From: Candidatus Zixiibacteriota bacterium
Lineage (GTDB): Bacteria > Zixibacteria > MSB-5A5 > GN15 > PGXB01
Reading direction: 5' to 3'
DNA: 64,000 nucleotides
Assembly (NCBI GenBank): GCA_016933955.1
Contig: JAFGTT010000031.1
Span: 1-64,000, forward strand
The notes below the pieces were generated by a model that ran no database searches, was not told where the DNA came from, and saw only the letters and a program-made list of their open reading frames with translations. Every line of letters begins with the position of its first letter. Positions within the stretch are counted from its first letter, which is position 1. The position numbers were made by a program, and so were the translations under genes. Below are positions 1 through 64,000 of this stretch, one piece after another.

Positions 1-56
1 ATATATTTAAAACATATTATTAACGGTGATGTTGTCAATCATTAAATATCGGGATT

Positions 57-105
57 TTATTCGTTTCGGTAACGAATAAGATGTCGAAACCGCAGGGGTT
101 TCGAC
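57..105. repeat. Two adjacent 9-bp hairpins
   Basis: TTATTCGTT and AACGAATAA flank a 5-nt loop (57-79). Four bases later GTCGAAACC and GGTTTCGAC flank another 5-nt loop (83-105). Both stems are perfect. There is no T-run, so simple intrinsic terminators are unlikely. They may be intergenic repeat units. Confidence 0.6.
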
Positions 106-146
106 CTACAGGGGCTGGTCAAAGTCCCCTCTCGAGAGGGGATTCA

Positions 147-410
147 GGGGTGTGTAGAGCAGTTTGGGTAACACACCCCGTCTCTGCCTGCGGCATAAAT
201 GCCTCCGGCGGATCCACCCCTCTCAAGAGGGGATGAAGATGGATACCCGATCAGGTCGGGAATGACAAAAAAGGGGGTCGGGAATGACAAAAAAGGGGGT
301 CGGGAATGACAAAAAAGGAATGGGAATGACAAGAATGGGGTGGGAATGACAGACTTTTTTCGGGAATGACAAAATAGAAATGGGAATGACAAAAAGGGGC
401 GGGAATGATT
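147..410. repeat. Dispersed composite repeat, copy 1
   Basis: Begins with a 9-bp hairpin (GGGGTGTGT / ACACACCCC), runs through a GC-rich module ending in CCCCTCT-CA-AGAGGGG, and passes into seven GGGAATGAC words plus one variant at about 258, 280, 302, 322, 342, 362, 382 and 401 (spacing 19-22 nt). The first 120 bases closely match 30122-30245 in this window. The spacers between words are low-complexity A/G variants, not unique sequences, so this is not a CRISPR array. Confidence 0.8.
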
Positions 411-602
411 CAATGCGGGGCAGACGAAGGAAGGCGTCTGCCACCCACGAAAACAAGAACTTAATATGTGCATTTCCGTATAACCAATTATCAGTAAGAA
501 AATAGTCAGGAGAGCGGGACTCCTAACCTACCAGGATAAGAATAATATACGACAGATAAATCGGCAATAGTATTTTGGCCGGGAAAAGTGTTATATTACG
601 AT

Positions 603-1184
603 ATGCTTATTCCGGGGGTGAAAAATAAATTGCTGATTGTCGATCTCGAGGCGACCTGCTGGGAAGGCAATGAGCGCGGGTTGCATAAGATGAATGAGAT
701 GGAGACAATCGAGATCGGGGCGGTGATGGTCGATCTTGAGGATCGCGAAAATATCCGTGAGTACGATATATTCATCCGGCCGGTGCGCAATCCGATCCTA
801 TCCGAATTCTGCAAAAATTTAACCTCGATCAGCCAGGGCGATGTTAATAATGCAGAGCCATTCCCGGTGGTGTTCCCCGGATTTCTGGAATGGGCCGGGG
901 ATAGGAATAATTACACCTTCGCCTCATGGAGCGGTTATGATAAATGGCAGTTCGAAAACGATTGCCTGTACCATAAGATCGAGTATCCATTTACGACTCA
1001 TTTCGATATCAAGAAATATTTCGCCAGGGCGCATAATAATCAAAAAATGGGACTGGGTCGGGCCGTCAAAAAGAGCGGTCTGGAATTTGAAGGGACACAT
1101 CACCGGGGAATCGATGATGCCCGCAATATCTGGTATGTCCTGAAGAAAATAATCCGGGATAACGATCAACTCAGCCTGTTTTAG
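603..1184 (+). CDS. 3'-5' exonuclease, DEDDh family (KapD/ERI-1-like)
   Basis: A 193-residue single-domain exonuclease. The Exo I motif VDLEATCWE lies near residue 13 with the catalytic Asp and Glu, and the Exo III motif HRGIDDA with the last acidic pair is near the C-terminus, as in DEDDh nucleases of the KapD, ERI-1 and RNase T group. The family trims RNA or DNA 3' ends; the target cannot be read from sequence. The ATG at 603 gives the usual short N-terminus before the core. A GTG at 588 would add five residues. Neither start has a clear Shine-Dalgarno sequence. The 3' end overlaps the converging MFS gene by 14 nt. Confidence 0.85.
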   Translation: MLIPGVKNKLLIVDLEATCWEGNERGLHKMNEMETIEIGAVMVDLEDRENIREYDIFIRPVRNPILSEFCKNLTSISQGDVNNAEPFPVVFPGFLEWAGDRNNYTFASWSGYDKWQFENDCLYHKIEYPFTTHFDIKKYFARAHNNQKMGLGRAVKKSGLEFEGTHHRGIDDARNIWYVLKKIIRDNDQLSLF

Positions 1185-2574
1185 AGGCGGCGCTTTTATC
1201 GAGATGCGGCGGATGGGGAAAAATCTGGCGGCCGCTACTGAACCATTTCAGGATAGAATAACCCATGAAATTGATCATGACGGGGAGCCGTTTTTCTTTT
1301 GGTTCATGGAAAGTGGTGAAAAATCCGGCCGCGGCCATTCGGAGAAGGCTGGAGACGGCAAACAGGATCTGGTAGTTGATAATTCTCTGCGAGCCGACCA
1401 TCCAGGTGAAATCGATCAGGCTCTGAGCGATAATGCCGCCGATGATCGAGGCGACAAAGAAAGCCAGGCCGGTTAAAAGCGCGAACATGGCCAGGTAGAT
1501 GGTGCGTTCGCCTCTGGGGCTGTTGGCGATGGGGATGTTGAAAGCGGCCAGGTTGAAGCCGGTCCAGAGGATGGCGGAATAAATCACCTCGGGGATCAAG
1601 ATCCAGCGGTTGCCCGGATTCAGGAAGAGCCAGATGAGGGGGATGGCGGAAATCCCGAAGGCGCAGAAAACAACGACCGGTTTACAGCCGAAACGATCGA
1701 TCAGTTTCCCCCAGGGTTTATTCAGGAGTATGGCCACCACCGCGGCGGCGGCCGAATAGAGGGAAATCATGGTGAAATTCATGCCGAGGTAATTGAGCAT
1801 GTGGGGTGCGAAAAACGGGGCGGCGATTCCGATGGCCAGATTCCAGCCGATGAAAACCTTGGTTAACTGCCGGAAGTCTTTGTTTTTCAAGGGTTTGAAA
1901 AGATATGATAAATTTACCGGGGGAGGGGCGATTCTGGTGGCGGGATCGGGTACGCGGTTTAACAGGATTACGGCGGCGAGCGCGAAAACGCAGGCCGAGG
2001 CGATCAGAATGGCGAAGCCGGTGTTTTCCAGGTCGATGGGGCCGTACTGGTCAAGGATGATCCCTCCGGCGAGAGTGGAGACGATAGTTGATAAGGCCAC
2101 GGCGGCGCTTCGAGTCCCGAAATAACGGCCGCGGATTTTGTCCGGGACCAGATCGGCCACCCACGACATCCATCCGACGGTGGCAATCATGATAGCGATA
2201 TTGGAGATAATGACGATCGCAATCATGGCCTCGAGCCGCCAGGAACCGCCGAAAACCAGGATGGGGACAAGCAACCACCAGGACTGGCGGGCTATCGCGG
2301 AAAACCAGATGGTGATCTGTTTTCGTCTGCCGGTGCGGTCGATCAGGTAGGCCGAGAACAGCTGAGCCACCTGGGCGAAAAAAGGAATGGCGGCCAGGAG
2401 GCCGATTTCGAAATCGTTGGCGCCGAGCATCAGGGCCAGACCGGTCAGGAAGGCTCCCCCGGTCAGGGTGATAAACACCGTCGCCAGAGAACCCTCGACC
2501 GTCAGGATGGTCAGCCAGCGGCGCATGATCTCGTGGTTATGGTTTTCTCTTATGGCGGTTGTTTTCGTCTCCAT
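1171..2574 (-). CDS. MFS transporter
   Basis: A 467-residue membrane protein with about 12 hydrophobic segments in two halves and a charged central loop (PDPATR region), as in the major facilitator superfamily. The motif LIDRTGRRKQ after the second segment matches the MFS loop 2-3 signature, and LIDRFGCKPV is its counterpart in the second half. The substrate is unknown and no pathway neighbour helps. The start METKTTAIRENH lacks an obvious Shine-Dalgarno sequence. Confidence 0.85.
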   Translation of the reverse strand: METKTTAIRENHNHEIMRRWLTILTVEGSLATVFITLTGGAFLTGLALMLGANDFEIGLLAAIPFFAQVAQLFSAYLIDRTGRRKQITIWFSAIARQSWWLLVPILVFGGSWRLEAMIAIVIISNIAIMIATVGWMSWVADLVPDKIRGRYFGTRSAAVALSTIVSTLAGGIILDQYGPIDLENTGFAILIASACVFALAAVILLNRVPDPATRIAPPPVNLSYLFKPLKNKDFRQLTKVFIGWNLAIGIAAPFFAPHMLNYLGMNFTMISLYSAAAAVVAILLNKPWGKLIDRFGCKPVVVFCAFGISAIPLIWLFLNPGNRWILIPEVIYSAILWTGFNLAAFNIPIANSPRGERTIYLAMFALLTGLAFFVASIIGGIIAQSLIDFTWMVGSQRIINYQILFAVSSLLRMAAAGFFTTFHEPKEKRLPVMINFMGYSILKWFSSGRQIFPHPPHLDKSAASKTG

Positions 2575-2693
2575 CGTAAATTAGCCGGTTCGCGATTCGA
2601 TTACTTATATATCGGCATTTTTCAGGCAGGCAATTTTGTGCAGTTATACAAAGTTGTCAAGTGGGTTGTGATTTTTCCGGATTGTTTTATGAG

Positions 2694-2724
2694 AAGGGGC
2701 GGGTAAGTTGTCTCCCCGCCCCTT
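2694..2724. terminator. 10-bp GC-rich stem-loop after mscS-type gene
   Basis: AAGGGGCGGG at 2694-2703 pairs with CCCGCCCCTT at 2715-2724. It sits just past the stop codon of the leftward channel gene at 2731. The T-run is only on the plus-strand side, so as a terminator for the leftward gene it is imperfect. Confidence 0.45.
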
Positions 2725-2730
2725 TTAAAT

Positions 2731-3549
2731 TCAAGCCGTTTTCTGGTAGAGGTGGACATCCGTTTGCGGGTAGGGGATGGTGATACCGTTTTCATCGAAA
2801 GCCATTTTGATTTTTTCGTTGAGGTCGAAGAAAACGGCCCAGTAATCGGCGGTTTTGACCCAGGGCCGGACGGCGAAATTGACCGAGTTATTGCCCAGTT
2901 CAACCACCCGGACCACCGGGGCGGGATCTTTGAGAATACGCTGATCAGTATCGATTATACCAAGCATGATATCGCGGGCTTTTTTGATATCATCGTCATA
3001 GCCGATACCGAAGACCATGTCAACCCGTCGGGTTTCCATGGCCGAGTAATTGGTAATATTCCCCCCGGTGATGGCGCTGTTGGGGACAATGACTTTTTTG
3101 TTGTCCGGTGAATTCAGGGTAGTGCTAAAAATCCCGATAGATTCGACCGATCCGCTGGTTCCCCCGGCCTCGACATAATGACCGACCTCGAAAGGCCGGA
3201 AGATGATCAACATGACCCCGGCGGCGAAATTGGAAAGCGAACCCTGGAGGGCAAAACCGACAGCGAGACCGGCGGCACCGATGATGGCTATGAAGGAGGT
3301 GGTTTCGACTCCCAGAGTACTCAATGAGGCCAGGATGACCACCACCAGCAGGGTGATCCGGGTCAGGCTCAGGACGAATTTGATAAGGGTTTTATCGCTT
3401 CCCTTTTTTTCAAGGATCCGGCTGATGGAACCGGTGATAATTCCGATCACGATCCGCCCGATGACGAAAATCAGGATGGCCCCAATTATCTTGAGGCCGT
3501 AGGCTGTTCCCCAGGTGGCCAGCCAATCCAGAATTTTTTGCATTTCCAT
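2731..3549 (-). CDS. Small mechanosensitive channel, MscS family
   Basis: A 272-residue MscS-type channel. Three hydrophobic helices fill the first 110 residues. The third, glycine- and alanine-rich (GLAVGFALQGSLSNFAAGVML), is the pore helix signature. A beta domain (RPFEVGHYVEAGGTSGSVESI) and an alpha-beta C-terminus follow. Channels of this family open on membrane tension and release solutes under hypo-osmotic shock. Length is close to E. coli MscS (286). The start is backed by GGAAGG. It is divergent from the lyase gene, sharing a 283-nt intergenic region. Confidence 0.92.
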   Translation of the reverse strand: MEMQKILDWLATWGTAYGLKIIGAILIFVIGRIVIGIITGSISRILEKKGSDKTLIKFVLSLTRITLLVVVILASLSTLGVETTSFIAIIGAAGLAVGFALQGSLSNFAAGVMLIIFRPFEVGHYVEAGGTSGSVESIGIFSTTLNSPDNKKVIVPNSAITGGNITNYSAMETRRVDMVFGIGYDDDIKKARDIMLGIIDTDQRILKDPAPVVRVVELGNNSVNFAVRPWVKTADYWAVFFDLNEKIKMAFDENGITIPYPQTDVHLYQKTA

Positions 3550-3611
3550 GTTATTTTCCTTCCTTTGAAATTACTGATAATTCAGTCTGATTATAATGAC
3601 ATTGAAAGGAA

Positions 3612-3639
3612 TTGACAATTGTTTAGTCCCGATTATATT
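3612..3639 (+). promoter_or_regulatory. Sigma70-type promoter of the lyase gene
   Basis: A perfect -35 hexamer TTGACA (3612-3617), a 16-nt spacer and a -10 hexamer TATATT (3634-3639). The predicted start of transcription, about 3646, falls at the first bases of the folded leader. The same -35/spacer/-10 arrangement occurs at 29287-29314. Confidence 0.75.
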
Positions 3640-3642
3640 AAT

Positions 3643-3832
3643 CCGGTGATGATTATGTTTTTGAAAGACCGGCATTCCGGGCGGCAGGGCGCATTTGTCC
3701 CGGTTCCCGGTATCTCCCGATATCAGCCGAAATCATCATCCGGTCTCCAGGATGAGTAATCATCGATCAAAATTCTCAAGATCATTCGTAATAACAGTAA
3801 ACCGTCAACCATAAATATCAATAGAGGTAAAA
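3643..3832 (+). promoter_or_regulatory. Structured 5' leader of the lyase gene (riboswitch-like candidate)
   Basis: A long-range helix of about 12 pairs with one bulge joins 3643-3654 (CCGGTGATGATT) to 3731-3743 and encloses 76 nt. Inside, ACCGG (3668-3672) pairs with CCGGT (3707-3711), and CCGGG (3677-3681) with CCCGG (3699-3703). An alternative hairpin GGTATC/GATATC (3709-3724) competes with the first inner helix. A second AATCATC at 3758-3764 could compete for the 5' arm. I do not recognise a known riboswitch class. The promoter position and the nested pairing are seen; the regulatory role is inferred. Confidence 0.45.
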
Positions 3833-5356
3833 ATGGCCATCATATTAAGCGGGTCCGAGCTGACAATCGAGAAACTGGTTCGGATTGCCCGAAATAATGA
3901 AGCGGTCGAGCTTCACTCCGAAGCTGTCGAGCGGATCAGAAAATGCCGGGCCATGCTCGAGAAAAAAATTCAGGCGCATGAAATCATGTATGGTGTCAAT
4001 ACCGGGATCGGTGAGTTTTCCGAAGTGGTTCTAACCGATGAGCAGGTCAGGGATTTTCAGAAGTACCTGATTTATAATCATTCGGCCGGGATAGGCGATC
4101 CGGCGCCGATCGAGTATGTTCGCGGGGCTATGGCGGCGCGGATCAATGTTCATGCCCACGGCAATTCCGGGGTGCGCCCGGAGGTAACATTGACGCTGGT
4201 GGAAATGCTCAATAAGGGTGTGACACCTTTTATTTGCCAGAAGGGATCGGTCGGCGCCTGCGGCGATCTGGCGCCGATGTCTCAGATTGCACTTCTGATG
4301 ATGGGTGAGGGGAAAGCCTATTATAAGGGGGAGTTGCTTGAAGGCAAAGAGGCCCTGGACCGGGCCGGGATTCCGGTGCCGGGATTGAAGGCGCGCGACG
4401 GACTGGCGGTAATCAACGGGTCCAATGTATTGACGGCGATGAGCGCCATATTTCTGTATGATGCCAACCGCTGGTTGAAACAGGCCGAAATCGGGGCGGC
4501 CATGTCACTGGAAGCGCTCAAGGCCAATATGAAGCCGTACAGCGCAAGATTACACGAAGTGCGCGGTTTCATAGGGGCGGTTCGTTCGGCCGAGGCCATC
4601 CGAAAAGTAGTCGCCGGGGGCGACCTGGCGGAAAACCGGGTTAAATGCAAGGTGCAGGATGCTTATTCGATGCGGTCGACGCCGCAGGTGATCGGTGCGG
4701 CTCATGATGCCCTGGCATACGCCCGTTCGCAGGTCGAAATCGAACTCAACGGGGTGGGTGATAATCCGATCTTTTTCCCCGACGAAAATCTCCAGCTGTC
4801 CGGGGCCAATTTCCAGGGGACGCCGGTGGCGGTGCCGATGGATATGGCCGGGGCCTGTATTACCATGGTTTCGGTAATGTCGGAGCGACGGATGAACCGT
4901 CTCAACAACCCGGCCCTGTCGGTCGGACTACCGCCATTTTTGACCAAGGGCGCCGGGATGTTTTCGGGAATGATGCTTTCGCAATACACCGCAGATGCGC
5001 TGATTGTCGAGCAAAGAATTCTGTCCAGCCCAGCCTCGATTCAATCGATCCCGGCCGCGGCCGATCAGGAGGATTTCGTTTCGATGGGCATGAATACGGC
5101 GATTAAGAACATGCAGATTCTCGATAACGCTTATGGTATTCTCGGGATCGAAATGATGGCGGCCGCCCAGGCGCTCGATTTCCGCGATTACAAATTCGGC
5201 AAGGGGACTACCCGGGCCAAAGAAATCATCCGTAAGCATGTCGATTTTCTCGATATTGACCGGCCGCTTTATCCGGATCATACCAAAATGAAGGAGCTGG
5301 TTAAATCGTGCGAAATTCTCGAAGCGGTTGAAAAAGAGGTCGGACCGCTGGAATAA
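3833..5356 (+). CDS. hutH: Histidine ammonia-lyase-like MIO enzyme with Cys in the MIO triad
   Basis: A 507-residue aromatic amino acid lyase, full family length. Key residues fall on Pseudomonas HAL numbering: Y53 in YGVNTGIG, H83 in NHSAG, the cofactor loop GSVGACGDLAP with A142-C143-G144, QDAYSMR, and E413 in QEDFVSMG. His83 and the Glu fit histidine rather than phenylalanine specificity. The enzyme would convert L-histidine to urocanate plus ammonia. The MIO cofactor usually forms from Ala-Ser-Gly, whereas here the codon is TGC (Cys). No hutU, hutI or hutG lies nearby, so a full histidine-degradation operon is absent from this window. The start has an AGAGG ribosome site. Confidence 0.85.
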   Translation: MAIILSGSELTIEKLVRIARNNEAVELHSEAVERIRKCRAMLEKKIQAHEIMYGVNTGIGEFSEVVLTDEQVRDFQKYLIYNHSAGIGDPAPIEYVRGAMAARINVHAHGNSGVRPEVTLTLVEMLNKGVTPFICQKGSVGACGDLAPMSQIALLMMGEGKAYYKGELLEGKEALDRAGIPVPGLKARDGLAVINGSNVLTAMSAIFLYDANRWLKQAEIGAAMSLEALKANMKPYSARLHEVRGFIGAVRSAEAIRKVVAGGDLAENRVKCKVQDAYSMRSTPQVIGAAHDALAYARSQVEIELNGVGDNPIFFPDENLQLSGANFQGTPVAVPMDMAGACITMVSVMSERRMNRLNNPALSVGLPPFLTKGAGMFSGMMLSQYTADALIVEQRILSSPASIQSIPAAADQEDFVSMGMNTAIKNMQILDNAYGILGIEMMAAAQALDFRDYKFGKGTTRAKEIIRKHVDFLDIDRPLYPDHTKMKELVKSCEILEAVEKEVGPLE

Positions 5357-5370
5357 ATAAGACCATATCA

Positions 5371-5399
5371 AGCCGCATCATGAGGAGCATGGTGCGGCT
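5371..5399. other. 12-bp stem-loop between lyase and DinB-like genes
   Basis: AGCCGCATCATG pairs with CATGGTGCGGCT through 12 pairs (one G-U) around a 5-nt loop AGGAG, 15 nt after the lyase stop codon. It has no T-run. It could stabilise an mRNA 3' end or attenuate readthrough into the next gene. Confidence 0.5.
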
Positions 5400-5436
5400 C
5401 GACATGATGACGGGGGGCTGAAAGCAGGGAGGGAAT

Positions 5437-5958
5437 ATGGAATACAGGGTTATCTGGGTGAAACGGAAATTCGTTTTCGATCTACCGCCGGAGATGTTTC
5501 CGATAGTGGTTGACCGCCTCCGGGGAACGCCGGCCCGGCTTGAAGAAAAGACGCTATCGCTATCAAAGGAAATTCTCACAAGGAATGAAGGAGATTCCTG
5601 GTCTATTCAGGAAATCGCCGGGCATCTGCATGACGCCGAGCAGCTCTGGCATGGGCGGATCGATGATTTCCGGGCGGGGGAGAAGGAATTCCGACCGGCG
5701 GATGTAACCGGCCGGATTACGATTAAAGCGAATCATAACAGCGCCGACATAAAGAATCTTCTGGTGGAATTTCGTAAATCGCGTCTGAGGCTGGTCGATC
5801 GCTTTGCGGAAATGACCGAAGATGAGGTCTCGCAAGCGGCGTATCATCGGCGGCTGGACGTAAATATGCGGGTGATCGATCTGGCTTTATTCATAGCCGA
5901 GCATGACGATCATCACCTGGCCAAAATCACCGATATGATTGAGAATTACAGCAAGTAG
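5437..5958 (+). CDS. DinB-family four-helix protein
   Basis: A 173-residue soluble helical protein. The pattern WSIQEIAGHLHDAEQLW in the second quarter and IAEHDDHHLAKI near the end supply the histidines that form the metal site of the DinB/YfiT superfamily. Members include thiol-dependent S-transferases and many proteins of unknown role. The ribosome site AGGGAGGG is strong. It follows the lyase gene on the same strand with an 80-nt gap that contains a stem-loop. The reaction is unknown. Confidence 0.8.
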   Translation: MEYRVIWVKRKFVFDLPPEMFPIVVDRLRGTPARLEEKTLSLSKEILTRNEGDSWSIQEIAGHLHDAEQLWHGRIDDFRAGEKEFRPADVTGRITIKANHNSADIKNLLVEFRKSRLRLVDRFAEMTEDEVSQAAYHRRLDVNMRVIDLALFIAEHDDHHLAKITDMIENYSK

Positions 5959-6133
5959 CCTTTTCACAGAATGAAGGGCTGATAAAAGGGCATATCTTTT
6001 GCATTTTGTAATTTCCGCCTTAAATTGGATGGCTGTATGGTATCTTAATACCAGCGGTGGTGGTGGCAGGGGGGGAACTCTGATTTGTTTTCCCATAAAA
6101 ACCCGTTTAATAATCACCATTCAATAAATGAAA

Positions 6134-6187
6134 CCCGTCTCATAAGAAAATCGTCTAAAATCTTAGAATCGGTTAAAATCAGACGGG
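6134..6187 (+). promoter_or_regulatory. Inverted repeat that could mask the ribosome site
   Basis: CCCGTCT (6134-6140) is complementary to AGACGGG (6181-6187), and the right arm covers part of the GGGAG ribosome site of the gene starting at 6195. Inside, TCTAA-AATC-TTAGA forms a small hairpin (6153-6166), and the word AAAATC occurs three times between the arms. Confidence 0.35.
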
Positions 6188-6194
6188 AGACACC

Positions 6195-6974
6195 ATGCGT
6201 AATTTTTTAATCTCACTAATCGTCAATATCCTTTTTCTGATACCGGCCGCCTATGCCGACTATTCCGAAATTCGGAATCTGGACCTTGAGGCCGATGGTA
6301 TCGGTGTTATGGTAATTGACTGCGGGGCCGGATTCTTGAAAATCGAGGGAGCGGAAAATCTGGACAGGATCGAGGTCAAGGCGGAAATCGTTATCGAGGA
6401 TATGTCGGGGAACAAGGCCCGGGAATATATTGAAAAATACGCCAACCTGAGTCTCGAGAACAAACATGGCCGGGCCGTATTGGTAAGTAATTTCGAAAAC
6501 ACCAAGACCTCGTTCTGGTCGCTATTTAGAAGTCAGTCGGCCTTGATTAACCTGACAATCATGGTTCCGAAGCAGATGAATCTTGAAATCGATGATGGTT
6601 CGGGGGATACCTGGATCAACGAGATAAAGGGGGATATTTATCTCGATGACGGTTCCGGGGATCTGGAGCTGACCAATATCAACGGTTTTATCGAACTTGA
6701 TGATGGTTCCGGCGATGTTCATCTCTCACGCCTTGACGGCGATATCAGGGTCGATGACGGTTCAGGCGATATCCGGGCCGATAATGTGGCCGGGACAATC
6801 GAAATCGACGACGGCTCGGGGGATATCGAGGTTCGGAAAGTCGACGGCAATGTTGTCGTTGATGACGGTTCGGGCGATATCGAGATCAGTTATGTGACTC
6901 AGGACGTCAAGATACTCGATGACGGTTCGGGTCAAGTAAAAATCGCTCATGTCGACGGCCGGGTTAAAAGATAA
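6195..6974 (+). CDS. Exported DUF4097-like beta-solenoid protein with seven DDGSG repeats
   Basis: A 259-residue protein. Residues 1-21 form a signal peptide ending AAYA. A region of about 110 residues follows, and then a regular array from about residue 131. Seven units of 18 residues (one of 19) each begin with DDGSG, usually DDGSGD, with alternating hydrophobic residues between. This fits the DUF4097 beta-strand repeat, a likely beta-solenoid with an acidic turn stack that could bind calcium. It is probably periplasmic or surface-exposed; function unknown. The gene stands alone and converges on the DUF4234 gene. Confidence 0.8.
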   Translation: MRNFLISLIVNILFLIPAAYADYSEIRNLDLEADGIGVMVIDCGAGFLKIEGAENLDRIEVKAEIVIEDMSGNKAREYIEKYANLSLENKHGRAVLVSNFENTKTSFWSLFRSQSALINLTIMVPKQMNLEIDDGSGDTWINEIKGDIYLDDGSGDLELTNINGFIELDDGSGDVHLSRLDGDIRVDDGSGDIRADNVAGTIEIDDGSGDIEVRKVDGNVVVDDGSGDIEISYVTQDVKILDDGSGQVKIAHVDGRVKR

Positions 6975-6993
6975 TCCCGGCCGCGGTCGATTA

Positions 6994-7359
6994 TTATGGA
7001 TGCGGCTGATCGGCCGGTTGTCCCGGAAGATTCCAGGTGGCCTTGCTGTTAAGATCGCGCTGGACAATGAACCATACCGCCGGTGAAAAGAACAGCCAGA
7101 GGATAAAGATTACCCAGCGGTCGTTTTTCTTTTCAAAAGCCTTTTCATAGAGCTCGCTGTACTTGTAGTCAGCGTAAAGATTGGCAAAGGGAATAAAAAG
7201 GAGGAAGGTCCATAAGCCGGGTTCGGCATAAGGGTCATTTGCAATTCTTTTCAATTCCGAGGCTGTTTGATAAAACCAATAAAAGGCGTAAAAGCCCAAT
7301 GTGACAATCATAATAAGCACTTGAAGCCACATATTACGATACTTTACAGATTGATCCAT
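6994..7359 (-). CDS. DUF4234-like membrane protein
   Basis: A 121-residue protein with three or four hydrophobic helices. The first half (MWLQVLIMIVTLGFYAFYWFY) matches the start of DUF4234 proteins, followed by a charged loop, two more helices and a short Pro/Gln-rich tail. The ribosome site is AGGAG. It lies 18 nt downstream of the ABC permease gene and may share its transcript. Function unknown. Confidence 0.7.
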   Translation of the reverse strand: MDQSVKYRNMWLQVLIMIVTLGFYAFYWFYQTASELKRIANDPYAEPGLWTFLLFIPFANLYADYKYSELYEKAFEKKNDRWVIFILWLFFSPAVWFIVQRDLNSKATWNLPGQPADQPHP

Positions 7360-7377
7360 CGAAATTCTCCTATCTTA

Positions 7378-8175
7378 TTAGTAGTCCCGTTTTTGAAAAA
7401 CAAGCAGGGTTGCCAGAAAGACAACAACGGCAAAACCCAGGGTCGAGAAGACCGGGTAGGTATTGACAAATCCTTCGCCGCGCATAAGCGGCTCGAAATT
7501 ACCCGCCATTTCACCCATCTTCGGAGCGATATGATAAACCGTATTCAGAACGGTTTTCCACACCGAATCCCCGAGAAAGCCATAGACCACCTCACGACCC
7601 ATAAGCAAATCAGTGGCAATACGAATGATGAAGTAGCCCATAATGGCAATTGCCCCGGAGCGGCTGGCGGTGCCGATGGCGAAGATGATTATATATATGA
7701 CCAGAAAATAAACGAAAGCGAACAGGAGGCCATAGAAATAATATCCCGAAAAATATCCCAGACGAATCGAAATGGCCAGCCAGATAATGGTGGTTACAAT
7801 GGCCATGATGGCGCACATGATGATATACACGGCAAGAAACTTCATCGTCAGCAGGGTCATTCGATTAATCGGTTTTGACAGGAGTAATTCCACCCGCCCC
7901 TTCTTCAGGTATGAGGGAAGGAATCCCGCTGAACCGAAAACCATCAGGAAGATCAAAAACCCGAGAAAGGCATCGATAAACCCCGCCAGAACTTCGGTAA
8001 TCAATTCCGGGGATACCAGGTCACTTCCCATCACCGATTGACCGTCGATTTTAAAATTGGGAATAAGGACAATAATCAGCACCATGAACAAAGTCAGGGC
8101 GGCATAAAGGAAGATAATTTTGCGACTGGTGATTTCCAGGAGTGAATCGGTCAGTATGGCCAGGAATTTATTCAT
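7378..8175 (-). CDS. ABC-2 type exporter permease
   Basis: A 265-residue membrane protein with about six helices. The motif LLSKPINRMTLLTMKFLAVY after the first pair of helices is typical of ABC-2 permeases of the NosY type. Its start overlaps the end of the ATPase gene by 8 nt, so the two are translationally coupled and form one transporter. The substrate is unknown. Confidence 0.88.
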   Translation of the reverse strand: MNKFLAILTDSLLEITSRKIIFLYAALTLFMVLIIVLIPNFKIDGQSVMGSDLVSPELITEVLAGFIDAFLGFLIFLMVFGSAGFLPSYLKKGRVELLLSKPINRMTLLTMKFLAVYIIMCAIMAIVTTIIWLAISIRLGYFSGYYFYGLLFAFVYFLVIYIIIFAIGTASRSGAIAIMGYFIIRIATDLLMGREVVYGFLGDSVWKTVLNTVYHIAPKMGEMAGNFEPLMRGEGFVNTYPVFSTLGFAVVVFLATLLVFQKRDY

Positions 8176-9112
8176 TGCCGATATTCCCCCTGATAAGACG
8201 CATGAAGCTTTCCTCGAGACTTATTTTCTCCGGGATTACCGAAATAATCCTGATACTGTTATCACGTAACAGGTCGATCAGGCCGTTGATCTGAGTGGCT
8301 TCCTCAAGAGATAGTATAATCAGGTTTCCGTTTACAGTCGCTTTGGGAAACTCGTCTTTGACCATTCGTTCCAGATCCTGCTGATCATTTTCAACCATCA
8401 CCCGGTAGGCCGGTTTGGTACCGATCAGTCCCATAACAGGACCGGATTTAATCATTTTGCCTTTGTCGAGAATAGCGACTTTATCGCAGATAGTTTCCAC
8501 CTCGGCCAGCAGGTGGGAGTTGAGAAAGACGGTTTTGCCGGATTTTTTCAGGTCCAGCAGGATATTACGGATTTCATGACGTCCGATCGGATCAACGCCA
8601 TCGGTAGGCTCGTCGAGGAAGATCAACCAGGGGTCGTTGATTAACGCCTGGGCCAATCCCAACCGCTGCATCATCCCCTTGGAATATTTTCTGATCCTGG
8701 TATCACGCCACTGAGTCATGCCGACGAGTTCCAGCAGATTATCGGCGGCGGTTTTTATTTCCTTTTTTGACATCCCGGTCATGCCGCCGTAACATTGCAG
8801 AAACTGAAAACCGGTCATATAGGAGGGGAAACGGTGATTTTCGGGGAGATAGCCAATTCGGCGCCGGGCTTTCCAGGAATTTATTTCATGGCCGTTGATA
8901 GAAGCAGTTCCACCGTTGGGATGAAGGGAGCCCAGGAGTATTTTCACCAGGGTAGTTTTACCGGCCCCATTGGGTCCAAGCAAGCCGAAGATTTCTCCTT
9001 TGGCCACCTCCAGGCTGACATCGGAAAGAGCCTGGATCGGGCGGCCGCCAACTCCTCCGGAAAAACGCTTGGAGAGGTTTTGTATTTTGATACTCTGGCT
9101 TGAATCAGTCAT
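8168..9112 (-). CDS. ABC transporter ATP-binding protein
   Basis: A 314-residue ATPase. Walker A is GPNGAGKTT, the signature is YSKGMMQRL, Walker B is LIFLDEPTDGVDP, and the switch His follows in FLNSHLL. A C-terminal domain of about 90 residues follows, as in CcmA/NosF/DrrA-type exporters. It pairs with the overlapping permease. The start is set at the ATG at 9112. A GTG at 9148 would add 12 residues, and neither has a good ribosome site. Confidence 0.92.
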   Translation of the reverse strand: MTDSSQSIKIQNLSKRFSGGVGGRPIQALSDVSLEVAKGEIFGLLGPNGAGKTTLVKILLGSLHPNGGTASINGHEINSWKARRRIGYLPENHRFPSYMTGFQFLQCYGGMTGMSKKEIKTAADNLLELVGMTQWRDTRIRKYSKGMMQRLGLAQALINDPWLIFLDEPTDGVDPIGRHEIRNILLDLKKSGKTVFLNSHLLAEVETICDKVAILDKGKMIKSGPVMGLIGTKPAYRVMVENDQQDLERMVKDEFPKATVNGNLIILSLEEATQINGLIDLLRDNSIRIISVIPEKISLEESFMRLIRGNIGNE

Positions 9113-9262
9113 GTTTTGTTCGATTTCCGAAATGTCGAATTGTCCCACAGTTAAATTATTGTGATCCGGATTAATTAAGACAATTTTACTATGGATGGCA
9201 AATAAAAAGCGGTTGTTCGGGGGAACTAACAGGGCGCATAAGCATATTGCTGTTCGGCAGGA

Positions 9263-9511
9263 TTATACTGCCCTGGCCAGCGACACCAGACCCCAGATAA
9301 CCAAGCCGATAATAATCAGGGGAATGGCCAGAGTGGCCACGGCCATTCCGATTCCGACCACCGCGCCGATCAGACCGGCGACAAGCCCGATAAAACCGCC
9401 AATCAAGCCGATAGCCAGACCGAACAGGCCGGCCAGAAGCTCAAAGCCGCCGCCAAAGAGTATTAAAATCAGGAGGACGATTAATATCCCCGTCAGGATC
9501 GATTTAGTCAT
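9263..9511 (-). CDS. Small glycine-rich hydrophobic membrane protein
   Basis: An 82-residue protein that is almost wholly hydrophobic, with glycines every three to four residues in the middle (GLIGGFIGLVAGLIGAVVG), a glycine-zipper-like pattern. Two or three membrane spans are likely. No family is recognised. AGGAG lies upstream, slightly far from the ATG. It may be an envelope-stress or structural membrane peptide, but nothing fixes its role. Confidence 0.6.
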   Translation of the reverse strand: MTKSILTGILIVLLILILFGGGFELLAGLFGLAIGLIGGFIGLVAGLIGAVVGIGMAVATLAIPLIIIGLVIWGLVSLARAV

Positions 9512-9626
9512 GAGATGCCATCACTCCTTGTTTTTTTTAAATATACGGCCATGACGGACGGGTGGTTTCATATATCGCGATATGGGAGTCGTTCCGGGAT
9601 TTAAAAGACAATAATAATTTCGAGAT

Positions 9627-10631
9627 TTATCTTTCGACTTTTACATTTCGTAAAAACAGCGCCGCCTCTTCCGGGGCGACGGTGTTGATATAGATTCCCG
9701 AGCCGATTTCAAAACCGGCGGTAATGGCTATTTTGGGGATAATGACCATGTACCAATGAAAATATCGGGCATCTTCATCGCCTATCGGGGCCGATCTGAT
9801 AATGTAATTATAATCGGGGTTATGCAGGCCGAAATATAGTTTGCCGAGAATTTCCCTTAAAATCCAGGCCAGTTCATCCTGTTCTTCGGCGGAATCGAGG
9901 TTAAGGAAACTGGGGATATGTCTTTTGGGATAGATTCGGCACTCGAACGGAGAGCGGGCGGCATAGGGGCAGAAAGCCGCGAAATTATCGGTTTCTTCGA
10001 TGATTCTTTCCTTTTGGTCGATTTCTTCGCGGACCATGTCGCAGTAAACGCAACTGCCGAAATCATCATAGTACTGCACGGCCTGTTCTATGGGATAGCG
10101 GACATGAGGCGGGACAATCGGGGTGGCGATTATCTGCGAATGGGGGTGGGCCAGCGAAGTCCCGGCCCGGGCTCCGTGATTGCGGAATATTGTCACCAGG
10201 TTGATTTTGTCGTTTCGACTTATTTCGGTCTGGCGGAGCTGGTAAGCGCGGAGAATATTGGCCACTTCATCAAGAGTCATCAGGGCCGGATTCATGTCGT
10301 GGCGGGGATGCTCAATAACGACGTCGGCAACTCCGAAGCCCTTGGCGGCCATAAAATTTCCGACCCGCGTCCGGGTTACGGCCAGGTCCGGTTGCAGAGA
10401 GGCATATTTGTTGGGCACCACCCGAACCTGCCAGTTGTCATTATCCGGAAAAACGTAAACCGGTTTTTCGGTCTGGTTCTCATTATCGCGACAGAACGGG
10501 CAATCGGGCTCATAATCATTGAGGGTTTTTATCGGCGGTTGATTTTTGTGGTAATCAGATGGTCTTTTGCCTCGTTCCGGGGCCAATATAACCCATTCCT
10601 TGGTGGCCATATTCTGTCTGAATTCCGGCAT
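9627..10631 (-). CDS. galT: Galactose-1-phosphate uridylyltransferase-family enzyme
   Basis: A 334-residue HIT-superfamily nucleotidyltransferase. Zinc-site cysteines are seen in CPFC and CVYC, and the active-site strand is HPHSQI with the nucleophilic His in the HPH triad. The family moves UMP between UDP-glucose and galactose-1-phosphate in the Leloir pathway. HPHSQ rather than HPHGQ is also seen in relatives that act on other sugar-nucleotides, so the substrate is not certain. The start has CAGGAG. No galK or galE is next to it. Confidence 0.85.
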   Translation of the reverse strand: MPEFRQNMATKEWVILAPERGKRPSDYHKNQPPIKTLNDYEPDCPFCRDNENQTEKPVYVFPDNDNWQVRVVPNKYASLQPDLAVTRTRVGNFMAAKGFGVADVVIEHPRHDMNPALMTLDEVANILRAYQLRQTEISRNDKINLVTIFRNHGARAGTSLAHPHSQIIATPIVPPHVRYPIEQAVQYYDDFGSCVYCDMVREEIDQKERIIEETDNFAAFCPYAARSPFECRIYPKRHIPSFLNLDSAEEQDELAWILREILGKLYFGLHNPDYNYIIRSAPIGDEDARYFHWYMVIIPKIAITAGFEIGSGIYINTVAPEEAALFLRNVKVER

Positions 10632-10736
10632 GATAACTCCTGATAAAAATGTAATTCCCTCACCCAGGAATACAAGATTAAAATTATACGATCAATGGTC
10701 GTCGCTCCGGAGAAAATCCGGCTGTCATGATCGATA

Positions 10737-12734
10737 CTATTTAATACGTTTTTGAAATTTCGGTTCACCTCGCGAAAGCAGATTGGCCAACTGGATATAG
10801 GAGTTGAGTTTTTTATCCATGTCGGCCGCTATTTCGGGCAGGGAATCGGCCAGGTTTTTTTCCAGATAGGGGGTATCATTCAGATTGAACAATTGTTTAA
10901 GGGCGTTAACCCAGTGAAAATAGAACTTATTTCCGACAATCATCCCGGTTTTTTCTTCATCGACAATAACGGCGAAGCCGGGATCATCTTTTCCAAGATG
11001 GAACTGATCCCGTCCCCAGGAATGGATTTTGGCTTTCGATAGAATCAGTCCGGCCAGGGTGGGAATGATATCCACCTGGCTGGCAGTGCGATCGATCGTA
11101 ATGGCGCTGTCGCCAAGTATTCCCGGGGCGTATATGAGCAGGGGAATATGAAATTTATCCGGGTCAAGAGGGTAACGGCTGGACTGATGGGGGCAATGAT
11201 CGGCCGTGAAGACAAAGATGGTACTGTCGAACACCGGATTGCCCCGGAAACCATCGACCAGCTGACCGATAGCCCAGTCGGAATAATAGAAAGTATTCAG
11301 CCGATCGTAATCGGGGACGGTATCGGCGTACAGTTTGAATCGGTCATCGGGGATGAGATATGGTTCATGGTTACTGATAGTCATAATGGTCAGGTTAAAC
11401 GGGCGCGGATAGCGGTCGATATCTTTAACCAGTTTTTTAAAGACGACATGATCGAAAATCCCCCATTTACTCAGGCGCTCGGTATTATCGAAGGCTTTTT
11501 CGCCGTAGAATTTGGAGTAACCGACGCTTTTGAGAAAGCCGCGCATGTTATCGAACTCGATATCGCCGCCATAGGTAAAAATCGAAGTGTAATCGAAATC
11601 ATCCAGCACCTGCGCCAGAGAGCGAAAGGGATAATCGGCGGCGTATCGTTTCATAATAGAGCGGCCAGGGAGCGAGGGAAAGGAGCAGGTGACGGCCGGA
11701 ATTCCGCGATTGGTGCGAATGCCGTTGGCATAGAAATCGGTAAACAGGATACCATGTCTGCTAAGGCTGTCGAAACATGGGGTCAGGCCGAGGTTTGAAC
11801 CCAGAATCCCGATTTGGCCGGCCGCCCAGCTTTCCATAATGACCAGGACGATATTGGGATGAAAGCCGAGGGTATATTCAGGTTCAGTCACATAGTCAAG
11901 GCTGTAGTTTCCCGGGTTGGGATCGGGATTCAGCTCCAGCATGCCCGCCACGGTCTTATACGCCTCGTCATTATCATAGAAGGAAAAGCGATGGATATGA
12001 TATCCAAACAGGGTTTTACCGTCTTTGAGCTCCTCGTATATGGAATGAGACAATGAGAAAACAGGATTAAGAGAAAGCTGATTTAGAAATTGGCTATCAC
12101 TGAAAAAAGCGATTCCCCAGTCGATTCCTTTCATCCCCAGCCGTCCCCTGATACCAAAGGCCAATAGAGCGGTGACGATCAAATATATCAGGCCGTTTCT
12201 GAAAATTCGGCGGGGCGAATGATAACTGGAGAAACGGATGAAAATCCATCTTATGACATACATAAATAAAACAGCGGTGACAATCCAGATCGGCAGTAAG
12301 AACCAGAATGAGGTGTCGGCTTCAATGCTGTAAAAGAACATCCCCGGCGATTCAAGATATTCGATGGCCCAGTAATTCATGCGACTGCCGAAGTGCTCAA
12401 AAAATCTCAGTTCCGCGACGCTGATGAAGAGCGATAGGATAAAAACGACAGCCAGCGGCAGGATAAAAACCGCCCGGTCGAGCTTTCGTTTGAAGTTGAT
12501 GAATGGCAGAAGGGAAATTAAAAAGAGGGGGAGTATTATTATTGATACGACGGAGGTATCGAATCGGAATCCGAGCCAGAAAGAATGAAGCAGTTCGACA
12601 AACGGGCTATCTCCGACCAGATGCCGGTAATACAGCAGGAACATCAGCCTCATCAGGGTCCCGATAATAATACCAAGCAGATAAATACCGAACCAGATGG
12701 AGACTTTGTTGGGGATTCTTTTATACCATGTCAT
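10737..12734 (-). CDS. LTA-synthase-family membrane sulfatase
   Basis: A 665-residue protein. About five membrane helices fill the first 220 residues. An extracytoplasmic sulfatase-like domain follows, with the metal Glu in VIMESW, the likely nucleophilic Thr in GIRTNRG, and the metal Asp-His in TADHCPH. The LtaS/phosphoglycerol-transferase family moves phosphoglycerol or similar head groups onto polymers or lipids. In a diderm the acceptor may be a periplasmic glycan or lipid. It lies 86 nt downstream of the transglutaminase lipoprotein gene on the same strand. Confidence 0.87.
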   Translation of the reverse strand: MTWYKRIPNKVSIWFGIYLLGIIIGTLMRLMFLLYYRHLVGDSPFVELLHSFWLGFRFDTSVVSIIILPLFLISLLPFINFKRKLDRAVFILPLAVVFILSLFISVAELRFFEHFGSRMNYWAIEYLESPGMFFYSIEADTSFWFLLPIWIVTAVLFMYVIRWIFIRFSSYHSPRRIFRNGLIYLIVTALLAFGIRGRLGMKGIDWGIAFFSDSQFLNQLSLNPVFSLSHSIYEELKDGKTLFGYHIHRFSFYDNDEAYKTVAGMLELNPDPNPGNYSLDYVTEPEYTLGFHPNIVLVIMESWAAGQIGILGSNLGLTPCFDSLSRHGILFTDFYANGIRTNRGIPAVTCSFPSLPGRSIMKRYAADYPFRSLAQVLDDFDYTSIFTYGGDIEFDNMRGFLKSVGYSKFYGEKAFDNTERLSKWGIFDHVVFKKLVKDIDRYPRPFNLTIMTISNHEPYLIPDDRFKLYADTVPDYDRLNTFYYSDWAIGQLVDGFRGNPVFDSTIFVFTADHCPHQSSRYPLDPDKFHIPLLIYAPGILGDSAITIDRTASQVDIIPTLAGLILSKAKIHSWGRDQFHLGKDDPGFAVIVDEEKTGMIVGNKFYFHWVNALKQLFNLNDTPYLEKNLADSLPEIAADMDKKLNSYIQLANLLSRGEPKFQKRIK

Positions 12735-12820
12735 TCTTATAATACGCTTTTAGCGGTCTTAAACCCGGTATATTAATTGTATCCTTGGGCCGCCGATCGA
12801 TCTCTTTCCTTATGTAATTG

Positions 12821-14404
12821 TTACAACCAGCGAGCGTCGGTGCCGTTCCAGTAGAAAATTCTTTCCTCGCGGTCTTTTTCCTCGGCCACCAGCCAGTAGA
12901 GAGTCCCGGAAGGAACTTTTTCGAAGACCAGCGGTCCGGTTCCGGCGGTTTTTTTGCCAAACGACTGCCACTCGTTATTATTCCAGAAAAGCAGTTCATA
13001 TTCCACCCCGGGTGTCAGTTTGACACGAGCGACACCATCGGTCGAGGGAGCGTGTTCCATGGTGGTGGTTTCGGTGAGGCGGAGGGTGACGGTGTTAATG
13101 GTATCGGCGGCAAACCGGGCCGTGGTATCGCCAAGAAGGACCGGCGCTCCACAGGGGACGATGCTTTTATCGAGATACAATCCGGGAAGATAAATGATGT
13201 CCTTTCCCAGGTCAGTGAAATAAGCGATATTAAGCCCGTTGCTGTCCTCGATCCGGGCCCAGTCGATAGCCTTCCATTCACCGGAATTGAAAACACAGAT
13301 ATAGGCAATATCTATGGAATCGGGAGCGGTTTCATCGAAAAGGAAAGTATAATTAACAACAGGAATATAATCACGGGTAACATCGAGATAACTTTTACCC
13401 GCCAGCCAGCCGGGCACGGCCTCCTGTTTTTTTGTCTGGAAAGTCAGGTTATCTTTTTGCTCGGCAAAAGTCTTTCGATAGACCTTGGCCAGTTTGTAAG
13501 CCAGATGGTAATCCCCGGGATTACTCTCGGCTCCCATAAATGGAATCACCCGGCCGTCGGCTGTGACAATGGCGTTCCAGGCATGATTATTACCGGCGTT
13601 GGCCCAGTATGGGGTGTAGTCGCTGGTCACTGCCAGGCCATTGGCTCGAAAGGCATAGATGGTGATATTGGTCATATCCTCACACCGGCCCATCTTATGA
13701 TCCAGCATTTCTTTTAAGCCCAGATCAGTCGGATGCAGGTAGAAACGTCGGTCGAATCTGAACCAGGCGCGGATATCATTATTGATGATAGCGGCGGCTT
13801 CGATCGGATCGGTGGAATCCTTCATGCGGGATTCGATATCAGCGTATTTTTCCATGAAATACCGGCGCCAATCCTCCAGCGGTTCATTGCTTCCGCGGTA
13901 AGGAAGGACATAATTGCAGAAATTATTAAACGACAGATTCCCGGCCCAGGGCTTATGGCGCCAGGCTTCAAAGGCCAGGTCGATTTGATTAATAAGATAA
14001 TCGGCCGTGATGATGTCTTTATCATAAATAAGGGTGTCGCGATCGAAATCAAGAGTGCCTTTTTCGGATTCGAGCGAATCGAGGGTTTCCAGGAGTTTAT
14101 CATAAGTTTCGAATGAAAGGACATCAAGGTCGATTTCCTGATCAGTCGAATCATGAAGATAATAAGTCACATAGCAGTGGCCCTGCATATTGCCAATCAG
14201 GAAATGGGCGGCGGCCAGTTTCAGAGTATCAGGGTCGGTTTTATAATGTTCCAGAACCTGCCGCAGTTGGGCGGCATTATCCCCGGCATCCGATAAGACG
14301 CCGGAAACATCCTCCGGGCAGGGACTTGTCCGGGTGCACGATGAAATTATCAGCGTGAGGCCCACGATGATAACGTTTAAACCGAGATATAACCTGCCTG
14401 TCAT
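12821..14404 (-). CDS. Lipoprotein with transglutaminase-like domain
   Basis: A 527-residue protein. The N-terminus is a lipoprotein signal with lipobox-like ISSC near residue 22. The transglutaminase-like core has its Cys in MGRCEDM and its His in NNHAWNA, with the context expected for the Cys-His pair. The C-terminal 200 residues look like beta-rich domains. Such proteins are proteases or cross-linkers in the periplasm or at the cell surface; many are unstudied. GGAGG precedes the start. The neighbour is an LTA-synthase-like enzyme, so a shared envelope role is possible. Confidence 0.82.
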   Translation of the reverse strand: MTGRLYLGLNVIIVGLTLIISSCTRTSPCPEDVSGVLSDAGDNAAQLRQVLEHYKTDPDTLKLAAAHFLIGNMQGHCYVTYYLHDSTDQEIDLDVLSFETYDKLLETLDSLESEKGTLDFDRDTLIYDKDIITADYLINQIDLAFEAWRHKPWAGNLSFNNFCNYVLPYRGSNEPLEDWRRYFMEKYADIESRMKDSTDPIEAAAIINNDIRAWFRFDRRFYLHPTDLGLKEMLDHKMGRCEDMTNITIYAFRANGLAVTSDYTPYWANAGNNHAWNAIVTADGRVIPFMGAESNPGDYHLAYKLAKVYRKTFAEQKDNLTFQTKKQEAVPGWLAGKSYLDVTRDYIPVVNYTFLFDETAPDSIDIAYICVFNSGEWKAIDWARIEDSNGLNIAYFTDLGKDIIYLPGLYLDKSIVPCGAPVLLGDTTARFAADTINTVTLRLTETTTMEHAPSTDGVARVKLTPGVEYELLFWNNNEWQSFGKKTAGTGPLVFEKVPSGTLYWLVAEEKDREERIFYWNGTDARWL

Positions 14405-14441
14405 TTAATCCTCCGATAAAGAATGACTCCGTCTGCAATGA

Positions 14442-14463
14442 TTAAAGATGGTACGATCTTTAA
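14442..14463. promoter_or_regulatory. Perfect 8-bp inverted repeat
   Basis: TTAAAGAT and ATCTTTAA flank six bases (GGTACG), between the end of the signal peptidase gene and the start of the transglutaminase gene, both leftward. It could be an operator for the latter or a weak transcription stop for the former. Confidence 0.35.
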
Positions 14464-14498
14464 CCATCGATGACAAGCATTAATTACGATTGGGCGCT

Positions 14499-15200
14499 TT
14501 ACTCGACCGTGTTGAAAAGTCGATTCCAGCGGATGCGCTGAGGGAAATGGGCCGCATTATACAGGAATAAGCGGGGAACCGAAAGCGGATCGGTCAGGCT
14601 GACGGTTGGCGCCTCGGGATCCTCGGCCCAGGAAAAATGAATTATCATCGGCCGCCCGACGATAAGATCTTCGGGTACCGGTCCCCAGAAACGGGAATCA
14701 TAGGAATTATCGCGGTTATCACCCATCATGAAGTAATGATTTTCGGGAACGACATAAGGGCCCCAATTGTCACGGCTGTTCTGATTGCCGGAGGGGCGGG
14801 GCATTACTACCCGGCTGATATATTTGGAATCCGGGGCATCGGGAACGGGTTGTCCATCGACATACAGCTGTTTATCCCGGATTTCGACGGTTTGGCCGCC
14901 GACCGCGATACATCGCTTGACATAATTGATTTTCCGATCGCCGGGGAATTTGAAGACCACAATATCGCCGGGTTGCGGTTTTTTGATGGCCGGCAGGCGC
15001 CAGTCTGTCAGGGGGATGCGTGCCCCGTAGATAAATTTATTACAGACAAAAAAATCGCCGATCAAAAGAGTATCTTCCATTGAGCCGCTCGGAACCTGCA
15101 TAGTTTCCGCCACCCCGGTCTTGATTATCATGGCCAGGGCAAAGGCCCAAAGAACGACCTTGATATTATCTTTAAGGCCTGATTTTGAATGCGGTGTCAT
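14499..15200 (-). CDS. lepB: Signal peptidase I
   Basis: A 233-residue type I signal peptidase. One N-terminal membrane helix is followed by the catalytic Ser in VPSGSM, the general-base Lys in NYVKRC, and the box MGDNRDNSYDSR. It cleaves signal peptides from exported proteins on the periplasmic face of the inner membrane. AGGA precedes the ATG. An 18-bp palindrome lies 37 nt upstream of the start. Confidence 0.95.
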   Translation of the reverse strand: MTPHSKSGLKDNIKVVLWAFALAMIIKTGVAETMQVPSGSMEDTLLIGDFFVCNKFIYGARIPLTDWRLPAIKKPQPGDIVVFKFPGDRKINYVKRCIAVGGQTVEIRDKQLYVDGQPVPDAPDSKYISRVVMPRPSGNQNSRDNWGPYVVPENHYFMMGDNRDNSYDSRFWGPVPEDLIVGRPMIIHFSWAEDPEAPTVSLTDPLSVPRLFLYNAAHFPQRIRWNRLFNTVE

Positions 15201-15236
15201 TAGTCGATCCTGATGCCAGAAAGTTAATTTAATATT

Positions 15237-15254
15237 ATATCCCCCGGGGGATAT
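15237..15254. promoter_or_regulatory. 18-bp perfect palindrome upstream of lepB
   Basis: ATATCCCCCGGGGGATAT is symmetrical without a spacer and sits between the YbjQ-like gene and lepB. With no loop it is a poor RNA hairpin but a good DNA operator. C/G tracts flanked by AT resemble operators of the CsoR/FrmR class, though I see no such regulator in the window. Confidence 0.45.
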
Positions 15255-15268
15255 GATTGGTTCCCGAT

Positions 15269-15592
15269 TTATTTATCATCTTCCACGATCACGGCCGTCC
15301 CGTAGGCCAGAAGTTCGGCGGCGTGATTCATGATTTGCGATGTCGAAAATCTGGCATTGACGATAGCATTGGCGCCATCCTTGACCGCTTCCTCGATCAT
15401 GCGATCAATGGCCTGTTCACGGGTCTCGGCCAGCATCTTGGTGTACTCCCTGATTTCCCCGCCGATCAAATTACGCAGGCTGGCCATAATATCTTTTCCG
15501 ATATGGCGGACCCTGACCGAATTCCCCCTGACCAGTCCCAGCTGTTTGATGATTTTCTTGCCGGGAATAAAATCTGTCGTGACAACGATCAT
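15269..15592 (-). CDS. YbjQ/UPF0145 family protein
   Basis: A 107-residue protein of the YbjQ family. The conserved core is GGEIREYTKMLAETREQAI followed by GANAIV. The family forms pentamers and its role is unknown; a heavy-metal link has been proposed from structure. Its start overlaps the anti-sigma gene stop by 4 nt, so it is probably the third gene of the sigma/anti-sigma operon. Confidence 0.88.
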   Translation of the reverse strand: MIVVTTDFIPGKKIIKQLGLVRGNSVRVRHIGKDIMASLRNLIGGEIREYTKMLAETREQAIDRMIEEAVKDGANAIVNARFSTSQIMNHAAELLAYGTAVIVEDDK

Positions 15593-16041
15593 CTTTGAAC
15601 CTCTCTGTAACGATCACGTGTGTAAGCAAACAATCGCTCTCGAATTGCGGAAACAAGCAGTACGACCATTCCGAGACCGCCGGCTCCGATACCGATTTTT
15701 AAAATAAGCGGTTGGGCCGGGTCCATGAAGAAACCTTTGACCAGGCAAAACAGGGCGAAGCCCAGGATGATTATAACCCCGATGGAAAGGAGAATCCATC
15801 CCAGTCCCAGTTCCAGGCGGCGATAGAGACTGCGCCAGTAATGATCCCAGACATGTTCCGGAATATCGGCATAACGCATAGCACCCGTCACCTCTTTCAG
15901 CCGGAGAAAAGTATTCATTTCCTTCCGGCATTCCTCGCATCCGGCCATATGTTTTTCGAACTCGGTTCTCTCTTCGGGCGATAGTTCGCCGTCGATATAG
16001 CCGGACAGCATAATCCTGTAATTTTTTTCATTTAAATTCAT
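15589..16041 (-). CDS. Anti-sigma factor with zinc-finger ZAS domain
   Basis: A 150-residue protein. The N-terminal anti-sigma module has the zinc motif H-x3-C-x2-C in KHMAGCEECRK, and a membrane helix pair spans about residues 80-140. It would hold the co-encoded ECF sigma factor at the membrane until a signal frees it. The start is set at the ATG at 16041, which overlaps the sigma gene by 14 nt; an earlier ATG at 16071 would lie deeper inside it. The membrane tail is short with little periplasmic domain, so sensing may be through the membrane or a redox change at the zinc site. Confidence 0.87.
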   Translation of the reverse strand: MNLNEKNYRIMLSGYIDGELSPEERTEFEKHMAGCEECRKEMNTFLRLKEVTGAMRYADIPEHVWDHYWRSLYRRLELGLGWILLSIGVIIILGFALFCLVKGFFMDPAQPLILKIGIGAGGLGMVVLLVSAIRERLFAYTRDRYREVQR

Positions 16042-16585
16042 CACATAACTTTGCCAGTTTTTTTCGCGCATAATACAGGCGCGACATTACCGTTCCTTTC
16101 GGGATTTTAAGCAATTTGGCTATTTCATCGTATGATAGCTCCCGAAAGTGTTTCAACATCAAAATTTCCCTGTCCTCGAAATCAAGCTTCATCAGGGCAT
16201 TTCTCAAGCATATGGCCTCCTCCTGTCTGATAAACTTTGTCTCCGGATTGCTCTCTTCCACCAGTAAAAAAGTGGTATCGTCAATATCGACCTCCTTTGA
16301 CTCACGTTTTTCCCGACGTTGAAGGGTGTCTTTGCAAAGGTTGGCTATGATGGAATAAAACCAGGGGAAAAAGGACTGCGACGGATCGAACCGCCGGGCG
16401 GATTTGAAGACTCGTATAAACGCCTCCTGCGAGATATCATAAGCCTCATCCCGATTACCAACCATTCCCAAGGCCAGGTAGTAAGCCTTTCTTTTATATC
16501 TTTCGACCAGTTTTTTCATGGCCGCCTTTTGGCCTTTCTGCACGGCCGCCATCAGGCCGCTGTCGTCGATTTCGATAGTCTTCAA
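16028..16585 (-). CDS. ECF-family RNA polymerase sigma factor
   Basis: A 185-residue sigma factor. Region 2 includes DEAYDISQEAFIRVFKSARRFD, and region 4 is LSYDEIAKLLKIPKGTVMSRLYYAR. A linker of about 30 residues joins them and there is no region 3. The start is read as TTG at 16585 because the residues after it align with the usual N-terminus of ECF factors; no good ribosome site is seen. It heads an operon with the anti-sigma factor and the YbjQ-like gene. Confidence 0.9.
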   Translation of the reverse strand: MKTIEIDDSGLMAAVQKGQKAAMKKLVERYKRKAYYLALGMVGNRDEAYDISQEAFIRVFKSARRFDPSQSFFPWFYSIIANLCKDTLQRREKRESKEVDIDDTTFLLVEESNPETKFIRQEEAICLRNALMKLDFEDREILMLKHFRELSYDEIAKLLKIPKGTVMSRLYYARKKLAKLCDEFK

Positions 16586-16650
16586 AGGATATACCCGGCT
16601 GATTTGGTTTTATTCGATTTTATGCCGATTTTTGGTCAATTTTAATAATA

Positions 16651-18336
16651 TTAATCAATGGAAATGTTGATACCGTTTGGGAGACTGATCATCCGATCAA
16701 TTTCCTTCCTGCGTTCCGGCTTATTTAACTCTCTGATAGATATAATCTTACGTCCGGACCTTCCTTTGCTGTCGGTTTTTTCGACGGCAAAATGATGATC
16801 AGCCAGCCCGGCAATCTGATGGAGATGAGTGATAACTAGCAGTTGCGCCTCTCTGGCGGCGGCCGCGAGTCTTCCGGCAACCAGATTGGCGGTTTGCCCT
16901 CCGATTCCGGCATCGATTTCATCGAAAACCATCAACGGGCGAAATTCCTTATAGTACTTTTTATCGGCGGCTTTAATAGCCAGCATGATTCGGGATATTT
17001 CCCCTCCTGAGGCCGTCCGGGCCAACGGCTTGAATGGCTCGCCGGGATTGGCGGAAATAAGAAAGCGACCGGTTTCCCATCCCAACGGTCCAGGTTTCAG
17101 TTTTCTTTTCTCGAACTCGATTCCATCCGGGTCGGACTCATAATCAAATTCAAACTCGAATCTGGCGGCTTCCATCCCGACCAGTTCCAGTTCCTGTCCG
17201 ACTCTTGCGGCCAGATCGGCCGCGGCTTTACGTCGTTCGGCGGATATTTCACCGGCTTGCCTGCAATATTTATGGCGCAGATCTTTTTCTTCCGTACCCA
17301 AGATTCGGAGACGATCATCGACATCGATTTTAACCATCAATTGTTCATTAATCCGTGTGAGGGTGGTCAGTATGGCTTCCTCGGATCCGCCGTATTTTTT
17401 CTTCAGGCGGTAAATCTCGTCGAGCCTGAGATTGATTGCCTCCAACCGCTCGGGGTCATCGGGGATATCAGATAAGTAAGCTTCGATTTCGGATCGAAGT
17501 TCCTCGAGATTGATAATAGCCTGATCGAGCATTTCGGCCTTTTTTTCAAGTGATTTGTCCAACCCCGCCATGGTGGTCAGTTCCCGGCGGCAGGTATTCA
17601 ATATTGACAGGGCGGTGCTATCATCACCGTCAAGAAGAGACAAGATGAGATTCGATTTTTCACCCAGCACCTGGGAGGAATCGAGAATTTTGCGTTCCGC
17701 CAGAAGTTCCTCCTCTTCGCCGGCGCGGATACGGGCCTTTTCAATTTCCTCTTTCTGGAAGAGCAATAACTCCCGTTCGTTACGTTCGGTGTCGCGGCGG
17801 GCTTCAAGGCCGGCGAGATCCCGTTTAACGCCCTGCCATCCGTGATATACATCCTGAAGGGCTTCGATCGGGTGGGTCAGTCCGGCATAGCGATCGAGAA
17901 ATAACAGGTGGTTTTTTTCATCGAGTAATTGCTGATGTGAATGCTGGCCAAATAACTCGGCAAGATGGGCGGTGATTTCGCGCAACTGCACCAGCGGGAC
18001 CATCCGGCCGTTGATAAAGCTCCGGGAAGCCCGATTTTCGGGGATTTCCCGGCGCAGGATGATAATGCTCTCCTCGTATTCAATTTGGAGGCTATCGAGT
18101 ATGCGTTTGATGGTATCGTTACCGGAGAGATCGAATTCACCCTCGATTACGGCCAGTTTGGTGCCCGACCGAATATCGTCCTTGTCAGCTTTTTCGCCGA
18201 GTAGTTGGGCGATGGCGCCGACAATGATTGATTTCCCGGCCCCGGTTTCGCCAGTCAGGACATTCAGGCCCGGTTTGAAATCGATTTCCAGACGATCGAC
18301 CAGGGCGAAATTTTCTATGGCCAGATGTTTTAACAT
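16651..18336 (-). CDS. recN: DNA repair protein RecN
   Basis: A 561-residue SMC-like ATPase. Walker A is GETGAGKS near residue 30, a long coiled-coil middle follows, and the C-terminal head has TASGGEISRIMLA with Walker B LMVFDEIDAGIGG. RecN acts early in double-strand break repair. It lies 5 nt downstream of dnaG and is probably co-transcribed with mutS2 and dnaG. Confidence 0.97.
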   Translation of the reverse strand: MLKHLAIENFALVDRLEIDFKPGLNVLTGETGAGKSIIVGAIAQLLGEKADKDDIRSGTKLAVIEGEFDLSGNDTIKRILDSLQIEYEESIIILRREIPENRASRSFINGRMVPLVQLREITAHLAELFGQHSHQQLLDEKNHLLFLDRYAGLTHPIEALQDVYHGWQGVKRDLAGLEARRDTERNERELLLFQKEEIEKARIRAGEEEELLAERKILDSSQVLGEKSNLILSLLDGDDSTALSILNTCRRELTTMAGLDKSLEKKAEMLDQAIINLEELRSEIEAYLSDIPDDPERLEAINLRLDEIYRLKKKYGGSEEAILTTLTRINEQLMVKIDVDDRLRILGTEEKDLRHKYCRQAGEISAERRKAAADLAARVGQELELVGMEAARFEFEFDYESDPDGIEFEKRKLKPGPLGWETGRFLISANPGEPFKPLARTASGGEISRIMLAIKAADKKYYKEFRPLMVFDEIDAGIGGQTANLVAGRLAAAAREAQLLVITHLHQIAGLADHHFAVEKTDSKGRSGRKIISIRELNKPERRKEIDRMISLPNGINISID

Positions 18337-18341
18337 AATGT

Positions 18342-20093
18342 CTATTTCTTGCGGCTTTTTATCAGGTTGGCGATTTCCTCGGCCAGCCGCCGGGCGGTTT
18401 CATTATCGCCGTCATCTTCAGCCGCTTTGAGTTCCGCTTTCAGGCGGTCAATAATTCTCTCGCGCCGGAAATAAAGGATTTGATTTAAGTAATCCCGAAT
18501 CATGGTTGGGGCGTTGTCGCGATTCCAGTCGCGGTTGGCCAGTGCTGTCAGATCGGAAATCAGGGATTTATCCTCGAGCAGATCCACCAGAGTATCAACC
18601 GTAACCGCCCCTTCGGTTTCGTAAGCCGACAGGATATGAGCATATAAACGTCCCAGTTCAGTCATCTGGAAATCATCAGAGGACAATTTACCCCGGACGG
18701 TATCAATGAAATCAGGGAAATTAATAATGAGTGAGAGGAGATCACGTTCAAAATCATTGACCTTGCGCGGTTCCCTGATTTGAGTCGTCGGCCGTTCCTG
18801 TTTGAGAGCGGGAGCGAGCAGATTAAAAAAGCTACCGGGATCAACCCGGAGAATAGAAGCGGCTTCGGTTATAAAAATATCGCGGCGGGTTCGATCGCTG
18901 AGGCGTCCGGCCAGTTCGGCCAGTTCCTTGATTAGTTTTTCCTTTCCGATAATCCCCTGTTTTTTCAAATCGATATCCCGGGTTCGGAATTCCAGGTAGG
19001 GAAGAGCCTGTTCCCGGATTTTCTCAATACCATCGGCGCCGCTTTTGACGGCGACGGAATCAGGATCCTCGCCCTCCGGGGGGACCATCACTTTGACCTC
19101 CATCCCGGCATCATAGAGAACATCAACCGATCGCACGGCGGCGGTCTGTCCGGCCGAATCGGCGTCGAAAAAGAGGCAGGCCATTTCTGCGAAGCGAGCC
19201 AGAAGGCGTGCCTGGGCCGCGGTGAAGGCGGTTCCCGATGAGGCCACCACATTTTTAATCCCGGCCTGATGAAGCGAAATCAAATCGAAATATCCCTCGA
19301 CAATAATAACCTCGTTTTTCTCCCGGATAGACTGGCGGGCGAAATTTAAACCATAGAGGACATTACTTTTGGAATATAAAATTGTTTCGGGGGAGTTGAC
19401 ATATTTGGCCGGTTCGCCTTTTCTCAGGGTTCGTCCGCCGAAGGCGATCGGTTTATCGCTCAAATTGAAGATCGGGATCATCAGGCGCTGGCGAAAACGG
19501 TCGTAGTATTTATCGTTTTTTTCCGAATAGCTGACCAGTCCTGCTTTGACCAGTTCTTTGGGGAACAGTTCTTTTTTCAGGGCATAGTTGAGAAAACCGT
19601 CCCATTCTTCGCCGGCCAGGCCGATTTGAAAGAATTCGATCGACTGGCCGGTTAGTTTGCGGGTTTCTTTGAGGTACCGGGAAATCTGATGCCGGTAGCG
19701 CTCGATTCGCATGGTCTTGCGGAAATAATCAAGGGCCACCTGGTGAGCATAGTGCAACCGCTCCAGCTCTTCTTTATAGGCACTGCTGACTTTTTTCTCC
19801 GGGATGGTAATTCCGGCGCGGGCGGCCAGATGGCGCACCGCTTCGACAAAGGTCATATTTTCATGTTCCATGAGGAAAGTGAAAACATTACCGCCTTTGC
19901 CGCATCCGAAACAATGGTAAATTTGTTTGTGGGGTGAGACCGAGAATGAGGCCGTTTTCTCATCATGAAAAGGACAGAGGGCCAGATAATTCAGGCCGCG
20001 TTTTTTTAGCCGGATGTACTGACTTAAAACATCCACGATATCGCTTGACTGGCGAACCTGTTCGATTATATCCTGTGGAATAATACCGGCCAT
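18342..20093 (-). CDS. dnaG: DNA primase DnaG
   Basis: A 583-residue primase. The N-terminal zinc-binding domain has CPFHDEKTASF and CFGCGKGG (CHCC type). The RNA-polymerase core shows DRFRQRLMIPI, VEGYFD and the TOPRIM-type FFDADSAG. A helicase-binding C-terminal region completes it. It makes RNA primers for replication. The start codon overlaps the mutS2 stop in a TAATG arrangement, a sign of coupling. Confidence 0.97.
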   Translation of the reverse strand: MAGIIPQDIIEQVRQSSDIVDVLSQYIRLKKRGLNYLALCPFHDEKTASFSVSPHKQIYHCFGCGKGGNVFTFLMEHENMTFVEAVRHLAARAGITIPEKKVSSAYKEELERLHYAHQVALDYFRKTMRIERYRHQISRYLKETRKLTGQSIEFFQIGLAGEEWDGFLNYALKKELFPKELVKAGLVSYSEKNDKYYDRFRQRLMIPIFNLSDKPIAFGGRTLRKGEPAKYVNSPETILYSKSNVLYGLNFARQSIREKNEVIIVEGYFDLISLHQAGIKNVVASSGTAFTAAQARLLARFAEMACLFFDADSAGQTAAVRSVDVLYDAGMEVKVMVPPEGEDPDSVAVKSGADGIEKIREQALPYLEFRTRDIDLKKQGIIGKEKLIKELAELAGRLSDRTRRDIFITEAASILRVDPGSFFNLLAPALKQERPTTQIREPRKVNDFERDLLSLIINFPDFIDTVRGKLSSDDFQMTELGRLYAHILSAYETEGAVTVDTLVDLLEDKSLISDLTALANRDWNRDNAPTMIRDYLNQILYFRRERIIDRLKAELKAAEDDGDNETARRLAEEIANLIKSRKK

Positions 20094-22459
20094 TATTTCA
20101 GCTTCACAATCGTTACCCCGGCGCCGCCCTCATTCCAATCGCCCAGACGGAATTCTTTTACGGCCGGATGTTGTTTTAAGAAAGCGCCCAGGTTTTTACG
20201 CAGGGCGCCGGTCCCTTTGCCGTGAACGACATAAATCTGAGTCAAACCGGTCAGGACCGCCGAATCGAGAAATTTGTCCAGCGTCTCTTTGGCCTCCTCC
20301 ACCGTCATGCCCATAAGATGAATTTCCGGACCGGGGGCCGAGAGATCGCGGGCTCCGACACTGCCTCCGGTCGCTCCGGAGTCTTTTTTATAATCAGTGA
20401 TTTTTTTGAGTTCTGTCACCGGCACGGTACTCATGATATTTCCGATTCTTACTTTAGCCCGGTCATCACCGGCGAGACCGACGAATTCACCTTCTCTGCG
20501 GAGGGAATCTATCAAAACCATATCGCCGGGTTCCAATTGGTCGGGGCGGCTTTTTCGGGGAATATATTTGTGCTTAAGATGATCTATCTTAGCGGCGCGA
20601 TCTTTCAGGAATTTATGAGTCTGTTTGACCGATTCACTCGAGGCCTTGCTCTCGCGGATCTGTTTGACCAGGCGCTCGATTTCTGTCCGGGATTCGTAGA
20701 GGGTTGATTCCAGTTCCCCGAGATGACGTTTCTTTATCTCGTCGATTTCAACTTCCAGGTTATTTATCCGGGTATTGTACTGCTCCTCGAGCCGGGAGGC
20801 GCTGGTCAGTTTCTGCTCCAGCGCGGTTTTATCATGACGGAGAATCGACAACTCCTTTTCCAGCGATTCTATCAGCGTGGTCAGGGAGCGCTCGCCTTTG
20901 CCAAGCAATTGGGCCGCGCGGCCGGCGATATCCTCGGGCAGGCCGAGGCGCCGGGCGATTTCAACGGCATAGGATCCGCCCGGGATGCCGACCTGAAGGC
21001 GGAAGGTGGGGCGGAGGGAAGCCCGGTCGAATTCGTATGAAGCGTTTTCTATTTCCGGCTGAATCATGGGCAGGGTTTTCAACTGGGAATAATGGGTTGT
21101 CACAATCAATTTGGCTCCGCGGCCAATCAGTTTGAGGATGATGGCCTCGGCCAGGGCGGCACCCTCCTTGGGATCGGTACCGGCCCCGATTTCATCCAGC
21201 AGAACCAGACTTTCAGAACCGGCATGGGAAACGGCATAAATAATCTGCCGGATGTGCGAGGAAAAGGTGGAAAGCGATAACTCGATCGATTGTTCATCGC
21301 CGATATCGGCAAAAACGCTTTTAAAGATGCCTATCTCGGAATCGACGCCGGCCGGGATATGCAGGCCCGACTGAGCCAGCAAGACCAGCAGTCCAACCGT
21401 CTTAAGAGCCACCGTCTTACCCCCCGTATTGGGTCCGGTGATAATCAATGCCTGGCGGGAATCATCGAGAAAAAAATCATTGGCGACAATTTCCTTTTTA
21501 TTACCGGCATAGTACCAGAGAAGGGGATGCCGCGCCCGCATCAAATGGAGTTTGCCGCCGGTTATCAGCCGCGGCTGCCGGCCATCGGTCTTGATGGAAA
21601 AAGCCGCGGCGGCATGGATGTAATCGAGAATCCCGATCAACTCGCAGTTGGCCAGGAGTCGATATGAGCCTTCACCGATGAGGGTAGTGATATGTTTTAA
21701 AATCCGGTCGATTTCCAGCCTTTCATCCTGCATCAGATGAACCAGCCGGTTATTAGATTCGACCACTTCGTTGGGTTCGACAAAAAGAGTAGCCCCGGAT
21801 TGGGAGCGGTCGTGGATGATGCCGGAATTGTGATGAAACTGCCCGGCGATAACCGGGATGACATAACGCCCATCGCGCTGCATAACGGTATCATCCTGCC
21901 ACCCGGGGGATTTGGCTTTTTCCTGGAGGATATGTTCGAGCCGATGGATCAAGTTTCGTCGGGTTTCGCCGATATCGCGGCGAAGCTGTTTTAATTTCTG
22001 CGAGGCACCATCCAGGATTTCCCCGTTGAAATCGATAGTTTTAACGATTTCTGATTTAATCTCCGGAAAGGGATGCAACTCGGTCAGATATTCAGTAATG
22101 CGGGGGAAATTCTGCCGTTCCGAGCGGGCATAATCATGCAGTTCGGCGGAGATATCTATCAATTCCCTTATTTTCAGAATATCTTTGGGATCGAGACGCA
22201 TGCCCTGAGTCCGGGACTGAACAATCAATTTGGTAACATCCTCAAGACGGGCCAGGGGAAAGGCATCGCCGAATTGAACGATATCTTTCATCTGGGTGAC
22301 TTCATCGAGCCGGACGCAGATCGATTCCGGATCGACCGACGGGCCGGTGCGGTCGATCAGGTCGATTCCGTAGGGCGTCAGGCAGAGACCTTTCAAGATG
22401 GAAAGGATTTTGAAATATTCCAGGACGTCCAGGGTATGTCTGTCAAAACCGTGTATCAT
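20093..22459 (-). CDS. mutS2: Endonuclease MutS2
   Basis: A 788-residue protein. The MutS-type ATPase has Walker A TGPNTGGKT and Walker B LVLLDEIGAGTDP, then a coiled coil, and the C-terminal Smr nuclease domain with HGKGTGALR. It lacks the MutS mismatch-recognition domain. Family members suppress recombination or rescue stalled ribosomes. It is preceded by a good intrinsic terminator for cvpA, so it may have its own promoter. Confidence 0.96.
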   Translation of the reverse strand: MIHGFDRHTLDVLEYFKILSILKGLCLTPYGIDLIDRTGPSVDPESICVRLDEVTQMKDIVQFGDAFPLARLEDVTKLIVQSRTQGMRLDPKDILKIRELIDISAELHDYARSERQNFPRITEYLTELHPFPEIKSEIVKTIDFNGEILDGASQKLKQLRRDIGETRRNLIHRLEHILQEKAKSPGWQDDTVMQRDGRYVIPVIAGQFHHNSGIIHDRSQSGATLFVEPNEVVESNNRLVHLMQDERLEIDRILKHITTLIGEGSYRLLANCELIGILDYIHAAAAFSIKTDGRQPRLITGGKLHLMRARHPLLWYYAGNKKEIVANDFFLDDSRQALIITGPNTGGKTVALKTVGLLVLLAQSGLHIPAGVDSEIGIFKSVFADIGDEQSIELSLSTFSSHIRQIIYAVSHAGSESLVLLDEIGAGTDPKEGAALAEAIILKLIGRGAKLIVTTHYSQLKTLPMIQPEIENASYEFDRASLRPTFRLQVGIPGGSYAVEIARRLGLPEDIAGRAAQLLGKGERSLTTLIESLEKELSILRHDKTALEQKLTSASRLEEQYNTRINNLEVEIDEIKKRHLGELESTLYESRTEIERLVKQIRESKASSESVKQTHKFLKDRAAKIDHLKHKYIPRKSRPDQLEPGDMVLIDSLRREGEFVGLAGDDRAKVRIGNIMSTVPVTELKKITDYKKDSGATGGSVGARDLSAPGPEIHLMGMTVEEAKETLDKFLDSAVLTGLTQIYVVHGKGTGALRKNLGAFLKQHPAVKEFRLGDWNEGGAGVTIVKLK

Positions 22460-22470
22460 GGTACATAATA

Positions 22471-22496
22471 AATAAAAAGCCGGTAAATTACCGGCT
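22471..22496 (-). terminator. Intrinsic terminator after cvpA
   Basis: On the minus strand AGCCGGTAA and TTACCGGCT form a 9-bp stem with a minimal loop, directly followed by a T-rich run (CTTTTTATTTATT). It lies 43 nt past the cvpA stop codon and just before the mutS2 start. Confidence 0.8.
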
Positions 22497-22538
22497 CAAA
22501 TATAAGAATTTATCCCGTTTATCAAACAGCTTATTTGA

Positions 22539-23180
22539 TTAATTCGACTCCCGGGATCCGAAATAGCGGTCCATCTGGTAAATTACCCGGTAAACCTGTT
22601 CCCGCGATTTGGAGAGTTCCTGCCGATCGGTACTGGAGAGATCAGCGGACGGTTTTTGCAACAGGGTTTTTTCCACCTTAACCATGAAACTGGGATTTTT
22701 GGGGTGAAGCGTGGAGCTTCCCTCATAAAGGGAGGAGAGGGTTTTGGCAAAGGTCGGTCCGAGGAAAGATTGGTCGAAATCCGTATAAAAGCGGTCGGGC
22801 ATGGGGATAAGAAATACAACAAAGGTCAGGAAACTCAGAATCATCCAGCCCCTCAAAGCACCGACAAAAGCCCCCCCGAGCTGATCTTTTTTCCCCAGCC
22901 TCTGCAGGTTGGCGAATTTGTAGAAAAGCATGCCGAGCAGTTTGAAAACGGCGTATACAAAAGCCAGCAGAATAATGAATGACAGAATAGCCGTCAAAAG
23001 CGGGGAGCCGCCCAGCTGTTCATAGACTTTGGTAGCGATTATATCAATATAATTGATGGAGACGATAACGGTCGCGGTCAGGACGACCAGGGCCATCAGT
23101 TCCCTGACAAGTCCTTTTTTAGAACCGATAATGACCGCCGCTACCAGAAGAATCAGAAGGATTATATCAACATAATTCAT
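22539..23180 (-). CDS. CvpA family membrane protein
   Basis: A 213-residue protein with four membrane helices in the first 140 residues, including the family-like opening NYVDIILLILLVAAVIIG with a following KKGLVREL, and a soluble charged C-terminus. The family was first linked to colicin V secretion and now to envelope integrity. The ATG at 23180 is placed 7 nt after AAGGAG; a GTG at 23186 is too close to it. Confidence 0.85.
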   Translation of the reverse strand: MNYVDIILLILLVAAVIIGSKKGLVRELMALVVLTATVIVSINYIDIIATKVYEQLGGSPLLTAILSFIILLAFVYAVFKLLGMLFYKFANLQRLGKKDQLGGAFVGALRGWMILSFLTFVVFLIPMPDRFYTDFDQSFLGPTFAKTLSSLYEGSSTLHPKNPSFMVKVEKTLLQKPSADLSSTDRQELSKSREQVYRVIYQMDRYFGSRESN

Positions 23181-23218
23181 TGCCACACTCCTTTATGGCC
23201 AATAAATTTCTGTTTGAG

Positions 23219-23674
23219 TCAGTTACCGCCCCCGGACAACAGGTCGCGCACCAGTTGATTGACCAGTTTGCCATCAGCCTGGCCCTTGACTTTGGGCATC
23301 AGGTCTTTCATGACCAGACCCATCTTGGCCGGGGAGTCCGCACCGGTAATCCTGATAGATTCCCGGATTATTTCCCTGAGTTTATCCTCGGAAAGTTGCT
23401 GGGGGAGATATTGCCGGATGAGTTCCAGTTCGGTCGATTCTTTTTCAACCAGGTCCATACGGTTGCCGGCGCGGAATTGCTCGATCGAGTCCCTGCGTCT
23501 TTTGGCCGCGGCCGATAACACCCCGACGATATCATCGTCGGTCAGTTCCTCACCCTTTTCGATATTCTTATACTTAATATCAGATTTTAAGCCCCGAAGG
23601 AGAGTGACTTTATCCTGCTCACGGGCCTTCAGGGCTTTAATTAAATCGTCGTCAATTTTTTTCAAGAGCGACAT
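23219..23674 (-). CDS. yqeY: GatB/YqeY domain protein
   Basis: A 151-residue helical protein matching YqeY across its length (MSLLKKIDDDLIKALKAR at the start, AKMGLVMKDLMPKVKGQADG near the end). It resembles the tRNA-binding tail domain of GatB. Its position right after rpsU is conserved in many bacteria. The precise role is unknown. Confidence 0.93.
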   Translation of the reverse strand: MSLLKKIDDDLIKALKAREQDKVTLLRGLKSDIKYKNIEKGEELTDDDIVGVLSAAAKRRRDSIEQFRAGNRMDLVEKESTELELIRQYLPQQLSEDKLREIIRESIRITGADSPAKMGLVMKDLMPKVKGQADGKLVNQLVRDLLSGGGN

Positions 23675-23679
23675 AGAGG

Positions 23680-23874
23680 TTACTCATCTGTCTTTTGAAG
23701 CTTGCGCATTTTGCGGCGAGCCGCATTCAGCTTTCGTTTCCGTCGTTCAGACGGTTTTTCGAAGTGCTGACGCTTCTTAATATCTGAGAGAATGCCGGTT
23801 TTCTCACAAAACTTATTGAAGCGGCGCAGGGCTCTTTCGAATGATTCATCATCACGAACCCTAACACCCGTCAT
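23680..23874 (-). CDS. rpsU: 30S ribosomal protein S21
   Basis: A 64-residue basic protein with the S21 pattern ([21 protein letters not shown], then a Lys/Arg-rich tail with AARRKMRKL). It binds near the 3' end of 16S rRNA and assists initiation. AAAGGAGGG precedes the start, and a near-perfect promoter lies about 55 nt upstream. It is followed after 5 nt by yqeY. Confidence 0.97.
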
Positions 23875-23928
23875 CTATATCATCCCTCCTTTCGGGCCAT
23901 TTCGGCGAAAAATATACCATAGCAATCA

Positions 23929-23956
23929 ATTATAACACAATTACATATGATGTCAA
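23929..23956 (-). promoter_or_regulatory. Consensus sigma70 promoter of rpsU operon
   Basis: On the minus strand TTGACA (23951-23956) and TATAAT (23929-23934) are both perfect and separated by 16 nt. The expected transcript start is about 23922, giving a 5' leader of about 48 nt with a strong ribosome site. Confidence 0.88.
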
Positions 23957-23989
23957 CATAATATTTGAAGATTTCTAAAATACTTCCTT

Positions 23990-24331
23990 TTAGATCGAAG
24001 ATTTAAACTTAAGCTTTACCCCCCCGGCATTGGACAAGAAATGAAAATGGATATGTTCGATAATCTGGCCGGCGGCCGCGCCATTATTTAATACCAGACG
24101 AAAGTTATTTTCCAGACCAAGCTGGGCGGCGATGGTTTTTATGGTATCCAGAAGCCTTAAAAGTAGATTTTCAGGTAATTCCGCCAGCCTTTCATAGTGG
24201 ATCCTGGGGCAAACCAGAAGATGAATTTCGGCTTTGGGGAAGATATCAGCAAAGACGATCACCGTCTCATCCTCGAAAAAGACCCGGGCCGGTTTTTTCT
24301 TTTCGATTATCTCACAAAACGGACATTTCAT
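23990..24331 (-). CDS. HIT-family nucleotide hydrolase
   Basis: A 113-residue HIT protein. CPFC opens a zinc-type N-terminus and the histidine triad is HIHFHF. Family members hydrolyse or transfer nucleotide phosphoramidates such as AMP-lysine. The residues after the triad (LSNAGGVKL) depart from the usual GG-rich ending. There is no Shine-Dalgarno sequence; a -10-like TAAAAT ends 9 nt before the ATG. Confidence 0.88.
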   Translation of the reverse strand: MKCPFCEIIEKKKPARVFFEDETVIVFADIFPKAEIHLLVCPRIHYERLAELPENLLLRLLDTIKTIAAQLGLENNFRLVLNNGAAAGQIIEHIHFHFLSNAGGVKLKFKSSI

Positions 24332-24340
24332 AGTAACCTT

Positions 24341-24369
24341 ATTTTAGTCAATAACTGAGATTCGGACAA
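24341..24369 (-). promoter_or_regulatory. Promoter immediately before the HIT gene
   Basis: On the minus strand TTGTCC (24364-24369), a 17-nt spacer and TAAAAT (24341-24346). Transcription would begin 0-4 nt before the start codon at 24331, which fits a leaderless mRNA. Confidence 0.45.
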
Positions 24370-24468
24370 CAGTTAAATCGGCAATAAGTCGCTGGGCCTT
24401 AATTCTATAGAAAATGCCCAAAATGACGATAATTAAATGAGCAGCCAATTTTGCAACTTAGGGGTGTC

Positions 24469-25326
24469 ATGTTAGCAATCATCGGATTAATCGTCGTGCT
24501 GGGCTCAGTAATCGCGGGGTATATGATGGAGGAGGGCCATCTGCTGGTCCTTTTTCAGCCGGCGGAATTCCTTATTATCGGCGGGGCCGCACTGGGATCT
24601 CTTTTAACGGCGACGCCGGTGAAAATGATGAAGAAAATGATCTCCCAGTTATTGGGGATTTTCGGTTCCGGTCCCACCAGTAAAGACTATACCGATCTGC
24701 TGGTGATGATGTATGAGTTATTCAATGTGGCTCGAAAAGACGGCTTGGTCGGACTGGAATCCCATATCGAACGTCCGCAGGAAAGCTCGGTTCTGACGAA
24801 GTACCCGAAATTTTTGAAAAATGAGCACGCCCTGCATTTTCTCTCGGACACCATGCGTCTGATCATCATGGGCGGTATCCCGGAACATGATCTGGAAGCT
24901 ATGCTGGATCTGGACCTGGAACTTCATCATGAGGAAAACATCAAACCGTCCAGCGAGCTGACGACGGTGGCCGATTCCCTTCCCGGTCTGGGTATTGTCG
25001 CGGCCGTTCTAGGGGTGGTTATCACCATGGGCGCCATCGGAGGTCCGCCGGAGGAAATCGGTCATAAAGTCGGGGCGGCCCTGGTCGGGACTTTTCTGGG
25101 TATTCTGTTATCCTACGGGGTGGTGGGACCTCTAGCCCGGAATATCGGTCATATGAGTGAAACCGAGGCCAAGTATTATATCTGTCTCAAGCAGGGACTT
25201 CTGGCCTTCCATAAAGGTTTTGCGGCTTCGATCGCGGTCGAGTTCGCGCGGCGGATTGTGCCCAATGAGGTTCGCCCGGAATTTGTTGAGGTGGAAGAAG
25301 CCTGCCGCGCCGCGAAAACCAAATAA
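24469..25326 (+). CDS. motA: Flagellar motor stator protein MotA
   Basis: A 285-residue protein with four membrane helices, the conserved proline segment ADSLPGLGIVAAVLGVVITMG, and a cytoplasmic loop rich in charged residues. It forms the ion-conducting stator with MotB. The ATG at 24469 has AGGGGTG upstream; an upstream TTG at 24451 is not supported. No other flagellar gene is in the window. Confidence 0.94.
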   Translation: MLAIIGLIVVLGSVIAGYMMEEGHLLVLFQPAEFLIIGGAALGSLLTATPVKMMKKMISQLLGIFGSGPTSKDYTDLLVMMYELFNVARKDGLVGLESHIERPQESSVLTKYPKFLKNEHALHFLSDTMRLIIMGGIPEHDLEAMLDLDLELHHEENIKPSSELTTVADSLPGLGIVAAVLGVVITMGAIGGPPEEIGHKVGAALVGTFLGILLSYGVVGPLARNIGHMSETEAKYYICLKQGLLAFHKGFAASIAVEFARRIVPNEVRPEFVEVEEACRAAKTK

Positions 25327-25335
25327 CGCAAATCC

Positions 25336-26142
25336 ATGAGCGAAGAAGAACCCAAAAAACAACCGGTCATTGTCGTCAAGAAAAAGGGCGGCCATGGCGG
25401 GCATCACGGCGGTGCCTGGAAAGTGGCCTATGCCGATTTTGTCACGGCCATGATGGCGTTCTTTTTGGTGATGTGGCTGGTGGCCCAGTCCGATGCGGTC
25501 AAACAGGCGGTTCAGGCCTATTTCCAGGATCCGGCCGGATTCATGAAGGGGCAGGGTAAAAATATCCTTAAAGGCGGTGAATCGCCGGTCGAGAGTTTTA
25601 AAAACAGCAAACCGAACGTGGCTACCAGGCTGGAGCAGGAACGGGAATCCCTGTCAAATGCCGGTGAGCGAATCCAATCAGCCATTTTGAACAGCGCCGA
25701 ATTGCAGAGTCTTAAAGATTTCGTTGAGATCGAAATGATTCCCGAAGGATTGCGGATTCAGTTGATTGAATCGGATAAAAAAGAAAGCCACTTTTTTGAT
25801 CTGGGGAGCGCCCGGCTCAAGGATAAGGCGGCACTTCTTTTGAAAGCCATTGCCCAGGAACTCGGCCAACTGCCCAATTATATTGTAGTCGAGGGACATA
25901 CCGACAGCAAACCATATAACGGCACCAACAATTATACCAACTGGGAACTTTCGGCCGACCGGGCCAACAGCGCCCGCAAACTGATGGACGAGTCCGGGTT
26001 AAGGCGTGACCAGATTGTCGAAATTCGCGGTAATGCCGACCGGATCCCCAAAATCGCCTCCGATCCCCTGGACCCGCGTAACCGGCGGGTTGCCATTATT
26101 GTTCTCAACGATGATGCGGCCGCCCGATATGCGGCGAACTGA
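25336..26142 (+). CDS. motB: Flagellar motor stator protein MotB
   Basis: A 268-residue protein. A single membrane helix holds the ion-carrying Asp (YADFVTAMMAFFLVMWL). A plug/linker region and an OmpA-like peptidoglycan-binding domain (VEGHTDSKPY, LSADRANSARKLM, NRRVAIIVL) follow. The N-terminus contains a KKKGGHGGHHGG basic stretch. It starts 9 nt after motA and anchors the stator to the wall. Confidence 0.95.
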   Translation: MSEEEPKKQPVIVVKKKGGHGGHHGGAWKVAYADFVTAMMAFFLVMWLVAQSDAVKQAVQAYFQDPAGFMKGQGKNILKGGESPVESFKNSKPNVATRLEQERESLSNAGERIQSAILNSAELQSLKDFVEIEMIPEGLRIQLIESDKKESHFFDLGSARLKDKAALLLKAIAQELGQLPNYIVVEGHTDSKPYNGTNNYTNWELSADRANSARKLMDESGLRRDQIVEIRGNADRIPKIASDPLDPRNRRVAIIVLNDDAAARYAAN

Positions 26143-26313
26143 TTATCTCTCCTGATCCTTCAAACTTAGTTTCGTTATCATGCCCGATAAATCCGCGGGG
26201 AATCACATTTGACATTATCCTCTTGATTATGTGATGCAAAAATATTAACATTAATTGATAGTACCGACAAACGAATTTGAAAATCGTGTATTTAAATATA
26301 CCAGGAGGATAAT

Positions 26314-27063
26314 ATGTCCGGCCATTCAAAATGGGCGACCATAAAGCGTAAAAAAGGTAAAGCCGATGCCGAACGCGGTCGGATGTTTACCAAGTTGATT
26401 AAAGAAATAACCGTGGCGGCACGGCAGGGGGGCGGCGATCCCGATGCCAATCCCCGGCTGAGAACCGCTATCGGGACAGCCAAGGCGGCCAATATGCCGG
26501 CCGACAATATCAAGAAGGCCGTCCAGAAGGGCACCGGGGAACTGCCCGGGGTTAATTACGAAGAAGTTACTTATGAAGGATATGGCACGGCCGGGGTGGC
26601 GGTTTTTATCAGTTGCCTGACCGACAACAGAAATCGAACGGTGGCGGAGATAAGGCACCTGTTCTCAAGGTTCAATGGCAATCTCGGTGAAAACGGCTGT
26701 GTGGCCTGGATGTTCGACAAGACCGGTATCATTGAAGTCAACACGTCGGTGGTCGATGAAGACACCCTTCTGGAGATAGTTCTCGAAGCCGGCGCCACCG
26801 ATATGAGCAAGCAGGGCGAGGTTTACGAAATAGTCACGCCGCCGATGGATCTGGAGCAGATAAGGGCCGCTATCGAGGCCAAATCGATACCGGTTGCATC
26901 CGCCGAAGTCACCATGATTCCCCAGAATACTATCAAGCTCAACGAGAAACAGGCGGAAACCATGCTCAAGCTGTACGAGGCAATTGAGGAGCATGACGAT
27001 GTCCAGGCGGTGTATGCCAATTTCGATATTGCCGACAGTATCATGGAGAAACTGGCGGGATAG
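26314..27063 (+). CDS. yebC: YebC/PmpR family protein
   Basis: A 249-residue protein matching YebC end to end (MSGHSKWATIKRKKGKADA at the start, NRTVAEIRHLFSRFNGNLGE in the middle). The family includes transcription regulators and, in recent work, translation factors for proline-rich stretches. It lies directly before ruvC, as in many bacteria, with AGGAGG before the ATG. Confidence 0.96.
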   Translation: MSGHSKWATIKRKKGKADAERGRMFTKLIKEITVAARQGGGDPDANPRLRTAIGTAKAANMPADNIKKAVQKGTGELPGVNYEEVTYEGYGTAGVAVFISCLTDNRNRTVAEIRHLFSRFNGNLGENGCVAWMFDKTGIIEVNTSVVDEDTLLEIVLEAGATDMSKQGEVYEIVTPPMDLEQIRAAIEAKSIPVASAEVTMIPQNTIKLNEKQAETMLKLYEAIEEHDDVQAVYANFDIADSIMEKLAG

Positions 27064-27090
27064 GCCATCCGGCGGCCGGCTGGCGGATTG

Positions 27091-27570
27091 ATGGTTATTT
27101 TGGGTATTGACCCCGGTTTGCATATTACCGGATACGGTGTTATTGAATCCTGTGACTCCAAGCCCCGGGTGCTTGAAGCGGGGGTGATAAAGACCGGCCG
27201 CAATGTTGAATTCGAAGCGAAACTGGATGAAATTTTCGCGGAAACAGGTAAGATTATCAAGCAATTCCAGCCCGATTATATTGCGGTCGAAGAGCTTTAT
27301 TCCCATTATGCCCACCCCAAAACGGCTATTATCATGGGTCATGCAAGGGGGGTGGTTTTTCTTCAGGCCGCAAGGAATAAACTGCCGGTGGTATCGTACG
27401 CCTCGACCCGAATAAAAAAGTCACTGACCGGGAACGGCCGGGCCAGCAAGATGCAGGTGCAGAGAATGATCCGCTCCACCCTGGGTTTAGAGCGGGAGGT
27501 GGAATCGGCCGACACCGCCGATGCCCTGGCGGCGGCCCTGTGTCATCATAACGCTCTGCTGGGAAGATGA
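27091..27570 (+). CDS. ruvC: Holliday junction resolvase RuvC
   Basis: A 159-residue resolvase. Catalytic acidic residues are in ILGIDPG, AVEELY and the late ADTADALAAALCH. It cuts four-way DNA junctions. The ATG at 27091 directly follows an in-frame TTG at 27088; the choice makes one residue of difference. One nucleotide separates its stop from the ruvA start. Confidence 0.96.
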   Translation: MVILGIDPGLHITGYGVIESCDSKPRVLEAGVIKTGRNVEFEAKLDEIFAETGKIIKQFQPDYIAVEELYSHYAHPKTAIIMGHARGVVFLQAARNKLPVVSYASTRIKKSLTGNGRASKMQVQRMIRSTLGLEREVESADTADALAAALCHHNALLGR

Positions 27571-27571
27571 A

Positions 27572-28222
27572 ATGATATCGCAGATTTATGGAAAAATCAG
27601 CCGTTTGACCGAGGATCATGTTACTCTCGAAATCAACGGGTTGTACTATGAATTGATGATCCCGTCGGGTCTGTATAACGAGCTCAAGGAAGCGCGCGAT
27701 ACCGGGCGGGAGATCATGCTCCATACGATGTACTATATCGAGGCGGGCGACAAAAAGAGCAACCATTATCCGCGGCTGGTGGGATTCACCAAACCGGTCG
27801 ACAAGGAATTTTTCCAGCTTTTTACGACGGTTTCGGGACTGGGGATCAAAAAGGGATTGAAATCGCTTACCCTGCCGATCCGGTCGATCGCCACGGCTAT
27901 CGAGAACCGCGATGCCGCCACGCTGACCCGTTTGCCGGGGATCGGGGGGCGGATGGCGGAGAAGGTGATCGCCGAACTTAACGGGAAGATGGCCCGTTTT
28001 GCGCTGTCCAAGGCCGAGCAACCGCTCACCTCGGGGCGCAAGGAGCAACCGGATATTTTCGACGAGGCGGTGGAAGTTCTCAGCCAGTTACAGTACAACC
28101 GTAACGAGGCGGCGCGAATGGTCGAAAAGGCGCTGGCCGCCAATCCCAAAATCGATTCGACCGAGAAACTGATCTCGATTATATTCTCGCTGGAATCGGC
28201 GGCGCACAAGGCGGTCAAATAA
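27572..28222 (+). CDS. ruvA: Holliday junction helicase subunit RuvA
   Basis: A 216-residue protein. An OB-fold N-terminus (MISQIYGKI), two helix-hairpin-helix motifs ([14 protein letters not shown] and [15 protein letters not shown]), and a C-terminal RuvB-binding domain. It clamps the four-way junction for RuvB. The ruvA stop and the ruvB start overlap as TAATG. Confidence 0.97.
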
Positions 28223-29250
28223 TGACGCGCGAACGGATAGTTTCCGGGGAGATCATTTCTCCCGAGGAAGAATCTTTTATTCTTTCTCTTCGACCGAAGC
28301 TGCTGGATGAGTACATCGGGCAGAAGAAACTAAAGGAAAAACTCAAGGTTTCGGTGGAGGCCGCCCGGAGACGGGGTGAGGCCTGCGAGCATACCCTGTT
28401 TTACGGGCCGCCGGGCCTGGGTAAAACGACCCTGGCACATATTATCGCCAACGAGATGGGGAGCCGCCTGGTGGCCACCTCGGGACCATCACTCAGCCGG
28501 ACCGGTGATTTGATGGGGATTTTGACCAACCTGTCGGAAGGCGATGTCTTGTTTATCGATGAGATTCACCGTCTCTCGCCGGCCATCGAGGAGTTTATTT
28601 ATCCGGCCATGGAGGATTTCAAGGTCGATTTCGTGGTGGACAAGGGAGCTTTCGCCAAAGTTATCAATATTCCTCTCAAACGGTTCACCCTGATCGGGGC
28701 GACCACGCGGGCCGGGTTGCTTTCGCCGCCGCTCCGGGACCGGTTCGGGTTGTACTATCATATCGATTTCTATCCGCCCGAGGAACTCCGGGAAATAATA
28801 ATCCGTTCGGCGGGATTACTCGAGGTGACGATCGATGCGGAATCGGCCGGGGAAATTGCCCGCCGGGCGCGCGGAACACCACGGGTGGCCAACCGTCTGC
28901 TCCGAAGGGTGCGCGATTTCGTGACGGTCAAGAGCGACGGGATTATAACCCCGGAGCTGGCCTGCCGGGCGCTCGATGCCGAGGGGATCGACAGCATCGG
29001 GCTTGATAATCTTGACCGCAAATTCCTTCGGGTGATTGTCGAGTACTATAAAGGCGGCCCGGTCGGAATCGAGGCGCTGGGGGCAACACTCAACGAGGAA
29101 GTCGATACGCTGGTCGATGTGGTTGAGCCGTACCTGCTCAAAATCGGGTATCTCCAGAGAACCAGGCGGGGACGGATGGTTTCCCGTGAGGCCGTCAAGC
29201 ATCTCGGTCTGAAAACAGACAAGACCGATCAACCCAACCTGTTCGAATAA
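28222..29250 (+). CDS. ruvB: Holliday junction helicase motor RuvB
   Basis: A 342-residue AAA+ motor. Walker A is GPPGLGKTT, Walker B FIDEIHRL, sensor 1 GATTRAG, the arginine-finger region LRDRFG, and a winged-helix end ([13 protein letters not shown]). It drives branch migration with RuvA and completes the yebC-ruvC-ruvA-ruvB cluster. Confidence 0.98.
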
Positions 29251-29286
29251 ATTCAATTATCTCCGTTCAGCCTGTCCGTTAGTTAA

Positions 29287-29314
29287 TTGACATTTTAGTC
29301 TAATATGTTATATT
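29287..29314 (+). promoter_or_regulatory. Promoter of the decayed FG-GAP gene
   Basis: TTGACA (29287-29292), 16-nt spacer, TATATT (29309-29314): the same layout as the lyase promoter at 3612. It remains intact although the gene it serves is broken. Confidence 0.65.
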
Positions 29315-29350
29315 AATATCAGATGGTATATTAGTATTGAGATTACCGTT

Positions 29351-30122
29351 ATGAGTGAAATATCGGGCCGATTATTAGTGCTTTATGCGATATGTTTTCT
29401 GGTGTTTTTTGGATCTTATTCCAGAGCCGAATGGATAACAGGAGCGGTATTTTCAGAGCAGGCCGGAATCGATTCCCTGAACCAGTTCATGGTAATCCCG
29501 GATACTGATTCCAATTGCGTATTTGGCTATAAGATAATCCATTTGGGATATATTACGGAGGCCCCGCCCTTGATAATCAACTGGATGTCATTGTTAATGT
29601 AGACAATATAGCCTCAGGCTATGTTCCACCCAATTCCGCAGATAATTCGTGCGATTTGAACTATGATGGCTATTTTGATTTGATCACCGGCTATTCCAAT
29701 GATATCCTCTATTATTATGAATTGCGTGTTTTTCTTGGCGGCCCGGAAGCCGATTCGATTCCGGATATTTATCTTGAAAATGCACATATCCCATATCCTC
29801 AGCGTAACTTGGGTGCTGAATTTGCCGGGAAAGGGGATTTTAACGGCGATGGGATCGATGATTTTGCGGCCCGTTCGGTAACCTCAGGCGGTTGCTGCTG
29901 GATGGGCTAGGTTAACGACAATCGGATGTAGTGCTGGATATTTATAATATTCTCGGGATGAGAATGAGAACCTTGATTAAGAAAGAACTCCCGGCGGGCA
30001 GTTATAATGTTTTCTGGGATGGTACAAATGATAATGGTCAGCCGGCGGCATCGGGAGTGTATTTTTACCAGTTGAAAAGCGGGGATGAAAGTTATACCAG
30101 TAAGATGGTGCTGTTGAAGTAG
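29351..30122 (+). pseudogene. Decayed FG-GAP repeat protein with FlgD-like C-terminal sorting domain
   Basis: Three pieces in three frames. 29351-29602 starts with a signal peptide. The frame then shifts near 29545, after which IYYGGPALDNQ, DLNYDGYFDLITG and DFNGDGIDDFA read as FG-GAP/integrin-type calcium repeats up to a stop at 29910. From 29931 to 30122 a third frame encodes a typical C-terminal FlgD-Ig/type A sorting domain (YNILGMRMRTL, GTNDNGQPAASGVYFYQL). Much of the middle of a normal secreted protein appears deleted around 29910-29930. The intact promoter argues for recent loss. Sequencing error cannot be excluded for the first shift but does not explain the missing middle. Confidence 0.8.
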
Positions 30123-30310
30123 GGGTGTGTCAAGCAGATTGGATGACACACCCCGTCTCCGCCTGCGGCATAGATGCCTCCGGCGGATCCACCCCTCTGT
30201 CAGAGGGGATTAAGATGGATTCCCGATCGGGTCGGGAATGACAGACTTTTTCTGGGAATGACAAAAAAGGGGGTCAGGAATGACGAGAGGGAGCAGGGAA
30301 TGGGGAAAGG
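30122..30310. repeat. Dispersed composite repeat, copy 2
   Basis: Opens with the GGGGTGTGT/ACACACCCC hairpin, then the same GC-rich module as 147-270. One palindrome has changed but still pairs (CCCCTCTG-T-CAGAGGGG here against CCCCTCT-CA-AGAGGGG in copy 1). It ends in two GGGAATGAC words and two degenerate ones (30234-30300). It begins one base after the stop codon of the decayed FG-GAP gene. Confidence 0.8.
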
Positions 30311-30347
30311 GTAGGAAATAATAGGAAGTGGAAGTTGTAAGGAAATA

Positions 30348-30674
30348 TCAACCGAGTATATCGCGACGACGCGTCACTGCCAGACCGGCCATACCCAGAC
30401 CGAAAAGAACCAGGGTAATCGGTTCGGGAACCGTTGCCGGTTTGACTGTACTGTCATGGTCACCGTGATAACCGGTTTGGTCATCGCCGGACTGATCGGT
30501 TCCATGATCATGGTGGGCATCGTTCCATGATGCCGGAGGGGGAACCTGCTGATTGGATCCGGGATTATGATGTCCTCCGCCGGGGATGTTACCGTTGAAC
30601 GGATGGGTCATTCCGGCTATCGGGAGAATCATTACGGCTAATAGCAGGACCAGTTTCCGGGCATTTCTTTTCAT
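30348..30674 (-). CDS. PEP-CTERM sorting-signal protein, His/Asp-rich
   Basis: A 108-residue exported protein. Signal peptide to about residue 21, then a low-complexity centre rich in His, Asp, Gly and Gln. The C-terminus has VPEP, a hydrophobic helix (ITLVLFGLGMAGLAV) and a basic tail TRRRD: the classic PEP-CTERM tripartite signal cut by an exosortase. No exosortase gene is in the window. The ATG at 30674 has AGGAG. The many histidines could bind metal. Confidence 0.85.
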   Translation of the reverse strand: MKRNARKLVLLLAVMILPIAGMTHPFNGNIPGGGHHNPGSNQQVPPPASWNDAHHDHGTDQSGDDQTGYHGDHDSTVKPATVPEPITLVLFGLGMAGLAVTRRRDILG

Positions 30675-30881
30675 ATAAAACTCCTCAAAAGCGGACAATA
30701 AATATCCTCAATTATATACGGTTATTTTAACACCGATAGAGGGATAATTGTTTCAGGGAGAATAATATTGTTTAAAAAACAACCCGATCGGCTATTTAAA
30801 AAAGCGGCAGAAAATAGCCGAGGTGTCTCGATATATCATAATACCACAATAACTTACGCGAGTTATGCGGCGGCGAGAGAT

Positions 30882-31445
30882 TTAGAATGCAAGGCCGCCG
30901 CGAAAGATAAACATCGGACCGAATGTAATATCGTGTCTGTCATTACCACCGTTCGGTCCCCACAGGTATCCCATATCTATAACCAGACCCTGCTTCGCGG
31001 TAAGTTTATACAACATCTCCATGAAAAACTGGAAGGTTAAATAATCCGATTCCCCATAATTTGGAATATCCTGCGCCCATGCATAGCCAACCCCTACGGC
31101 GGGATGGAGGAAAAGGTCCGGGTCATTGGTTTTGATTCTGAATTTCGTGACCAGGCTGATGTCCAGAATGTAGTATTTGTCATCCCAGTACTCGAACTGG
31201 ATAATATCTACAGCGGCGCCGAGATATAATTTTTTATGGATGGGATAGTCAAGATAGATTCCGCCCCAAACATCATCATCCGGGTTATAATCAAAATTAT
31301 CGATCACGATATCACCATTGCCGTAATAGCCGAACTTGATGCCGAAAACGCTTGGATCTTTCGGCGGCGTGCCGGCCAGACAATCGGCCCATACAAAAAG
31401 AAATATGGACATAATAATAGCCTGTCCAATAATTCTGAAATTCAA
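30882..31445 (-). CDS. Small outer-membrane beta-barrel-like protein
   Basis: A 187-residue protein. Signal peptide followed by strands of alternating polar and hydrophobic residues with many aromatics (GIYLDYPIHKKLYLGAAVD) and a terminal phenylalanine (RGGLAF), as in barrel proteins. TTG at 31445 is preferred because a strong AGGAGGTG stands 6 nt before it and it yields a full signal peptide; no ATG in the frame has such a site. Function unknown. Confidence 0.72.
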   Translation of the reverse strand: MNFRIIGQAIIMSIFLFVWADCLAGTPPKDPSVFGIKFGYYGNGDIVIDNFDYNPDDDVWGGIYLDYPIHKKLYLGAAVDIIQFEYWDDKYYILDISLVTKFRIKTNDPDLFLHPAVGVGYAWAQDIPNYGESDYLTFQFFMEMLYKLTAKQGLVIDMGYLWGPNGGNDRHDITFGPMFIFRGGLAF

Positions 31446-31534
31446 TTCGCACCTCCTGAATTCAAGAAAGATATAATATTTTAACATGACGGGATTAGTA
31501 TGTCAATAATAAATACGGATAGTGACAGGAGGTG

Positions 31535-31753
31535 TCACCGATAGAACAAGACGCCGGTGTCTTCGACGGCAATGAAAATCATAAATCCGGCCAGAATCAG
31601 TTTGATAGTACGGCCGGGGATGCTGACCCGGAAAGGCAGTATCAGGAAGGCCCCGGAGACACCACTCATCGAGGTTAAAGTCGAGATACCGAAGGCGACC
31701 AGGGCCGGAAGCCACCAGTAAGTCTCAATACCGCTGATCGTAAAATGCACCAT
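31535..31753 (-). pseudogene. Remnant of a TauE/SafE-family permease
   Basis: A 72-residue frame. The first 50 residues match the N-terminus of TauE/SafE exporters (WLPALVAFGIS, SMSGVSGAFLILPF), but the frame then jumps to what looks like the family C-terminus (TIKLILAGFMIFIAV) and stops. The family is normally about 250-300 residues with eight or more helices, so an internal deletion is the simplest reading. It is 11 nt from the stop of the EamA gene. Confidence 0.65.
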
Positions 31754-31764
31754 GCAATCGAATC

Positions 31765-32655
31765 CTATTCCGGGATAATCACCCGGGTTTCTTTTTTTCG
31801 TTTAAGGACGATAAAGATACCGGCAAGAATCAGTATCCCGCCGATCAGGGTCCACCAGCCGGGAATCTGATCGAAAAAGAAAATGGCCAGGATGGTGGCG
31901 CCGATCGGTTCGCCGAGAATGGTAGTGGCCACGAGATGGGCCGAGACATATTTTAACAGCCAGTTATACATGGTATGGCCGACCAGGGTGGGAATCAGGG
32001 CCAGAAGCAAAAAGATAAACCAGGTTTGGGCCGGGTAAGAAATCAGGTTAAGCCTGTAAAAGAGGGATATTATCAACAGGGTGACCGCGGCGATGGTATA
32101 GACCGGGAAAACGTAACCGAGATTGGACATATTGGCCCGCAGTTGACGGCCGATGAAAAGGTACAATCCGGCAAAGACAGCCCCGGCCAGAGCCAGCAGA
32201 TCGCCGATAATGAATTCACGGCCGAGACTGAAATCGCCCCGGGAAATAATTATCATGCCGACGATGGCCACAGCCATACCGATGATTGACCGGGGTTTGA
32301 TTTTTTCCCGGAGGAAAACAACCTCGAGAATCAGCACCCAGATCGGCTGGGTGGCCACGAGGATGGTCGAATTGGAAATGGTGGTATAGAACAGCGAGGT
32401 CACCCAAACGGTAAAATGGAGTCCCAGGACCAATCCGGAAATGACCAGCAGGATTAATTGGCGACGGGACAGGGAACCGAGGGTCCGGCGGATTCCGGGG
32501 AGGGCGGGGAGGGCCAGCAGAACCGAGGAAAAAGCCATACGATAGAAGGCGGTCGGAAGGGCTTCAGCGCCGGCCAGCTTGATCAGGATGGCGGCCCATG
32601 AAACCGCGAAGGTGGCAATAAAAAGAGAGAGATATAAAGTTCCTTGTTTTGCCAT
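31765..32655 (-). CDS. EamA-family (DMT) transporter
   Basis: A 296-residue membrane protein with ten predicted helices in two EamA halves (LREKIKPRSIIGMAVAIVG in the first, LGEPIGATILAIFFF in the second). The superfamily exports amino acids, nucleosides or other metabolites; the substrate is not evident. No ribosome site. A -10-like TATAAA ends 8 nt before the ATG. It is divergent from a second EamA gene. Confidence 0.9.
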   Translation of the reverse strand: MAKQGTLYLSLFIATFAVSWAAILIKLAGAEALPTAFYRMAFSSVLLALPALPGIRRTLGSLSRRQLILLVISGLVLGLHFTVWVTSLFYTTISNSTILVATQPIWVLILEVVFLREKIKPRSIIGMAVAIVGMIIISRGDFSLGREFIIGDLLALAGAVFAGLYLFIGRQLRANMSNLGYVFPVYTIAAVTLLIISLFYRLNLISYPAQTWFIFLLLALIPTLVGHTMYNWLLKYVSAHLVATTILGEPIGATILAIFFFDQIPGWWTLIGGILILAGIFIVLKRKKETRVIIPE

Positions 32656-32701
32656 AAAATTAATTTATATTTTCCGCCCAATATACGTAGGCGCTGTTAA
32701 T

Positions 32702-33577
32702 ATGTCGATATATTTGCTTGTGGCGGTATTATTCTGGGGGTTTTCCTATATCGCCATTAAAAACTCACTTAATTATCTTACCCCGGTGGAATTGATCGCC
32801 TCCCGTTTTATTCTCGGGGCCGCCACCCTGCTGGTGATAATCAAGCTTAAAGGTTTCTCGCTGAAATGGAAGGGTCAGTTTAAAACCCTGTTGTTGTCGG
32901 CGGCAATATTATTTCTTCATTTCTGGGTAATGGCGACCGGGATGATAACCACAACCGCGACCAATACCGCCTGGATATTAACCACGGCCCCGATATTTAT
33001 TGCTGTTTTGTCGTTTATATTGCTCAGGGAACCGATCTCCCGGATGCAGATAATCGGGATAGGTTTGGCCACGGCCGGAGTGGTTTTTCTGGTTTCCGGG
33101 GGCGATCTGGGTTCGCTCGACTGGATCTCCTCGACCGGCGACTGGATTGTCCTGGGCAGTTGCGTAACATGGGCCTTTTACACCATAGTCACCCGAAAAT
33201 TGACCCGCCATCTCCATCCTTTGGTAGCCACTTTCTGGATGATTGCTCTGGCCGGGGCGGTGATTGTGCCGTACAGTCTTATCTCCAGCGGGATCCTGGT
33301 CTATGATATGCCGGTTGATGGGATAATCTCGGTGGTTTTTCTGGGTGTCGGTTGTCTGGCTATTTCGTTCTGGGCCTGGTCGGAAGGGCTGGCGAAAAAA
33401 CCGGCCGCGGAAGTCGGGATTTATTTGTACATCGAGCCGATATTCGCCATGCTTGGTGCGGTTGTTCTTCTTCGGGAAGATATAACCATAGGGATTATCT
33501 CCGGGGCGGTCATGATTATGGCGGCGGTCTATATTTCCGAAAGATTCGGCAGATCCGGGAAGCCGGTCCAATTATAA
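32702..33577 (+). CDS. EamA-family (DMT) transporter
   Basis: A 291-residue protein with ten helices and two EamA repeats. It is clearly related to the protein at 37500-38366 (shared TATNTAW, WxxSxGDWIxLGSCxTW and a late Y-IEPI/V), less to its divergent neighbour. The start is set at the ATG at 32702, where the first helix begins; an upstream frame extension reaches into the neighbour and has no hydrophobic segment. Confidence 0.9.
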   Translation: MSIYLLVAVLFWGFSYIAIKNSLNYLTPVELIASRFILGAATLLVIIKLKGFSLKWKGQFKTLLLSAAILFLHFWVMATGMITTTATNTAWILTTAPIFIAVLSFILLREPISRMQIIGIGLATAGVVFLVSGGDLGSLDWISSTGDWIVLGSCVTWAFYTIVTRKLTRHLHPLVATFWMIALAGAVIVPYSLISSGILVYDMPVDGIISVVFLGVGCLAISFWAWSEGLAKKPAAEVGIYLYIEPIFAMLGAVVLLREDITIGIISGAVMIMAAVYISERFGRSGKPVQL

Positions 33578-33632
33578 TCCCTGTCCAAAAAAATCCGATT
33601 AAATAGATTTAAAGGGTAGTAACCATTGATAT

Positions 33633-35363
33633 ATGTATTTTGACGCGATAAAAACACTGACAAGACTGAATATGCGAAGGACGATATTTATCGGTATTAT
33701 TATATTCGGCGTTTTTTCCGTCAGCGACTGCTTTGGCAATGGCGGGCTATATGGGGCTCTTTCGGACAGAGTCCGGGAGAATCTGCGTGACCGGATCGAA
33801 GCGGCCGGGACACCGCCCGAAATCGAGGTGACCGAGGAATTGATTTATGCATCGGTGATGTTGCCCGGTTTCTATGAACGGCGCAGTTATTTTCCGGCCT
33901 GGAGCGATGACAATGGGCCACTGCCCGCGGTCGATTCCCTGGTCGAGGTCCTAAACCGGGCCGACCGGGAAGGTTTACGTTCGTCCGATTATCATCTAAA
34001 AAAAATAACGGAAATTATCGAGGACATCAGGAGCGGCCGCCGGTTATCTCCGGTTTCTTTGCCTCGCTATCTGGCGGATCTGGATTTACTTCTGACGGAT
34101 ACTTTTATGACTTACGGCTCACATCTGTTGAAAGGCCGGGTGAATCCCCAGACTATAGATCCGGAATGGTTTGCCAATATTCGCGAGATCGATCTGGCAA
34201 TCACCCTTGATAGCGCCTTGGCGGGCAATAGAATAGGCGAGGCATTAAAAGCGTTACTACCCCCTCAGGCGGGATATTATTCTATGCGCCGGGCATTGGC
34301 CGGATACCGGATGCTGGCGGTAGCCGGAGGCTGGGAGAATATTCCGGATGGCCCCAAAATGCAGCTGGGCGACCGGGGAGAGAGAATCAACCGGTTACGA
34401 CACCGTCTGGCGGCCTCGGGTGACCTCAAGGACAGCAATCGGGGCGATGGCGATTTATTCGATGAGAGTTTAAAGGAGGCGGTCATTCAATTCCAGAGAA
34501 GAAATGGATTGGAGCCGGATGGCGTGGTCGGCAAGGAAACCCTGGTGACACTGAATATCCCGGTGGAAAAACGGATTGAGCAGATAATTCTCAATATGGA
34601 GCGCTGGCGATGGCTGCCCCAGGATCTGGGACGAAGGCATATTATTATCAATATCGCCAATTATGAACTCGATGTTTATGAGAGCGATAGTGTGGTTCTT
34701 CCCATGCGGGTTATTGTCGGGAAAGACTATCGCCGGACGCCGGTATTCAGCGACAAAATTACTTATATGGTGGTCAACCCGTACTGGAATGTCCCTTTTA
34801 ATATCGCCGTCAGTGATATTCTTCCGATGGTTAAAAAAGACCCGGAATACCTGACTCAGCAAAATATGAAGCTGTTTCAGGGACATGGCTCGGACAGGCA
34901 GGAAATTGATTACCGCCGGGTGGATTGGTCCGGGATCGACAAGCACAATTTCGATTACTGGATTCGGCAGGAGCCGGGACCAATGAATGCCCTGGGCAGA
35001 ATAAAATTCATGTTTCCCAACAAATTTAATGTTTATCTTCATGATACCCCCGCCCGTGAGCTGTTCTCCAAAACAATTTGGAGTTTCAGCTCGGGGTGTA
35101 TCCGGATCGAGAAACCAATGGAACTGGCGGAATACCTTCTCCGGGGAGATCTGCAATGGAACCGGGAAAAATTGCTGGCCGCTATCGATATGAAGGTCGA
35201 AAAGACAATTCGCGTCCCCGAACCGGTTCCGATTCATCTTCTTTACTGGACGGCCTGGGCCTCGCCGGACGGGACCATCAATTTCCGAAAGGATATTTAT
35301 AACCGGGATGCGGTCCTTGAGGAGGCCCTGACCGAACATCCACCGGAGGCGGACCAGGGGTAA
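33633..35363 (+). CDS. L,D-transpeptidase of the YcbB type
   Basis: A 576-residue exported enzyme. Membrane anchor or signal helix in residues 14-32, a scaffold domain, a peptidoglycan-binding helix bundle (LFDESLKEAVIQFQRRNGL and PDGVVGKET), then the YkuD catalytic domain with His in VYLHDTP and Cys489 in SSGCIR. It makes 3-3 cross-links between meso-diaminopimelate residues or attaches proteins to the wall. An internal ATG at 33672 may be the true start. The M15 peptidase gene follows after 15 nt. Confidence 0.92.
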   Translation: MYFDAIKTLTRLNMRRTIFIGIIIFGVFSVSDCFGNGGLYGALSDRVRENLRDRIEAAGTPPEIEVTEELIYASVMLPGFYERRSYFPAWSDDNGPLPAVDSLVEVLNRADREGLRSSDYHLKKITEIIEDIRSGRRLSPVSLPRYLADLDLLLTDTFMTYGSHLLKGRVNPQTIDPEWFANIREIDLAITLDSALAGNRIGEALKALLPPQAGYYSMRRALAGYRMLAVAGGWENIPDGPKMQLGDRGERINRLRHRLAASGDLKDSNRGDGDLFDESLKEAVIQFQRRNGLEPDGVVGKETLVTLNIPVEKRIEQIILNMERWRWLPQDLGRRHIIINIANYELDVYESDSVVLPMRVIVGKDYRRTPVFSDKITYMVVNPYWNVPFNIAVSDILPMVKKDPEYLTQQNMKLFQGHGSDRQEIDYRRVDWSGIDKHNFDYWIRQEPGPMNALGRIKFMFPNKFNVYLHDTPARELFSKTIWSFSSGCIRIEKPMELAEYLLRGDLQWNREKLLAAIDMKVEKTIRVPEPVPIHLLYWTAWASPDGTINFRKDIYNRDAVLEEALTEHPPEADQG

Positions 35364-35378
35364 TTTTTTAATTACGGA

Positions 35379-36374
35379 ATGTTTATGGATGGACATGGAA
35401 GATGTCGGCCATTGACGGCGTTTCTGATTCCCTTCATAGTGATATTACTGTTACTTCTCCCGATTCATTTGGCCGCTCAGGAGTCCAATTTTCCACCGGG
35501 CAAAGCCGGGTTTGCGATCAAATTCAACGGTGTGGTTTCACCCTATACCATAATGAGTCGGTTTTTAATGCCCCGGGAGGAATTGAATGTTGAAGTAATC
35601 AGCCGGGGTACTTCCGGCATCTTCAGTTATAAGGCGGAAGGCGGTTTGATATTATCGCAGGCCGGGCGCAGTCTGAAATGGCGGGCCCCGGAAACGAGCG
35701 GGCTTTATAAAATCATAATTTCCCGTTCCGCGCCGGTTGATTCAATAATTCTCAATGTATTTGTGATGGTTTCCATGGCGAGGATGGAGGGAGAATATCA
35801 GAATGGGTACCGGATCGGTAAGTACCCGAAAAAATGGTACAAGGATCTTCCTTCGTACAAAGCGCCGGAGGGATTTATTGAAGTTACCAGAGAGGTCGAA
35901 AATACCCGTCTAACCCCGCATTTTACATTAAAGCAGTTTATCTGCAAGCAGAGTGGAGATTATCCGAGGTATATGGTTCTTCGGGAAAAACTTCTGATCA
36001 AACTGGAACTTATCCTGGAGAAGATAAATGAAAAGGGTTATTATTGCCGGACTCTTTCGATCCTGAGCGGTTTTCGAACGCCTTATTATAATCGGCAGAT
36101 CGGGAATGTGAAATACAGCCGGCATCAATGGGGCGGCGCGGCCGATATATTTATCGATGAAAGACCGAAGGATAATATGATGGATGATCTTAACCGTGAC
36201 GGCAAAATCAATTGGAAAGATGCCGCCATAGTATATGACATCATCAATGAACTTTTTGCAATACCCGGTTATGAGTATTTGAGGGGCGGGCTGGCCCGAT
36301 ATAAAAAAACCGCCAGTCATGGTCCCTTTGTGCATGTTGATGTCCGGGGCTGGCCGGCCCGCTGGGGATTTTAA
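35379..36374 (+). CDS. M15-family peptidase with inserted dockerin-like calcium loop
   Basis: A 331-residue exported protein. Signal peptide to about residue 33, a beta-rich N-terminal part, then an M15-like zinc peptidase domain: LSGFRTPYYN, H249 and D256 in RHQWGGAADIF, and H319 in HVDVRG. Between the second and third ligands lies DLNRDGKINWKDA (from residue 270), which fits the 12-residue dockerin/EF-hand calcium loop at every ligand position. M15 enzymes trim D-Ala or cut wall cross-bridges. The operon with the L,D-transpeptidase suggests linked wall remodelling. Confidence 0.85.
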   Translation: MFMDGHGRCRPLTAFLIPFIVILLLLLPIHLAAQESNFPPGKAGFAIKFNGVVSPYTIMSRFLMPREELNVEVISRGTSGIFSYKAEGGLILSQAGRSLKWRAPETSGLYKIIISRSAPVDSIILNVFVMVSMARMEGEYQNGYRIGKYPKKWYKDLPSYKAPEGFIEVTREVENTRLTPHFTLKQFICKQSGDYPRYMVLREKLLIKLELILEKINEKGYYCRTLSILSGFRTPYYNRQIGNVKYSRHQWGGAADIFIDERPKDNMMDDLNRDGKINWKDAAIVYDIINELFAIPGYEYLRGGLARYKKTASHGPFVHVDVRGWPARWGF

Positions 36375-36408
36375 AATGGTTTTTGATTGACACGGAGATG
36401 AGGCTAGC

Positions 36409-37485
36409 ATGGAATTAATAACGGTGGTGGCAATCATCCTGTGCCTGATTCAATCAGGTATTTTCTCGGGTTTGAATCTGGCCGTATTCAGTATAACCCG
36501 ATTGCGTCTCGAAATAGAATCGGAATCGGGCAACGAGGCCGCCCGCAGGGTTCTCAATCTGCGTCGTGATACCAATCTTACCCTGACAACCATCCTCTGG
36601 GGCAATGTGGCGGTCAACACCCTTCTGGCGATCCTGTCCAATTCCATTCTGACCGGATTGGGGGCGTTCATTTTCTCAACGGTGGTGATTACCTTCATAG
36701 GCGAGATTCTGCCCCAAGCATATTTTTCGCGACACGCGCTGAGAATAGCCTCAAGGCTTTATCCGGTGCTCAAATTTTACCGTTTTTTGCTGTACCCGCT
36801 GGCCAAGCCATCCTCGATGATTCTTGATTCCTGGCTGGGTCCGGAGGGCGTCCATTTTCTCCGCGAGCGTCATCTCCTTGAAATGATCAAAAGGCATATC
36901 GACTCTGATGAATCCGATGTCGATCGACTGGAGGGAATCGGGGCTCTTAATTTCCTGGTTTTCGATGATCTGGCTATTTCGGAGGAAGGGGAACCAATCG
37001 ATACGGAAAGCGTTATCTGTCTTCACGTGGAAGGCAACCGTCCGGTTTTCCCTAAGTTTGACAGGTCTCCGGAGGATATATTTTTGCAACAGGTTGAGTC
37101 CTCGGGGAAAAAATGGGTCATTTTGACTGATCCCGGCGGTGATCCGCTTTTGGTTCTTGACTCCGATGGTTTTCTGAGGGCGGCCCTGTTTGGCGGTTCC
37201 ACCTGCAACCCGTATGATTACTGCCATCGGCCTATTATTGTCCGACAGGCCGACACCGAGCTGGGAGAAGTGGTCTGGCGGTTAAAAGTCGAACCGAAGG
37301 ATTATGAAGATGATGTAATCGATAAGGATATTATTTTGCTCTGGGGCGATGACCGGCGCATAATAACCGGGGCTGACATTCTGGGACGGTTGCTCCGGGG
37401 GATTGTAATCCGCGATGTGACCCGTGGTCGGAGTCCCGGTCCGGGTCATCAGCGGCAGACCGGTGAGGATCAGCGCGCTACTTAA
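36409..37485 (+). CDS. DUF21/CNNM-type membrane protein
   Basis: A 358-residue protein. The DUF21 transmembrane domain covers residues 1-150 (SGLNLAVFSITRLRLEIESE; ITFIGEILPQAYFS). The cytosolic part has a short linker and a divergent pair of CBS-like segments. The CNNM/CorC group is tied to magnesium or cobalt export. The C-terminal CorC domain appears to be missing. Confidence 0.8.
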   Translation: MELITVVAIILCLIQSGIFSGLNLAVFSITRLRLEIESESGNEAARRVLNLRRDTNLTLTTILWGNVAVNTLLAILSNSILTGLGAFIFSTVVITFIGEILPQAYFSRHALRIASRLYPVLKFYRFLLYPLAKPSSMILDSWLGPEGVHFLRERHLLEMIKRHIDSDESDVDRLEGIGALNFLVFDDLAISEEGEPIDTESVICLHVEGNRPVFPKFDRSPEDIFLQQVESSGKKWVILTDPGGDPLLVLDSDGFLRAALFGGSTCNPYDYCHRPIIVRQADTELGEVVWRLKVEPKDYEDDVIDKDIILLWGDDRRIITGADILGRLLRGIVIRDVTRGRSPGPGHQRQTGEDQRAT

Positions 37486-37499
37486 AGGTCCGGCGGCTT

Positions 37500-38366
37500 A
37501 TGACTAATCTGCTTTTACTGCTGACAGTTACATTCTGGGGGTTGTCCTTTGTGGGGACCAAGATCGCCCTTGACTATCTTACTCCGCCGGAAATAATCGC
37601 CCTGCGTTTGCTTCTGGGATTCCCGGTATTATATCTGGTGATGCGGCGAAAGGGCTTGAAAATCAGCTTCGACGGCCGCCAGGGGTTGATTATTATTGCC
37701 GCGTCGCTTCTGCTGGGAGTGCATTTTGTTATTCAGGCAATTGGCCTGATATATACTTCAGCGACCAATACCGCCTGGCTGATTGCCACCATCCCGGTAT
37801 TTATTGCTATCCTGTCGTTTTTCTTTCTGAAAGAAAGATTAACGTGGAAGAGAATCACGGGAATCCTGACAGCCACCCTGGGAGTTTTATTGCTGGTCTC
37901 CGATGGGCATTTGAATAATCTGGACTGGCTGGAATCCGTCGGTGACTGGATTATTCTCGGGAGTTGTATTACCTGGTCGGCCTATACGATTCTGACCAGG
38001 AATATTTCACGAGTGATTAATCCGCTTTCACTTTCGGTGAGCATTCTTCTGATTCCGATGTTACTTTTGACACTCTATTTGATCGCTTTCACTCCGTTTG
38101 AGAAATTGACAGGTTTGCCCGTATCGGTAATTCTGGTTTTAATTTTTCTTGGTGTTTTCTGTCTCGGGATAGCTCATTGGTTCTGGTTGGAGGGACTGTC
38201 ACGCAAGGGCGCCACGGAAGTGGGTGTATTTTTGTATATAGAACCGGTGGTAACGACGGTTGCGGCAGGGTCGATTCTGGGAGAAAAAATATCCATCTTT
38301 TTGGCGCTGGGGGCGGCTTTAATAGTGTTTGGAGTCTATCTGGTACAGCGGAAAAAACGGCCGTAA
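37500..38366 (+). CDS. EamA-family (DMT) transporter
   Basis: A 288-residue protein with ten helices and two EamA repeats. Paralogue of 32702-33577. It follows the DUF21 gene by 14 nt on the same strand. A short hairpin GGCCGT-AA-ACGGCC spans its stop codon. Substrate unknown. Confidence 0.9.
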   Translation: MTNLLLLLTVTFWGLSFVGTKIALDYLTPPEIIALRLLLGFPVLYLVMRRKGLKISFDGRQGLIIIAASLLLGVHFVIQAIGLIYTSATNTAWLIATIPVFIAILSFFFLKERLTWKRITGILTATLGVLLLVSDGHLNNLDWLESVGDWIILGSCITWSAYTILTRNISRVINPLSLSVSILLIPMLLLTLYLIAFTPFEKLTGLPVSVILVLIFLGVFCLGIAHWFWLEGLSRKGATEVGVFLYIEPVVTTVAAGSILGEKISIFLALGAALIVFGVYLVQRKKRP

Positions 38367-38487
38367 ACGGCCTAATTAATTGATGCTGTGGAAGATATTC
38401 TCGGGAGGGATGTTTTTTTTATTGTCTTGGAGTCATTCCGGTTTTAATATTGACCGATATCAATAAAAAGACTTAAGAGGTGTTATC

Positions 38488-40032
38488 ATGAGGAAAATCA
38501 TCAATATTTATTGTTTTATGTTGATTTTTATCGCGTTGACCGGCGGCATGTCGGCGACAGCCGGAGTCAATTTGCGGGAGCTGGAAACGCTTTATGATTC
38601 AACCCGAATTGTCGAGGCGCCGATATTCGCTCCCAAAGCATTTGCCGATGCCGAGAAAAAACTGGGTGAGGTTCGGATGGCGATCGACCGCAAGAAAAAG
38701 GAGCAGACCATTGTCTCTTTGGCCGAGCAGTTTCGCGAATACGCCGAGAATGCCCTTAAGATCACGGGTGTGACCAAATTATCTCTCTCGGAGTACCTCG
38801 AACCACGCAATAAGGCCATTGCGGCCAAAGCACCCAATCTGGCTATTACGGAGTACCAGAAAGCCGAGGAGCAGTTTGTCAAAGCGACCCGAAAGGTCGA
38901 GGACGGGGATGTTAACGGCGGCATCAAGGAGGCCGAGAAATCGGTGAACTTATTCGATTTTGCCGAGCTCCAGGCAATCAAGGCCGATATAATGGGAGCC
39001 GCGGCGCGTTATGTGGAAAAGGCGGTGACCGATGAGGCGACCAAATACGCACCGACTTCACTGGATAAAGCCCGGACGGCTTACACCCGTTGCGACAGTA
39101 TTCTTAATAAGGATCGTTATAACCGGACCGAATCGGTGGAAGCGATAAAGATGTCTGAGTACGAAGCGACTCATGCCTCGAGTATTGCCCAGCAGGTCCG
39201 ATCTCTGGAGCGTAATGACCAGGCCTGGGAGCGGCTGATGCTGGTATATGAAATCGAGATGCAAAAAGTCGGCCGGGAGATGGGTCTGGAGAATCTTCCC
39301 TTTGATAATGGTCCGATGGCCGCCGCCGAAAGCCTGATTGTGGCGATCCGGGCCACCAAGGCGGCCCGTGCAGCAAGCCAGGAAACCAGCCAAAAACTGG
39401 CGGCGCAGTTGAAAAATATCTTTTTCAAGCTCGATATGGATGTCGAGGGGGATGATCCATTAAAACTGGTCGGGGTTCTGGAACGAACAGTTGCGGAAAT
39501 AAAGGAGAACAAGGATCAGTTGTCATCCGAACTGAATGATAAATCCGAGAAGCTGGAGGAACTGAAATCAACTCACGAGCAAGTGACCTCGGAACTTGAA
39601 GAGAGGCGCATGAAGGAAGAAAAGATCGCGCGGGCCAAGAAAATTCTCAATCCCACCGAAGGTGAAATCTTTTTCAATCCCACCAATGATATTGTTCTGC
39701 GTCTGGCCGGTTTGTCGTTTACAAGCGGTTCAAGTGATATCAAGGAAGAACATATCGGGTTGTTGACCAAAGTGGAGGAGATTCTGGAGATGTTCCCCGA
39801 TTCCAAACTGATGATCGAGGGCCATACCGATGACCTGGGTGATCGATCCACCAATATGCGCCTGTCGGAGATGCGGGCCTTTTCGGTAATGCAGTACATT
39901 CGCCGGTCATTGTCGATTCCGGCCGACAAGGTCAGCGCCGTCGGTTACGGTCCGGACAAACCGGTCGGGACCAATACCACCGCCGAAGGACGGGCCAAAA
40001 ACCGCCGGATAGATATTATTATTTTTCAATGA
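38488..40032 (+). CDS. OmpA-family protein with long coiled-coil region
   Basis: A 514-residue exported protein. Signal peptide (residues 1-26), then about 350 residues of charged helix with coiled-coil character and an alanine/glutamate-rich pattern. The C-terminal 120 residues are an OmpA peptidoglycan-binding domain (IEGHTDDLGDRSTNMRLSEMR, ARNRRIDI-like end). It has no N-terminal barrel, so it is likely a periplasmic or lipid-free wall-tethering protein. The start has GAGGTG. Confidence 0.87.
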   Translation: MRKIINIYCFMLIFIALTGGMSATAGVNLRELETLYDSTRIVEAPIFAPKAFADAEKKLGEVRMAIDRKKKEQTIVSLAEQFREYAENALKITGVTKLSLSEYLEPRNKAIAAKAPNLAITEYQKAEEQFVKATRKVEDGDVNGGIKEAEKSVNLFDFAELQAIKADIMGAAARYVEKAVTDEATKYAPTSLDKARTAYTRCDSILNKDRYNRTESVEAIKMSEYEATHASSIAQQVRSLERNDQAWERLMLVYEIEMQKVGREMGLENLPFDNGPMAAAESLIVAIRATKAARAASQETSQKLAAQLKNIFFKLDMDVEGDDPLKLVGVLERTVAEIKENKDQLSSELNDKSEKLEELKSTHEQVTSELEERRMKEEKIARAKKILNPTEGEIFFNPTNDIVLRLAGLSFTSGSSDIKEEHIGLLTKVEEILEMFPDSKLMIEGHTDDLGDRSTNMRLSEMRAFSVMQYIRRSLSIPADKVSAVGYGPDKPVGTNTTAEGRAKNRRIDIIIFQ

Positions 40033-40103
40033 CACCCGGGAGCAAATGGACGGAATTGACGAGAGACGGCCAACATGATGGGTGAGTTCGGACGGAGGGT
40101 GGT

Positions 40104-40652
40104 ATGGATTTGAAAGTTATGGCGCTTGATGCCGGACATGTCGATGATTTTTTCCGCGTTCATTCCGAAGAGAACGGTCATGGCTGGTGCTATTGCGTGG
40201 CCTGGTGGGCACCTACCTGGCAGGGGTGGATGGAGCGTACGGCCGAGGAAAATCGGCGGATGCGGGAGCAGTTGTTCGATGTCGAGCAGTACGACGGATA
40301 CCTGATGTACGACGGGGACAAACCGATCGGCTGGTGCCAGGTCGGCCCCCGGGACAGGTTGCATAAGTTGGTTCTGGAATACAAACTGGCTCGTGATTCC
40401 GATGCCTGGGCGATAACCTGTTTTATTATAATCCCGAAATACCGTGAAATAGGCCTGGGCCGGTATATGCTGGAACAGGTCCTGAAAGATTTACAAAAAA
40501 AGGGAGTGAAATATGTTCAGGCCTTCCCGCGCCGGGGAAAGGACCTGGCCGTGGAGGATCTCTGGACCGGCCCCGAACGATTTTTTGAAAAAGCCGGATT
40601 CGAGCTGGAACGTGATGATCCCAAATATCCGATTTACGGCAAAAGGTTTTAA
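40104..40652 (+). CDS. GNAT-family N-acetyltransferase
   Basis: A 182-residue acetyltransferase. The acetyl-CoA strand and P-loop are read in ITCFIIIPKYREIGLGRYMLEQ, close to the R/Q-x-x-G-x-G/A consensus. The N-terminal half contains a Trp/Cys-rich stretch (HGWCYCVAWWAPTW) that could bind substrate. AGGGTGG precedes the start. Substrate unknown. Confidence 0.85.
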   Translation: MDLKVMALDAGHVDDFFRVHSEENGHGWCYCVAWWAPTWQGWMERTAEENRRMREQLFDVEQYDGYLMYDGDKPIGWCQVGPRDRLHKLVLEYKLARDSDAWAITCFIIIPKYREIGLGRYMLEQVLKDLQKKGVKYVQAFPRRGKDLAVEDLWTGPERFFEKAGFELERDDPKYPIYGKRF

Positions 40653-40811
40653 CTTTTGATCGGTAAAATGGATTAATACGGTTCACGATCCGTTTATGAA
40701 GAGGGCCATTCGTTTTGAACGATATTGGAATGCCTGCCGATAATTCGATTAAATACCGCCTGAGGGGCCTTTTCTCTGTTTCAAATTTGTTTATTTACCC
40801 GTAATATATAA

Positions 40812-41954
40812 ATGATGAATGAACCTTCACCGCCCCGCGTTGCCATAGTAAAATGTGACAGCTACGAAGAACATATCCTGGAGCCCCGGGTTCAGAATCT
40901 TCTGGAACTGCTGGGCGGATTGGATCGTTTTATCAAACCGGGTTCAAAGGTTCTTTTAAAGCCTAATCTGATTTCCGCCAAGGATCCTGCGCGGGCCATA
41001 ACAACGCACCCGGAACTGGTCGCGGCGGTGGCACGTCAGGTGAGAAATCTTGGGGCGGACGTGATTGTGGGGGACAGCCCGGGCGGTGCCAAAAGAGGAA
41101 TCAGGCGGGTCTGGGAGAATACCGGGATGCTGGCGATGGCTAAGAGAGAGGGACTGGAATTAGTCAATTTCGAAGCCGCGGGGGTGGAGAAGTTTCAATG
41201 TAACGGGCGGGCTTATTATCTGTCCAAACCGGCGGTTGAGGCCGATTTCATTATTAATCTTCCCAAATTAAAAACCCATGTTTTGACTCTTTTGACCGGG
41301 GCGGTAAAAAATGTTTTCGGTCTGGTTCCGGGTTTTCGCAAAGGCAACTATCATAAGGAATATCCCAAACCGCATCATTTTGCCGAGGTGATTGTGGATA
41401 TTCTCTCGTTAAAGACCCCGGTTCTGACAATAATGGATGCGGTTTTATCTATGGAAGGGGATGGCCCGTCATCAGGGACCCCGCGCTGGACCAATCTTCT
41501 GCTGGGTTCACATGATCCGGTGGCGGTCGACGCGGTGGCTTCGGAGATTATCGGTTTGAAACCGGATCGGGTACCAACCACCAGAATAGCCTCCGAGGCC
41601 GGTTTGGGAATCGGCTATCTGGAGGCCATTAATATTGTCGGCGAGGCTCTTGAGTCGGTTAAAATCCCTGATTTCAAACTTACCTCGAATCGCAAAATGG
41701 AATTATTGCCGGGAGGGGTGGTGGCCATCCTGGGACCTTTTATCTGGATCAGGCCGGCCATAGATGCCGGAACCTGTACAAAATGCAGTACCTGTGTAAA
41801 TTCATGTCCCACAGGGGCGTTACGTCTTGGTGGGGATAAAATACCAATTTTTGATTATGATTTATGTATAAGTTGCTGGTGTTGTCACGAATTGTGTCCA
41901 TCCAAAGCGATCTATGTTAACAAATCATGGCTGGCCCGCAAGTTTATTCGATAG
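40812..41954 (+). CDS. DUF362 protein with two 4Fe-4S clusters
   Basis: A 380-residue protein. The DUF362 domain fills residues 1-310 (KVLLKPNLIS, DSPGGAKRG, NLPKLKTHVLTLLTGAVKN). Two ferredoxin motifs follow (CTKCSTCVNSCP and CISCWCCHELCP). It probably moves electrons in an uncharacterised redox reaction. No ribosome site is seen; the sequence before the ATG is AT-rich. It is a lone gene. Confidence 0.88.
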   Translation: MMNEPSPPRVAIVKCDSYEEHILEPRVQNLLELLGGLDRFIKPGSKVLLKPNLISAKDPARAITTHPELVAAVARQVRNLGADVIVGDSPGGAKRGIRRVWENTGMLAMAKREGLELVNFEAAGVEKFQCNGRAYYLSKPAVEADFIINLPKLKTHVLTLLTGAVKNVFGLVPGFRKGNYHKEYPKPHHFAEVIVDILSLKTPVLTIMDAVLSMEGDGPSSGTPRWTNLLLGSHDPVAVDAVASEIIGLKPDRVPTTRIASEAGLGIGYLEAINIVGEALESVKIPDFKLTSNRKMELLPGGVVAILGPFIWIRPAIDAGTCTKCSTCVNSCPTGALRLGGDKIPIFDYDLCISCWCCHELCPSKAIYVNKSWLARKFIR

Positions 41955-42083
41955 CCGAATTCGCAATAATTGCGTCGGCGCAAATATTGCTTGACAATTA
42001 TTGATCAATTCACTAATTTCCTTTTAAAGGGTGAATCTCTTAATTTTGGCTGGTATTTTAAGGAAGTTTATTAATTAAAAATG

Positions 42084-42122
42084 GCTTTCAAAGGGTGTAT
42101 AAAGTGAAATTCCTTTGAAAGC
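42084..42122 (+). promoter_or_regulatory. 11-bp perfect inverted repeat before the small secreted gene
   Basis: GCTTTCAAAGG (42084-42094) and CCTTTGAAAGC (42112-42122) are exact complements separated by 17 nt, 24 nt before the start at 42147. It may be an operator for a dimeric regulator or a leader hairpin. The word AAAGGGTG also occurs about 70 nt earlier. Confidence 0.55.
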
Positions 42123-42146
42123 ACTGATAGAGTAGGAGAGCTGTAT

Positions 42147-42509
42147 ATGAAACTAACCAAGGCTTTGGCAATCATATTTGCTATGGTCCTGGTTGTCATC
42201 TGCTTCAACGCCCCGGTCGTGTTTGGTGAAGATGAATACCCGTGGGATGAGGACAACGATAATTCCAGTGGAGGTATCCATGGAACGGTCGAGGATTCTC
42301 TGAAGTATGGGGATACGTTCAATCGACTGACGGCCGCTACCGGCGGGGCGAACGGCGGTAATACGGAGCCGTATATTTTTATTCAGTTCGTACCGATACT
42401 GGATATTATCATTTGGTATGACAATATTCCAGGGGTGCATGCGGATACCAAAGACGTCGTTAAAGCGGGTGAAAGTGAAGGTGTGGTTACCAGAACCAAT
42501 GCAAAATAA
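42147..42509 (+). CDS. Small secreted acidic protein, family unknown
   Basis: A 120-residue protein. Signal peptide to about residue 27 (VVFG), an acidic stretch EDEYPWDEDND, a Gly/Asn-rich stretch (TGGANGGNTEP), then a hydrophobic patch (FIQFVPILDIIIWYD). I do not recognise a family. AGGAGAG precedes the start. It lies 13 nt before the TPR-sigma54 activator gene, so the two probably form one unit. Confidence 0.7.
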   Translation: MKLTKALAIIFAMVLVVICFNAPVVFGEDEYPWDEDNDNSSGGIHGTVEDSLKYGDTFNRLTAATGGANGGNTEPYIFIQFVPILDIIIWYDNIPGVHADTKDVVKAGESEGVVTRTNAK

Positions 42510-42522
42510 TTAAGAAGAAAAA

Positions 42523-45453
42523 ATGAGCCTAACCTCACATCAAAATGCAAGTTTTGATACCAGGCTGCTTGAGATTGAGGAGCTATACCGCCAAAGAAAG
42601 CCTGATCTCGCCGGTGAGCAGCTGAAAGCCTTGGCTCCTGATGATTTTAAATCGGAGGGATTCGAGCGAGGGCTTTATCTGTTACTTCAGGCGACCGATC
42701 AGCTTCACTCCGGGAATTACAAGGAGTCTATCAGACTTGGGCTGGAAGCCAACAAGTTGCTGGCCTCCTCGGCTTTCCACCTGCGGGTGGGGCAGTTATT
42801 TCTGTTATTGTACAGGAACTATTCCGGTCTGGGTGATTTTAGAAACGCCGAGAGGTATGCTCAGGATGCGCTGGCCTTTTTAAGAAGGGCCGATGACAGC
42901 ATTGGTATGGTGGGGGCGCTGAACGGTTTGGGCAAGCTCGCGTATATTCGCGGAGATTTTTCCAAATCAATTGAATTCATTACCGAGGCTATCGAATTAT
43001 CGCGGGGCGACAATATTCGTATGGCCGAACTGATCGGCAACCTTGGCCGAATCGAGCTTCTGGCCGGTGGTTGGCAGAATGCCGAGGATCATCTGGGAAC
43101 GGCCCTGAAGCTGGCCGGGGAACTCAATCAACCGCTATCAATAGCCCGCGGCTATCTTTCGCTGGGGCACCTTTATTTAAGACAGAGAAAGTTTAACCAG
43201 TCGGCGCAGGAATTCCGGGCGGCCGAGATTTTGATTGAGGCCAATAATTACCGCCGGGACCGGATTATTATGCTTGAGCTTGAAGGTGAACTGGCCTTTG
43301 AGCTGGGTGATATGATTCAGGCCCGAAAGGTTTTGACAAGGGCCTTTGATCTTGGCCGGGAACTGGCCCCGGAATCGGCTTTGATTACCCAGATAACGCG
43401 CCGGATGGCTCAAGTGGAATTGGCTCTTGATAATCTTGATGAAGCTTTGACATTGGCCCAGCGGGCGCTTGATCTGGCGGCCAGGCTGGGAGAAAAAGCC
43501 GAAATAGGTTTGAGCCGGATGATAATCGCCGAGATTTTTTCGGCTCGCGACAATAATCCCTCGGCTTTTGAATATTCGGAAAGCGGTCTTGAGATTCTGC
43601 GCGAAGTCGGTGATCCTTATGATTTGGGCCGGGCGTTGTTGATCCAGGCCAGGATTGCCAGTCAATCCAAGACAATAGGATTGAGCAAGATTGATAAATT
43701 GTTCGATGAGGCGTTCCGGATTTTTAACCAATTGAAATTATTCTACTGGTCGGCTGAAACCAGATTCCGGCAGGGCATTCTTTGCTGTCAATATTCAAGA
43801 ATTTCCAGCGGTTTTAGAAATTTGCTGGAAAGCGAAAAGATTTTTGAAAACATTTCTGAGAAGGCCAAGATTCGATCGGTCCGGCTATTCAAACAGGAAT
43901 TATCCAAGATAGCGGTAACGGCATCACTTTCAGCCGATAATGAATTCAAGATTTTCGGGGATTATTTTACCGAGACGGAATATTCGAACCTGAAAACGGG
44001 CCAAATCCAGAATATAATTGATATACTGAGTCAGCGGACAAGAGCCAGCCGGGTGATTATTTACAAGGCCGGGCAACAGGCTCATGATGCCCTGACCAAT
44101 CTGGATTTAACGCAATTGCAGCGCCGCCGCTTTATCCAGCAATTCGATGATTTGCTGGGCGAGGAATTTAATCCGGACAAACCGACGCTGATTCTTGACA
44201 GCCGGAGAGACCCGTTCATAAACGATCTTCTCCAACCGGGAGGGAACGAGGTCATTTCGAGTGTTATGGTAATTCCGCTTATGATGGGGAAACAGGTTTC
44301 CGGCTATGTTTATCTTGACCGGTTGTCATCGAACGGGGATTTCCGGCCGTTCGGGCAGAAGGAGTTAAATTTCGCGGTCAGTTTTGCCGATTTGATTTCT
44401 CTTAAGATGGCCGAATACGAGAAGTTTCTCCTGGAAGAAGAAAACCGGAGGTTGAAATCCCAGTTAATGGAGGAGGCCGCTTTTCCCAACATTATAACCC
44501 AGAACAAGCAGATGCTGGAAATGCTGGCCAGGGTTCAGCAAGTGGTGAATTCCAATATCTCCATATCCATCGAGGGTGAAACGGGGAGCGGCAAGGATCT
44601 TCTGGCCAAGACGATTCATTACAGTTCCAACCGTAAAGACCGGCGTTTTATTTCGGTTAATTGCGCCGCCCTGCCGGAAACCTTGCTGGAATCGGAGCTT
44701 TTCGGTCATAAGAAGGGCGCTTTTACGGGGGCCGACCGTGACAAAACGGGGCTCTTTGAAGAGGCCAACGGCGGGACTTTTTTCCTCGATGAAATAGCCG
44801 ACATGCCGTTGTCGATTCAGGCTAAGGTTCTTCGTATTCTGGAAGAAAAGGAGATTGTCCGTCTGGGTGAAACCCGGCCGATCAAAGTCGATGTTCGTAT
44901 TATTTCGGCCACCAATAAGGATTTGAAGGTGGAAATGGAGGCCGGTCGGTTTCGCCAGGATTTATATTATCGTTTAACGGCTCTATGTTTTAAGATTCCG
45001 CCGCTTCGTGAGCGAAGGGAAGATATTCCGCTTTTGATCGATCACTTTGCGGAAGAAAAGGTAAAATTCGCGCCGGAGGTTTTGCGAAAGCTGATTACCT
45101 TCGACTGGCCGGGTAATGTCAGGGAACTTGAAAATGAAATAAAGAAATTGATATTACTGACCGGTGAAAAAGGGATTGTCGATGTTAAACTGCTTTCCGG
45201 CAAAATCCTCGACCGGGAGGATCGGGAAGACTCATATGAGATGACTCAGCCGTCGGATGTGAATTTTGACGCCCAATTTTCACTTTACGATTATCTGGCC
45301 CAGTACGAGCGGCGATTCATTATTAAGGCTCTCAGGGAACAGGGCGGGGTTAAGAAACATGCGGCCGCCATTTTGAACATTCCCGAATCAACCCTGCGTC
45401 TCAAAATCAAGCAGTATAATATCGACCTCAAGAACCTGAGTATCTCCGGTTGA
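42523..45453 (+). CDS. TPR-GAF-sigma54-dependent transcriptional activator
   Basis: A 976-residue regulator. TPR-like helical repeats fill about residues 1-450, a GAF-like domain spans about 484-636, and a short coiled coil joins it to an AAA+ domain with Walker A GETGSGKD (near 684), GAFTGA near 731, Walker B FFLDEIAD and the Arg-finger region LRERREDIP. A Fis-type HTH closes it (KKHAAAILNIPESTLRLKIK, near 943). The intact GAFTGA means it should contact sigma54. There is no receiver domain, so the signal is likely a bound ligand or protein. It resembles MalT-like TPR sensors joined to an NtrC-type output. Confidence 0.93.
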   Translation: MSLTSHQNASFDTRLLEIEELYRQRKPDLAGEQLKALAPDDFKSEGFERGLYLLLQATDQLHSGNYKESIRLGLEANKLLASSAFHLRVGQLFLLLYRNYSGLGDFRNAERYAQDALAFLRRADDSIGMVGALNGLGKLAYIRGDFSKSIEFITEAIELSRGDNIRMAELIGNLGRIELLAGGWQNAEDHLGTALKLAGELNQPLSIARGYLSLGHLYLRQRKFNQSAQEFRAAEILIEANNYRRDRIIMLELEGELAFELGDMIQARKVLTRAFDLGRELAPESALITQITRRMAQVELALDNLDEALTLAQRALDLAARLGEKAEIGLSRMIIAEIFSARDNNPSAFEYSESGLEILREVGDPYDLGRALLIQARIASQSKTIGLSKIDKLFDEAFRIFNQLKLFYWSAETRFRQGILCCQYSRISSGFRNLLESEKIFENISEKAKIRSVRLFKQELSKIAVTASLSADNEFKIFGDYFTETEYSNLKTGQIQNIIDILSQRTRASRVIIYKAGQQAHDALTNLDLTQLQRRRFIQQFDDLLGEEFNPDKPTLILDSRRDPFINDLLQPGGNEVISSVMVIPLMMGKQVSGYVYLDRLSSNGDFRPFGQKELNFAVSFADLISLKMAEYEKFLLEEENRRLKSQLMEEAAFPNIITQNKQMLEMLARVQQVVNSNISISIEGETGSGKDLLAKTIHYSSNRKDRRFISVNCAALPETLLESELFGHKKGAFTGADRDKTGLFEEANGGTFFLDEIADMPLSIQAKVLRILEEKEIVRLGETRPIKVDVRIISATNKDLKVEMEAGRFRQDLYYRLTALCFKIPPLRERREDIPLLIDHFAEEKVKFAPEVLRKLITFDWPGNVRELENEIKKLILLTGEKGIVDVKLLSGKILDREDREDSYEMTQPSDVNFDAQFSLYDYLAQYERRFIIKALREQGGVKKHAAAILNIPESTLRLKIKQYNIDLKNLSISG

Positions 45454-45530
45454 ATAAATATTCCCGGCCCAAATTTTTTATGTTTTCTTTTTCGTCCTAT
45501 CTTGTTTAATTATAACAGGAGGTGAAAGTT

Positions 45531-45611
45531 ATGCCAGGCAAAGTACCATCGAAAAAAGAAAAGAAAAAACCGAAAAAGAAAAAAGAAAAGAAAACGGAAA
45601 AAACAGGTTAG
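45531..45611 (+). CDS. 26-residue lysine-rich peptide gene
   Basis: A short frame with a near-perfect ribosome site AGGAGGTG 7 nt before its ATG, a stop at 45609 and an intrinsic terminator 19 nt later. The product starts MPGKVPSKKEKKK and has 15 lysines in 26 residues. It would bind nucleic acid or ribosomes if made; no family is recognised. The initiation and termination signals together make chance unlikely. Confidence 0.6.
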   Translation: MPGKVPSKKEKKKPKKKKEKKTEKTG

Positions 45612-45629
45612 AGTTATTTCCTTAAAATT

Positions 45630-45657
45630 AAGCCCCGTTTTGACGGGGCTTTTTTTA
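45630..45657 (+). terminator. Intrinsic terminator
   Basis: AAGCCCCG pairs with CGGGGCTT (loop TTTTGA), followed by a run of seven T residues. It ends the unit that contains the lysine-rich peptide gene. Confidence 0.9.
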
Positions 45658-45687
45658 TTTTGTCGCCTTTCGGTTCCGAGAAACCGA

Positions 45688-45714
45688 TTGAAATCCGGCG
45701 AGTTTTATTATATT
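45688..45714 (+). promoter_or_regulatory. Promoter immediately before the HIT gene
   Basis: TTGAAA (45688-45693), a 15-nt spacer and TATATT (45709-45714). The start codon is at 45723, so the transcript would begin within 1-3 nt of it, and no ribosome site is present. Confidence 0.45.
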
Positions 45715-45722
45715 ATTGATCT

Positions 45723-46244
45723 ATGGGGAATAAACATATCTGGGCTCCGTGGCGCGCCGAATATATTCTGGGAAAGAAAGAAAAAGGTTGTATCTTCTGT
45801 AATCGTTTGAAAAAGCGAACTGATGAGAAAAATCTGATCGTCTATCGCGGCCCGAAAGTATTCGTGATACTCAACAGATTTCCCTATAACTCGGGTCACA
45901 GCATGGTGGTTCCCAATCGCCATGTCGACAGTCTGAGTGCCCTGACGCATGAAGAGCTGTGCGAATTTATCGACACCATCCGTGTGACGGTTGAGGTTAC
46001 GCGAGAGGCTTTCAATCCGGATTCTTTCAATATCGGAATGAATATGGGTCATGGCGCCGGGGCCGGTATTCCGGAGCATATTCATATGCATGTCGTGCCT
46101 CGCTGGAGTGAGGATACCAATTTCATGCCGGTTATCTGTGACACCGAAGTCGTCTCTTTTCCCCTTGACATGATTTATAAAAAGCTGAAAAAAGGATATG
46201 ATGGACTATGCCTCGGCGGAAAATCCCGACCAAAGCGGAGTTGA
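45723..46244 (+). CDS. HIT-family diadenosine-polyphosphate hydrolase/phosphorylase-like
   Basis: A 173-residue HIT protein. WAPWRAEYI near the start, CIFC, and the triad HIHMHVVPRW followed by TNFMPVI match the Ap4A phosphorylase/FHIT-like bacterial group. It would break down dinucleoside polyphosphates or related nucleotides. Its last 37 nt overlap the start of the aconitase-like gene, which suggests coupled translation. The tail is basic (GGKSRPKRS). Confidence 0.9.
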   Translation: MGNKHIWAPWRAEYILGKKEKGCIFCNRLKKRTDEKNLIVYRGPKVFVILNRFPYNSGHSMVVPNRHVDSLSALTHEELCEFIDTIRVTVEVTREAFNPDSFNIGMNMGHGAGAGIPEHIHMHVVPRWSEDTNFMPVICDTEVVSFPLDMIYKKLKKGYDGLCLGGKSRPKRS

Positions 46245-47830
46245 TCCAGCTTCAAAAACTCTATAAGACCGACGAAAAGATTGCCGAGCGGCTGGGCAAT
46301 ATTTCGCCGCAACTGGTGGCTTACTGGCGGCGGAAGAAAAATATTCCCAAGCATTCTTTCCCCAAGTTTTCGCGGCAGGAAATCGCGGATCTGTGGGAGC
46401 GATTCGGTGATGATTACCGGTGCGGTCTGGAACTGGGGATTTCCAAAGCGGCTTTTTATAACTGGCGGCGTAAGTACGGCCTGAAAGAGAAGCCGGCCTT
46501 TTTGAAGCTGGAGCAGTTGGAACTGGATCTGGGCGGACCCAGCAAAAGTACCGGTCGGAAGGCGAATTACGGTCATCAAACCATCACCCAGAAAATCCTG
46601 GCTGAAACGGCCGGACTGGAGCGGGTCGAACCGGGGGAAATGATCGAAGCGGAGCCGGATCTGGCTCTGTCGAATGATAATACCGAGCAGGTCATAAGGC
46701 AGTTTTTAAGTTTCGGATTAAGCTATGTCTGGAATCCGAACCGGATTGTGATTGCCCTGGATCATAATGCCCCGGTTTCTTCGCTGGCCGCGGCCGAGGG
46801 GCATCGGGCAATCAGGGAATTCGTCAAAAGGCAGAATATAAAGTATTTCTATGATGTTCGGGAGGGTATCTCGCACCAGTTGATTATCGAACGGGGGCAT
46901 ATTCTTCCGGGGCAGTTCGGGGTTGGAACCGATTGCCATGCGACCTCGTATGGAAGTATCGGCGCTTTTGCGACCGGGATCGATACCGAGGAGATGGCGG
47001 CGATCTGGGCCACCGGGAAAATCTGGATCAAAGTCCCGCCGACCATAAAGATTATTATCAACGGCCGGATGCCAATCGGGGTTTTTGCCAAGGATGTTAT
47101 TTTATTCGTGGCCAGTAAGCTGAAATGTGACGGGGCAGTTTACCGGGCGATTGAGTTCAACGGGAACGCGGTCAGCCAGATGTCCATCTCGGAACGTTTT
47201 ACCATGACCAATATGGCCATGGAGTTGAATGCCAAGGCGGCCATATGTTCATTCGATACCATCACCCGCCGTTATCTTTCCGGCCGGACCAAGATGCCGT
47301 ACAGGCCGGCCCTGCCTGATAAGGATGCTCTTTACGATGAAACGTACGAATTCAATATCGATCAACTGGTGCCGCAGATTTCCTGCCCGGATAAGGTGGA
47401 TAACGTTGAGACCGTGGCCGATCGGGCCGGACTGCCGGTGGACCAGGTGGTGATCGGGTCATGTACCAACGGCCGATTTGATGATCTTCGAATTGCCGCA
47501 GATATAATCAAGGATAAGAAAATTCATCCCGAAGTGCGTTTGTTGATATTCCCCGGATCACGGGAAATCTATCTTGAGGCGCTGAAGAAAGGTTTGATCC
47601 GGGCCCTGGTGGAAGCCGGAGCGATGATTATGAGCCCGGGATGCGGTTGTTGTACCGGTCTGCACCAGGGAATTCTGGCAGCCGGGGAGAGATGTCTGGC
47701 CACGACCAATCAAAATTCCCGGGGGCAGATGGGTTCCCCGGAAGCAGAAATATATCTGGTGTCACCTGCCACCGCCGCCGCTTCGGCCCTGCGGGGAGTC
47801 ATCACCGATCCCACCGGTTATTTCAAATAA
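46208..47830 (+). CDS. Aconitase-family large subunit with N-terminal HTH-like fusion
   Basis: A 540-residue protein. Residues 1-100 hold two similar helix-turn-helix-like units (IAERLG-x-ISPQLVAYWRRKKNIP and LELGISKAAFYNWRRKYGLKEKP). The rest follows the aconitase/IPM-isomerase large-subunit fold: D185-H186, D242-C243-H244 where aconitase has Asp-Ser-His, SCTNG with cluster Cys419, and C479/C482 in GCGCC. The substrate-contact arginines of the NRNFxGR segment are Gln502 and Gln507. The family dehydrates and rehydrates 2-hydroxy acids; the substrate here is unknown. AAAGGA precedes the ATG. Confidence 0.8.
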   Translation: MPRRKIPTKAELIQLQKLYKTDEKIAERLGNISPQLVAYWRRKKNIPKHSFPKFSRQEIADLWERFGDDYRCGLELGISKAAFYNWRRKYGLKEKPAFLKLEQLELDLGGPSKSTGRKANYGHQTITQKILAETAGLERVEPGEMIEAEPDLALSNDNTEQVIRQFLSFGLSYVWNPNRIVIALDHNAPVSSLAAAEGHRAIREFVKRQNIKYFYDVREGISHQLIIERGHILPGQFGVGTDCHATSYGSIGAFATGIDTEEMAAIWATGKIWIKVPPTIKIIINGRMPIGVFAKDVILFVASKLKCDGAVYRAIEFNGNAVSQMSISERFTMTNMAMELNAKAAICSFDTITRRYLSGRTKMPYRPALPDKDALYDETYEFNIDQLVPQISCPDKVDNVETVADRAGLPVDQVVIGSCTNGRFDDLRIAADIIKDKKIHPEVRLLIFPGSREIYLEALKKGLIRALVEAGAMIMSPGCGCCTGLHQGILAAGERCLATTNQNSRGQMGSPEAEIYLVSPATAAASALRGVITDPTGYFK

Positions 47831-47918
47831 GGGTCAGCCTTCACATTTTGCAACCCGTTTGTCATTCTGTTTAGCCGCATAAGATTATAGAAGGATTAAG
47901 ATCAACATTTTTCGGATA

Positions 47919-47947
47919 TTGCATCATCAGGGTGCAGTGTGTATATT
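47919..47947 (+). promoter_or_regulatory. Promoter immediately before the small-subunit gene
   Basis: TTGCAT (47919-47924), a 17-nt spacer and TATATT (47942-47947), 8 nt before the ATG at 47956. There is no ribosome site, so a leaderless transcript is possible. Confidence 0.4.
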
Positions 47948-47955
47948 AATATCAT

Positions 47956-48450
47956 ATGAATATGATAATAACCGGAAGGACTGTTCTTCTGGGTGATAAT
48001 ATATCCGCCCGGATGATTTATCCGGATGAAGGCAATAAATCCTTAAATCCGGCGGAAATGGCGGCGCTTTTATTTAACGGGATTGGCGACACCGACCATC
48101 CCCGGTCAAACGTTGATGATATTATCGTGGCCGGGCGCAATTTCGGTATCGGGGATAACAGTCTTCCGGCAATAATGGCTTTACAAGCCGCCGGGATCAG
48201 GGGGATAATCGCGGTTTCGTTCGGACGGTATTTCTTCCGACGGGCCATCAATCATGGTTTGCCGATTATAGAAGCGGAAATGCCGGGAGGGCTTGCCGGC
48301 GGTCAGCAGATCGAGATAAACCTGTCCGGCGGGAAAATATCCTTTCCCGGGGGCGAGAAATTTTTTCAGCCTTATCCTGATTTTATCCTGAGGATTATTG
48401 AAGCGGGCGGATTGATCCCATCGGTGACCGCTGGAGTTTCACGCAGATAA
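47956..48450 (+). CDS. Aconitase-family small (swivel) subunit, active-site motif altered
   Basis: A 164-residue protein with the LeuD-type fold (ILDGR-like start IITGRTVLLGDNI; AVSFGRYFFRRAINHGLPII). The hallmark loop NFGxGSSRE is NFGIGDNSLP (from residue 62): both serines and the Arg that act in catalysis or binding are replaced. Either the enzyme uses other residues for another substrate, or it has lost activity. It most likely pairs with the large subunit 125 nt upstream. A second ATG at 47962 is also possible. Confidence 0.75.
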   Translation: MNMIITGRTVLLGDNISARMIYPDEGNKSLNPAEMAALLFNGIGDTDHPRSNVDDIIVAGRNFGIGDNSLPAIMALQAAGIRGIIAVSFGRYFFRRAINHGLPIIEAEMPGGLAGGQQIEINLSGGKISFPGGEKFFQPYPDFILRIIEAGGLIPSVTAGVSRR

Positions 48451-48487
48451 TCTTAAACGAATCTCCCAATCAAAATCCAATAAAACA

Positions 48488-49762
48488 TCAGTCTTTCATC
48501 GAACTCAAGAATTTCTGGTTGTTTTTGGTTTTCTTGATGCGGTCGATGAGAAATTCCATGGCTTCGATCGGATTCATTTCAGCCAGGAATTTGCGAAGAA
48601 TCCAGGTTTTTGACAGGACATCCTCGGGCAGAAGCAATTCTTCTTTACGGGTTGAACTCCGATTAAGATCCATAGCCGGGAAGATGCGACGATCGGACAG
48701 TCTCCGGTCAAGAACCATCTCGAGGTTACCGGTACCTTTGAATTCCTCGAAAATGACTTCATCCATCCGCGATCCGGTTTCGATCAGAGCCGTTCCGATT
48801 ATGGTCAGTGAACCGCCTTCCTCGATATTACGGGCGGCCCCGAAAAAGCGTTTCGGTTTATGCAGGGCGTTACTGTCGACACCGCCTGAGAGAATTTTCC
48901 CTGAATGGGGGACGACGGCATTATGGGCCCGGGCCAGCCGGGTGATACTGTCGAGAAGGATAACGACGTCGTGCTTGTGTTCCACGAGACGTTTGGATTT
49001 TTCCAGAACCATATTGGCGACCTGGACATGGCGCTCCGCCGGTTCATCAAAGGTCGAGGAAACCACTTCACCCCTGACCGAACGTCTCATGTCGGTTACT
49101 TCCTCGGGACGTTCATCGATCAGCAAAACAATCAACTTGACATCGGGATGATTGATTGCGATGGAGTTGGCGATTTTCTGCAGGATGATGGTTTTTCCGG
49201 CTTTCGGCGGCGAAGTAATCAAAGCCCGCTGACCCATGCCGATCGGGGTCATCAGGTCCATGATGCGGGTAGTTAATTCATCGGCATTGACTTCGAGTTT
49301 GAATGGCTGGTTGGGGTAGAGAGGGGTCAGATTATCGAACAGGATTTTGTTTTTGGCGGCTTCGGGATCTTCATAATTAATGGCTTCGATTTTCAACAGG
49401 GCAAAGTACCGTTCGTTGTCTTTGGGAGGGCGAACCTGTCCGGAGATGGTATCCCCGGTTTTCAGGTCAAACCGCTTGATTTGCGATGGGGAGACATAAA
49501 TATCGTCTGGGCCGGGCAGATAGTTATAATCGGGCGAGCGCAAAAAACCATAACCTTCATTCAGAATTTCCAGCACTCCCTCGGCAAAGATCATGCCTTC
49601 CTGCTGGGACGAGGCGGCTTCCATGACCTTGAAAATCAGCTCGGATTTTCTCAGGCCGGAGACGCCGGGAATATCCAGTTCCTCGGCGATACCGAGAAGC
49701 TCGGCAATAGTCTTGCTTTTCAGCTTTTCACTGTCGGTAATATCAACATCAATCTTGCTCAT
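48488..49762 (-). CDS. rho: Transcription termination factor Rho
   Basis: A 424-residue hexameric RNA helicase. N-terminal Rho domain, RNA-binding cold-shock domain ([17 protein letters not shown]), then the ATPase with P-loop [20 protein letters not shown], and the Q/R-loop region [20 protein letters not shown]. It ends untranslated or long transcripts. It follows rsfS by 58 nt. Confidence 0.97.
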
Positions 49763-49820
49763 AACAGGACACTCATGTATTTTTGGTTTTTATTTATTAT
49801 CTGATTATGGACGAGGGGAA

Positions 49821-50168
49821 TTAATCGAGAATTTCCACCGGAGCATCCCCCCACAGCTTCTCCAGTGCATAGAACTCTCTTGCCGATTTCTGGAAGATAT
49901 GAATCACCACATCCACATAGTCAATCAGGATCCATCGTCCTCCCCGGGCACCCTCGATATGCCAGGGATTTAAGCCCTTTTCGGACAAACCGTCGCTGAT
50001 GGCGTCGGCAATGGCCTTGACGTGCTTGTCAACATCCCCGCTGACAATGACAAAATAGTCACAAATGCTGGAGATGTTTTTCAATTTCAGGATTTTAACG
50101 TCGGAACCTTTTTTGGAGAGGGCAAGTTTTCCTGCCGTTCGTGCGATTGCCAATGGTGTTATTTTCAA
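49821..50168 (-). CDS. rsfS: Ribosomal silencing factor RsfS
   Basis: A 115-residue protein matching RsfS (ICDYFVIVSGDVDKHVKAIAD, ARGGRWILIDYVDVVIHIFQ). It binds L14 on the 50S subunit and blocks subunit joining in starvation. It lies 9 nt downstream of the LytR_C-domain gene. Confidence 0.95.
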   Translation of the reverse strand: MKITPLAIARTAGKLALSKKGSDVKILKLKNISSICDYFVIVSGDVDKHVKAIADAISDGLSEKGLNPWHIEGARGGRWILIDYVDVVIHIFQKSAREFYALEKLWGDAPVEILD

Positions 50169-50177
50169 GTTCCTCTT

Positions 50178-50690
50178 TCAGTTCTCCTTGCTTGAGGTTT
50201 GTTCGATAAGATTCACGAAGTCATCTCCCAGAACCAGGGTTGCTGAGATACTTCGATAATTGCTGTCAATCGGCTCGTAAACGATATTATCAGAATCTAT
50301 ATTTAATTGTTGAGCCAGAAGTCTGGCCGCCGTAAAGTCCCTTTCCCTGGAGATAATGAAACTCTTGTCGACATGATACGAATTAAAATCATCAATATCA
50401 ACAATATTCAATTCCAGCGGCATTTTTACCAGTTTCGGTAAGGCTTTGGCCGTCCGTCCGGCCGCCCCCTGGGTTCCGCAACCGTTCAATATCTGCAGGC
50501 GAATAGTATATTCCGGCGAATCGACGGTTTTTGAAAGCCCCTGGGTAATGCGGATGGCAAAACTGGCCCCATAAATCACCACCAGAGTAAAAATGGCGAT
50601 AATAGCCATCTCCAGAAAACGCGAGTTTTTCTTCGGACGAGGGGAGTTTCTTCTGATCGAAATATTTTTTCTGGTTTTTTTCAGCAGCAT
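50178..50690 (-). CDS. Membrane-anchored LytR_C-domain protein
   Basis: A 170-residue protein. Basic N-terminus, one membrane helix (residues 28-48), and a LytR C-terminal domain (IRLQILNGCGTQGAAG). The catalytic LCP domain that usually precedes this domain is missing, so the protein probably only binds wall or envelope material. It is co-directional with rsfS. Confidence 0.82.
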   Translation of the reverse strand: MLLKKTRKNISIRRNSPRPKKNSRFLEMAIIAIFTLVVIYGASFAIRITQGLSKTVDSPEYTIRLQILNGCGTQGAAGRTAKALPKLVKMPLELNIVDIDDFNSYHVDKSFIISRERDFTAARLLAQQLNIDSDNIVYEPIDSNYRSISATLVLGDDFVNLIEQTSSKEN

Positions 50691-50720
50691 TTGAATAACG
50701 ATATTAATGAAGAGACAGGG

Positions 50721-51221
50721 TTAATCATCCAGGAGTCGCCGCCTCCAATCATTAGCCCAATAATTATAGGGGTAGTAATAACTGTAGGGGTTATAATATC
50801 CACCCGGCAGATGAGCAAAGCCGATCGATAGGCGAAAATTATCGGAAGGGTGATAATCCAGATTGAAGGCCGGATAGAATTGAGCCTCGGCATCGGTAGC
50901 GCTGTTAATCAAAGCTCCCGGATTGTGGGCTATACCCAGGTTGATGTCCAGGGACAGGGAAGGGGTGAATTCGTAGAAAAGACTGCTGGTATACAATCCG
51001 ACTTGCCCTGATGTCCCGCCGCCGGAGAAAAAGGTCACCGAATACGACTGGGACCATTTAACCCTTGATAAGTCGATAAGCGAAAAGGGCTTGATGGCGG
51101 GCTGTAATCCCAGATAATCACTCTTGGCCGATTGGATTTCGGCCTGGTCAACCAGTTGAGCCAGACTGCCGACAGGTCCAATAGAAAACATCACGACTGC
51201 TATAAATATAAATCTTTTCAT
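50721..51221 (-). CDS. Exported protein, likely outer-membrane barrel-like
   Basis: A 166-residue protein. Signal peptide (VGSLAQ), then alternating strands (SYSVTFFSGGGTSGQVGLYTS, LSLDINLGIAH) and a tyrosine-rich stretch near the end (YNPYSYYYPYNYW). No family recognised. The ATG at 51221 has GGGAG; an in-frame start at 51239 has none. Confidence 0.65.
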   Translation of the reverse strand: MKRFIFIAVVMFSIGPVGSLAQLVDQAEIQSAKSDYLGLQPAIKPFSLIDLSRVKWSQSYSVTFFSGGGTSGQVGLYTSSLFYEFTPSLSLDINLGIAHNPGALINSATDAEAQFYPAFNLDYHPSDNFRLSIGFAHLPGGYYNPYSYYYPYNYWANDWRRRLLDD

Positions 51222-51369
51222 AATTGACTCCCCCGCCACTGGCAGGCCATACTATAAATTACGGACTTTAAAAGATGTTGTCAAATAATTTCTGATGTAT
51301 AATTATTTTCGGCACTGCCGTAAGTTTTTATTAGTTTTATAAATAATACACTTCGTGGAGGGATCCAGA

Positions 51370-52110
51370 CTAATCTTTTTTAAATTCTCTTTCCAGGGCA
51401 AGAAGTTGTTCGACCGAATTTACCCCCGTGACCTCCAGTGGATCGCTGATTTCATAGACGGCGCAGGGTTTTCCGGCCGCCTGCAGAATTTTAATGGTGT
51501 CGGTCAGGTAGTATTCTCTCTGGGCGTTTTCATTGCCGATTTTCTCCAGGCTGTCGAAGAGGCTCCGGCAATCGAAACAAAAGGTTCCGGAATTGACCTC
51601 CCTGATCTTTTTTATATCCTCCGAGGCATCCTTATCCTCGACAATATCCAGAAGAATATCGGTTCCGGGCCGCCGGATAATCCGGCCATACCCTCTGGGG
51701 TTATCAAAACTGACCGAGAGACAGGTGGCGGCGGCTCCGTTTTTATGATGGACCTTGATTAAACCGCTGATGGAATCAAGTGAAAGAAAAGGGACATCAC
51801 CGGCGGCCACCAACACGGTGCCCTTGAAATCGATCAAATTCGGTCGGGCCATCAAAACGGCATGACCCGTCCCCAATTGCTCTTTCTGCCAGACAAATTC
51901 AACATTGAAATCCCGCAACTCTTCGATAACCAGATCCCCCTGGTGCCCGACCACGATAATAATTCGATCCCAATCGGTATCGGTGATGGTTTCCATCAGA
52001 TGCCGAATCATCGGTTTGCCCTTGATTCCGTGGAGAACTTTGGGCAGATCGGATTTCATTCTTTTACCCTTGCCGGCGGCAAGAATAACGGCGGCCTTTT
52101 TTTCAGTCAT
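51370..52110 (-). CDS. GlmU-like nucleotidyltransferase, uridylyltransferase domain only
   Basis: A 246-residue enzyme. The nucleotide-binding start is AVILAAGKGKRMKSDLPKVLH, then VGHQGD, QLGTGHAV and AAGDVP, all as in the GlmU pyrophosphorylase domain. The left-handed beta-helix acetyltransferase domain is absent, so acetylation must be done elsewhere. It would form UDP-GlcNAc from GlcNAc-1-phosphate and UTP, or a similar NDP-sugar. It lies 14 nt downstream of panD. Confidence 0.87.
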   Translation of the reverse strand: MTEKKAAVILAAGKGKRMKSDLPKVLHGIKGKPMIRHLMETITDTDWDRIIIVVGHQGDLVIEELRDFNVEFVWQKEQLGTGHAVLMARPNLIDFKGTVLVAAGDVPFLSLDSISGLIKVHHKNGAAATCLSVSFDNPRGYGRIIRRPGTDILLDIVEDKDASEDIKKIREVNSGTFCFDCRSLFDSLEKIGNENAQREYYLTDTIKILQAAGKPCAVYEISDPLEVTGVNSVEQLLALEREFKKD

Positions 52111-52124
52111 AACGATAGAGGGAA

Positions 52125-52472
52125 TCAGATGATTTTATTTTTGTGATCGACTTTGACGATTCGGGGTTGATGGGGGCCGGCTTTGTCTTTATCAATCAGA
52201 CCATAAGAAATAATAATAACCAAGTCTCCGATATTTCCTTTACGGGCGGCCGCGCCATTGAGACAGATAATGCCCGATCCGGCTTTACCCTCGATAACAT
52301 AGGTTTCCAGTCGTTCGCCATTGGTAATATTGGCCACCTGGACTTTCTCGAAAGGGACAATATCGGCCGCTTTCATAAGATCCGAATCTATGGTTATCGA
52401 ACCCTCATAATTGAGATTGGCCTCGGTTATGGTAGCCCGATGGATTTTCGATTTACAAATAGAAATAAGCAT
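52125..52472 (-). CDS. panD: Aspartate 1-decarboxylase
   Basis: A 115-residue pro-enzyme. The self-cleavage site Gly-Ser is in YEGSITID near residue 25, and the core has [11 protein letters not shown] and [18 protein letters not shown]. It makes beta-alanine from aspartate for pantothenate and CoA. Other pan genes are not in the window. Confidence 0.95.
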
Positions 52473-52515
52473 ATTAATTATCCATTACATATAACCGGAC
52501 AATAATATAATTGTT

Positions 52516-52561
52516 TCCGAATTTTTGGCAAGTCCGAAATACATCTCCGAATTCTTGCAAG
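52516..52561. repeat. Short direct repeat upstream of panD
   Basis: TCCGAATTTTTGGCAAG (52516-52532) and TCCGAATTCTTGCAAG (52546-52561) are near-identical, 30 nt apart start to start. The 170-nt gap at 52473-52642 shows nothing else clear. Confidence 0.4.
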
Positions 52562-52642
52562 CCTCAAGCCAGGGGATTTAAACCGATATAGGTCTTTATT
52601 TGATCTCAATTCAATTACTCGGGATATCGGGCGATTTTTTAT

Positions 52643-53701
52643 TTAATCGACCAGCTTCTGTTTTAAGAAATCAATGGCCTTTACGGGTGTGGGATCGACA
52701 CCATTGAGAACAGCCAGATAAAATGAAGCGAAATCCCCGATCTGAATCAATGAAAAAATACGCCCCAACGGAAAATCACCCTGCGAAATGACATCAACCA
52801 CCTCAATCCCGTTATTCTCCAGATAGCCCTTGACCACTGACATCCGCTTCTGAATCCGCTCATGGTCATCACTATCGCGCAGGAAAAGGGCAATCAGGTG
52901 ATTGCGGTAAGGATCGATTTTATTGAATCCAACCAGTTCATTATGGTTGAATTCGGGGAACTGATTATTGAAAGCCAGCGACTCGGCATTTTCGCAAATC
53001 TGCCCTTTCCATCGGGTGCCGATGACCTCGGTCAAATCGGGGCCGGTGTAAATAAGGGGAATCCGATTAAGCAATTTGGCCGCCAGAGATTTAGCCGGGT
53101 TTTTTGATTTCGGAGTCTCGACCGCATAAATTTCCCGGTAATTTTTCAAACCCCTGACTAATTCATCCAGATCCTTTTCAACACCTTCAATTATACCAAG
53201 CTTTTCCATGATGAATAAAATCGGAACGACTGAAAAACCAAGGGCCGACCGCGGCGGAAAACCGCCGGGAATGGTTATAATCGGGTGATTGTTGCGGGCG
53301 GCCAGATCGGCCAGTTTTCCGCCGGTGGTGATGGCGATTATTCGGGCTCCACGGGCGACCGCCTCCTGATAGGCCGACAGCGTTTCCTCGGTATTCCCCG
53401 AATAGGACGATGCCATAACCAGGCTGTCGTTATCAACATAGCCGGGCAGATGATAATTGCGGCAGACGGCAAAAGGTATTTTGAGACGTGGACCGAGAAA
53501 TGATCGTACCAGATCACCACCGATGGCCGAACCGCCCATACCGGCCACGACAATATTGCGGATGGTATCAAAAGAAGGGAGTTCTATTTTTATAGTGCAT
53601 CCGATCTCCGCGGCCTTTTCGAGCTGTTCGGGAAATCTGAATATTCGGTCGTACATATCCGATGGATCGACCTTTTTGAGATCGAGGGAATCAAGATTCA
53701 T
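52643..53701 (-). CDS. Bifunctional phosphoglucose/phosphomannose isomerase-type SIS protein
   Basis: A 352-residue protein with two SIS domains (GMGGSAIGGDLV; ASSYSGNTEETL) and the PGI/PMI C-terminal part with HNELVGF. It would interconvert glucose-6-phosphate, fructose-6-phosphate and mannose-6-phosphate. It lies 3 nt downstream of ptsI. Confidence 0.92.
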   Translation of the reverse strand: MNLDSLDLKKVDPSDMYDRIFRFPEQLEKAAEIGCTIKIELPSFDTIRNIVVAGMGGSAIGGDLVRSFLGPRLKIPFAVCRNYHLPGYVDNDSLVMASSYSGNTEETLSAYQEAVARGARIIAITTGGKLADLAARNNHPIITIPGGFPPRSALGFSVVPILFIMEKLGIIEGVEKDLDELVRGLKNYREIYAVETPKSKNPAKSLAAKLLNRIPLIYTGPDLTEVIGTRWKGQICENAESLAFNNQFPEFNHNELVGFNKIDPYRNHLIALFLRDSDDHERIQKRMSVVKGYLENNGIEVVDVISQGDFPLGRIFSLIQIGDFASFYLAVLNGVDPTPVKAIDFLKQKLVD

Positions 53702-53704
53702 CTA

Positions 53705-55453
53705 TCACTCCAGTGAGTCGGCGTACTGATACAAAACCGCCTCGATATCTTTAAGTTTGTGCATACCGATAACTTTATTGGCAAGTTCTACGGTATCGGA
53801 ATATTTTATTTTGGGGATTATTTTACAGGCCCGATAGAGGCGCGACGGATTCATGGAGAGCTGGTTGACACCCATGCCCAGAAGAAGCGGGATGGTCGGG
53901 ATATGCCCGGACATCTCTCCGCAAACGGTGACGGGGATATTGTGTTTGCGGGCGGCCTCGATGGTCAACCGAATCATTTTCAGGACAGCCGGGTGGAGGG
54001 GGTTGAAGATCTGGTCGAGTTTCTGGTTATCCCGGTCGGCGGCCAGGGTGTACTGGGTCAGATCGTTGGAGCCGATAGAGAAAAATGATGTTTTCTGAGC
54101 CAGAATGTCGGCGGCAAGAGCGGCCGAGGGAACCTCAATCATAATACCGATCTCGATATTCCGGTTATATGATTGCCCGATTTTGCTCAATTCCATCATA
54201 CAGCGTTTGATGATTCTTGAAGCGCGATCCAATTCCTCGACATCGGCAATCATCGGCAACAGCATTTTAACATTGCCCCGGGCTGAAGCCCGAAGAATGG
54301 CCTTAATCTGGTTTTTGAAAACTTTGGGCATATCAAAGGCGGCTCTTATACCGCGCCATCCCAGGGCCGGATTGTTTTCCTTCCGGTTGTTGACCGATTT
54401 ATAATATTTGTCCGAGCCCAGATCGAAGGTTCGGATAACCACCGGCTGGGGGTAATAGCGGCGGGCGACCTGGTCATATATTTCAAACTGCCGGTCTTCA
54501 GGCGGGAATTTGCCATTATGCAAATATATAAATTCGGTCCGATACAGCCCGACACCGACGCGGCGTTCCGCCAGGATTTCATCGAGTGGTCCGGGCAGGT
54601 CGATATTGGCGGCCACATCGATTTCGATATTATCGGCCGTTTTTGGGGGGAAATATGGTAATTCATCCAGTTTTAAGACCTGGAGGGCGGTCAATTTGGG
54701 GGATTTCTTCCGCAGACGATTCCAGGTCGAAGACGTTGGGTGGATAGTTACCAGGCCTTTATCCCCGTCAACTATCAACCTGTCGCCGGTTCGGACCTTG
54801 AGATGAATATCCGGGATTCCGACCACGGTCGGAATCAGAAGGGAGCGGGCAATCAAAGCCATATGGGAATTAGCGCCACCTTCGGAAGTCACAATGGCAT
54901 TGACTTTGCGTTCGTACAGACCCATGACCTCGGCCGGCGTGAAAAGTTTGCCGATAAAAATAGTCCCCTGCATGGCCTGGCCGATATGCTGAACCACCTG
55001 ACCGGTCAAGCGGCGGATAATCCGATTGGAGACAGATTCGATATCGACGACCATCTGGCGCATGTAAGGATCACCGGAGGCTCTCAGCGGGGATGTGGTT
55101 CGCTCCACCATGAGACTGTATATATATTCGGCGCTTTTCAGGTGTCTTCGGATACGGTCTTTGACGCTCTTGAGAAATTCATGATCGGAGGCGATCAGCA
55201 ATTGGCTTTCAAAAATTTTCGCCACCGGGCCGCCGATTTTTTCGGTTGCCGATTTTTTCAGAGTTTCCAGTTCAGCCACCGATTCGGAAACGGCATCATC
55301 AAGCCGGGCGATTTCACTATCGACTTCATCGCGTCCGATGACACGTTCCTCGACCGTTTGTTCCAGGCTATAAACCACCCGGGCCTCGCCGAAAGTGACT
55401 CCGGGAGCGGCCGGGATACCTTTAAAGGTCGATTCTTTTTCTTTTATTGCCAT
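53705..55453 (-). CDS. ptsI: Phosphotransferase system enzyme I
   Basis: A 582-residue enzyme. The phospho-His is in TSEGGANSHMALIARS, the PEP-binding TIM barrel has GLYRTEFIY and SIGSNDLTQYTLAADR, and the active-site Cys lies in VCGEMSG. It passes phosphate from PEP to HPr. The ATG at 55453 is preferred, with CAGGA before it; a TTG at 55471 would add six residues. HPr lies just upstream. No sugar-specific enzyme II is in the window. Confidence 0.94.
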   Translation of the reverse strand: MAIKEKESTFKGIPAAPGVTFGEARVVYSLEQTVEERVIGRDEVDSEIARLDDAVSESVAELETLKKSATEKIGGPVAKIFESQLLIASDHEFLKSVKDRIRRHLKSAEYIYSLMVERTTSPLRASGDPYMRQMVVDIESVSNRIIRRLTGQVVQHIGQAMQGTIFIGKLFTPAEVMGLYERKVNAIVTSEGGANSHMALIARSLLIPTVVGIPDIHLKVRTGDRLIVDGDKGLVTIHPTSSTWNRLRKKSPKLTALQVLKLDELPYFPPKTADNIEIDVAANIDLPGPLDEILAERRVGVGLYRTEFIYLHNGKFPPEDRQFEIYDQVARRYYPQPVVIRTFDLGSDKYYKSVNNRKENNPALGWRGIRAAFDMPKVFKNQIKAILRASARGNVKMLLPMIADVEELDRASRIIKRCMMELSKIGQSYNRNIEIGIMIEVPSAALAADILAQKTSFFSIGSNDLTQYTLAADRDNQKLDQIFNPLHPAVLKMIRLTIEAARKHNIPVTVCGEMSGHIPTIPLLLGMGVNQLSMNPSRLYRACKIIPKIKYSDTVELANKVIGMHKLKDIEAVLYQYADSLE

Positions 55454-55509
55454 ATCCTGTTCGGTGGTCAATGAAATTTATATGTTTCTTAATCAGGGGC
55501 GCAACGATT

Positions 55510-55785
55510 TTATAGATTTTTTAATTCACCGAAACCGGAAGCCACAAGTTTGACCAGTTCTTCCACCGCTTCTTTTTCATCCTCGCCTATCGCAGAAATA
55601 ATCAATTCGGCACCTTTTTCGGCCGCCAGCATCATAACTCCCATGATCGATTTGCCAACCACTTTCAGGCCATCCTTTTCGATGAATACTTCCGCCTTAA
55701 AACGGCTGGCGTGAGTAACGAACATGGCTGACGGGCGGGCATGCATGCCCAGTCTATTGATTACCTTAACCTTCTTTTCGACCAT
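55510..55785 (-). CDS. ptsH: Phosphocarrier protein HPr
   Basis: A 91-residue protein. Phospho-His in LGMHARPS (near 15) and the regulatory serine in GKSIMGVMMLA (near 46). The intact Ser site suggests control by an HPr kinase, though none is seen here. It lies between dprA and ptsI. Confidence 0.95.
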   Translation of the reverse strand: MVEKKVKVINRLGMHARPSAMFVTHASRFKAEVFIEKDGLKVVGKSIMGVMMLAAEKGAELIISAIGEDEKEAVEELVKLVASGFGELKNL

Positions 55786-55793
55786 ATCGAGTA

Positions 55794-57897
<2,104 letters not shown>

Positions 57898-57977
57898 TTA
57901 TTCCGCCGCTGGTCCGGCGCAGACAGAATAATGCCATGACGAGGGGGAGTATAAAACCATGAATGCGATTTGGGAAG

Positions 57978-58739
57978 CTATTTTTTCAGATATTCAGCCA
58001 GCCGGAGACCGAAATTATCCCGGTTGATGCCCTTTTCCATATAGCCTTTATAGGTTATGGAAATATCGGCGGTTTCTTCGGAGACAACGATTGCGACGGC
58101 GTCGGAGACCTCGGTAATTCCGATCGCCGCCTTATGACGCATCCCGTACAATTTGCGGTACCGCGGATTCTGAGTCAAGGGGAGAGTGCAGGCCGCGGCA
58201 GAAATTATTTCGCCGGCGACAATGACGGCTCCATCATGAAGAGGCGTATAGGGCGTAAAAAGGGTAATAATCATCTCCGACGATAATTCGGCATTCATTC
58301 TTTTCCCGGTCTCGATAAAATTTCTAAGACCGACCGTCTTTTCAATCACGATCAATCCACCGTAGCGCAGTTCGGAGAGACGGATGGCGGCCCGGGTGAG
58401 TTCTTTGACCGACTTACGTTCTTCAACCCTGACAAAATATTGAAACAGCCGGGAATGACCCATCTGAGCCAGCATCGATCTCAATTCCGGCTGAAAGACA
58501 ATGACCAGGACGATTATACCGACGGTGGCCAGGTTGGAGAACAGCCAGGATAAACCCTCGAGCTGGAACCAGAAAGAAATGAAAGCGACAATAAACAGCA
58601 GAACCAGCCCGGTGACCATTTGGGCCGCCCGGGTTCCTTTCATCAGCGCCAGCAGACGGTAAATGATAAGTGAGACGATCAGGATATCGATCAGGTCAAT
58701 CAGTCTGAAAGAAAGGAATTCAATGCGAAAAAGTTCCAT
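57978..58739 (-). CDS. cdaA: Diadenylate cyclase
   Basis: A 253-residue protein. Three membrane helices in the first 90 residues, then the DisA_N domain with LHDGAVIV (DGA motif) and MRHKAAIGI (RHR-like motif). It makes c-di-AMP, which controls potassium and osmotic balance. The adjacent folP gene is typical for this family. No CdaR/YbbR partner is seen right after it. Confidence 0.95.
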   Translation of the reverse strand: MELFRIEFLSFRLIDLIDILIVSLIIYRLLALMKGTRAAQMVTGLVLLFIVAFISFWFQLEGLSWLFSNLATVGIIVLVIVFQPELRSMLAQMGHSRLFQYFVRVEERKSVKELTRAAIRLSELRYGGLIVIEKTVGLRNFIETGKRMNAELSSEMIITLFTPYTPLHDGAVIVAGEIISAAACTLPLTQNPRYRKLYGMRHKAAIGITEVSDAVAIVVSEETADISITYKGYMEKGINRDNFGLRLAEYLKK

Positions 58740-58745
58740 AATTAA

Positions 58746-59615
58746 TTATATCGATTCTTCGATGGCATTCAACACTTTTATTGCCTCAACGGTTTCGGCC
58801 ACATCATGAACCCTGACAATATCACATCCCGCCCTTATGGCCCAGCAGATGGCCGCCAGTGAACCACCTATTCTTTTATCGGCATGGGATTTGATTCCGG
58901 TAATCATGGATATAAAAGACTTCCGCGAGGCTCCGACCAGGAGAGGTTGACCGAGGATTTTGAATTTATCCAGATTATTCAATATGTTAAGATTATCCTG
59001 AAGTCGTTTTCCGAAACCGATCCCCGGATCGAGTATCAGTCTTTCAGTCTTAATCCCGGCCTTTCGGCAAAATTCGATTCGTTCCCTGAAGAAATCTATA
59101 ATTTCGGCAATGCAGTTGGAATAGCGGGGCTCATCCTGCATGGTCTCCGGTGTTCCCAGCATATGCATTAATATAACCGGGACAGCGGTTTTGGCCGCGA
59201 GTTCGGCCATGTCAGGATCGAAACGAAGAGCCGAGATGTCGTTGATAATATCGGCCCCGGCTTCAAGGGCTCGACGAGCCACGGCGGCCTTGTTGGTGTC
59301 GATCGATATCGGGATAGCCGATGATTTTCGAAGGGCTTCGATCACGAGAATAGTTCGCTTCAGTTCTGTTTCGAGAGTGACTTTTTCGGATCCGGGGCGG
59401 GTCGATTCGCCGCCGATGTCGATAATGTCGGCGCCCTCCTCAGCCATTTTCAGGGCCCGAGTAACGGCCAGGACCGGATTGAGATAACGACCGCCATCGG
59501 AAAAGGAATCCGGGGTGACATTGAGAACACCCATTACCAGGGTTCGATTCATTTCCAGCGGCCGCCGTCCGGCCAGTTCCAATAGATGGTGATTTTTCGT
59601 GATCGTCATTTGCAC
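58746..59615 (-). CDS. folP: Dihydropteroate synthase
   Basis: A 289-residue TIM-barrel enzyme. VMGVLNVTPDSFSDGG, IIDIGGESTRPGS and LDPGIGFGK are the usual signatures. It joins pterin and p-aminobenzoate in folate synthesis. The start is a GTG at 59615 with GGAAG 7 nt before it; an ATG at 59609 is possible. Confidence 0.96.
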   Translation of the reverse strand: MQMTITKNHHLLELAGRRPLEMNRTLVMGVLNVTPDSFSDGGRYLNPVLAVTRALKMAEEGADIIDIGGESTRPGSEKVTLETELKRTILVIEALRKSSAIPISIDTNKAAVARRALEAGADIINDISALRFDPDMAELAAKTAVPVILMHMLGTPETMQDEPRYSNCIAEIIDFFRERIEFCRKAGIKTERLILDPGIGFGKRLQDNLNILNNLDKFKILGQPLLVGASRKSFISMITGIKSHADKRIGGSLAAICWAIRAGCDIVRVHDVAETVEAIKVLNAIEESI

Positions 59616-59727
59616 TTATGGTCTTCCGCCTAATAGTGAGGCTAATATAAAAGAGCCGATGGTCAACGGCAAGATTATTTATGGTGTGGAATGGAACAAT
59701 TGCCGTCATCGATATAACCGGAATGTC

Positions 59728-60282
59728 TTATTGCTTGATCAGGGACATGGCTTCGGCCCGGGTCGCATCTTTGCGAAGCAGACCTCGGACGGCGGAGGTA
59801 ACCGTTTTGGAACCGGGTTTCTTGACCCCGGTCATGGTCAAACAGAGATGTTCGGCCTCAATAATCACAAGAACGCCTTTGGCGCTGAGGACACTGTAAA
59901 TTGTCTCGGCGATGTCGGTCGTCATCCGTTCCTGGATAGTCGGACGGTGGGATGTCATTTCCACGATTTTAACCAGGTTGGAAAAACCGGTAATCTTGTT
60001 TTGTTGAGGAATATAGGCAATATGGACTTTGCCGAAGAATGGCAGAAGATGATGTTCGCAAATGGAATAGAAGGCAATATCCCGAATTATAATCAGTTCA
60101 TCCTTGTTGGGGGAGGTGTACAGCTTCAGGGCTTTTTCGGGTTTGGCTTTAATGCCGCTGAAAACTTCGCGATAAAATTCGTAAATCCGTTCCGGGGTAC
60201 GAGTCAATCCCTCCCGGTCGGGATCCTCACCGATTCCCTCGAGAATCAGCCGGACTCCCTTTGTGATTTTTTCTTTATCCAT
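59728..60282 (-). CDS. folE: GTP cyclohydrolase I
   Basis: A 184-residue enzyme. [32 protein letters not shown] and TSAVRG match FolE, including the zinc Cys-His-His. It makes the first pterin precursor of folate. The ATG at 60282 overlaps the ftsH stop by 8 nt; an upstream start would lie inside ftsH. Confidence 0.96.
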
Positions 60283-62257
60283 CAGCTCTGGGCGCCGGTT
60301 CCAGTTCCGGTTCACCGGCTGAGCCGGCGGTTCCGATGATGACATCGATTTCCTCGCCGGTGATGACTTCCTTTTCGAGAAGGGCGCGGGCCAGTTTATC
60401 GAGTTTGTCTCGGTTTTCGGTCAGGATATCATATCCGGTTTTTTCGGCGTGAAGCAGAATCTTTTTGACTTCTTCATCGATTATCCGGGCGGTATCCTCG
60501 GAATAATCGCGATGCTGGGCGATTTCGCGCCCGAGGAAAATCTGTTCATCACGTTTACCATAGGTAATGGGTCCGAGTTTTTCCGACATCCCCCATTGGC
60601 AGACCATCTTCTGGGCAATATCGGTTGCCCGCTCGAGATCGTTTTTGGCGCCGGTGGAGGTTTGATCAAAGATGATTTTCTCAGCCAGCCGTCCGCCCAT
60701 GGCGTACACCAGCCTGGTTTCCAGCCTTTCCTTGGTATGGATATGTCGTTCATCGACCGGCAAATAATGTGTCAGTCCAAGCGCCATCCCTCGTGGAATA
60801 ATAGTCACTTTATGGACCGGGTCGGCATTGGGCAGGAATTTGGCGACCAGGGCATGGCCCGCTTCATGGTATGCAATCACCTTTTTCTCTTCCTCGGGAA
60901 TGACCAGGGAACGGCGTTCGGCGCCCATCATAACCTTGTCCTTGGCCTCCTCGAAATCCAGCATGGTGACCGAGTCGCGGTTATTCCTGGCGGCCAGCAG
61001 AGCCGCTTCGTTGACCAGATTGGCCAGATCCGCGCCGGATAATCCCGGCGTTCCGCGGGCAAGGATATCGAGCTTGATATTCTCATCGAGTTTAATTTTT
61101 TTTGTATGAACTTTCAGGATTCCCTCGCGGCCGCGAATATCAGGGGCATCGACCACAATCTGGCGGTCGAATCGGCCCGGCCGAAGCAGGGCGGGATCGA
61201 GAATATCGGGACGGTTGGTGGCGGCAATCAGAATGACTCCGTCATTGGATTCAAAACCATCCATTTCGACCAGGAGCTGGTTTAAAGTCTGTTCGCGTTC
61301 ATCATGCCCGCCGCCCAGACCGGCGCCGCGGTGACGCCCGACAGCATCTATTTCATCGATAAAAATAATACATGGAGCGTTCTTTTTGCCCTGTTCAAAA
61401 AGGTCACGGACCCGGCTGGCGCCGACCCCGACAAACATTTCGACAAAATCGGAACCGGACATGGAAAAAAACGGCACTCCGGCCTCACCGGCCACGGCCC
61501 GGGCCAGAAGGGTTTTACCCGATCCGGGAGGACCCAGGAGAAGGGCACCCTTGGGGATTTTCCCGCCGAGTTTCTGAAATTTGCCGGGTTCTTTTAAAAA
61601 TTCGATAACTTCATGCAGTTCGACTTTGGCCTCATCGACTCCGGCAACGTCATCGAAGGTAACCTTGGGACGTTCATCAGTCAGCAGTTTGGCGCGGCTT
61701 TTGCCGAAAGAAAAAAGACCCCGGGGACCGGAGGCACCACCCTGCATTTGTCGGAGGAAAAAGAGCCAGATGAAGATCAAAAGAAACCAGGGGGCGATTG
61801 AAATCAGGATGGAAAGATAGTTGAGTCCTTCGGTTTTGGCGGAAATAATAACCCCCGCCTGTTCCAGGCGATTAACGAGAGTGAAAGTGTTATCGTCGAA
61901 GGGCAAACGGGCTTTAAATTTGGTGTAACGGTCGCTTCCCTTTTCGGTGCTCAGCATGGTTTCGGTTTTTAAACGACCTTCCATCTGGCGTTCGACAAAG
62001 GTAACGGAAGCGATGTTGCTATTTTCCAGCTGATGAAGAAATTCGGAATAAGATATTTCGGCCACATCATCGCCCGACGAAGAATAAAGGCTGAAAGCAA
62101 AGATGAAGGCCAGGATGATTATCACCCAGAATCCCATATTGCGGGCGGGGCCTTTCCAGCTGAAAGAATTTTTGCCGTCAGGATCATCCTTTTTATCCCG
62201 TCCGGTTTTCCGGGGTGGTTTATCGAAAAAATCGTTATCGTCTTCTTTGAAACTCAT
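60275..62257 (-). CDS. ftsH: ATP-dependent membrane protease FtsH
   Basis: A 660-residue protease. Two membrane helices flank a periplasmic domain, the AAA+ domain has GPPGSGKT and [10 protein letters not shown], and the zinc protease site is HEAGH. It degrades misfolded membrane proteins and regulators. ATG at 62257 is used; a TTG just before it has a slightly better distance to AGGAG. Confidence 0.97.
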
Positions 62258-62326
62258 CAAAATTCAATCTCCTAATACAATATACAATATTACCGGTAAA
62301 AACCGACATATTTCCGGCCGAGGTTA

Positions 62327-62875
62327 CTAATTTATTACCTTGCCGACAAAGGGAAGGTTTCGATATTTTTGCGATTCATCGAGCCCGAAACCAATAACAA
62401 AATCATCACCGGCATCAAAACCGGCATATTTAACGTTCACATCGACCTGTCGGCATTTCGGTTTATCCAATAGCGCAACAATTTCAATTGACGCCGGTTC
62501 CTGAAGCCGGAGATGATCGATAATGGCCTTGACGGTGTGACCGGAATCAACCACTCCCTCGACAATAAGGATATGCCGTTTTGATAAAGGGATGTCGGGC
62601 CCTCCGAACATGGAGATGCAATTATCCTGAATGCGGCCATTGGTGTAACTGCTGGCCGAGATAAATTCCATTTCCACAGGAATAGTGATATCTCTGACCA
62701 GGTCCGCCATAAAAATAACGCATCCTTTAAGAATGCCGATCATAATGGGTTCTTTGCCCTCATAGTCTTTTGAAATTTGCAGGCCCATTTGACGGATTCT
62801 CCGGGCGATGACATCCTGCGGGAAAAGCAGTTCGAATTTATGCAAATCCCTGATCTTTTTTTCCGATGAATTCAA
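62327..62875 (-). CDS. hpt: Hypoxanthine phosphoribosyltransferase
   Basis: A 182-residue enzyme. The PRPP-binding loop is VEGVVDSGHTV and the N-terminal flexible part has GILKGCVIFMADL. It salvages hypoxanthine and guanine. The start is read as a TTG at 62875, after GGAAAGG and inside the last 38 nt of tilS; the earlier ATG at 62980 would require a long overlap. The tilS-hpt-ftsH order is widely conserved. Confidence 0.9.
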   Translation of the reverse strand: MNSSEKKIRDLHKFELLFPQDVIARRIRQMGLQISKDYEGKEPIMIGILKGCVIFMADLVRDITIPVEMEFISASSYTNGRIQDNCISMFGGPDIPLSKRHILIVEGVVDSGHTVKAIIDHLRLQEPASIEIVALLDKPKCRQVDVNVKYAGFDAGDDFVIGFGLDESQKYRNLPFVGKVIN

Positions 62876-64000
62876 GTTCCAGAACCTTTCCGGTTTTTTT
62901 GTCGATTTTAACCCGGTCGGCCAGTTGGTGACCGACCAGCCAGATAATACCTTTCCGGTCTGCGACCACCGGGATTTCATCCCTGATTACCGGCGGGATC
63001 TTCTTATCGGTAAGGAAATTGCCGACCTTACGGGTACCTTTCATACCCAGCGGGGTAAAACTGTCGCCCGTTTTGATTGATCGGAAGGATAATGGCGGAG
63101 AAATCTTATCAAAGTCGATATTAATTTTCATACCGGCCTTCTGAGTTTTCATGATGGCTTTTCGGGGCGAAGAAATAAAGCCACATCTCAGATCGGCCAT
63201 CAGTCCCTCAATCGGGGTGGTTCCCGGTAATTTCAGTTCGCGCCGTTTGATGGTCGTTTTCCCCCGCAACAGGTAGAGCCTGTCATTATACCTGACGATC
63301 TTGATTCGACCCGCCAGATCGAATGCTTTATATTTGCCTTCAGCCAGCCTGATAATTCTCTCCACATCGGCAAAACTGCCGAAACCCGGACGGCCGCCGA
63401 TTTTATCCAGCAACTTCTTAATCAGCCGCCGTTTCAGCCAGCTATCATACGCGGACAATCTTTCTAAATCAACAATTATTTTACCCCCGGGGGTAAATCC
63501 GGCGATCTGCCTCAGTTCTTTTGTCGTAACATCTTCCAGGACGGTATTTTCCTCACCGATGATTTGCCCCAGATTAAAGACCGACTGTCGGATTTTGTTG
63601 CCGAAGTGCTTTTCAACAGCCGGTAATATCTTGTTTCGGATATAATTGCGGCTGTAATCTGACTTGAGATTGGAGCGGTCAAGTAAATATGGTTGTTTGA
63701 TTTTCCGGAGGAAACCGAGTAAATCCGATTTGGGCAGGTTAAAAAGCGGCCGAATAAAAATATCGGAACGCGGTTTGATAGGGTTCAAACCCTGTGGGCC
63801 GGTTCCCCGGAATATCCGGAAAAGAATGGTTTCGACGGTATCGTCAAGGTGAAGTCCCTGGGCGATTTTATCATAACCCTCCTCGATGGCGATTTCGCGG
63901 AGAATCGCTTTGCGGAAAAGATGGCCGGCTTCCTCAACCGAGATTTTCATCTCCTTAGCCAGAGCCGGAATATCATCCTCAATCAGGATAAAATCTATTT
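62838..64000 (-). CDS. tilS: tRNA(Ile)-lysidine synthase, 5' end beyond the window
   Basis: The frame is open to the window edge, so the true start and the N-terminal SGGxDS ATP-binding motif lie outside. Visible parts are LHLDDTVETILFRIFRGTGPQGL, the PP-loop family middle, and C-terminal TilS domains ending in the Hpt overlap. It converts C34 of the AUA-reading tRNA to lysidine. TilC-type end KVGNFLTDKKIPPVIRDEIP is intact. Confidence 0.93.
   Translation of the reverse strand, partial: IDFILIEDDIPALAKEMKISVEEAGHLFRKAILREIAIEEGYDKIAQGLHLDDTVETILFRIFRGTGPQGLNPIKPRSDIFIRPLFNLPKSDLLGFLRKIKQPYLLDRSNLKSDYSRNYIRNKILPAVEKHFGNKIRQSVFNLGQIIGEENTVLEDVTTKELRQIAGFTPGGKIIVDLERLSAYDSWLKRRLIKKLLDKIGGRPGFGSFADVERIIRLAEGKYKAFDLAGRIKIVRYNDRLYLLRGKTTIKRRELKLPGTTPIEGLMADLRCGFISSPRKAIMKTQKAGMKINIDFDKISPPLSFRSIKTGDSFTPLGMKGTRKVGNFLTDKKIPPVIRDEIPVVADRKGIIWLVGHQLADRVKIDKKTGKVLELEFIGKKDQGFA

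Follow-up and report, generated by a model that had tools for sequence, protein, structure and literature searches.

The window (the whole 64,000-nucleotide stretch of DNA that was analysed) encodes a protein in which a duplicated helix-turn-helix (HTH) head is fused to an aconitase-fold body. The fusion is somewhat more likely than not a DNA-binding regulator that was derived from an isomerase of the aconitase family, a bifunctional ancestor having given rise to a transcription factor whose isomerase body is a pseudo-enzyme. Loss of catalytic residues beside a near-unchanged head in most members of the family suggests that an enzyme was converted to a gene regulator. The computed features on which this reading draws are (i) the fold, (ii) the fusion, (iii) its distribution, (iv) the losses of catalytic residues, (v) a reversal of constraint between the two domains, and (vi) a conserved promoter element. 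A broader proposal, on which the judgement is evenly balanced, is that the fusion forms a phylum-wide family of core transcription factors derived from a bifunctional isomerase and equipped with a type of tandem HTH that lies outside present family models. Numerous parallel losses of catalysis, with DNA binding retained, would have left a graded natural series from intact enzyme-regulator to pseudo-enzyme regulator.

The fusion gene and its locus

The fusion gene lies between a HIT-family gene and a gene for an isomerase small subunit:

45723..46244, + strand: HIT-family (Ap4A-hydrolase-like) gene (Pfam HIT, E 1.9e-17; HxHxH kept)
46208..47830, + strand: open reading frame of the HTH2-(pseudo)isomerase fusion, 540 aa (Pfam/NCBIfam profiles, full-length model)
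47956..48450, + strand: LeuD-like small subunit, degenerate, with GDNSL for GSSRE (LEUD_arch, E 5.8e-33)

The 3' end of the HIT gene overlaps the fusion gene by 37 bases in the window, an arrangement that is a feature of the window's family (f1). The fusion starts at the ATG at 46208, and a start-site artefact of the overlapping HIT frame is ruled out, as both this start and the head are kept in homologues. The small-subunit frame is followed by rho on the opposite strand. Upstream of the HIT gene (42523-45453) lies a 976-aa protein with TPR repeats, a GAF domain, a sigma-54 AAA+ domain and a Fis-type HTH, which is also found upstream in two other genomes (G004 and G007). An Rfam search of the window gave no matches.

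Distribution and origin

A profile of 31 head sequences matches 120 of the 132 Zixibacteriota genomes and 76 of the 78 of high quality, and it has no match in 254 bacterial genomes from outside the phylum. Each genome has essentially one full-strength copy, in an open frame that is ~480-600 aa long in nearly all; a recent fusion in one genome is ruled out by this phylum-wide presence. Across 84,980 scanned species genomes, the complete fusion is confined to records of this phylum and one record labelled Ignavibacterium (L037), the matched stretch of which agrees with that of a member of the window's own family (G005). Those fused isomerase domains that were tested fall into a single clade (SH-aLRT 99); thus, a single fusion event is the simplest reading. 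Second, very weak head matches are noted in G082 and G115, and the window's genome (G000) has a weak second match of its own on contig 36 (L095, 178752-178958; E 0.0014, 34% identity), which includes one in-frame stop.

The double HTH head

The N-terminal region consists of two HTH units and a linker:

46232..46336, + strand: HTH unit 1, residues 9-43, recognition helix LVAYWRRKK (AlphaFold2, alignment)
46373..46477, + strand: HTH unit 2, residues 56-90, recognition helix SKAAFYNWRRKY (AlphaFold2, alignment, hhalign to unit 1)
46508..46564, + strand: linker, residues 101-119, predicted disordered (pLDDT < 50)

The AlphaFold2 model of residues 1-111, built with 38 homologues, has two three-helix units of the HTH fold (pLDDT ~90), with helices at residues 9-19, 22-28 and 34-43 in unit 1 and at residues 56-66, 69-76 and 80-90 in unit 2. 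Homology between the two units is evident from a comparison of their profiles (hhalign probability 94.6, E 7e-8, 26% identity) and is missed by single-sequence BLASTP. The recognition-helix regions, YWRRKK and NWRRKY, are ~80% identical among 64 homologues from the whole phylum, compared to 40% for the isomerase domain. The first-pass annotation, which described two similar N-terminal HTH-like units with basic recognition helices of a W-R-R-K type, is borne out by these results, and the two outcomes it named as fatal, a fold unrelated to HTH or a disordered and unconserved N-terminus, are countered by the confident model and the conservation across the phylum. Chance HTH-like sequence is likewise ruled out by the alignment and the model. 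The linker is unconserved after residue 106 (24% identity for residues 106-121 in the 64 homologues).

Profiles of known HTH families, which the same annotation looked to for an assignment, match the head weakly and all score below the curated Pfam cut-offs (HTH_23, 23.8 vs 24.6; HTH_Tnp_1, 22.2 vs 24.1; HTH_17, 21.2 vs 27); thus, the head would escape ordinary annotation. No structural relative of it is significant in Foldseek, where the Mos1 transposase is the best match (E 0.13), and the weak top matches of Foldseek and Pfam are the HTHs of DNA-binding transposases and regulators. The best sequence match in the PDB, adenosine deaminase 2amx (E 0.0016), is taken as chance, and a search for viral relatives of the head found none.

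A candidate operator upstream of the HIT gene

One conserved element lies in front of the operon:

45679..45690, + strand: AGAAACCGATTG, candidate operator, a conserved element that overlaps the promoter's -35 region (de novo motif search)

The element, AGAAACCrtTTG, is found de novo in all 11 of the regions upstream of HIT in family f1, at -44 to -46 from the start codon, with a log-likelihood of 86.7 compared to 31-38 for shuffles; the window's copy begins at -44. A TATATT-like -10 box follows on the 3' side, and the 3' half of the element may be a -35 box to which the AGAAACC part is extra. Exact matches in the genomes of f1 relatives lie mostly inside open reading frames, while those placed at promoters belong to the HIT-fusion operon; the exact motif search found no regulon, as total matches are near the control. 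As the -35 region of this operon is the one promoter-like location at which the 12-bp element was found, autoregulation is testable, and the fusion protein is predicted to bind AGAAACCGATTG. The upstream regions of family f4, however, yielded no motif comparable to the f1 element even though the recognition helices hardly differ between f1 and f4, and nothing beyond the -10 box was found to be common to all upstream regions. Thus, the element could belong to an ordinary promoter or be the site of another factor, and its link to the protein is hypothetical.

A role away from DNA, in which the tandem HTH would bind RNA or a protein partner and act post-transcriptionally, as in IRP1 and the bacterial aconitases, or as an assembly factor, appears rather unlikely. 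Aconitases are known as mRNA-binding moonlighting regulators (PMC6978683), some HTH folds bind RNA, and no DNA-binding family scores above its cut-off for the head; yet, the recognition helices are basic and near-invariant within a duplicated three-helix HTH, the closest matches (weak as they are) are HTHs that bind DNA, and the operon carries the conserved promoter element in f1.

The aconitase-fold body and its active site

The body and its scored active-site positions, numbered as in pig aconitase, are as follows:

46577..47815, + strand: LeuC/HacA-type aconitase-fold domain, residues 124-536 (PRK00402, E 3e-157; hacA_fam, E 2e-150; TM 0.93 to 4kp1)
46934..46936, + strand: S166-equivalent, now Cys (GTDCH for GTDSH)
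47153..47155, + strand: E262-equivalent Glu, residue 316, kept in 64 of 64 homologues
47462..47464, + strand: first Fe-S ligand Cys (C358-equivalent), kept
47642..47653, + strand: second and third Fe-S ligand Cys (C421- and C424-equivalents, PGCGCC), kept here and lost in most homologues
47711..47728, + strand: substrate arginines R447 and R452 (NRNFKGRMG) changed to Gln (NQNSRGQMG)

The body belongs to the LeuC/HacA family (NCBIfam TIGR01343/PRK00402), with 500.8 bits against a cut-off of 385.7 for hacA_fam and 523.5 against 385 for PRK00402, and it falls short of the LeuC equivalog (TIGR02083, LEU2; 441.1 bits vs 610.65). In the full-length model (pLDDT 88), it superposes on MJ0499 (PDB 4kp1), the large subunit of an isopropylmalate (IPM) isomerase of M. 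jannaschii, with a TM of 0.93. Retention of the active site was scored in 64 fusion proteins at 13 residues shared without exception by eight archaeal/WOR-3 reference enzymes. Of these 13, 10 are present in the window protein, including the three Fe-S cysteines (C419, C479 and C482) and the DH pair; the protein departs from the rest of the set (DH, H147, DSH, E262, N446, R447 and R452) by S166 to C, R447 to Q and R452 to Q; its small subunit has GDNSL instead of the catalytic motif GSSRE. The 'full isomerase large subunit' of the earlier description thus stands for the fold and fails for the active site.

The E262-equivalent Glu, which resides in an IE[FY]xG motif, is the sole one of the 13 residues present in all 64 homologues. 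Three arginines, R354 and R355 (47267-47272) and R465 (47600-47602), are newly near-invariant in the degenerate families f1-f4 and not in functional enzymes; these residues possibly form a new anion site or an interface.

Repeated loss of catalytic residues

All 13 catalytic residues are kept in 7 of the 64 homologues, which fall in families f6, f12, f13 and f14 and have a GCGSSREQ small subunit; this intact motif is found at loci L130, L137-L141 and L154. At the other extreme, families f5, f9, f10, f18 and f19 have 1-2 of the 13 residues left, and their scanned members all match Pfam aconitase over part of its length, three of them just below the cut-off. When mapped with irreversible loss onto a tree of the HTH head and HIT protein (a quick search with a midpoint root and several weak forks), the residues require a minimum of 5 losses of the full catalytic set and of 13 losses of the Cys triad. 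A [4Fe-4S] link, while possible in the window protein on the strength of its three cysteines, thus cannot be general. Among the 57 degenerate members, retention is 28% for catalytic positions and 53% for 71 other positions that do not vary in functional enzymes, the catalytic value being the lower of the two in 56 of these 57, which argues for loss of catalysis beyond mere divergence.

An enzyme that is still active on a changed substrate, with the lost residues reflecting a new specificity, the HTH regulating or localising the activity and the protein bifunctional in all lineages, is unlikely. The 10 of 13 residues, three Fe-S cysteines and small-subunit gene of the window's member are in its favour, as are the intact fold and the continued purifying selection; by contrast, Cys, Asp/His, Ser and Arg residues are lost in combinations that differ between lineages, unlike one new specificity, many lineages are without an adjacent small subunit, and some members are without any Cys and match the Pfam Aconitase model over part of the domain. 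As the catalytic residues are lost in most lineages, often with the small subunit, the body is better read as the sensor or oligomerisation part of a pseudo-enzyme.

Neighbouring genes across the phylum

Of 41 loci, 38 have a clustered HIT frame ahead of the fusion gene and the remaining three have a tblastn HIT match, and the HxHxH motif of this neighbour is kept. An adjacent small subunit is found in only 12 of the 41 loci and is absent beside most degenerate members. In several genomes, the stand-alone isomerases of the phylum adjoin genes of LeuD-, dehydrogenase- and synthase-like types (by clustering and sequence); unlike these, the fusion genes have no such setting and are accompanied by HIT. 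In the window's genome, no stand-alone LeuC was found; its three other matches are aconitase-like proteins with lengths of 647-672 aa. None of the 132 Zixibacteriota genomes has a bacterial-type LeuA that reaches the TIGR00973 cut-off and, thus, a simple 'leucine operon regulator' is set aside; LeuA-like synthases under the TIGR00973 threshold seem present beside some stand-alone isomerases.

The constancy of HIT, which is kept upstream where the small subunit is lost and is probably translationally coupled to the fusion by the overlap in the window, could also mean that the HTH head and HIT mark a regulator of nucleotide (Ap4A-type) stress signalling, with the pocket re-tuned to an adenylate or another non-acid ligand; however, the pairing could reflect co-transcription alone, and this reading is very improbable.

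A shift of constraint from enzyme to head

In two pairs of intact enzymes, dN/dS is 0.087 and 0.103 for the HTH and 0.048 and 0.052 for the isomerase domain, compared to 0.015-0.049 for the HTH and 0.066-0.123 for the isomerase domain in the degenerate pairs with finite estimates, the sample being of few pairs, some saturated at synonymous sites. The order of constraint between head and isomerase is thus reversed once catalysis is lost. Both domains are far below 1, which indicates that the presumably dead isomerase body still does something. Within it, the segment of residues 361-380 retains 84% of its few conserved positions, even in the most eroded set.

A decaying gene with the isomerase domain as a pseudogene-like relic is hardly credible. 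In its favour are the progressive erosion of the active site, the loss of the small subunit and an in-frame stop in one homologue (L018); it is contradicted by the isomerase dN/dS, which is well under 1 in the degenerate pairs too, and opposed by the long open frames of nearly all homologues across the phylum, by the conservation of structural residues and by the retention in the 361-380 segment. The stop in L018 (G039 contig 69) is an in-frame TAA after ~270 codons and is due to recent decay or a sequencing error.

A proposed route from enzyme to regulator

In the proposed route, a duplicated HTH module would have been fused in a Zixibacteriota ancestor to the large subunit of a LeuC/HacA-type isomerase, beside a HIT-hydrolase gene and with the small subunit behind. 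This ancestor was probably bifunctional, an isomerase and a regulator in the manner of the trigger enzymes PutA or BirA, and would have signalled its own metabolite or Fe-S state via the HTH head. A few lineages retain the complete active site, and a working enzyme-regulator may hold for these (f6, f12, f13 and f14). Most lineages, that of the window included, would have lost catalysis repeatedly, often along with the small subunit, while purifying selection on the head remained strong. The non-catalytic body may then sense a ligand and/or oligomerise and so alter how the tandem HTH is seated on DNA, the ligand being an organic acid or perhaps an Fe-S cluster in members with three cysteines. 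In f1, the likely first target is the protein's own promoter, at AGAAACCGATTG. The parts of this route that are predicted are DNA binding, autoregulation and other targets, the ligand and the absence of activity. The first-pass claim of a metabolite-linked regulator by design survives in its dedicated module of a nucleic-acid-binding type, which is conserved phylum-wide and under tighter constraint than the enzyme part, and not in its working isomerase beyond these four families.

Enzyme-derived transcription factors are usually viewed as finished products; here, one gene displays the whole path, from a start with a complete active site and small subunit, through intermediates such as the window's member, to end points with almost no catalytic residues. 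The switch of constraint from enzyme to DNA-binding domain is measurable, which makes the question of how enzymes become regulators testable on orthologues. For an uncultured phylum, the fusion also provides a candidate core regulator, one that is mostly labelled an isomerase under present domain models.

Comparison with known systems

In the open-access journal literature, no HTH-aconitase/IPMI fusion, phylum-wide presence of one or repeated conversion to a pseudo-enzyme was found described. The closest relatives of the body are the LeuC/HacA enzymes MJ0499 (4kp1) and MJ1003 (4kp2), with a fold TM of 0.93 and Foldseek-aligned identities of 45% and 42%, and the order of large- and small-subunit genes is shared with such enzymes in part of the phylum only. 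By contrast to these enzymes, the fusion adds an N-terminal double HTH, has HIT as its constant gene neighbour and is without the full catalytic set in 57 of 64 homologues.

The bipartite transposase heads of Mos1 (mariner) and IstA similarly have two consecutive HTH units and give the best, non-significant structure matches. The fusion differs from these in that its sequence similarity is not significant, it has no transposase domain and it is a single-copy gene kept across the phylum.

IRP1/cytosolic aconitase and bacterial AcnA/AcnB are, like the fusion, aconitase-fold regulators with a possible Fe-S link. IRP1 and AcnB, however, bind RNA with the aconitase body itself, whereas the fusion has a separate N-terminal HTH module, and most fusion members are without cluster ligands.

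The joining of an enzyme and a DNA-binding repressor in one chain is a known principle, exemplified by PutA and BirA (PMC6978683). The fusion has this trigger-enzyme architecture, with an enzyme domain and a DNA-binding-type domain in one conserved chain. As in PutA, BirA and NadR, the last a trigger enzyme with a fused DNA-binding domain, its own operon or pathway is the expected target. None of these three is known to have an aconitase/IPMI fold or this duplicated HTH. PutA, BirA and NadR are catalytically active, whereas most members of the fusion family have lost catalytic residues.

Follow-up and report, generated by a model that had tools for sequence, protein, structure and literature searches.

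The closest described counterparts of the protein analyzed here are the large subunits of archaeal-type IPM isomerase and homoaconitase (MJ0499 and MJ1003; structures 4kp1 and 4kp2; family models PRK00402 and hacA_fam). They share its fold (TM 0.93) and are 42 to 45% identical to it in structural alignment, and there is a LeuD-type partner in both cases. However, our protein adds a tandem helix-turn-helix (HTH), and the equivalents of Ser166, Arg447, Arg452, Ser642, and Arg644 have been lost. Many of its relatives are also without the cluster cysteines. In aconitase, Ser642 is the general base (PMC8184944).

Inactive regulators are already known in the aconitase superfamily. IRP2 lacks both a cluster and aconitase activity (PMC4056636), and it and IRP1 resemble our protein in using a superfamily scaffold as a regulator, which in our case is a prediction. 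However, in the IRPs the aconitase body itself binds RNA, whereas our protein has a separate tandem HTH. The IRPs are also vertebrate proteins, whereas ours is bacterial, belongs to the LeuC branch rather than to the single-chain aconitases, and has an independent origin. Bacterial enzymes with a second regulatory job are known as well, one example being AcnB (PMC6978683). The intact members of the family described below (f6 and f12 to f14) would be trigger enzymes or moonlighting aconitases of that kind, except that a dedicated HTH is fused here and most fused members gave up catalysis. AcnX, like the fused protein, is a superfamily member with altered cluster ligands. However, it is an active dehydratase with a conserved pocket of its own, whereas the fused proteins conserve no replacement pocket, and the window large subunit matches the Pfam AcnX model only weakly (20.8 bits, below the cutoff of 31.5).

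The change from enzyme to regulator is known mainly from its endpoints, such as IRP2 and the trigger enzymes. A search of open-access full texts did not find a fusion of HTH and LeuC that survives in intact and degraded stages, and such a fusion is apparently new to the searchable literature.

A LeuC-type large subunit behind a HIT gene

The window is the whole stretch of DNA that was analyzed, 64,000 nucleotides from a Candidatus Zixiibacteriota bacterium. A gene at 46208 to 47830 (+) encodes an HTH-LeuC fusion of 540 residues, and its full-length homologues across the order are 43 to 73% identical to it. The start of this gene is overlapped by 37 nucleotides by the 3' end of a HIT-family hydrolase gene (45723 to 46244, +). 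The hydrolase matches Pfam HIT (1.9e-17), keeps the HIHMH motif, and is Ap4A phosphorylase-like; its match to the NCBIfam ATP adenylyltransferase model (4.7e-41) is below the family cutoff. A degenerate LeuD-type small subunit of 164 residues is encoded at 47956 to 48450 (+), starting 125 nucleotides after the fused gene, and scored 113.9 bits with LEUD_arch (cutoff, 108.95).

Residues 124 to 536 of the large subunit (46577 to 47815, +) are a LeuC/homoaconitase domain with a degraded active site. Sequence and fold both place it in the superfamily. The NCBIfam models PRK00402 (3e-157) and hacA_fam (2e-150) matched above their cutoffs, and Foldseek matched the protein to 4kp1, the large subunit of Methanocaldococcus jannaschii IPM isomerase (TM 0.93, normalized by target length).

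The N terminus contains a tandem HTH

The initial annotation was silent on residues 1 to 93 (46208 to 46486, +), which lie ahead of the LeuC/homoaconitase domain and in which we found a tandem HTH. In the AlphaFold2 model (mean pLDDT 83 for this part), they form six helices (residues 9 to 19, 22 to 28, 34 to 43, 56 to 66, 69 to 76, and 80 to 90). These make up two similar three-helix units, and the predicted recognition helix of each unit ends in WRR(K). With VIA-align, the first half aligned with the DNA-binding domain of GcrA (5yiv) and the second with Fis (3iv5), each over 42 to 43 residues and at a modest Z of 5.3. Nucleic-acid-binding HTH domains and Myb-type domains dominate the listed matches of the two halves. 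The Pfam models HTH_23 and HTH_Tnp_1 match 28 to 29 of 40 members, mostly below cutoff. No curated HTH family passed its cutoff, the best being HTH_23 with 23.3 to 23.7 bits (cutoff, 24.6). When the N-terminal profile was searched against PDB sequences, the best E value was 0.036, and Foldseek with the HTH domain returned no match at E under 0.001. Alignments and the predicted structure agree on an HTH fold with conserved basic and aromatic recognition helices.

This part of the protein is nearly invariant within the order, and it can be recognized in all gene-carrying families of the phylum. Its mean entropy is 0.53 bits, compared with 1.62 bits for the LeuC domain, and when the window is compared with four relatives its dN is 0.05 to 0.10. 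The motif that follows at residues 94 to 107 (46487 to 46528, +), EKPAFLKLEQLELD, is also nearly invariant in alignments across the order.

Catalytic residues are missing from both subunits

The initial annotation had listed altered active-site residues in both subunits and noted that the cluster cysteines are kept, and the translations and alignments bear this out. In the large subunit, D242-C243-H244 (46931 to 46939, +) stands where Asp-Ser-His is canonical. The first cluster cysteine, C419 (47462 to 47464, +), is present, and GCGCC at residues 478 to 482 (47639 to 47653, +) keeps cluster cysteines C479 and C482 and has an extra one, C481. The canonical NRNFxGR has become NQNSRGQ, beginning with N501 (47708 to 47728, +), with glutamines at positions 502 (47711 to 47713) and 507 (47726 to 47728) and both substrate arginines lost. 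The window large subunit is without equivalents of aconitase Ser166, Arg447, and Arg452, and it retains the three cysteines, D185/H186, H223, D242, and H244. Among 54 homologues that have no N-terminal extension, S243, all three cysteines, and R502 are each present in all 54 and R507 in 52. The window changes depart far from this canonical norm.

In the small subunit, NFGIGDNSLP at residues 62 to 71 (48139 to 48168, +) replaces the NFGCGSSREQ of intact small subunits, which read NFGCGSSREQA. The equivalents of Ser642-Ser643-Arg644-Glu have become Asp-Asn-Ser-Leu, so that GSSRE with its general-base serine is now GDNSL, and the loop YPGKYLPI has become YPDEGNKS. The proposal that change was coordinated on both sides also holds, in the sense that catalytic residues were lost jointly from both subunits; intact pairs keep both sets.

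Decay of the small subunit extends beyond these motifs. The window copy is 39 to 40% identical to that of a near relative (G004), compared with 73% for the large subunits, whereas intact copies from different families share 69 to 74% identity. A remnant of 137 residues is found in genome G002. Degenerate copies lie nearby in f16 and in some f4 genomes, those of f4 being displaced by some kilobases, and no small subunit was detected at the locus in most members of f4 and of f1, the family of the window. Three f4 homologues (L137, 11316 to 11810; L141, 4851 to 5423; L183, 4862 to 5320) are degenerate and on the strand opposite to the fused gene. The reading frame of the window small subunit remains open, and a heterodimer may still form.

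Intact and degraded forms coexist in one phylum

A search with an N-terminal alignment found the fusion in 120 of 132 Zixibacteria genomes, including 76 of the 78 that are at least 90% complete, nearly always as one copy per genome. There was no convincing match in 254 genomes outside the phylum. Five of these matched at about 20 to 22 bits only, and one of the five had 11 similarly weak matches, as for a transposase. In a genome-wide scan with peptide patterns, one of them within the HTH domain (WERFGDDY), every full-length relative came from a record of this group, the nearest bearing the GenBank name Candidatus Zixiibacteriota, except for one labeled Ignavibacterium. That Ignavibacterium sp. 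record (L041) has the sequence of G005, from the window's own family, and its name looks misassigned. The HIT gene was upstream on the same strand in all 60 loci read. It was directly adjacent in most, and most of the 60 had an overlap of 4 or 37 nucleotides.

The families differ in how much of the active site is left. In f6, f12, f13, and f14, the fused protein has all canonical motifs (GTDSHTTSYG, GSCTNGR, GCGPCLG, and ATTNRNFKGRMGS) and the fused gene adjoins one for an intact small subunit. Individual loci with intact members are L160 to L164 and L152. The motifs are broken to varying degrees in f1, f2, f4, f15, and f16. They are barely or not recognizable in f3, f5, f7 to f10, and f17 to f19, where the protein is often shorter.

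We constructed a tree without the active-site loops, leaving out the very degenerate families. The fused proteins were monophyletic (100/100), f1, f2, and f4 formed one clade (100/100), and f15 and f16 formed another next to intact f6 (82/77). Because the f1, f2, and f4 clade is separate from the one beside intact f6, catalysis was probably lost at least twice. The window protein, with its cluster cysteines kept and its substrate and small-subunit residues gone, appears to be an early stage of degradation.

A predicted regulator on an isomerase scaffold

The fused protein gives the appearance of an enzyme that is on its way to becoming a gene regulator. We think it probable that the window large subunit is a pseudoenzyme, a predicted DNA-binding regulator built on a dead isomerase scaffold. 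The ancestral form in the phylum would have been a functional LeuC/homoaconitase-type [4Fe-4S] hydro-lyase of two subunits. Its large subunit would already have gained a tandem HTH, and the gene order would have been HIT, HTH/LeuC, LeuD. Catalysis would then have been lost in several lineages, including that of the window. The substrate arginines, the Asp-Ser-His, and the small-subunit general-base serine would have decayed, as would the cluster cysteines in most members, while the HTH and the LeuC fold were held under strong purifying selection. We infer DNA binding and a regulatory role. The two HTHs would bind a conserved DNA element, and the LeuC domain would be an oligomerization scaffold, perhaps still a sensor of a ligand or cluster. 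The whole would be a factor that acts in transcription or on the chromosome, in connection with the HIT hydrolase. That the HIT protein connects the regulator with an alarmone-type nucleotide is a guess.

Against the regulatory reading, a search for a DNA target upstream of the HIT operon revealed no inverted repeat above chance and no clear shared operator, and the fold matches of the HTH are modest (Z about 5). The f1 regions before the HIT gene (45460 to 45722 in the window) do share an AGAAACC-ATTTG element followed by an A+T-rich, TATATT-like box, which is possibly a promoter.

Because a single phylum still has intact, half-degraded, and fully degraded forms, all with the same HIT gene ahead of them, the order of events can be read from sequence. 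If our interpretation is true, this largely uncultured phylum has a lineage-specific, near-universal candidate regulator. It also calls for caution, because the label 3-isopropylmalate dehydratase on such genes, and any leucine synthesis deduced from it, would be misleading.

Cluster cysteines and a possible sensor

The initial annotation suggested, as one option, a cluster-binding sensor that has no classic turnover. Our best reading is likewise a regulator that does not turn over a substrate. However, cluster binding is not a family trait, because the C419/C479/C482 triplet is complete in 6 of 12 f1 members and in 0 of 18 f4 members. A narrower version of the suggestion covers some members only. 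In it, the window protein and half of its f1 relatives would bind [4Fe-4S], and the state of the cluster would gate DNA binding as in FNR and IRP1, without turnover. This is a variant of the predicted regulator rather than a competitor, so both can be true, and we hold it tentatively, as a serious possibility that falls short of an even chance.

In its favor, f1 members have kept cluster cysteines at 23 of 36 positions, compared with 6 of 48 for substrate residues, counts from related sequences that are uncorrected for kinship, so that their P value is no more than indicative. A cluster in the window protein is plausible. Of its two extra cysteines, 243 and 481, the former lies at the site that adjoins the fourth iron in aconitase, and it could be a fourth ligand. 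However, C243 was seen in the window alone, and the triplet requires six changes on the tree of 44 rows, whereas a family with a general sensor role would be expected to retain the cluster. In four f4 members that form a subclade (L016, L025, L026, and L030), C419 is accompanied by C480-x-C482 instead of C479-x-x-C482, and the new arrangement resembles the Cys508/Cys510 pair of [2Fe-2S] AcnX (PMC8184944).

A more elaborate account joins all of these elements. In it, the capture of a tandem HTH by a LeuC-type Fe-S isomerase gave rise to a regulator found throughout the phylum, a bifunctional enzyme-regulator stage persists in some families, catalysis was lost repeatedly, and the window protein is now a cluster-gated DNA switch in which C243, in place of the substrate-site serine, is the fourth ligand. 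We consider this full combination unlikely.

What the HTH might do

The HTH might instead serve chromosome organization, recombination, or RNA binding as in IRP1 and IRP2, with the LeuC domain as a scaffold. Its matches include Fis and the HTHs of transposases and recombinases, and a single-copy, near-universal protein is like a housekeeping factor. Aconitases elsewhere do bind RNA (PMC4056636 and PMC6978683). We regard a role outside transcription as rather doubtful, if less so than the full switch account.

The LeuC domain has fixed new residues. There are 22 noncanonical positions that became fixed, eight of them as Lys or Arg. R354, R355, K372, R428, K460, and R465 are fixed or nearly fixed as basic residues in f1, f2, and f4 and are not canonical, and several of these six also occur in the very degenerate f3, f9, f10, f18, and f19. 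We considered the net charge of the LeuC domain as a sign of a gained DNA-binding face and rejected it. It is higher in fused than in canonical proteins, but among the fused proteins the degraded ones do not exceed those that are intact.

The former active site is variable

The initial annotation had also proposed that the altered pocket accepts a new substrate. Features that would suit this are the retained cluster cysteines, D185/H186, H223, D242, and H244, and the change in both subunits. However, the replacement residues differ even among the nearest relatives (DCH, DGY, or DPR; NQNSRGQ, NWNFGRG, or ANSSSGQ), so that the new residues are conserved in no relative. Twelve active-site columns have a mean entropy of 2.59 bits in 30 degraded f1 and f4 members, compared with 1.56 for the domain (P = 3e-4), which puts pocket positions among the protein's most variable. 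The same columns have 0.06 bits in 54 canonical proteins, compared with 1.18 (P = 3e-7). We read the change as loss because adaptation to a new substrate should have left a different set of conserved residues. Furthermore, pLDDT drops below 50 in three segments of the LeuC domain in the AlphaFold2 model (residues 187 to 190, 481 to 488, and 503 to 509), all of them former active-site loops, the small subunit has no equivalent of the Ser642 general base, and most relatives have no adjacent small subunit. A new substrate is thus unsupported and, in our judgment, very improbable. Window substitutions that are shared by no relative could in principle be a lineage-specific innovation, and some residual chemistry in the window copy is conceivable given the residues that it retains.

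Selection and genome context

The whole fused protein of the window differs from those of four relatives by a dN of 0.19 to 0.25, with synonymous change saturated or nearly so. Omega is about 0.1 or less where computable, a rough figure owing to that saturation. This is an enzyme homologue that has lost catalytic residues and remains under purifying selection, as expected of a pseudoenzyme. That it is a pseudogene or functionless relic is hardly credible, because the decay of its active site and small subunit is set against an open frame, near-universal presence in the phylum, a nearly invariant HTH, an operon order kept in 60 of 60 loci, and a dN/dS that contradicts it.

The window genome (G000; one assembly, 96.6% complete) has no LeuA homologue by TIGR00973, and on that ground we reject a role for the fused protein in the leucine pathway there. 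It also has no other LeuC/LeuD pair, and it has three single-chain aconitases. Therefore, nothing requires the fused protein as an enzyme. The LeuB model matches isocitrate-dehydrogenase-type proteins in nearly every genome. LeuA matches are also absent from the f12 to f14 genomes, which have an intact fused enzyme.

Two other features lie upstream of the HIT operon. A sigma-54 activator of 976 residues (TPR, GAF, AAA, and Fis-type HTH domains) is encoded at 42523 to 45453 (+). Just 5' of the operon is a micro-ORF for a lysine-rich peptide of 26 residues (MPGKVPSKKEKKKPKKKKEKKTEKTG; 45531 to 45611, +). It has a strong ribosome-binding site, and a hairpin that resembles a terminator lies on its 3' side. 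Similar peptides (MAGKTPTKKEKKKPKK...) occur at the equivalent place in most other f1 loci read.
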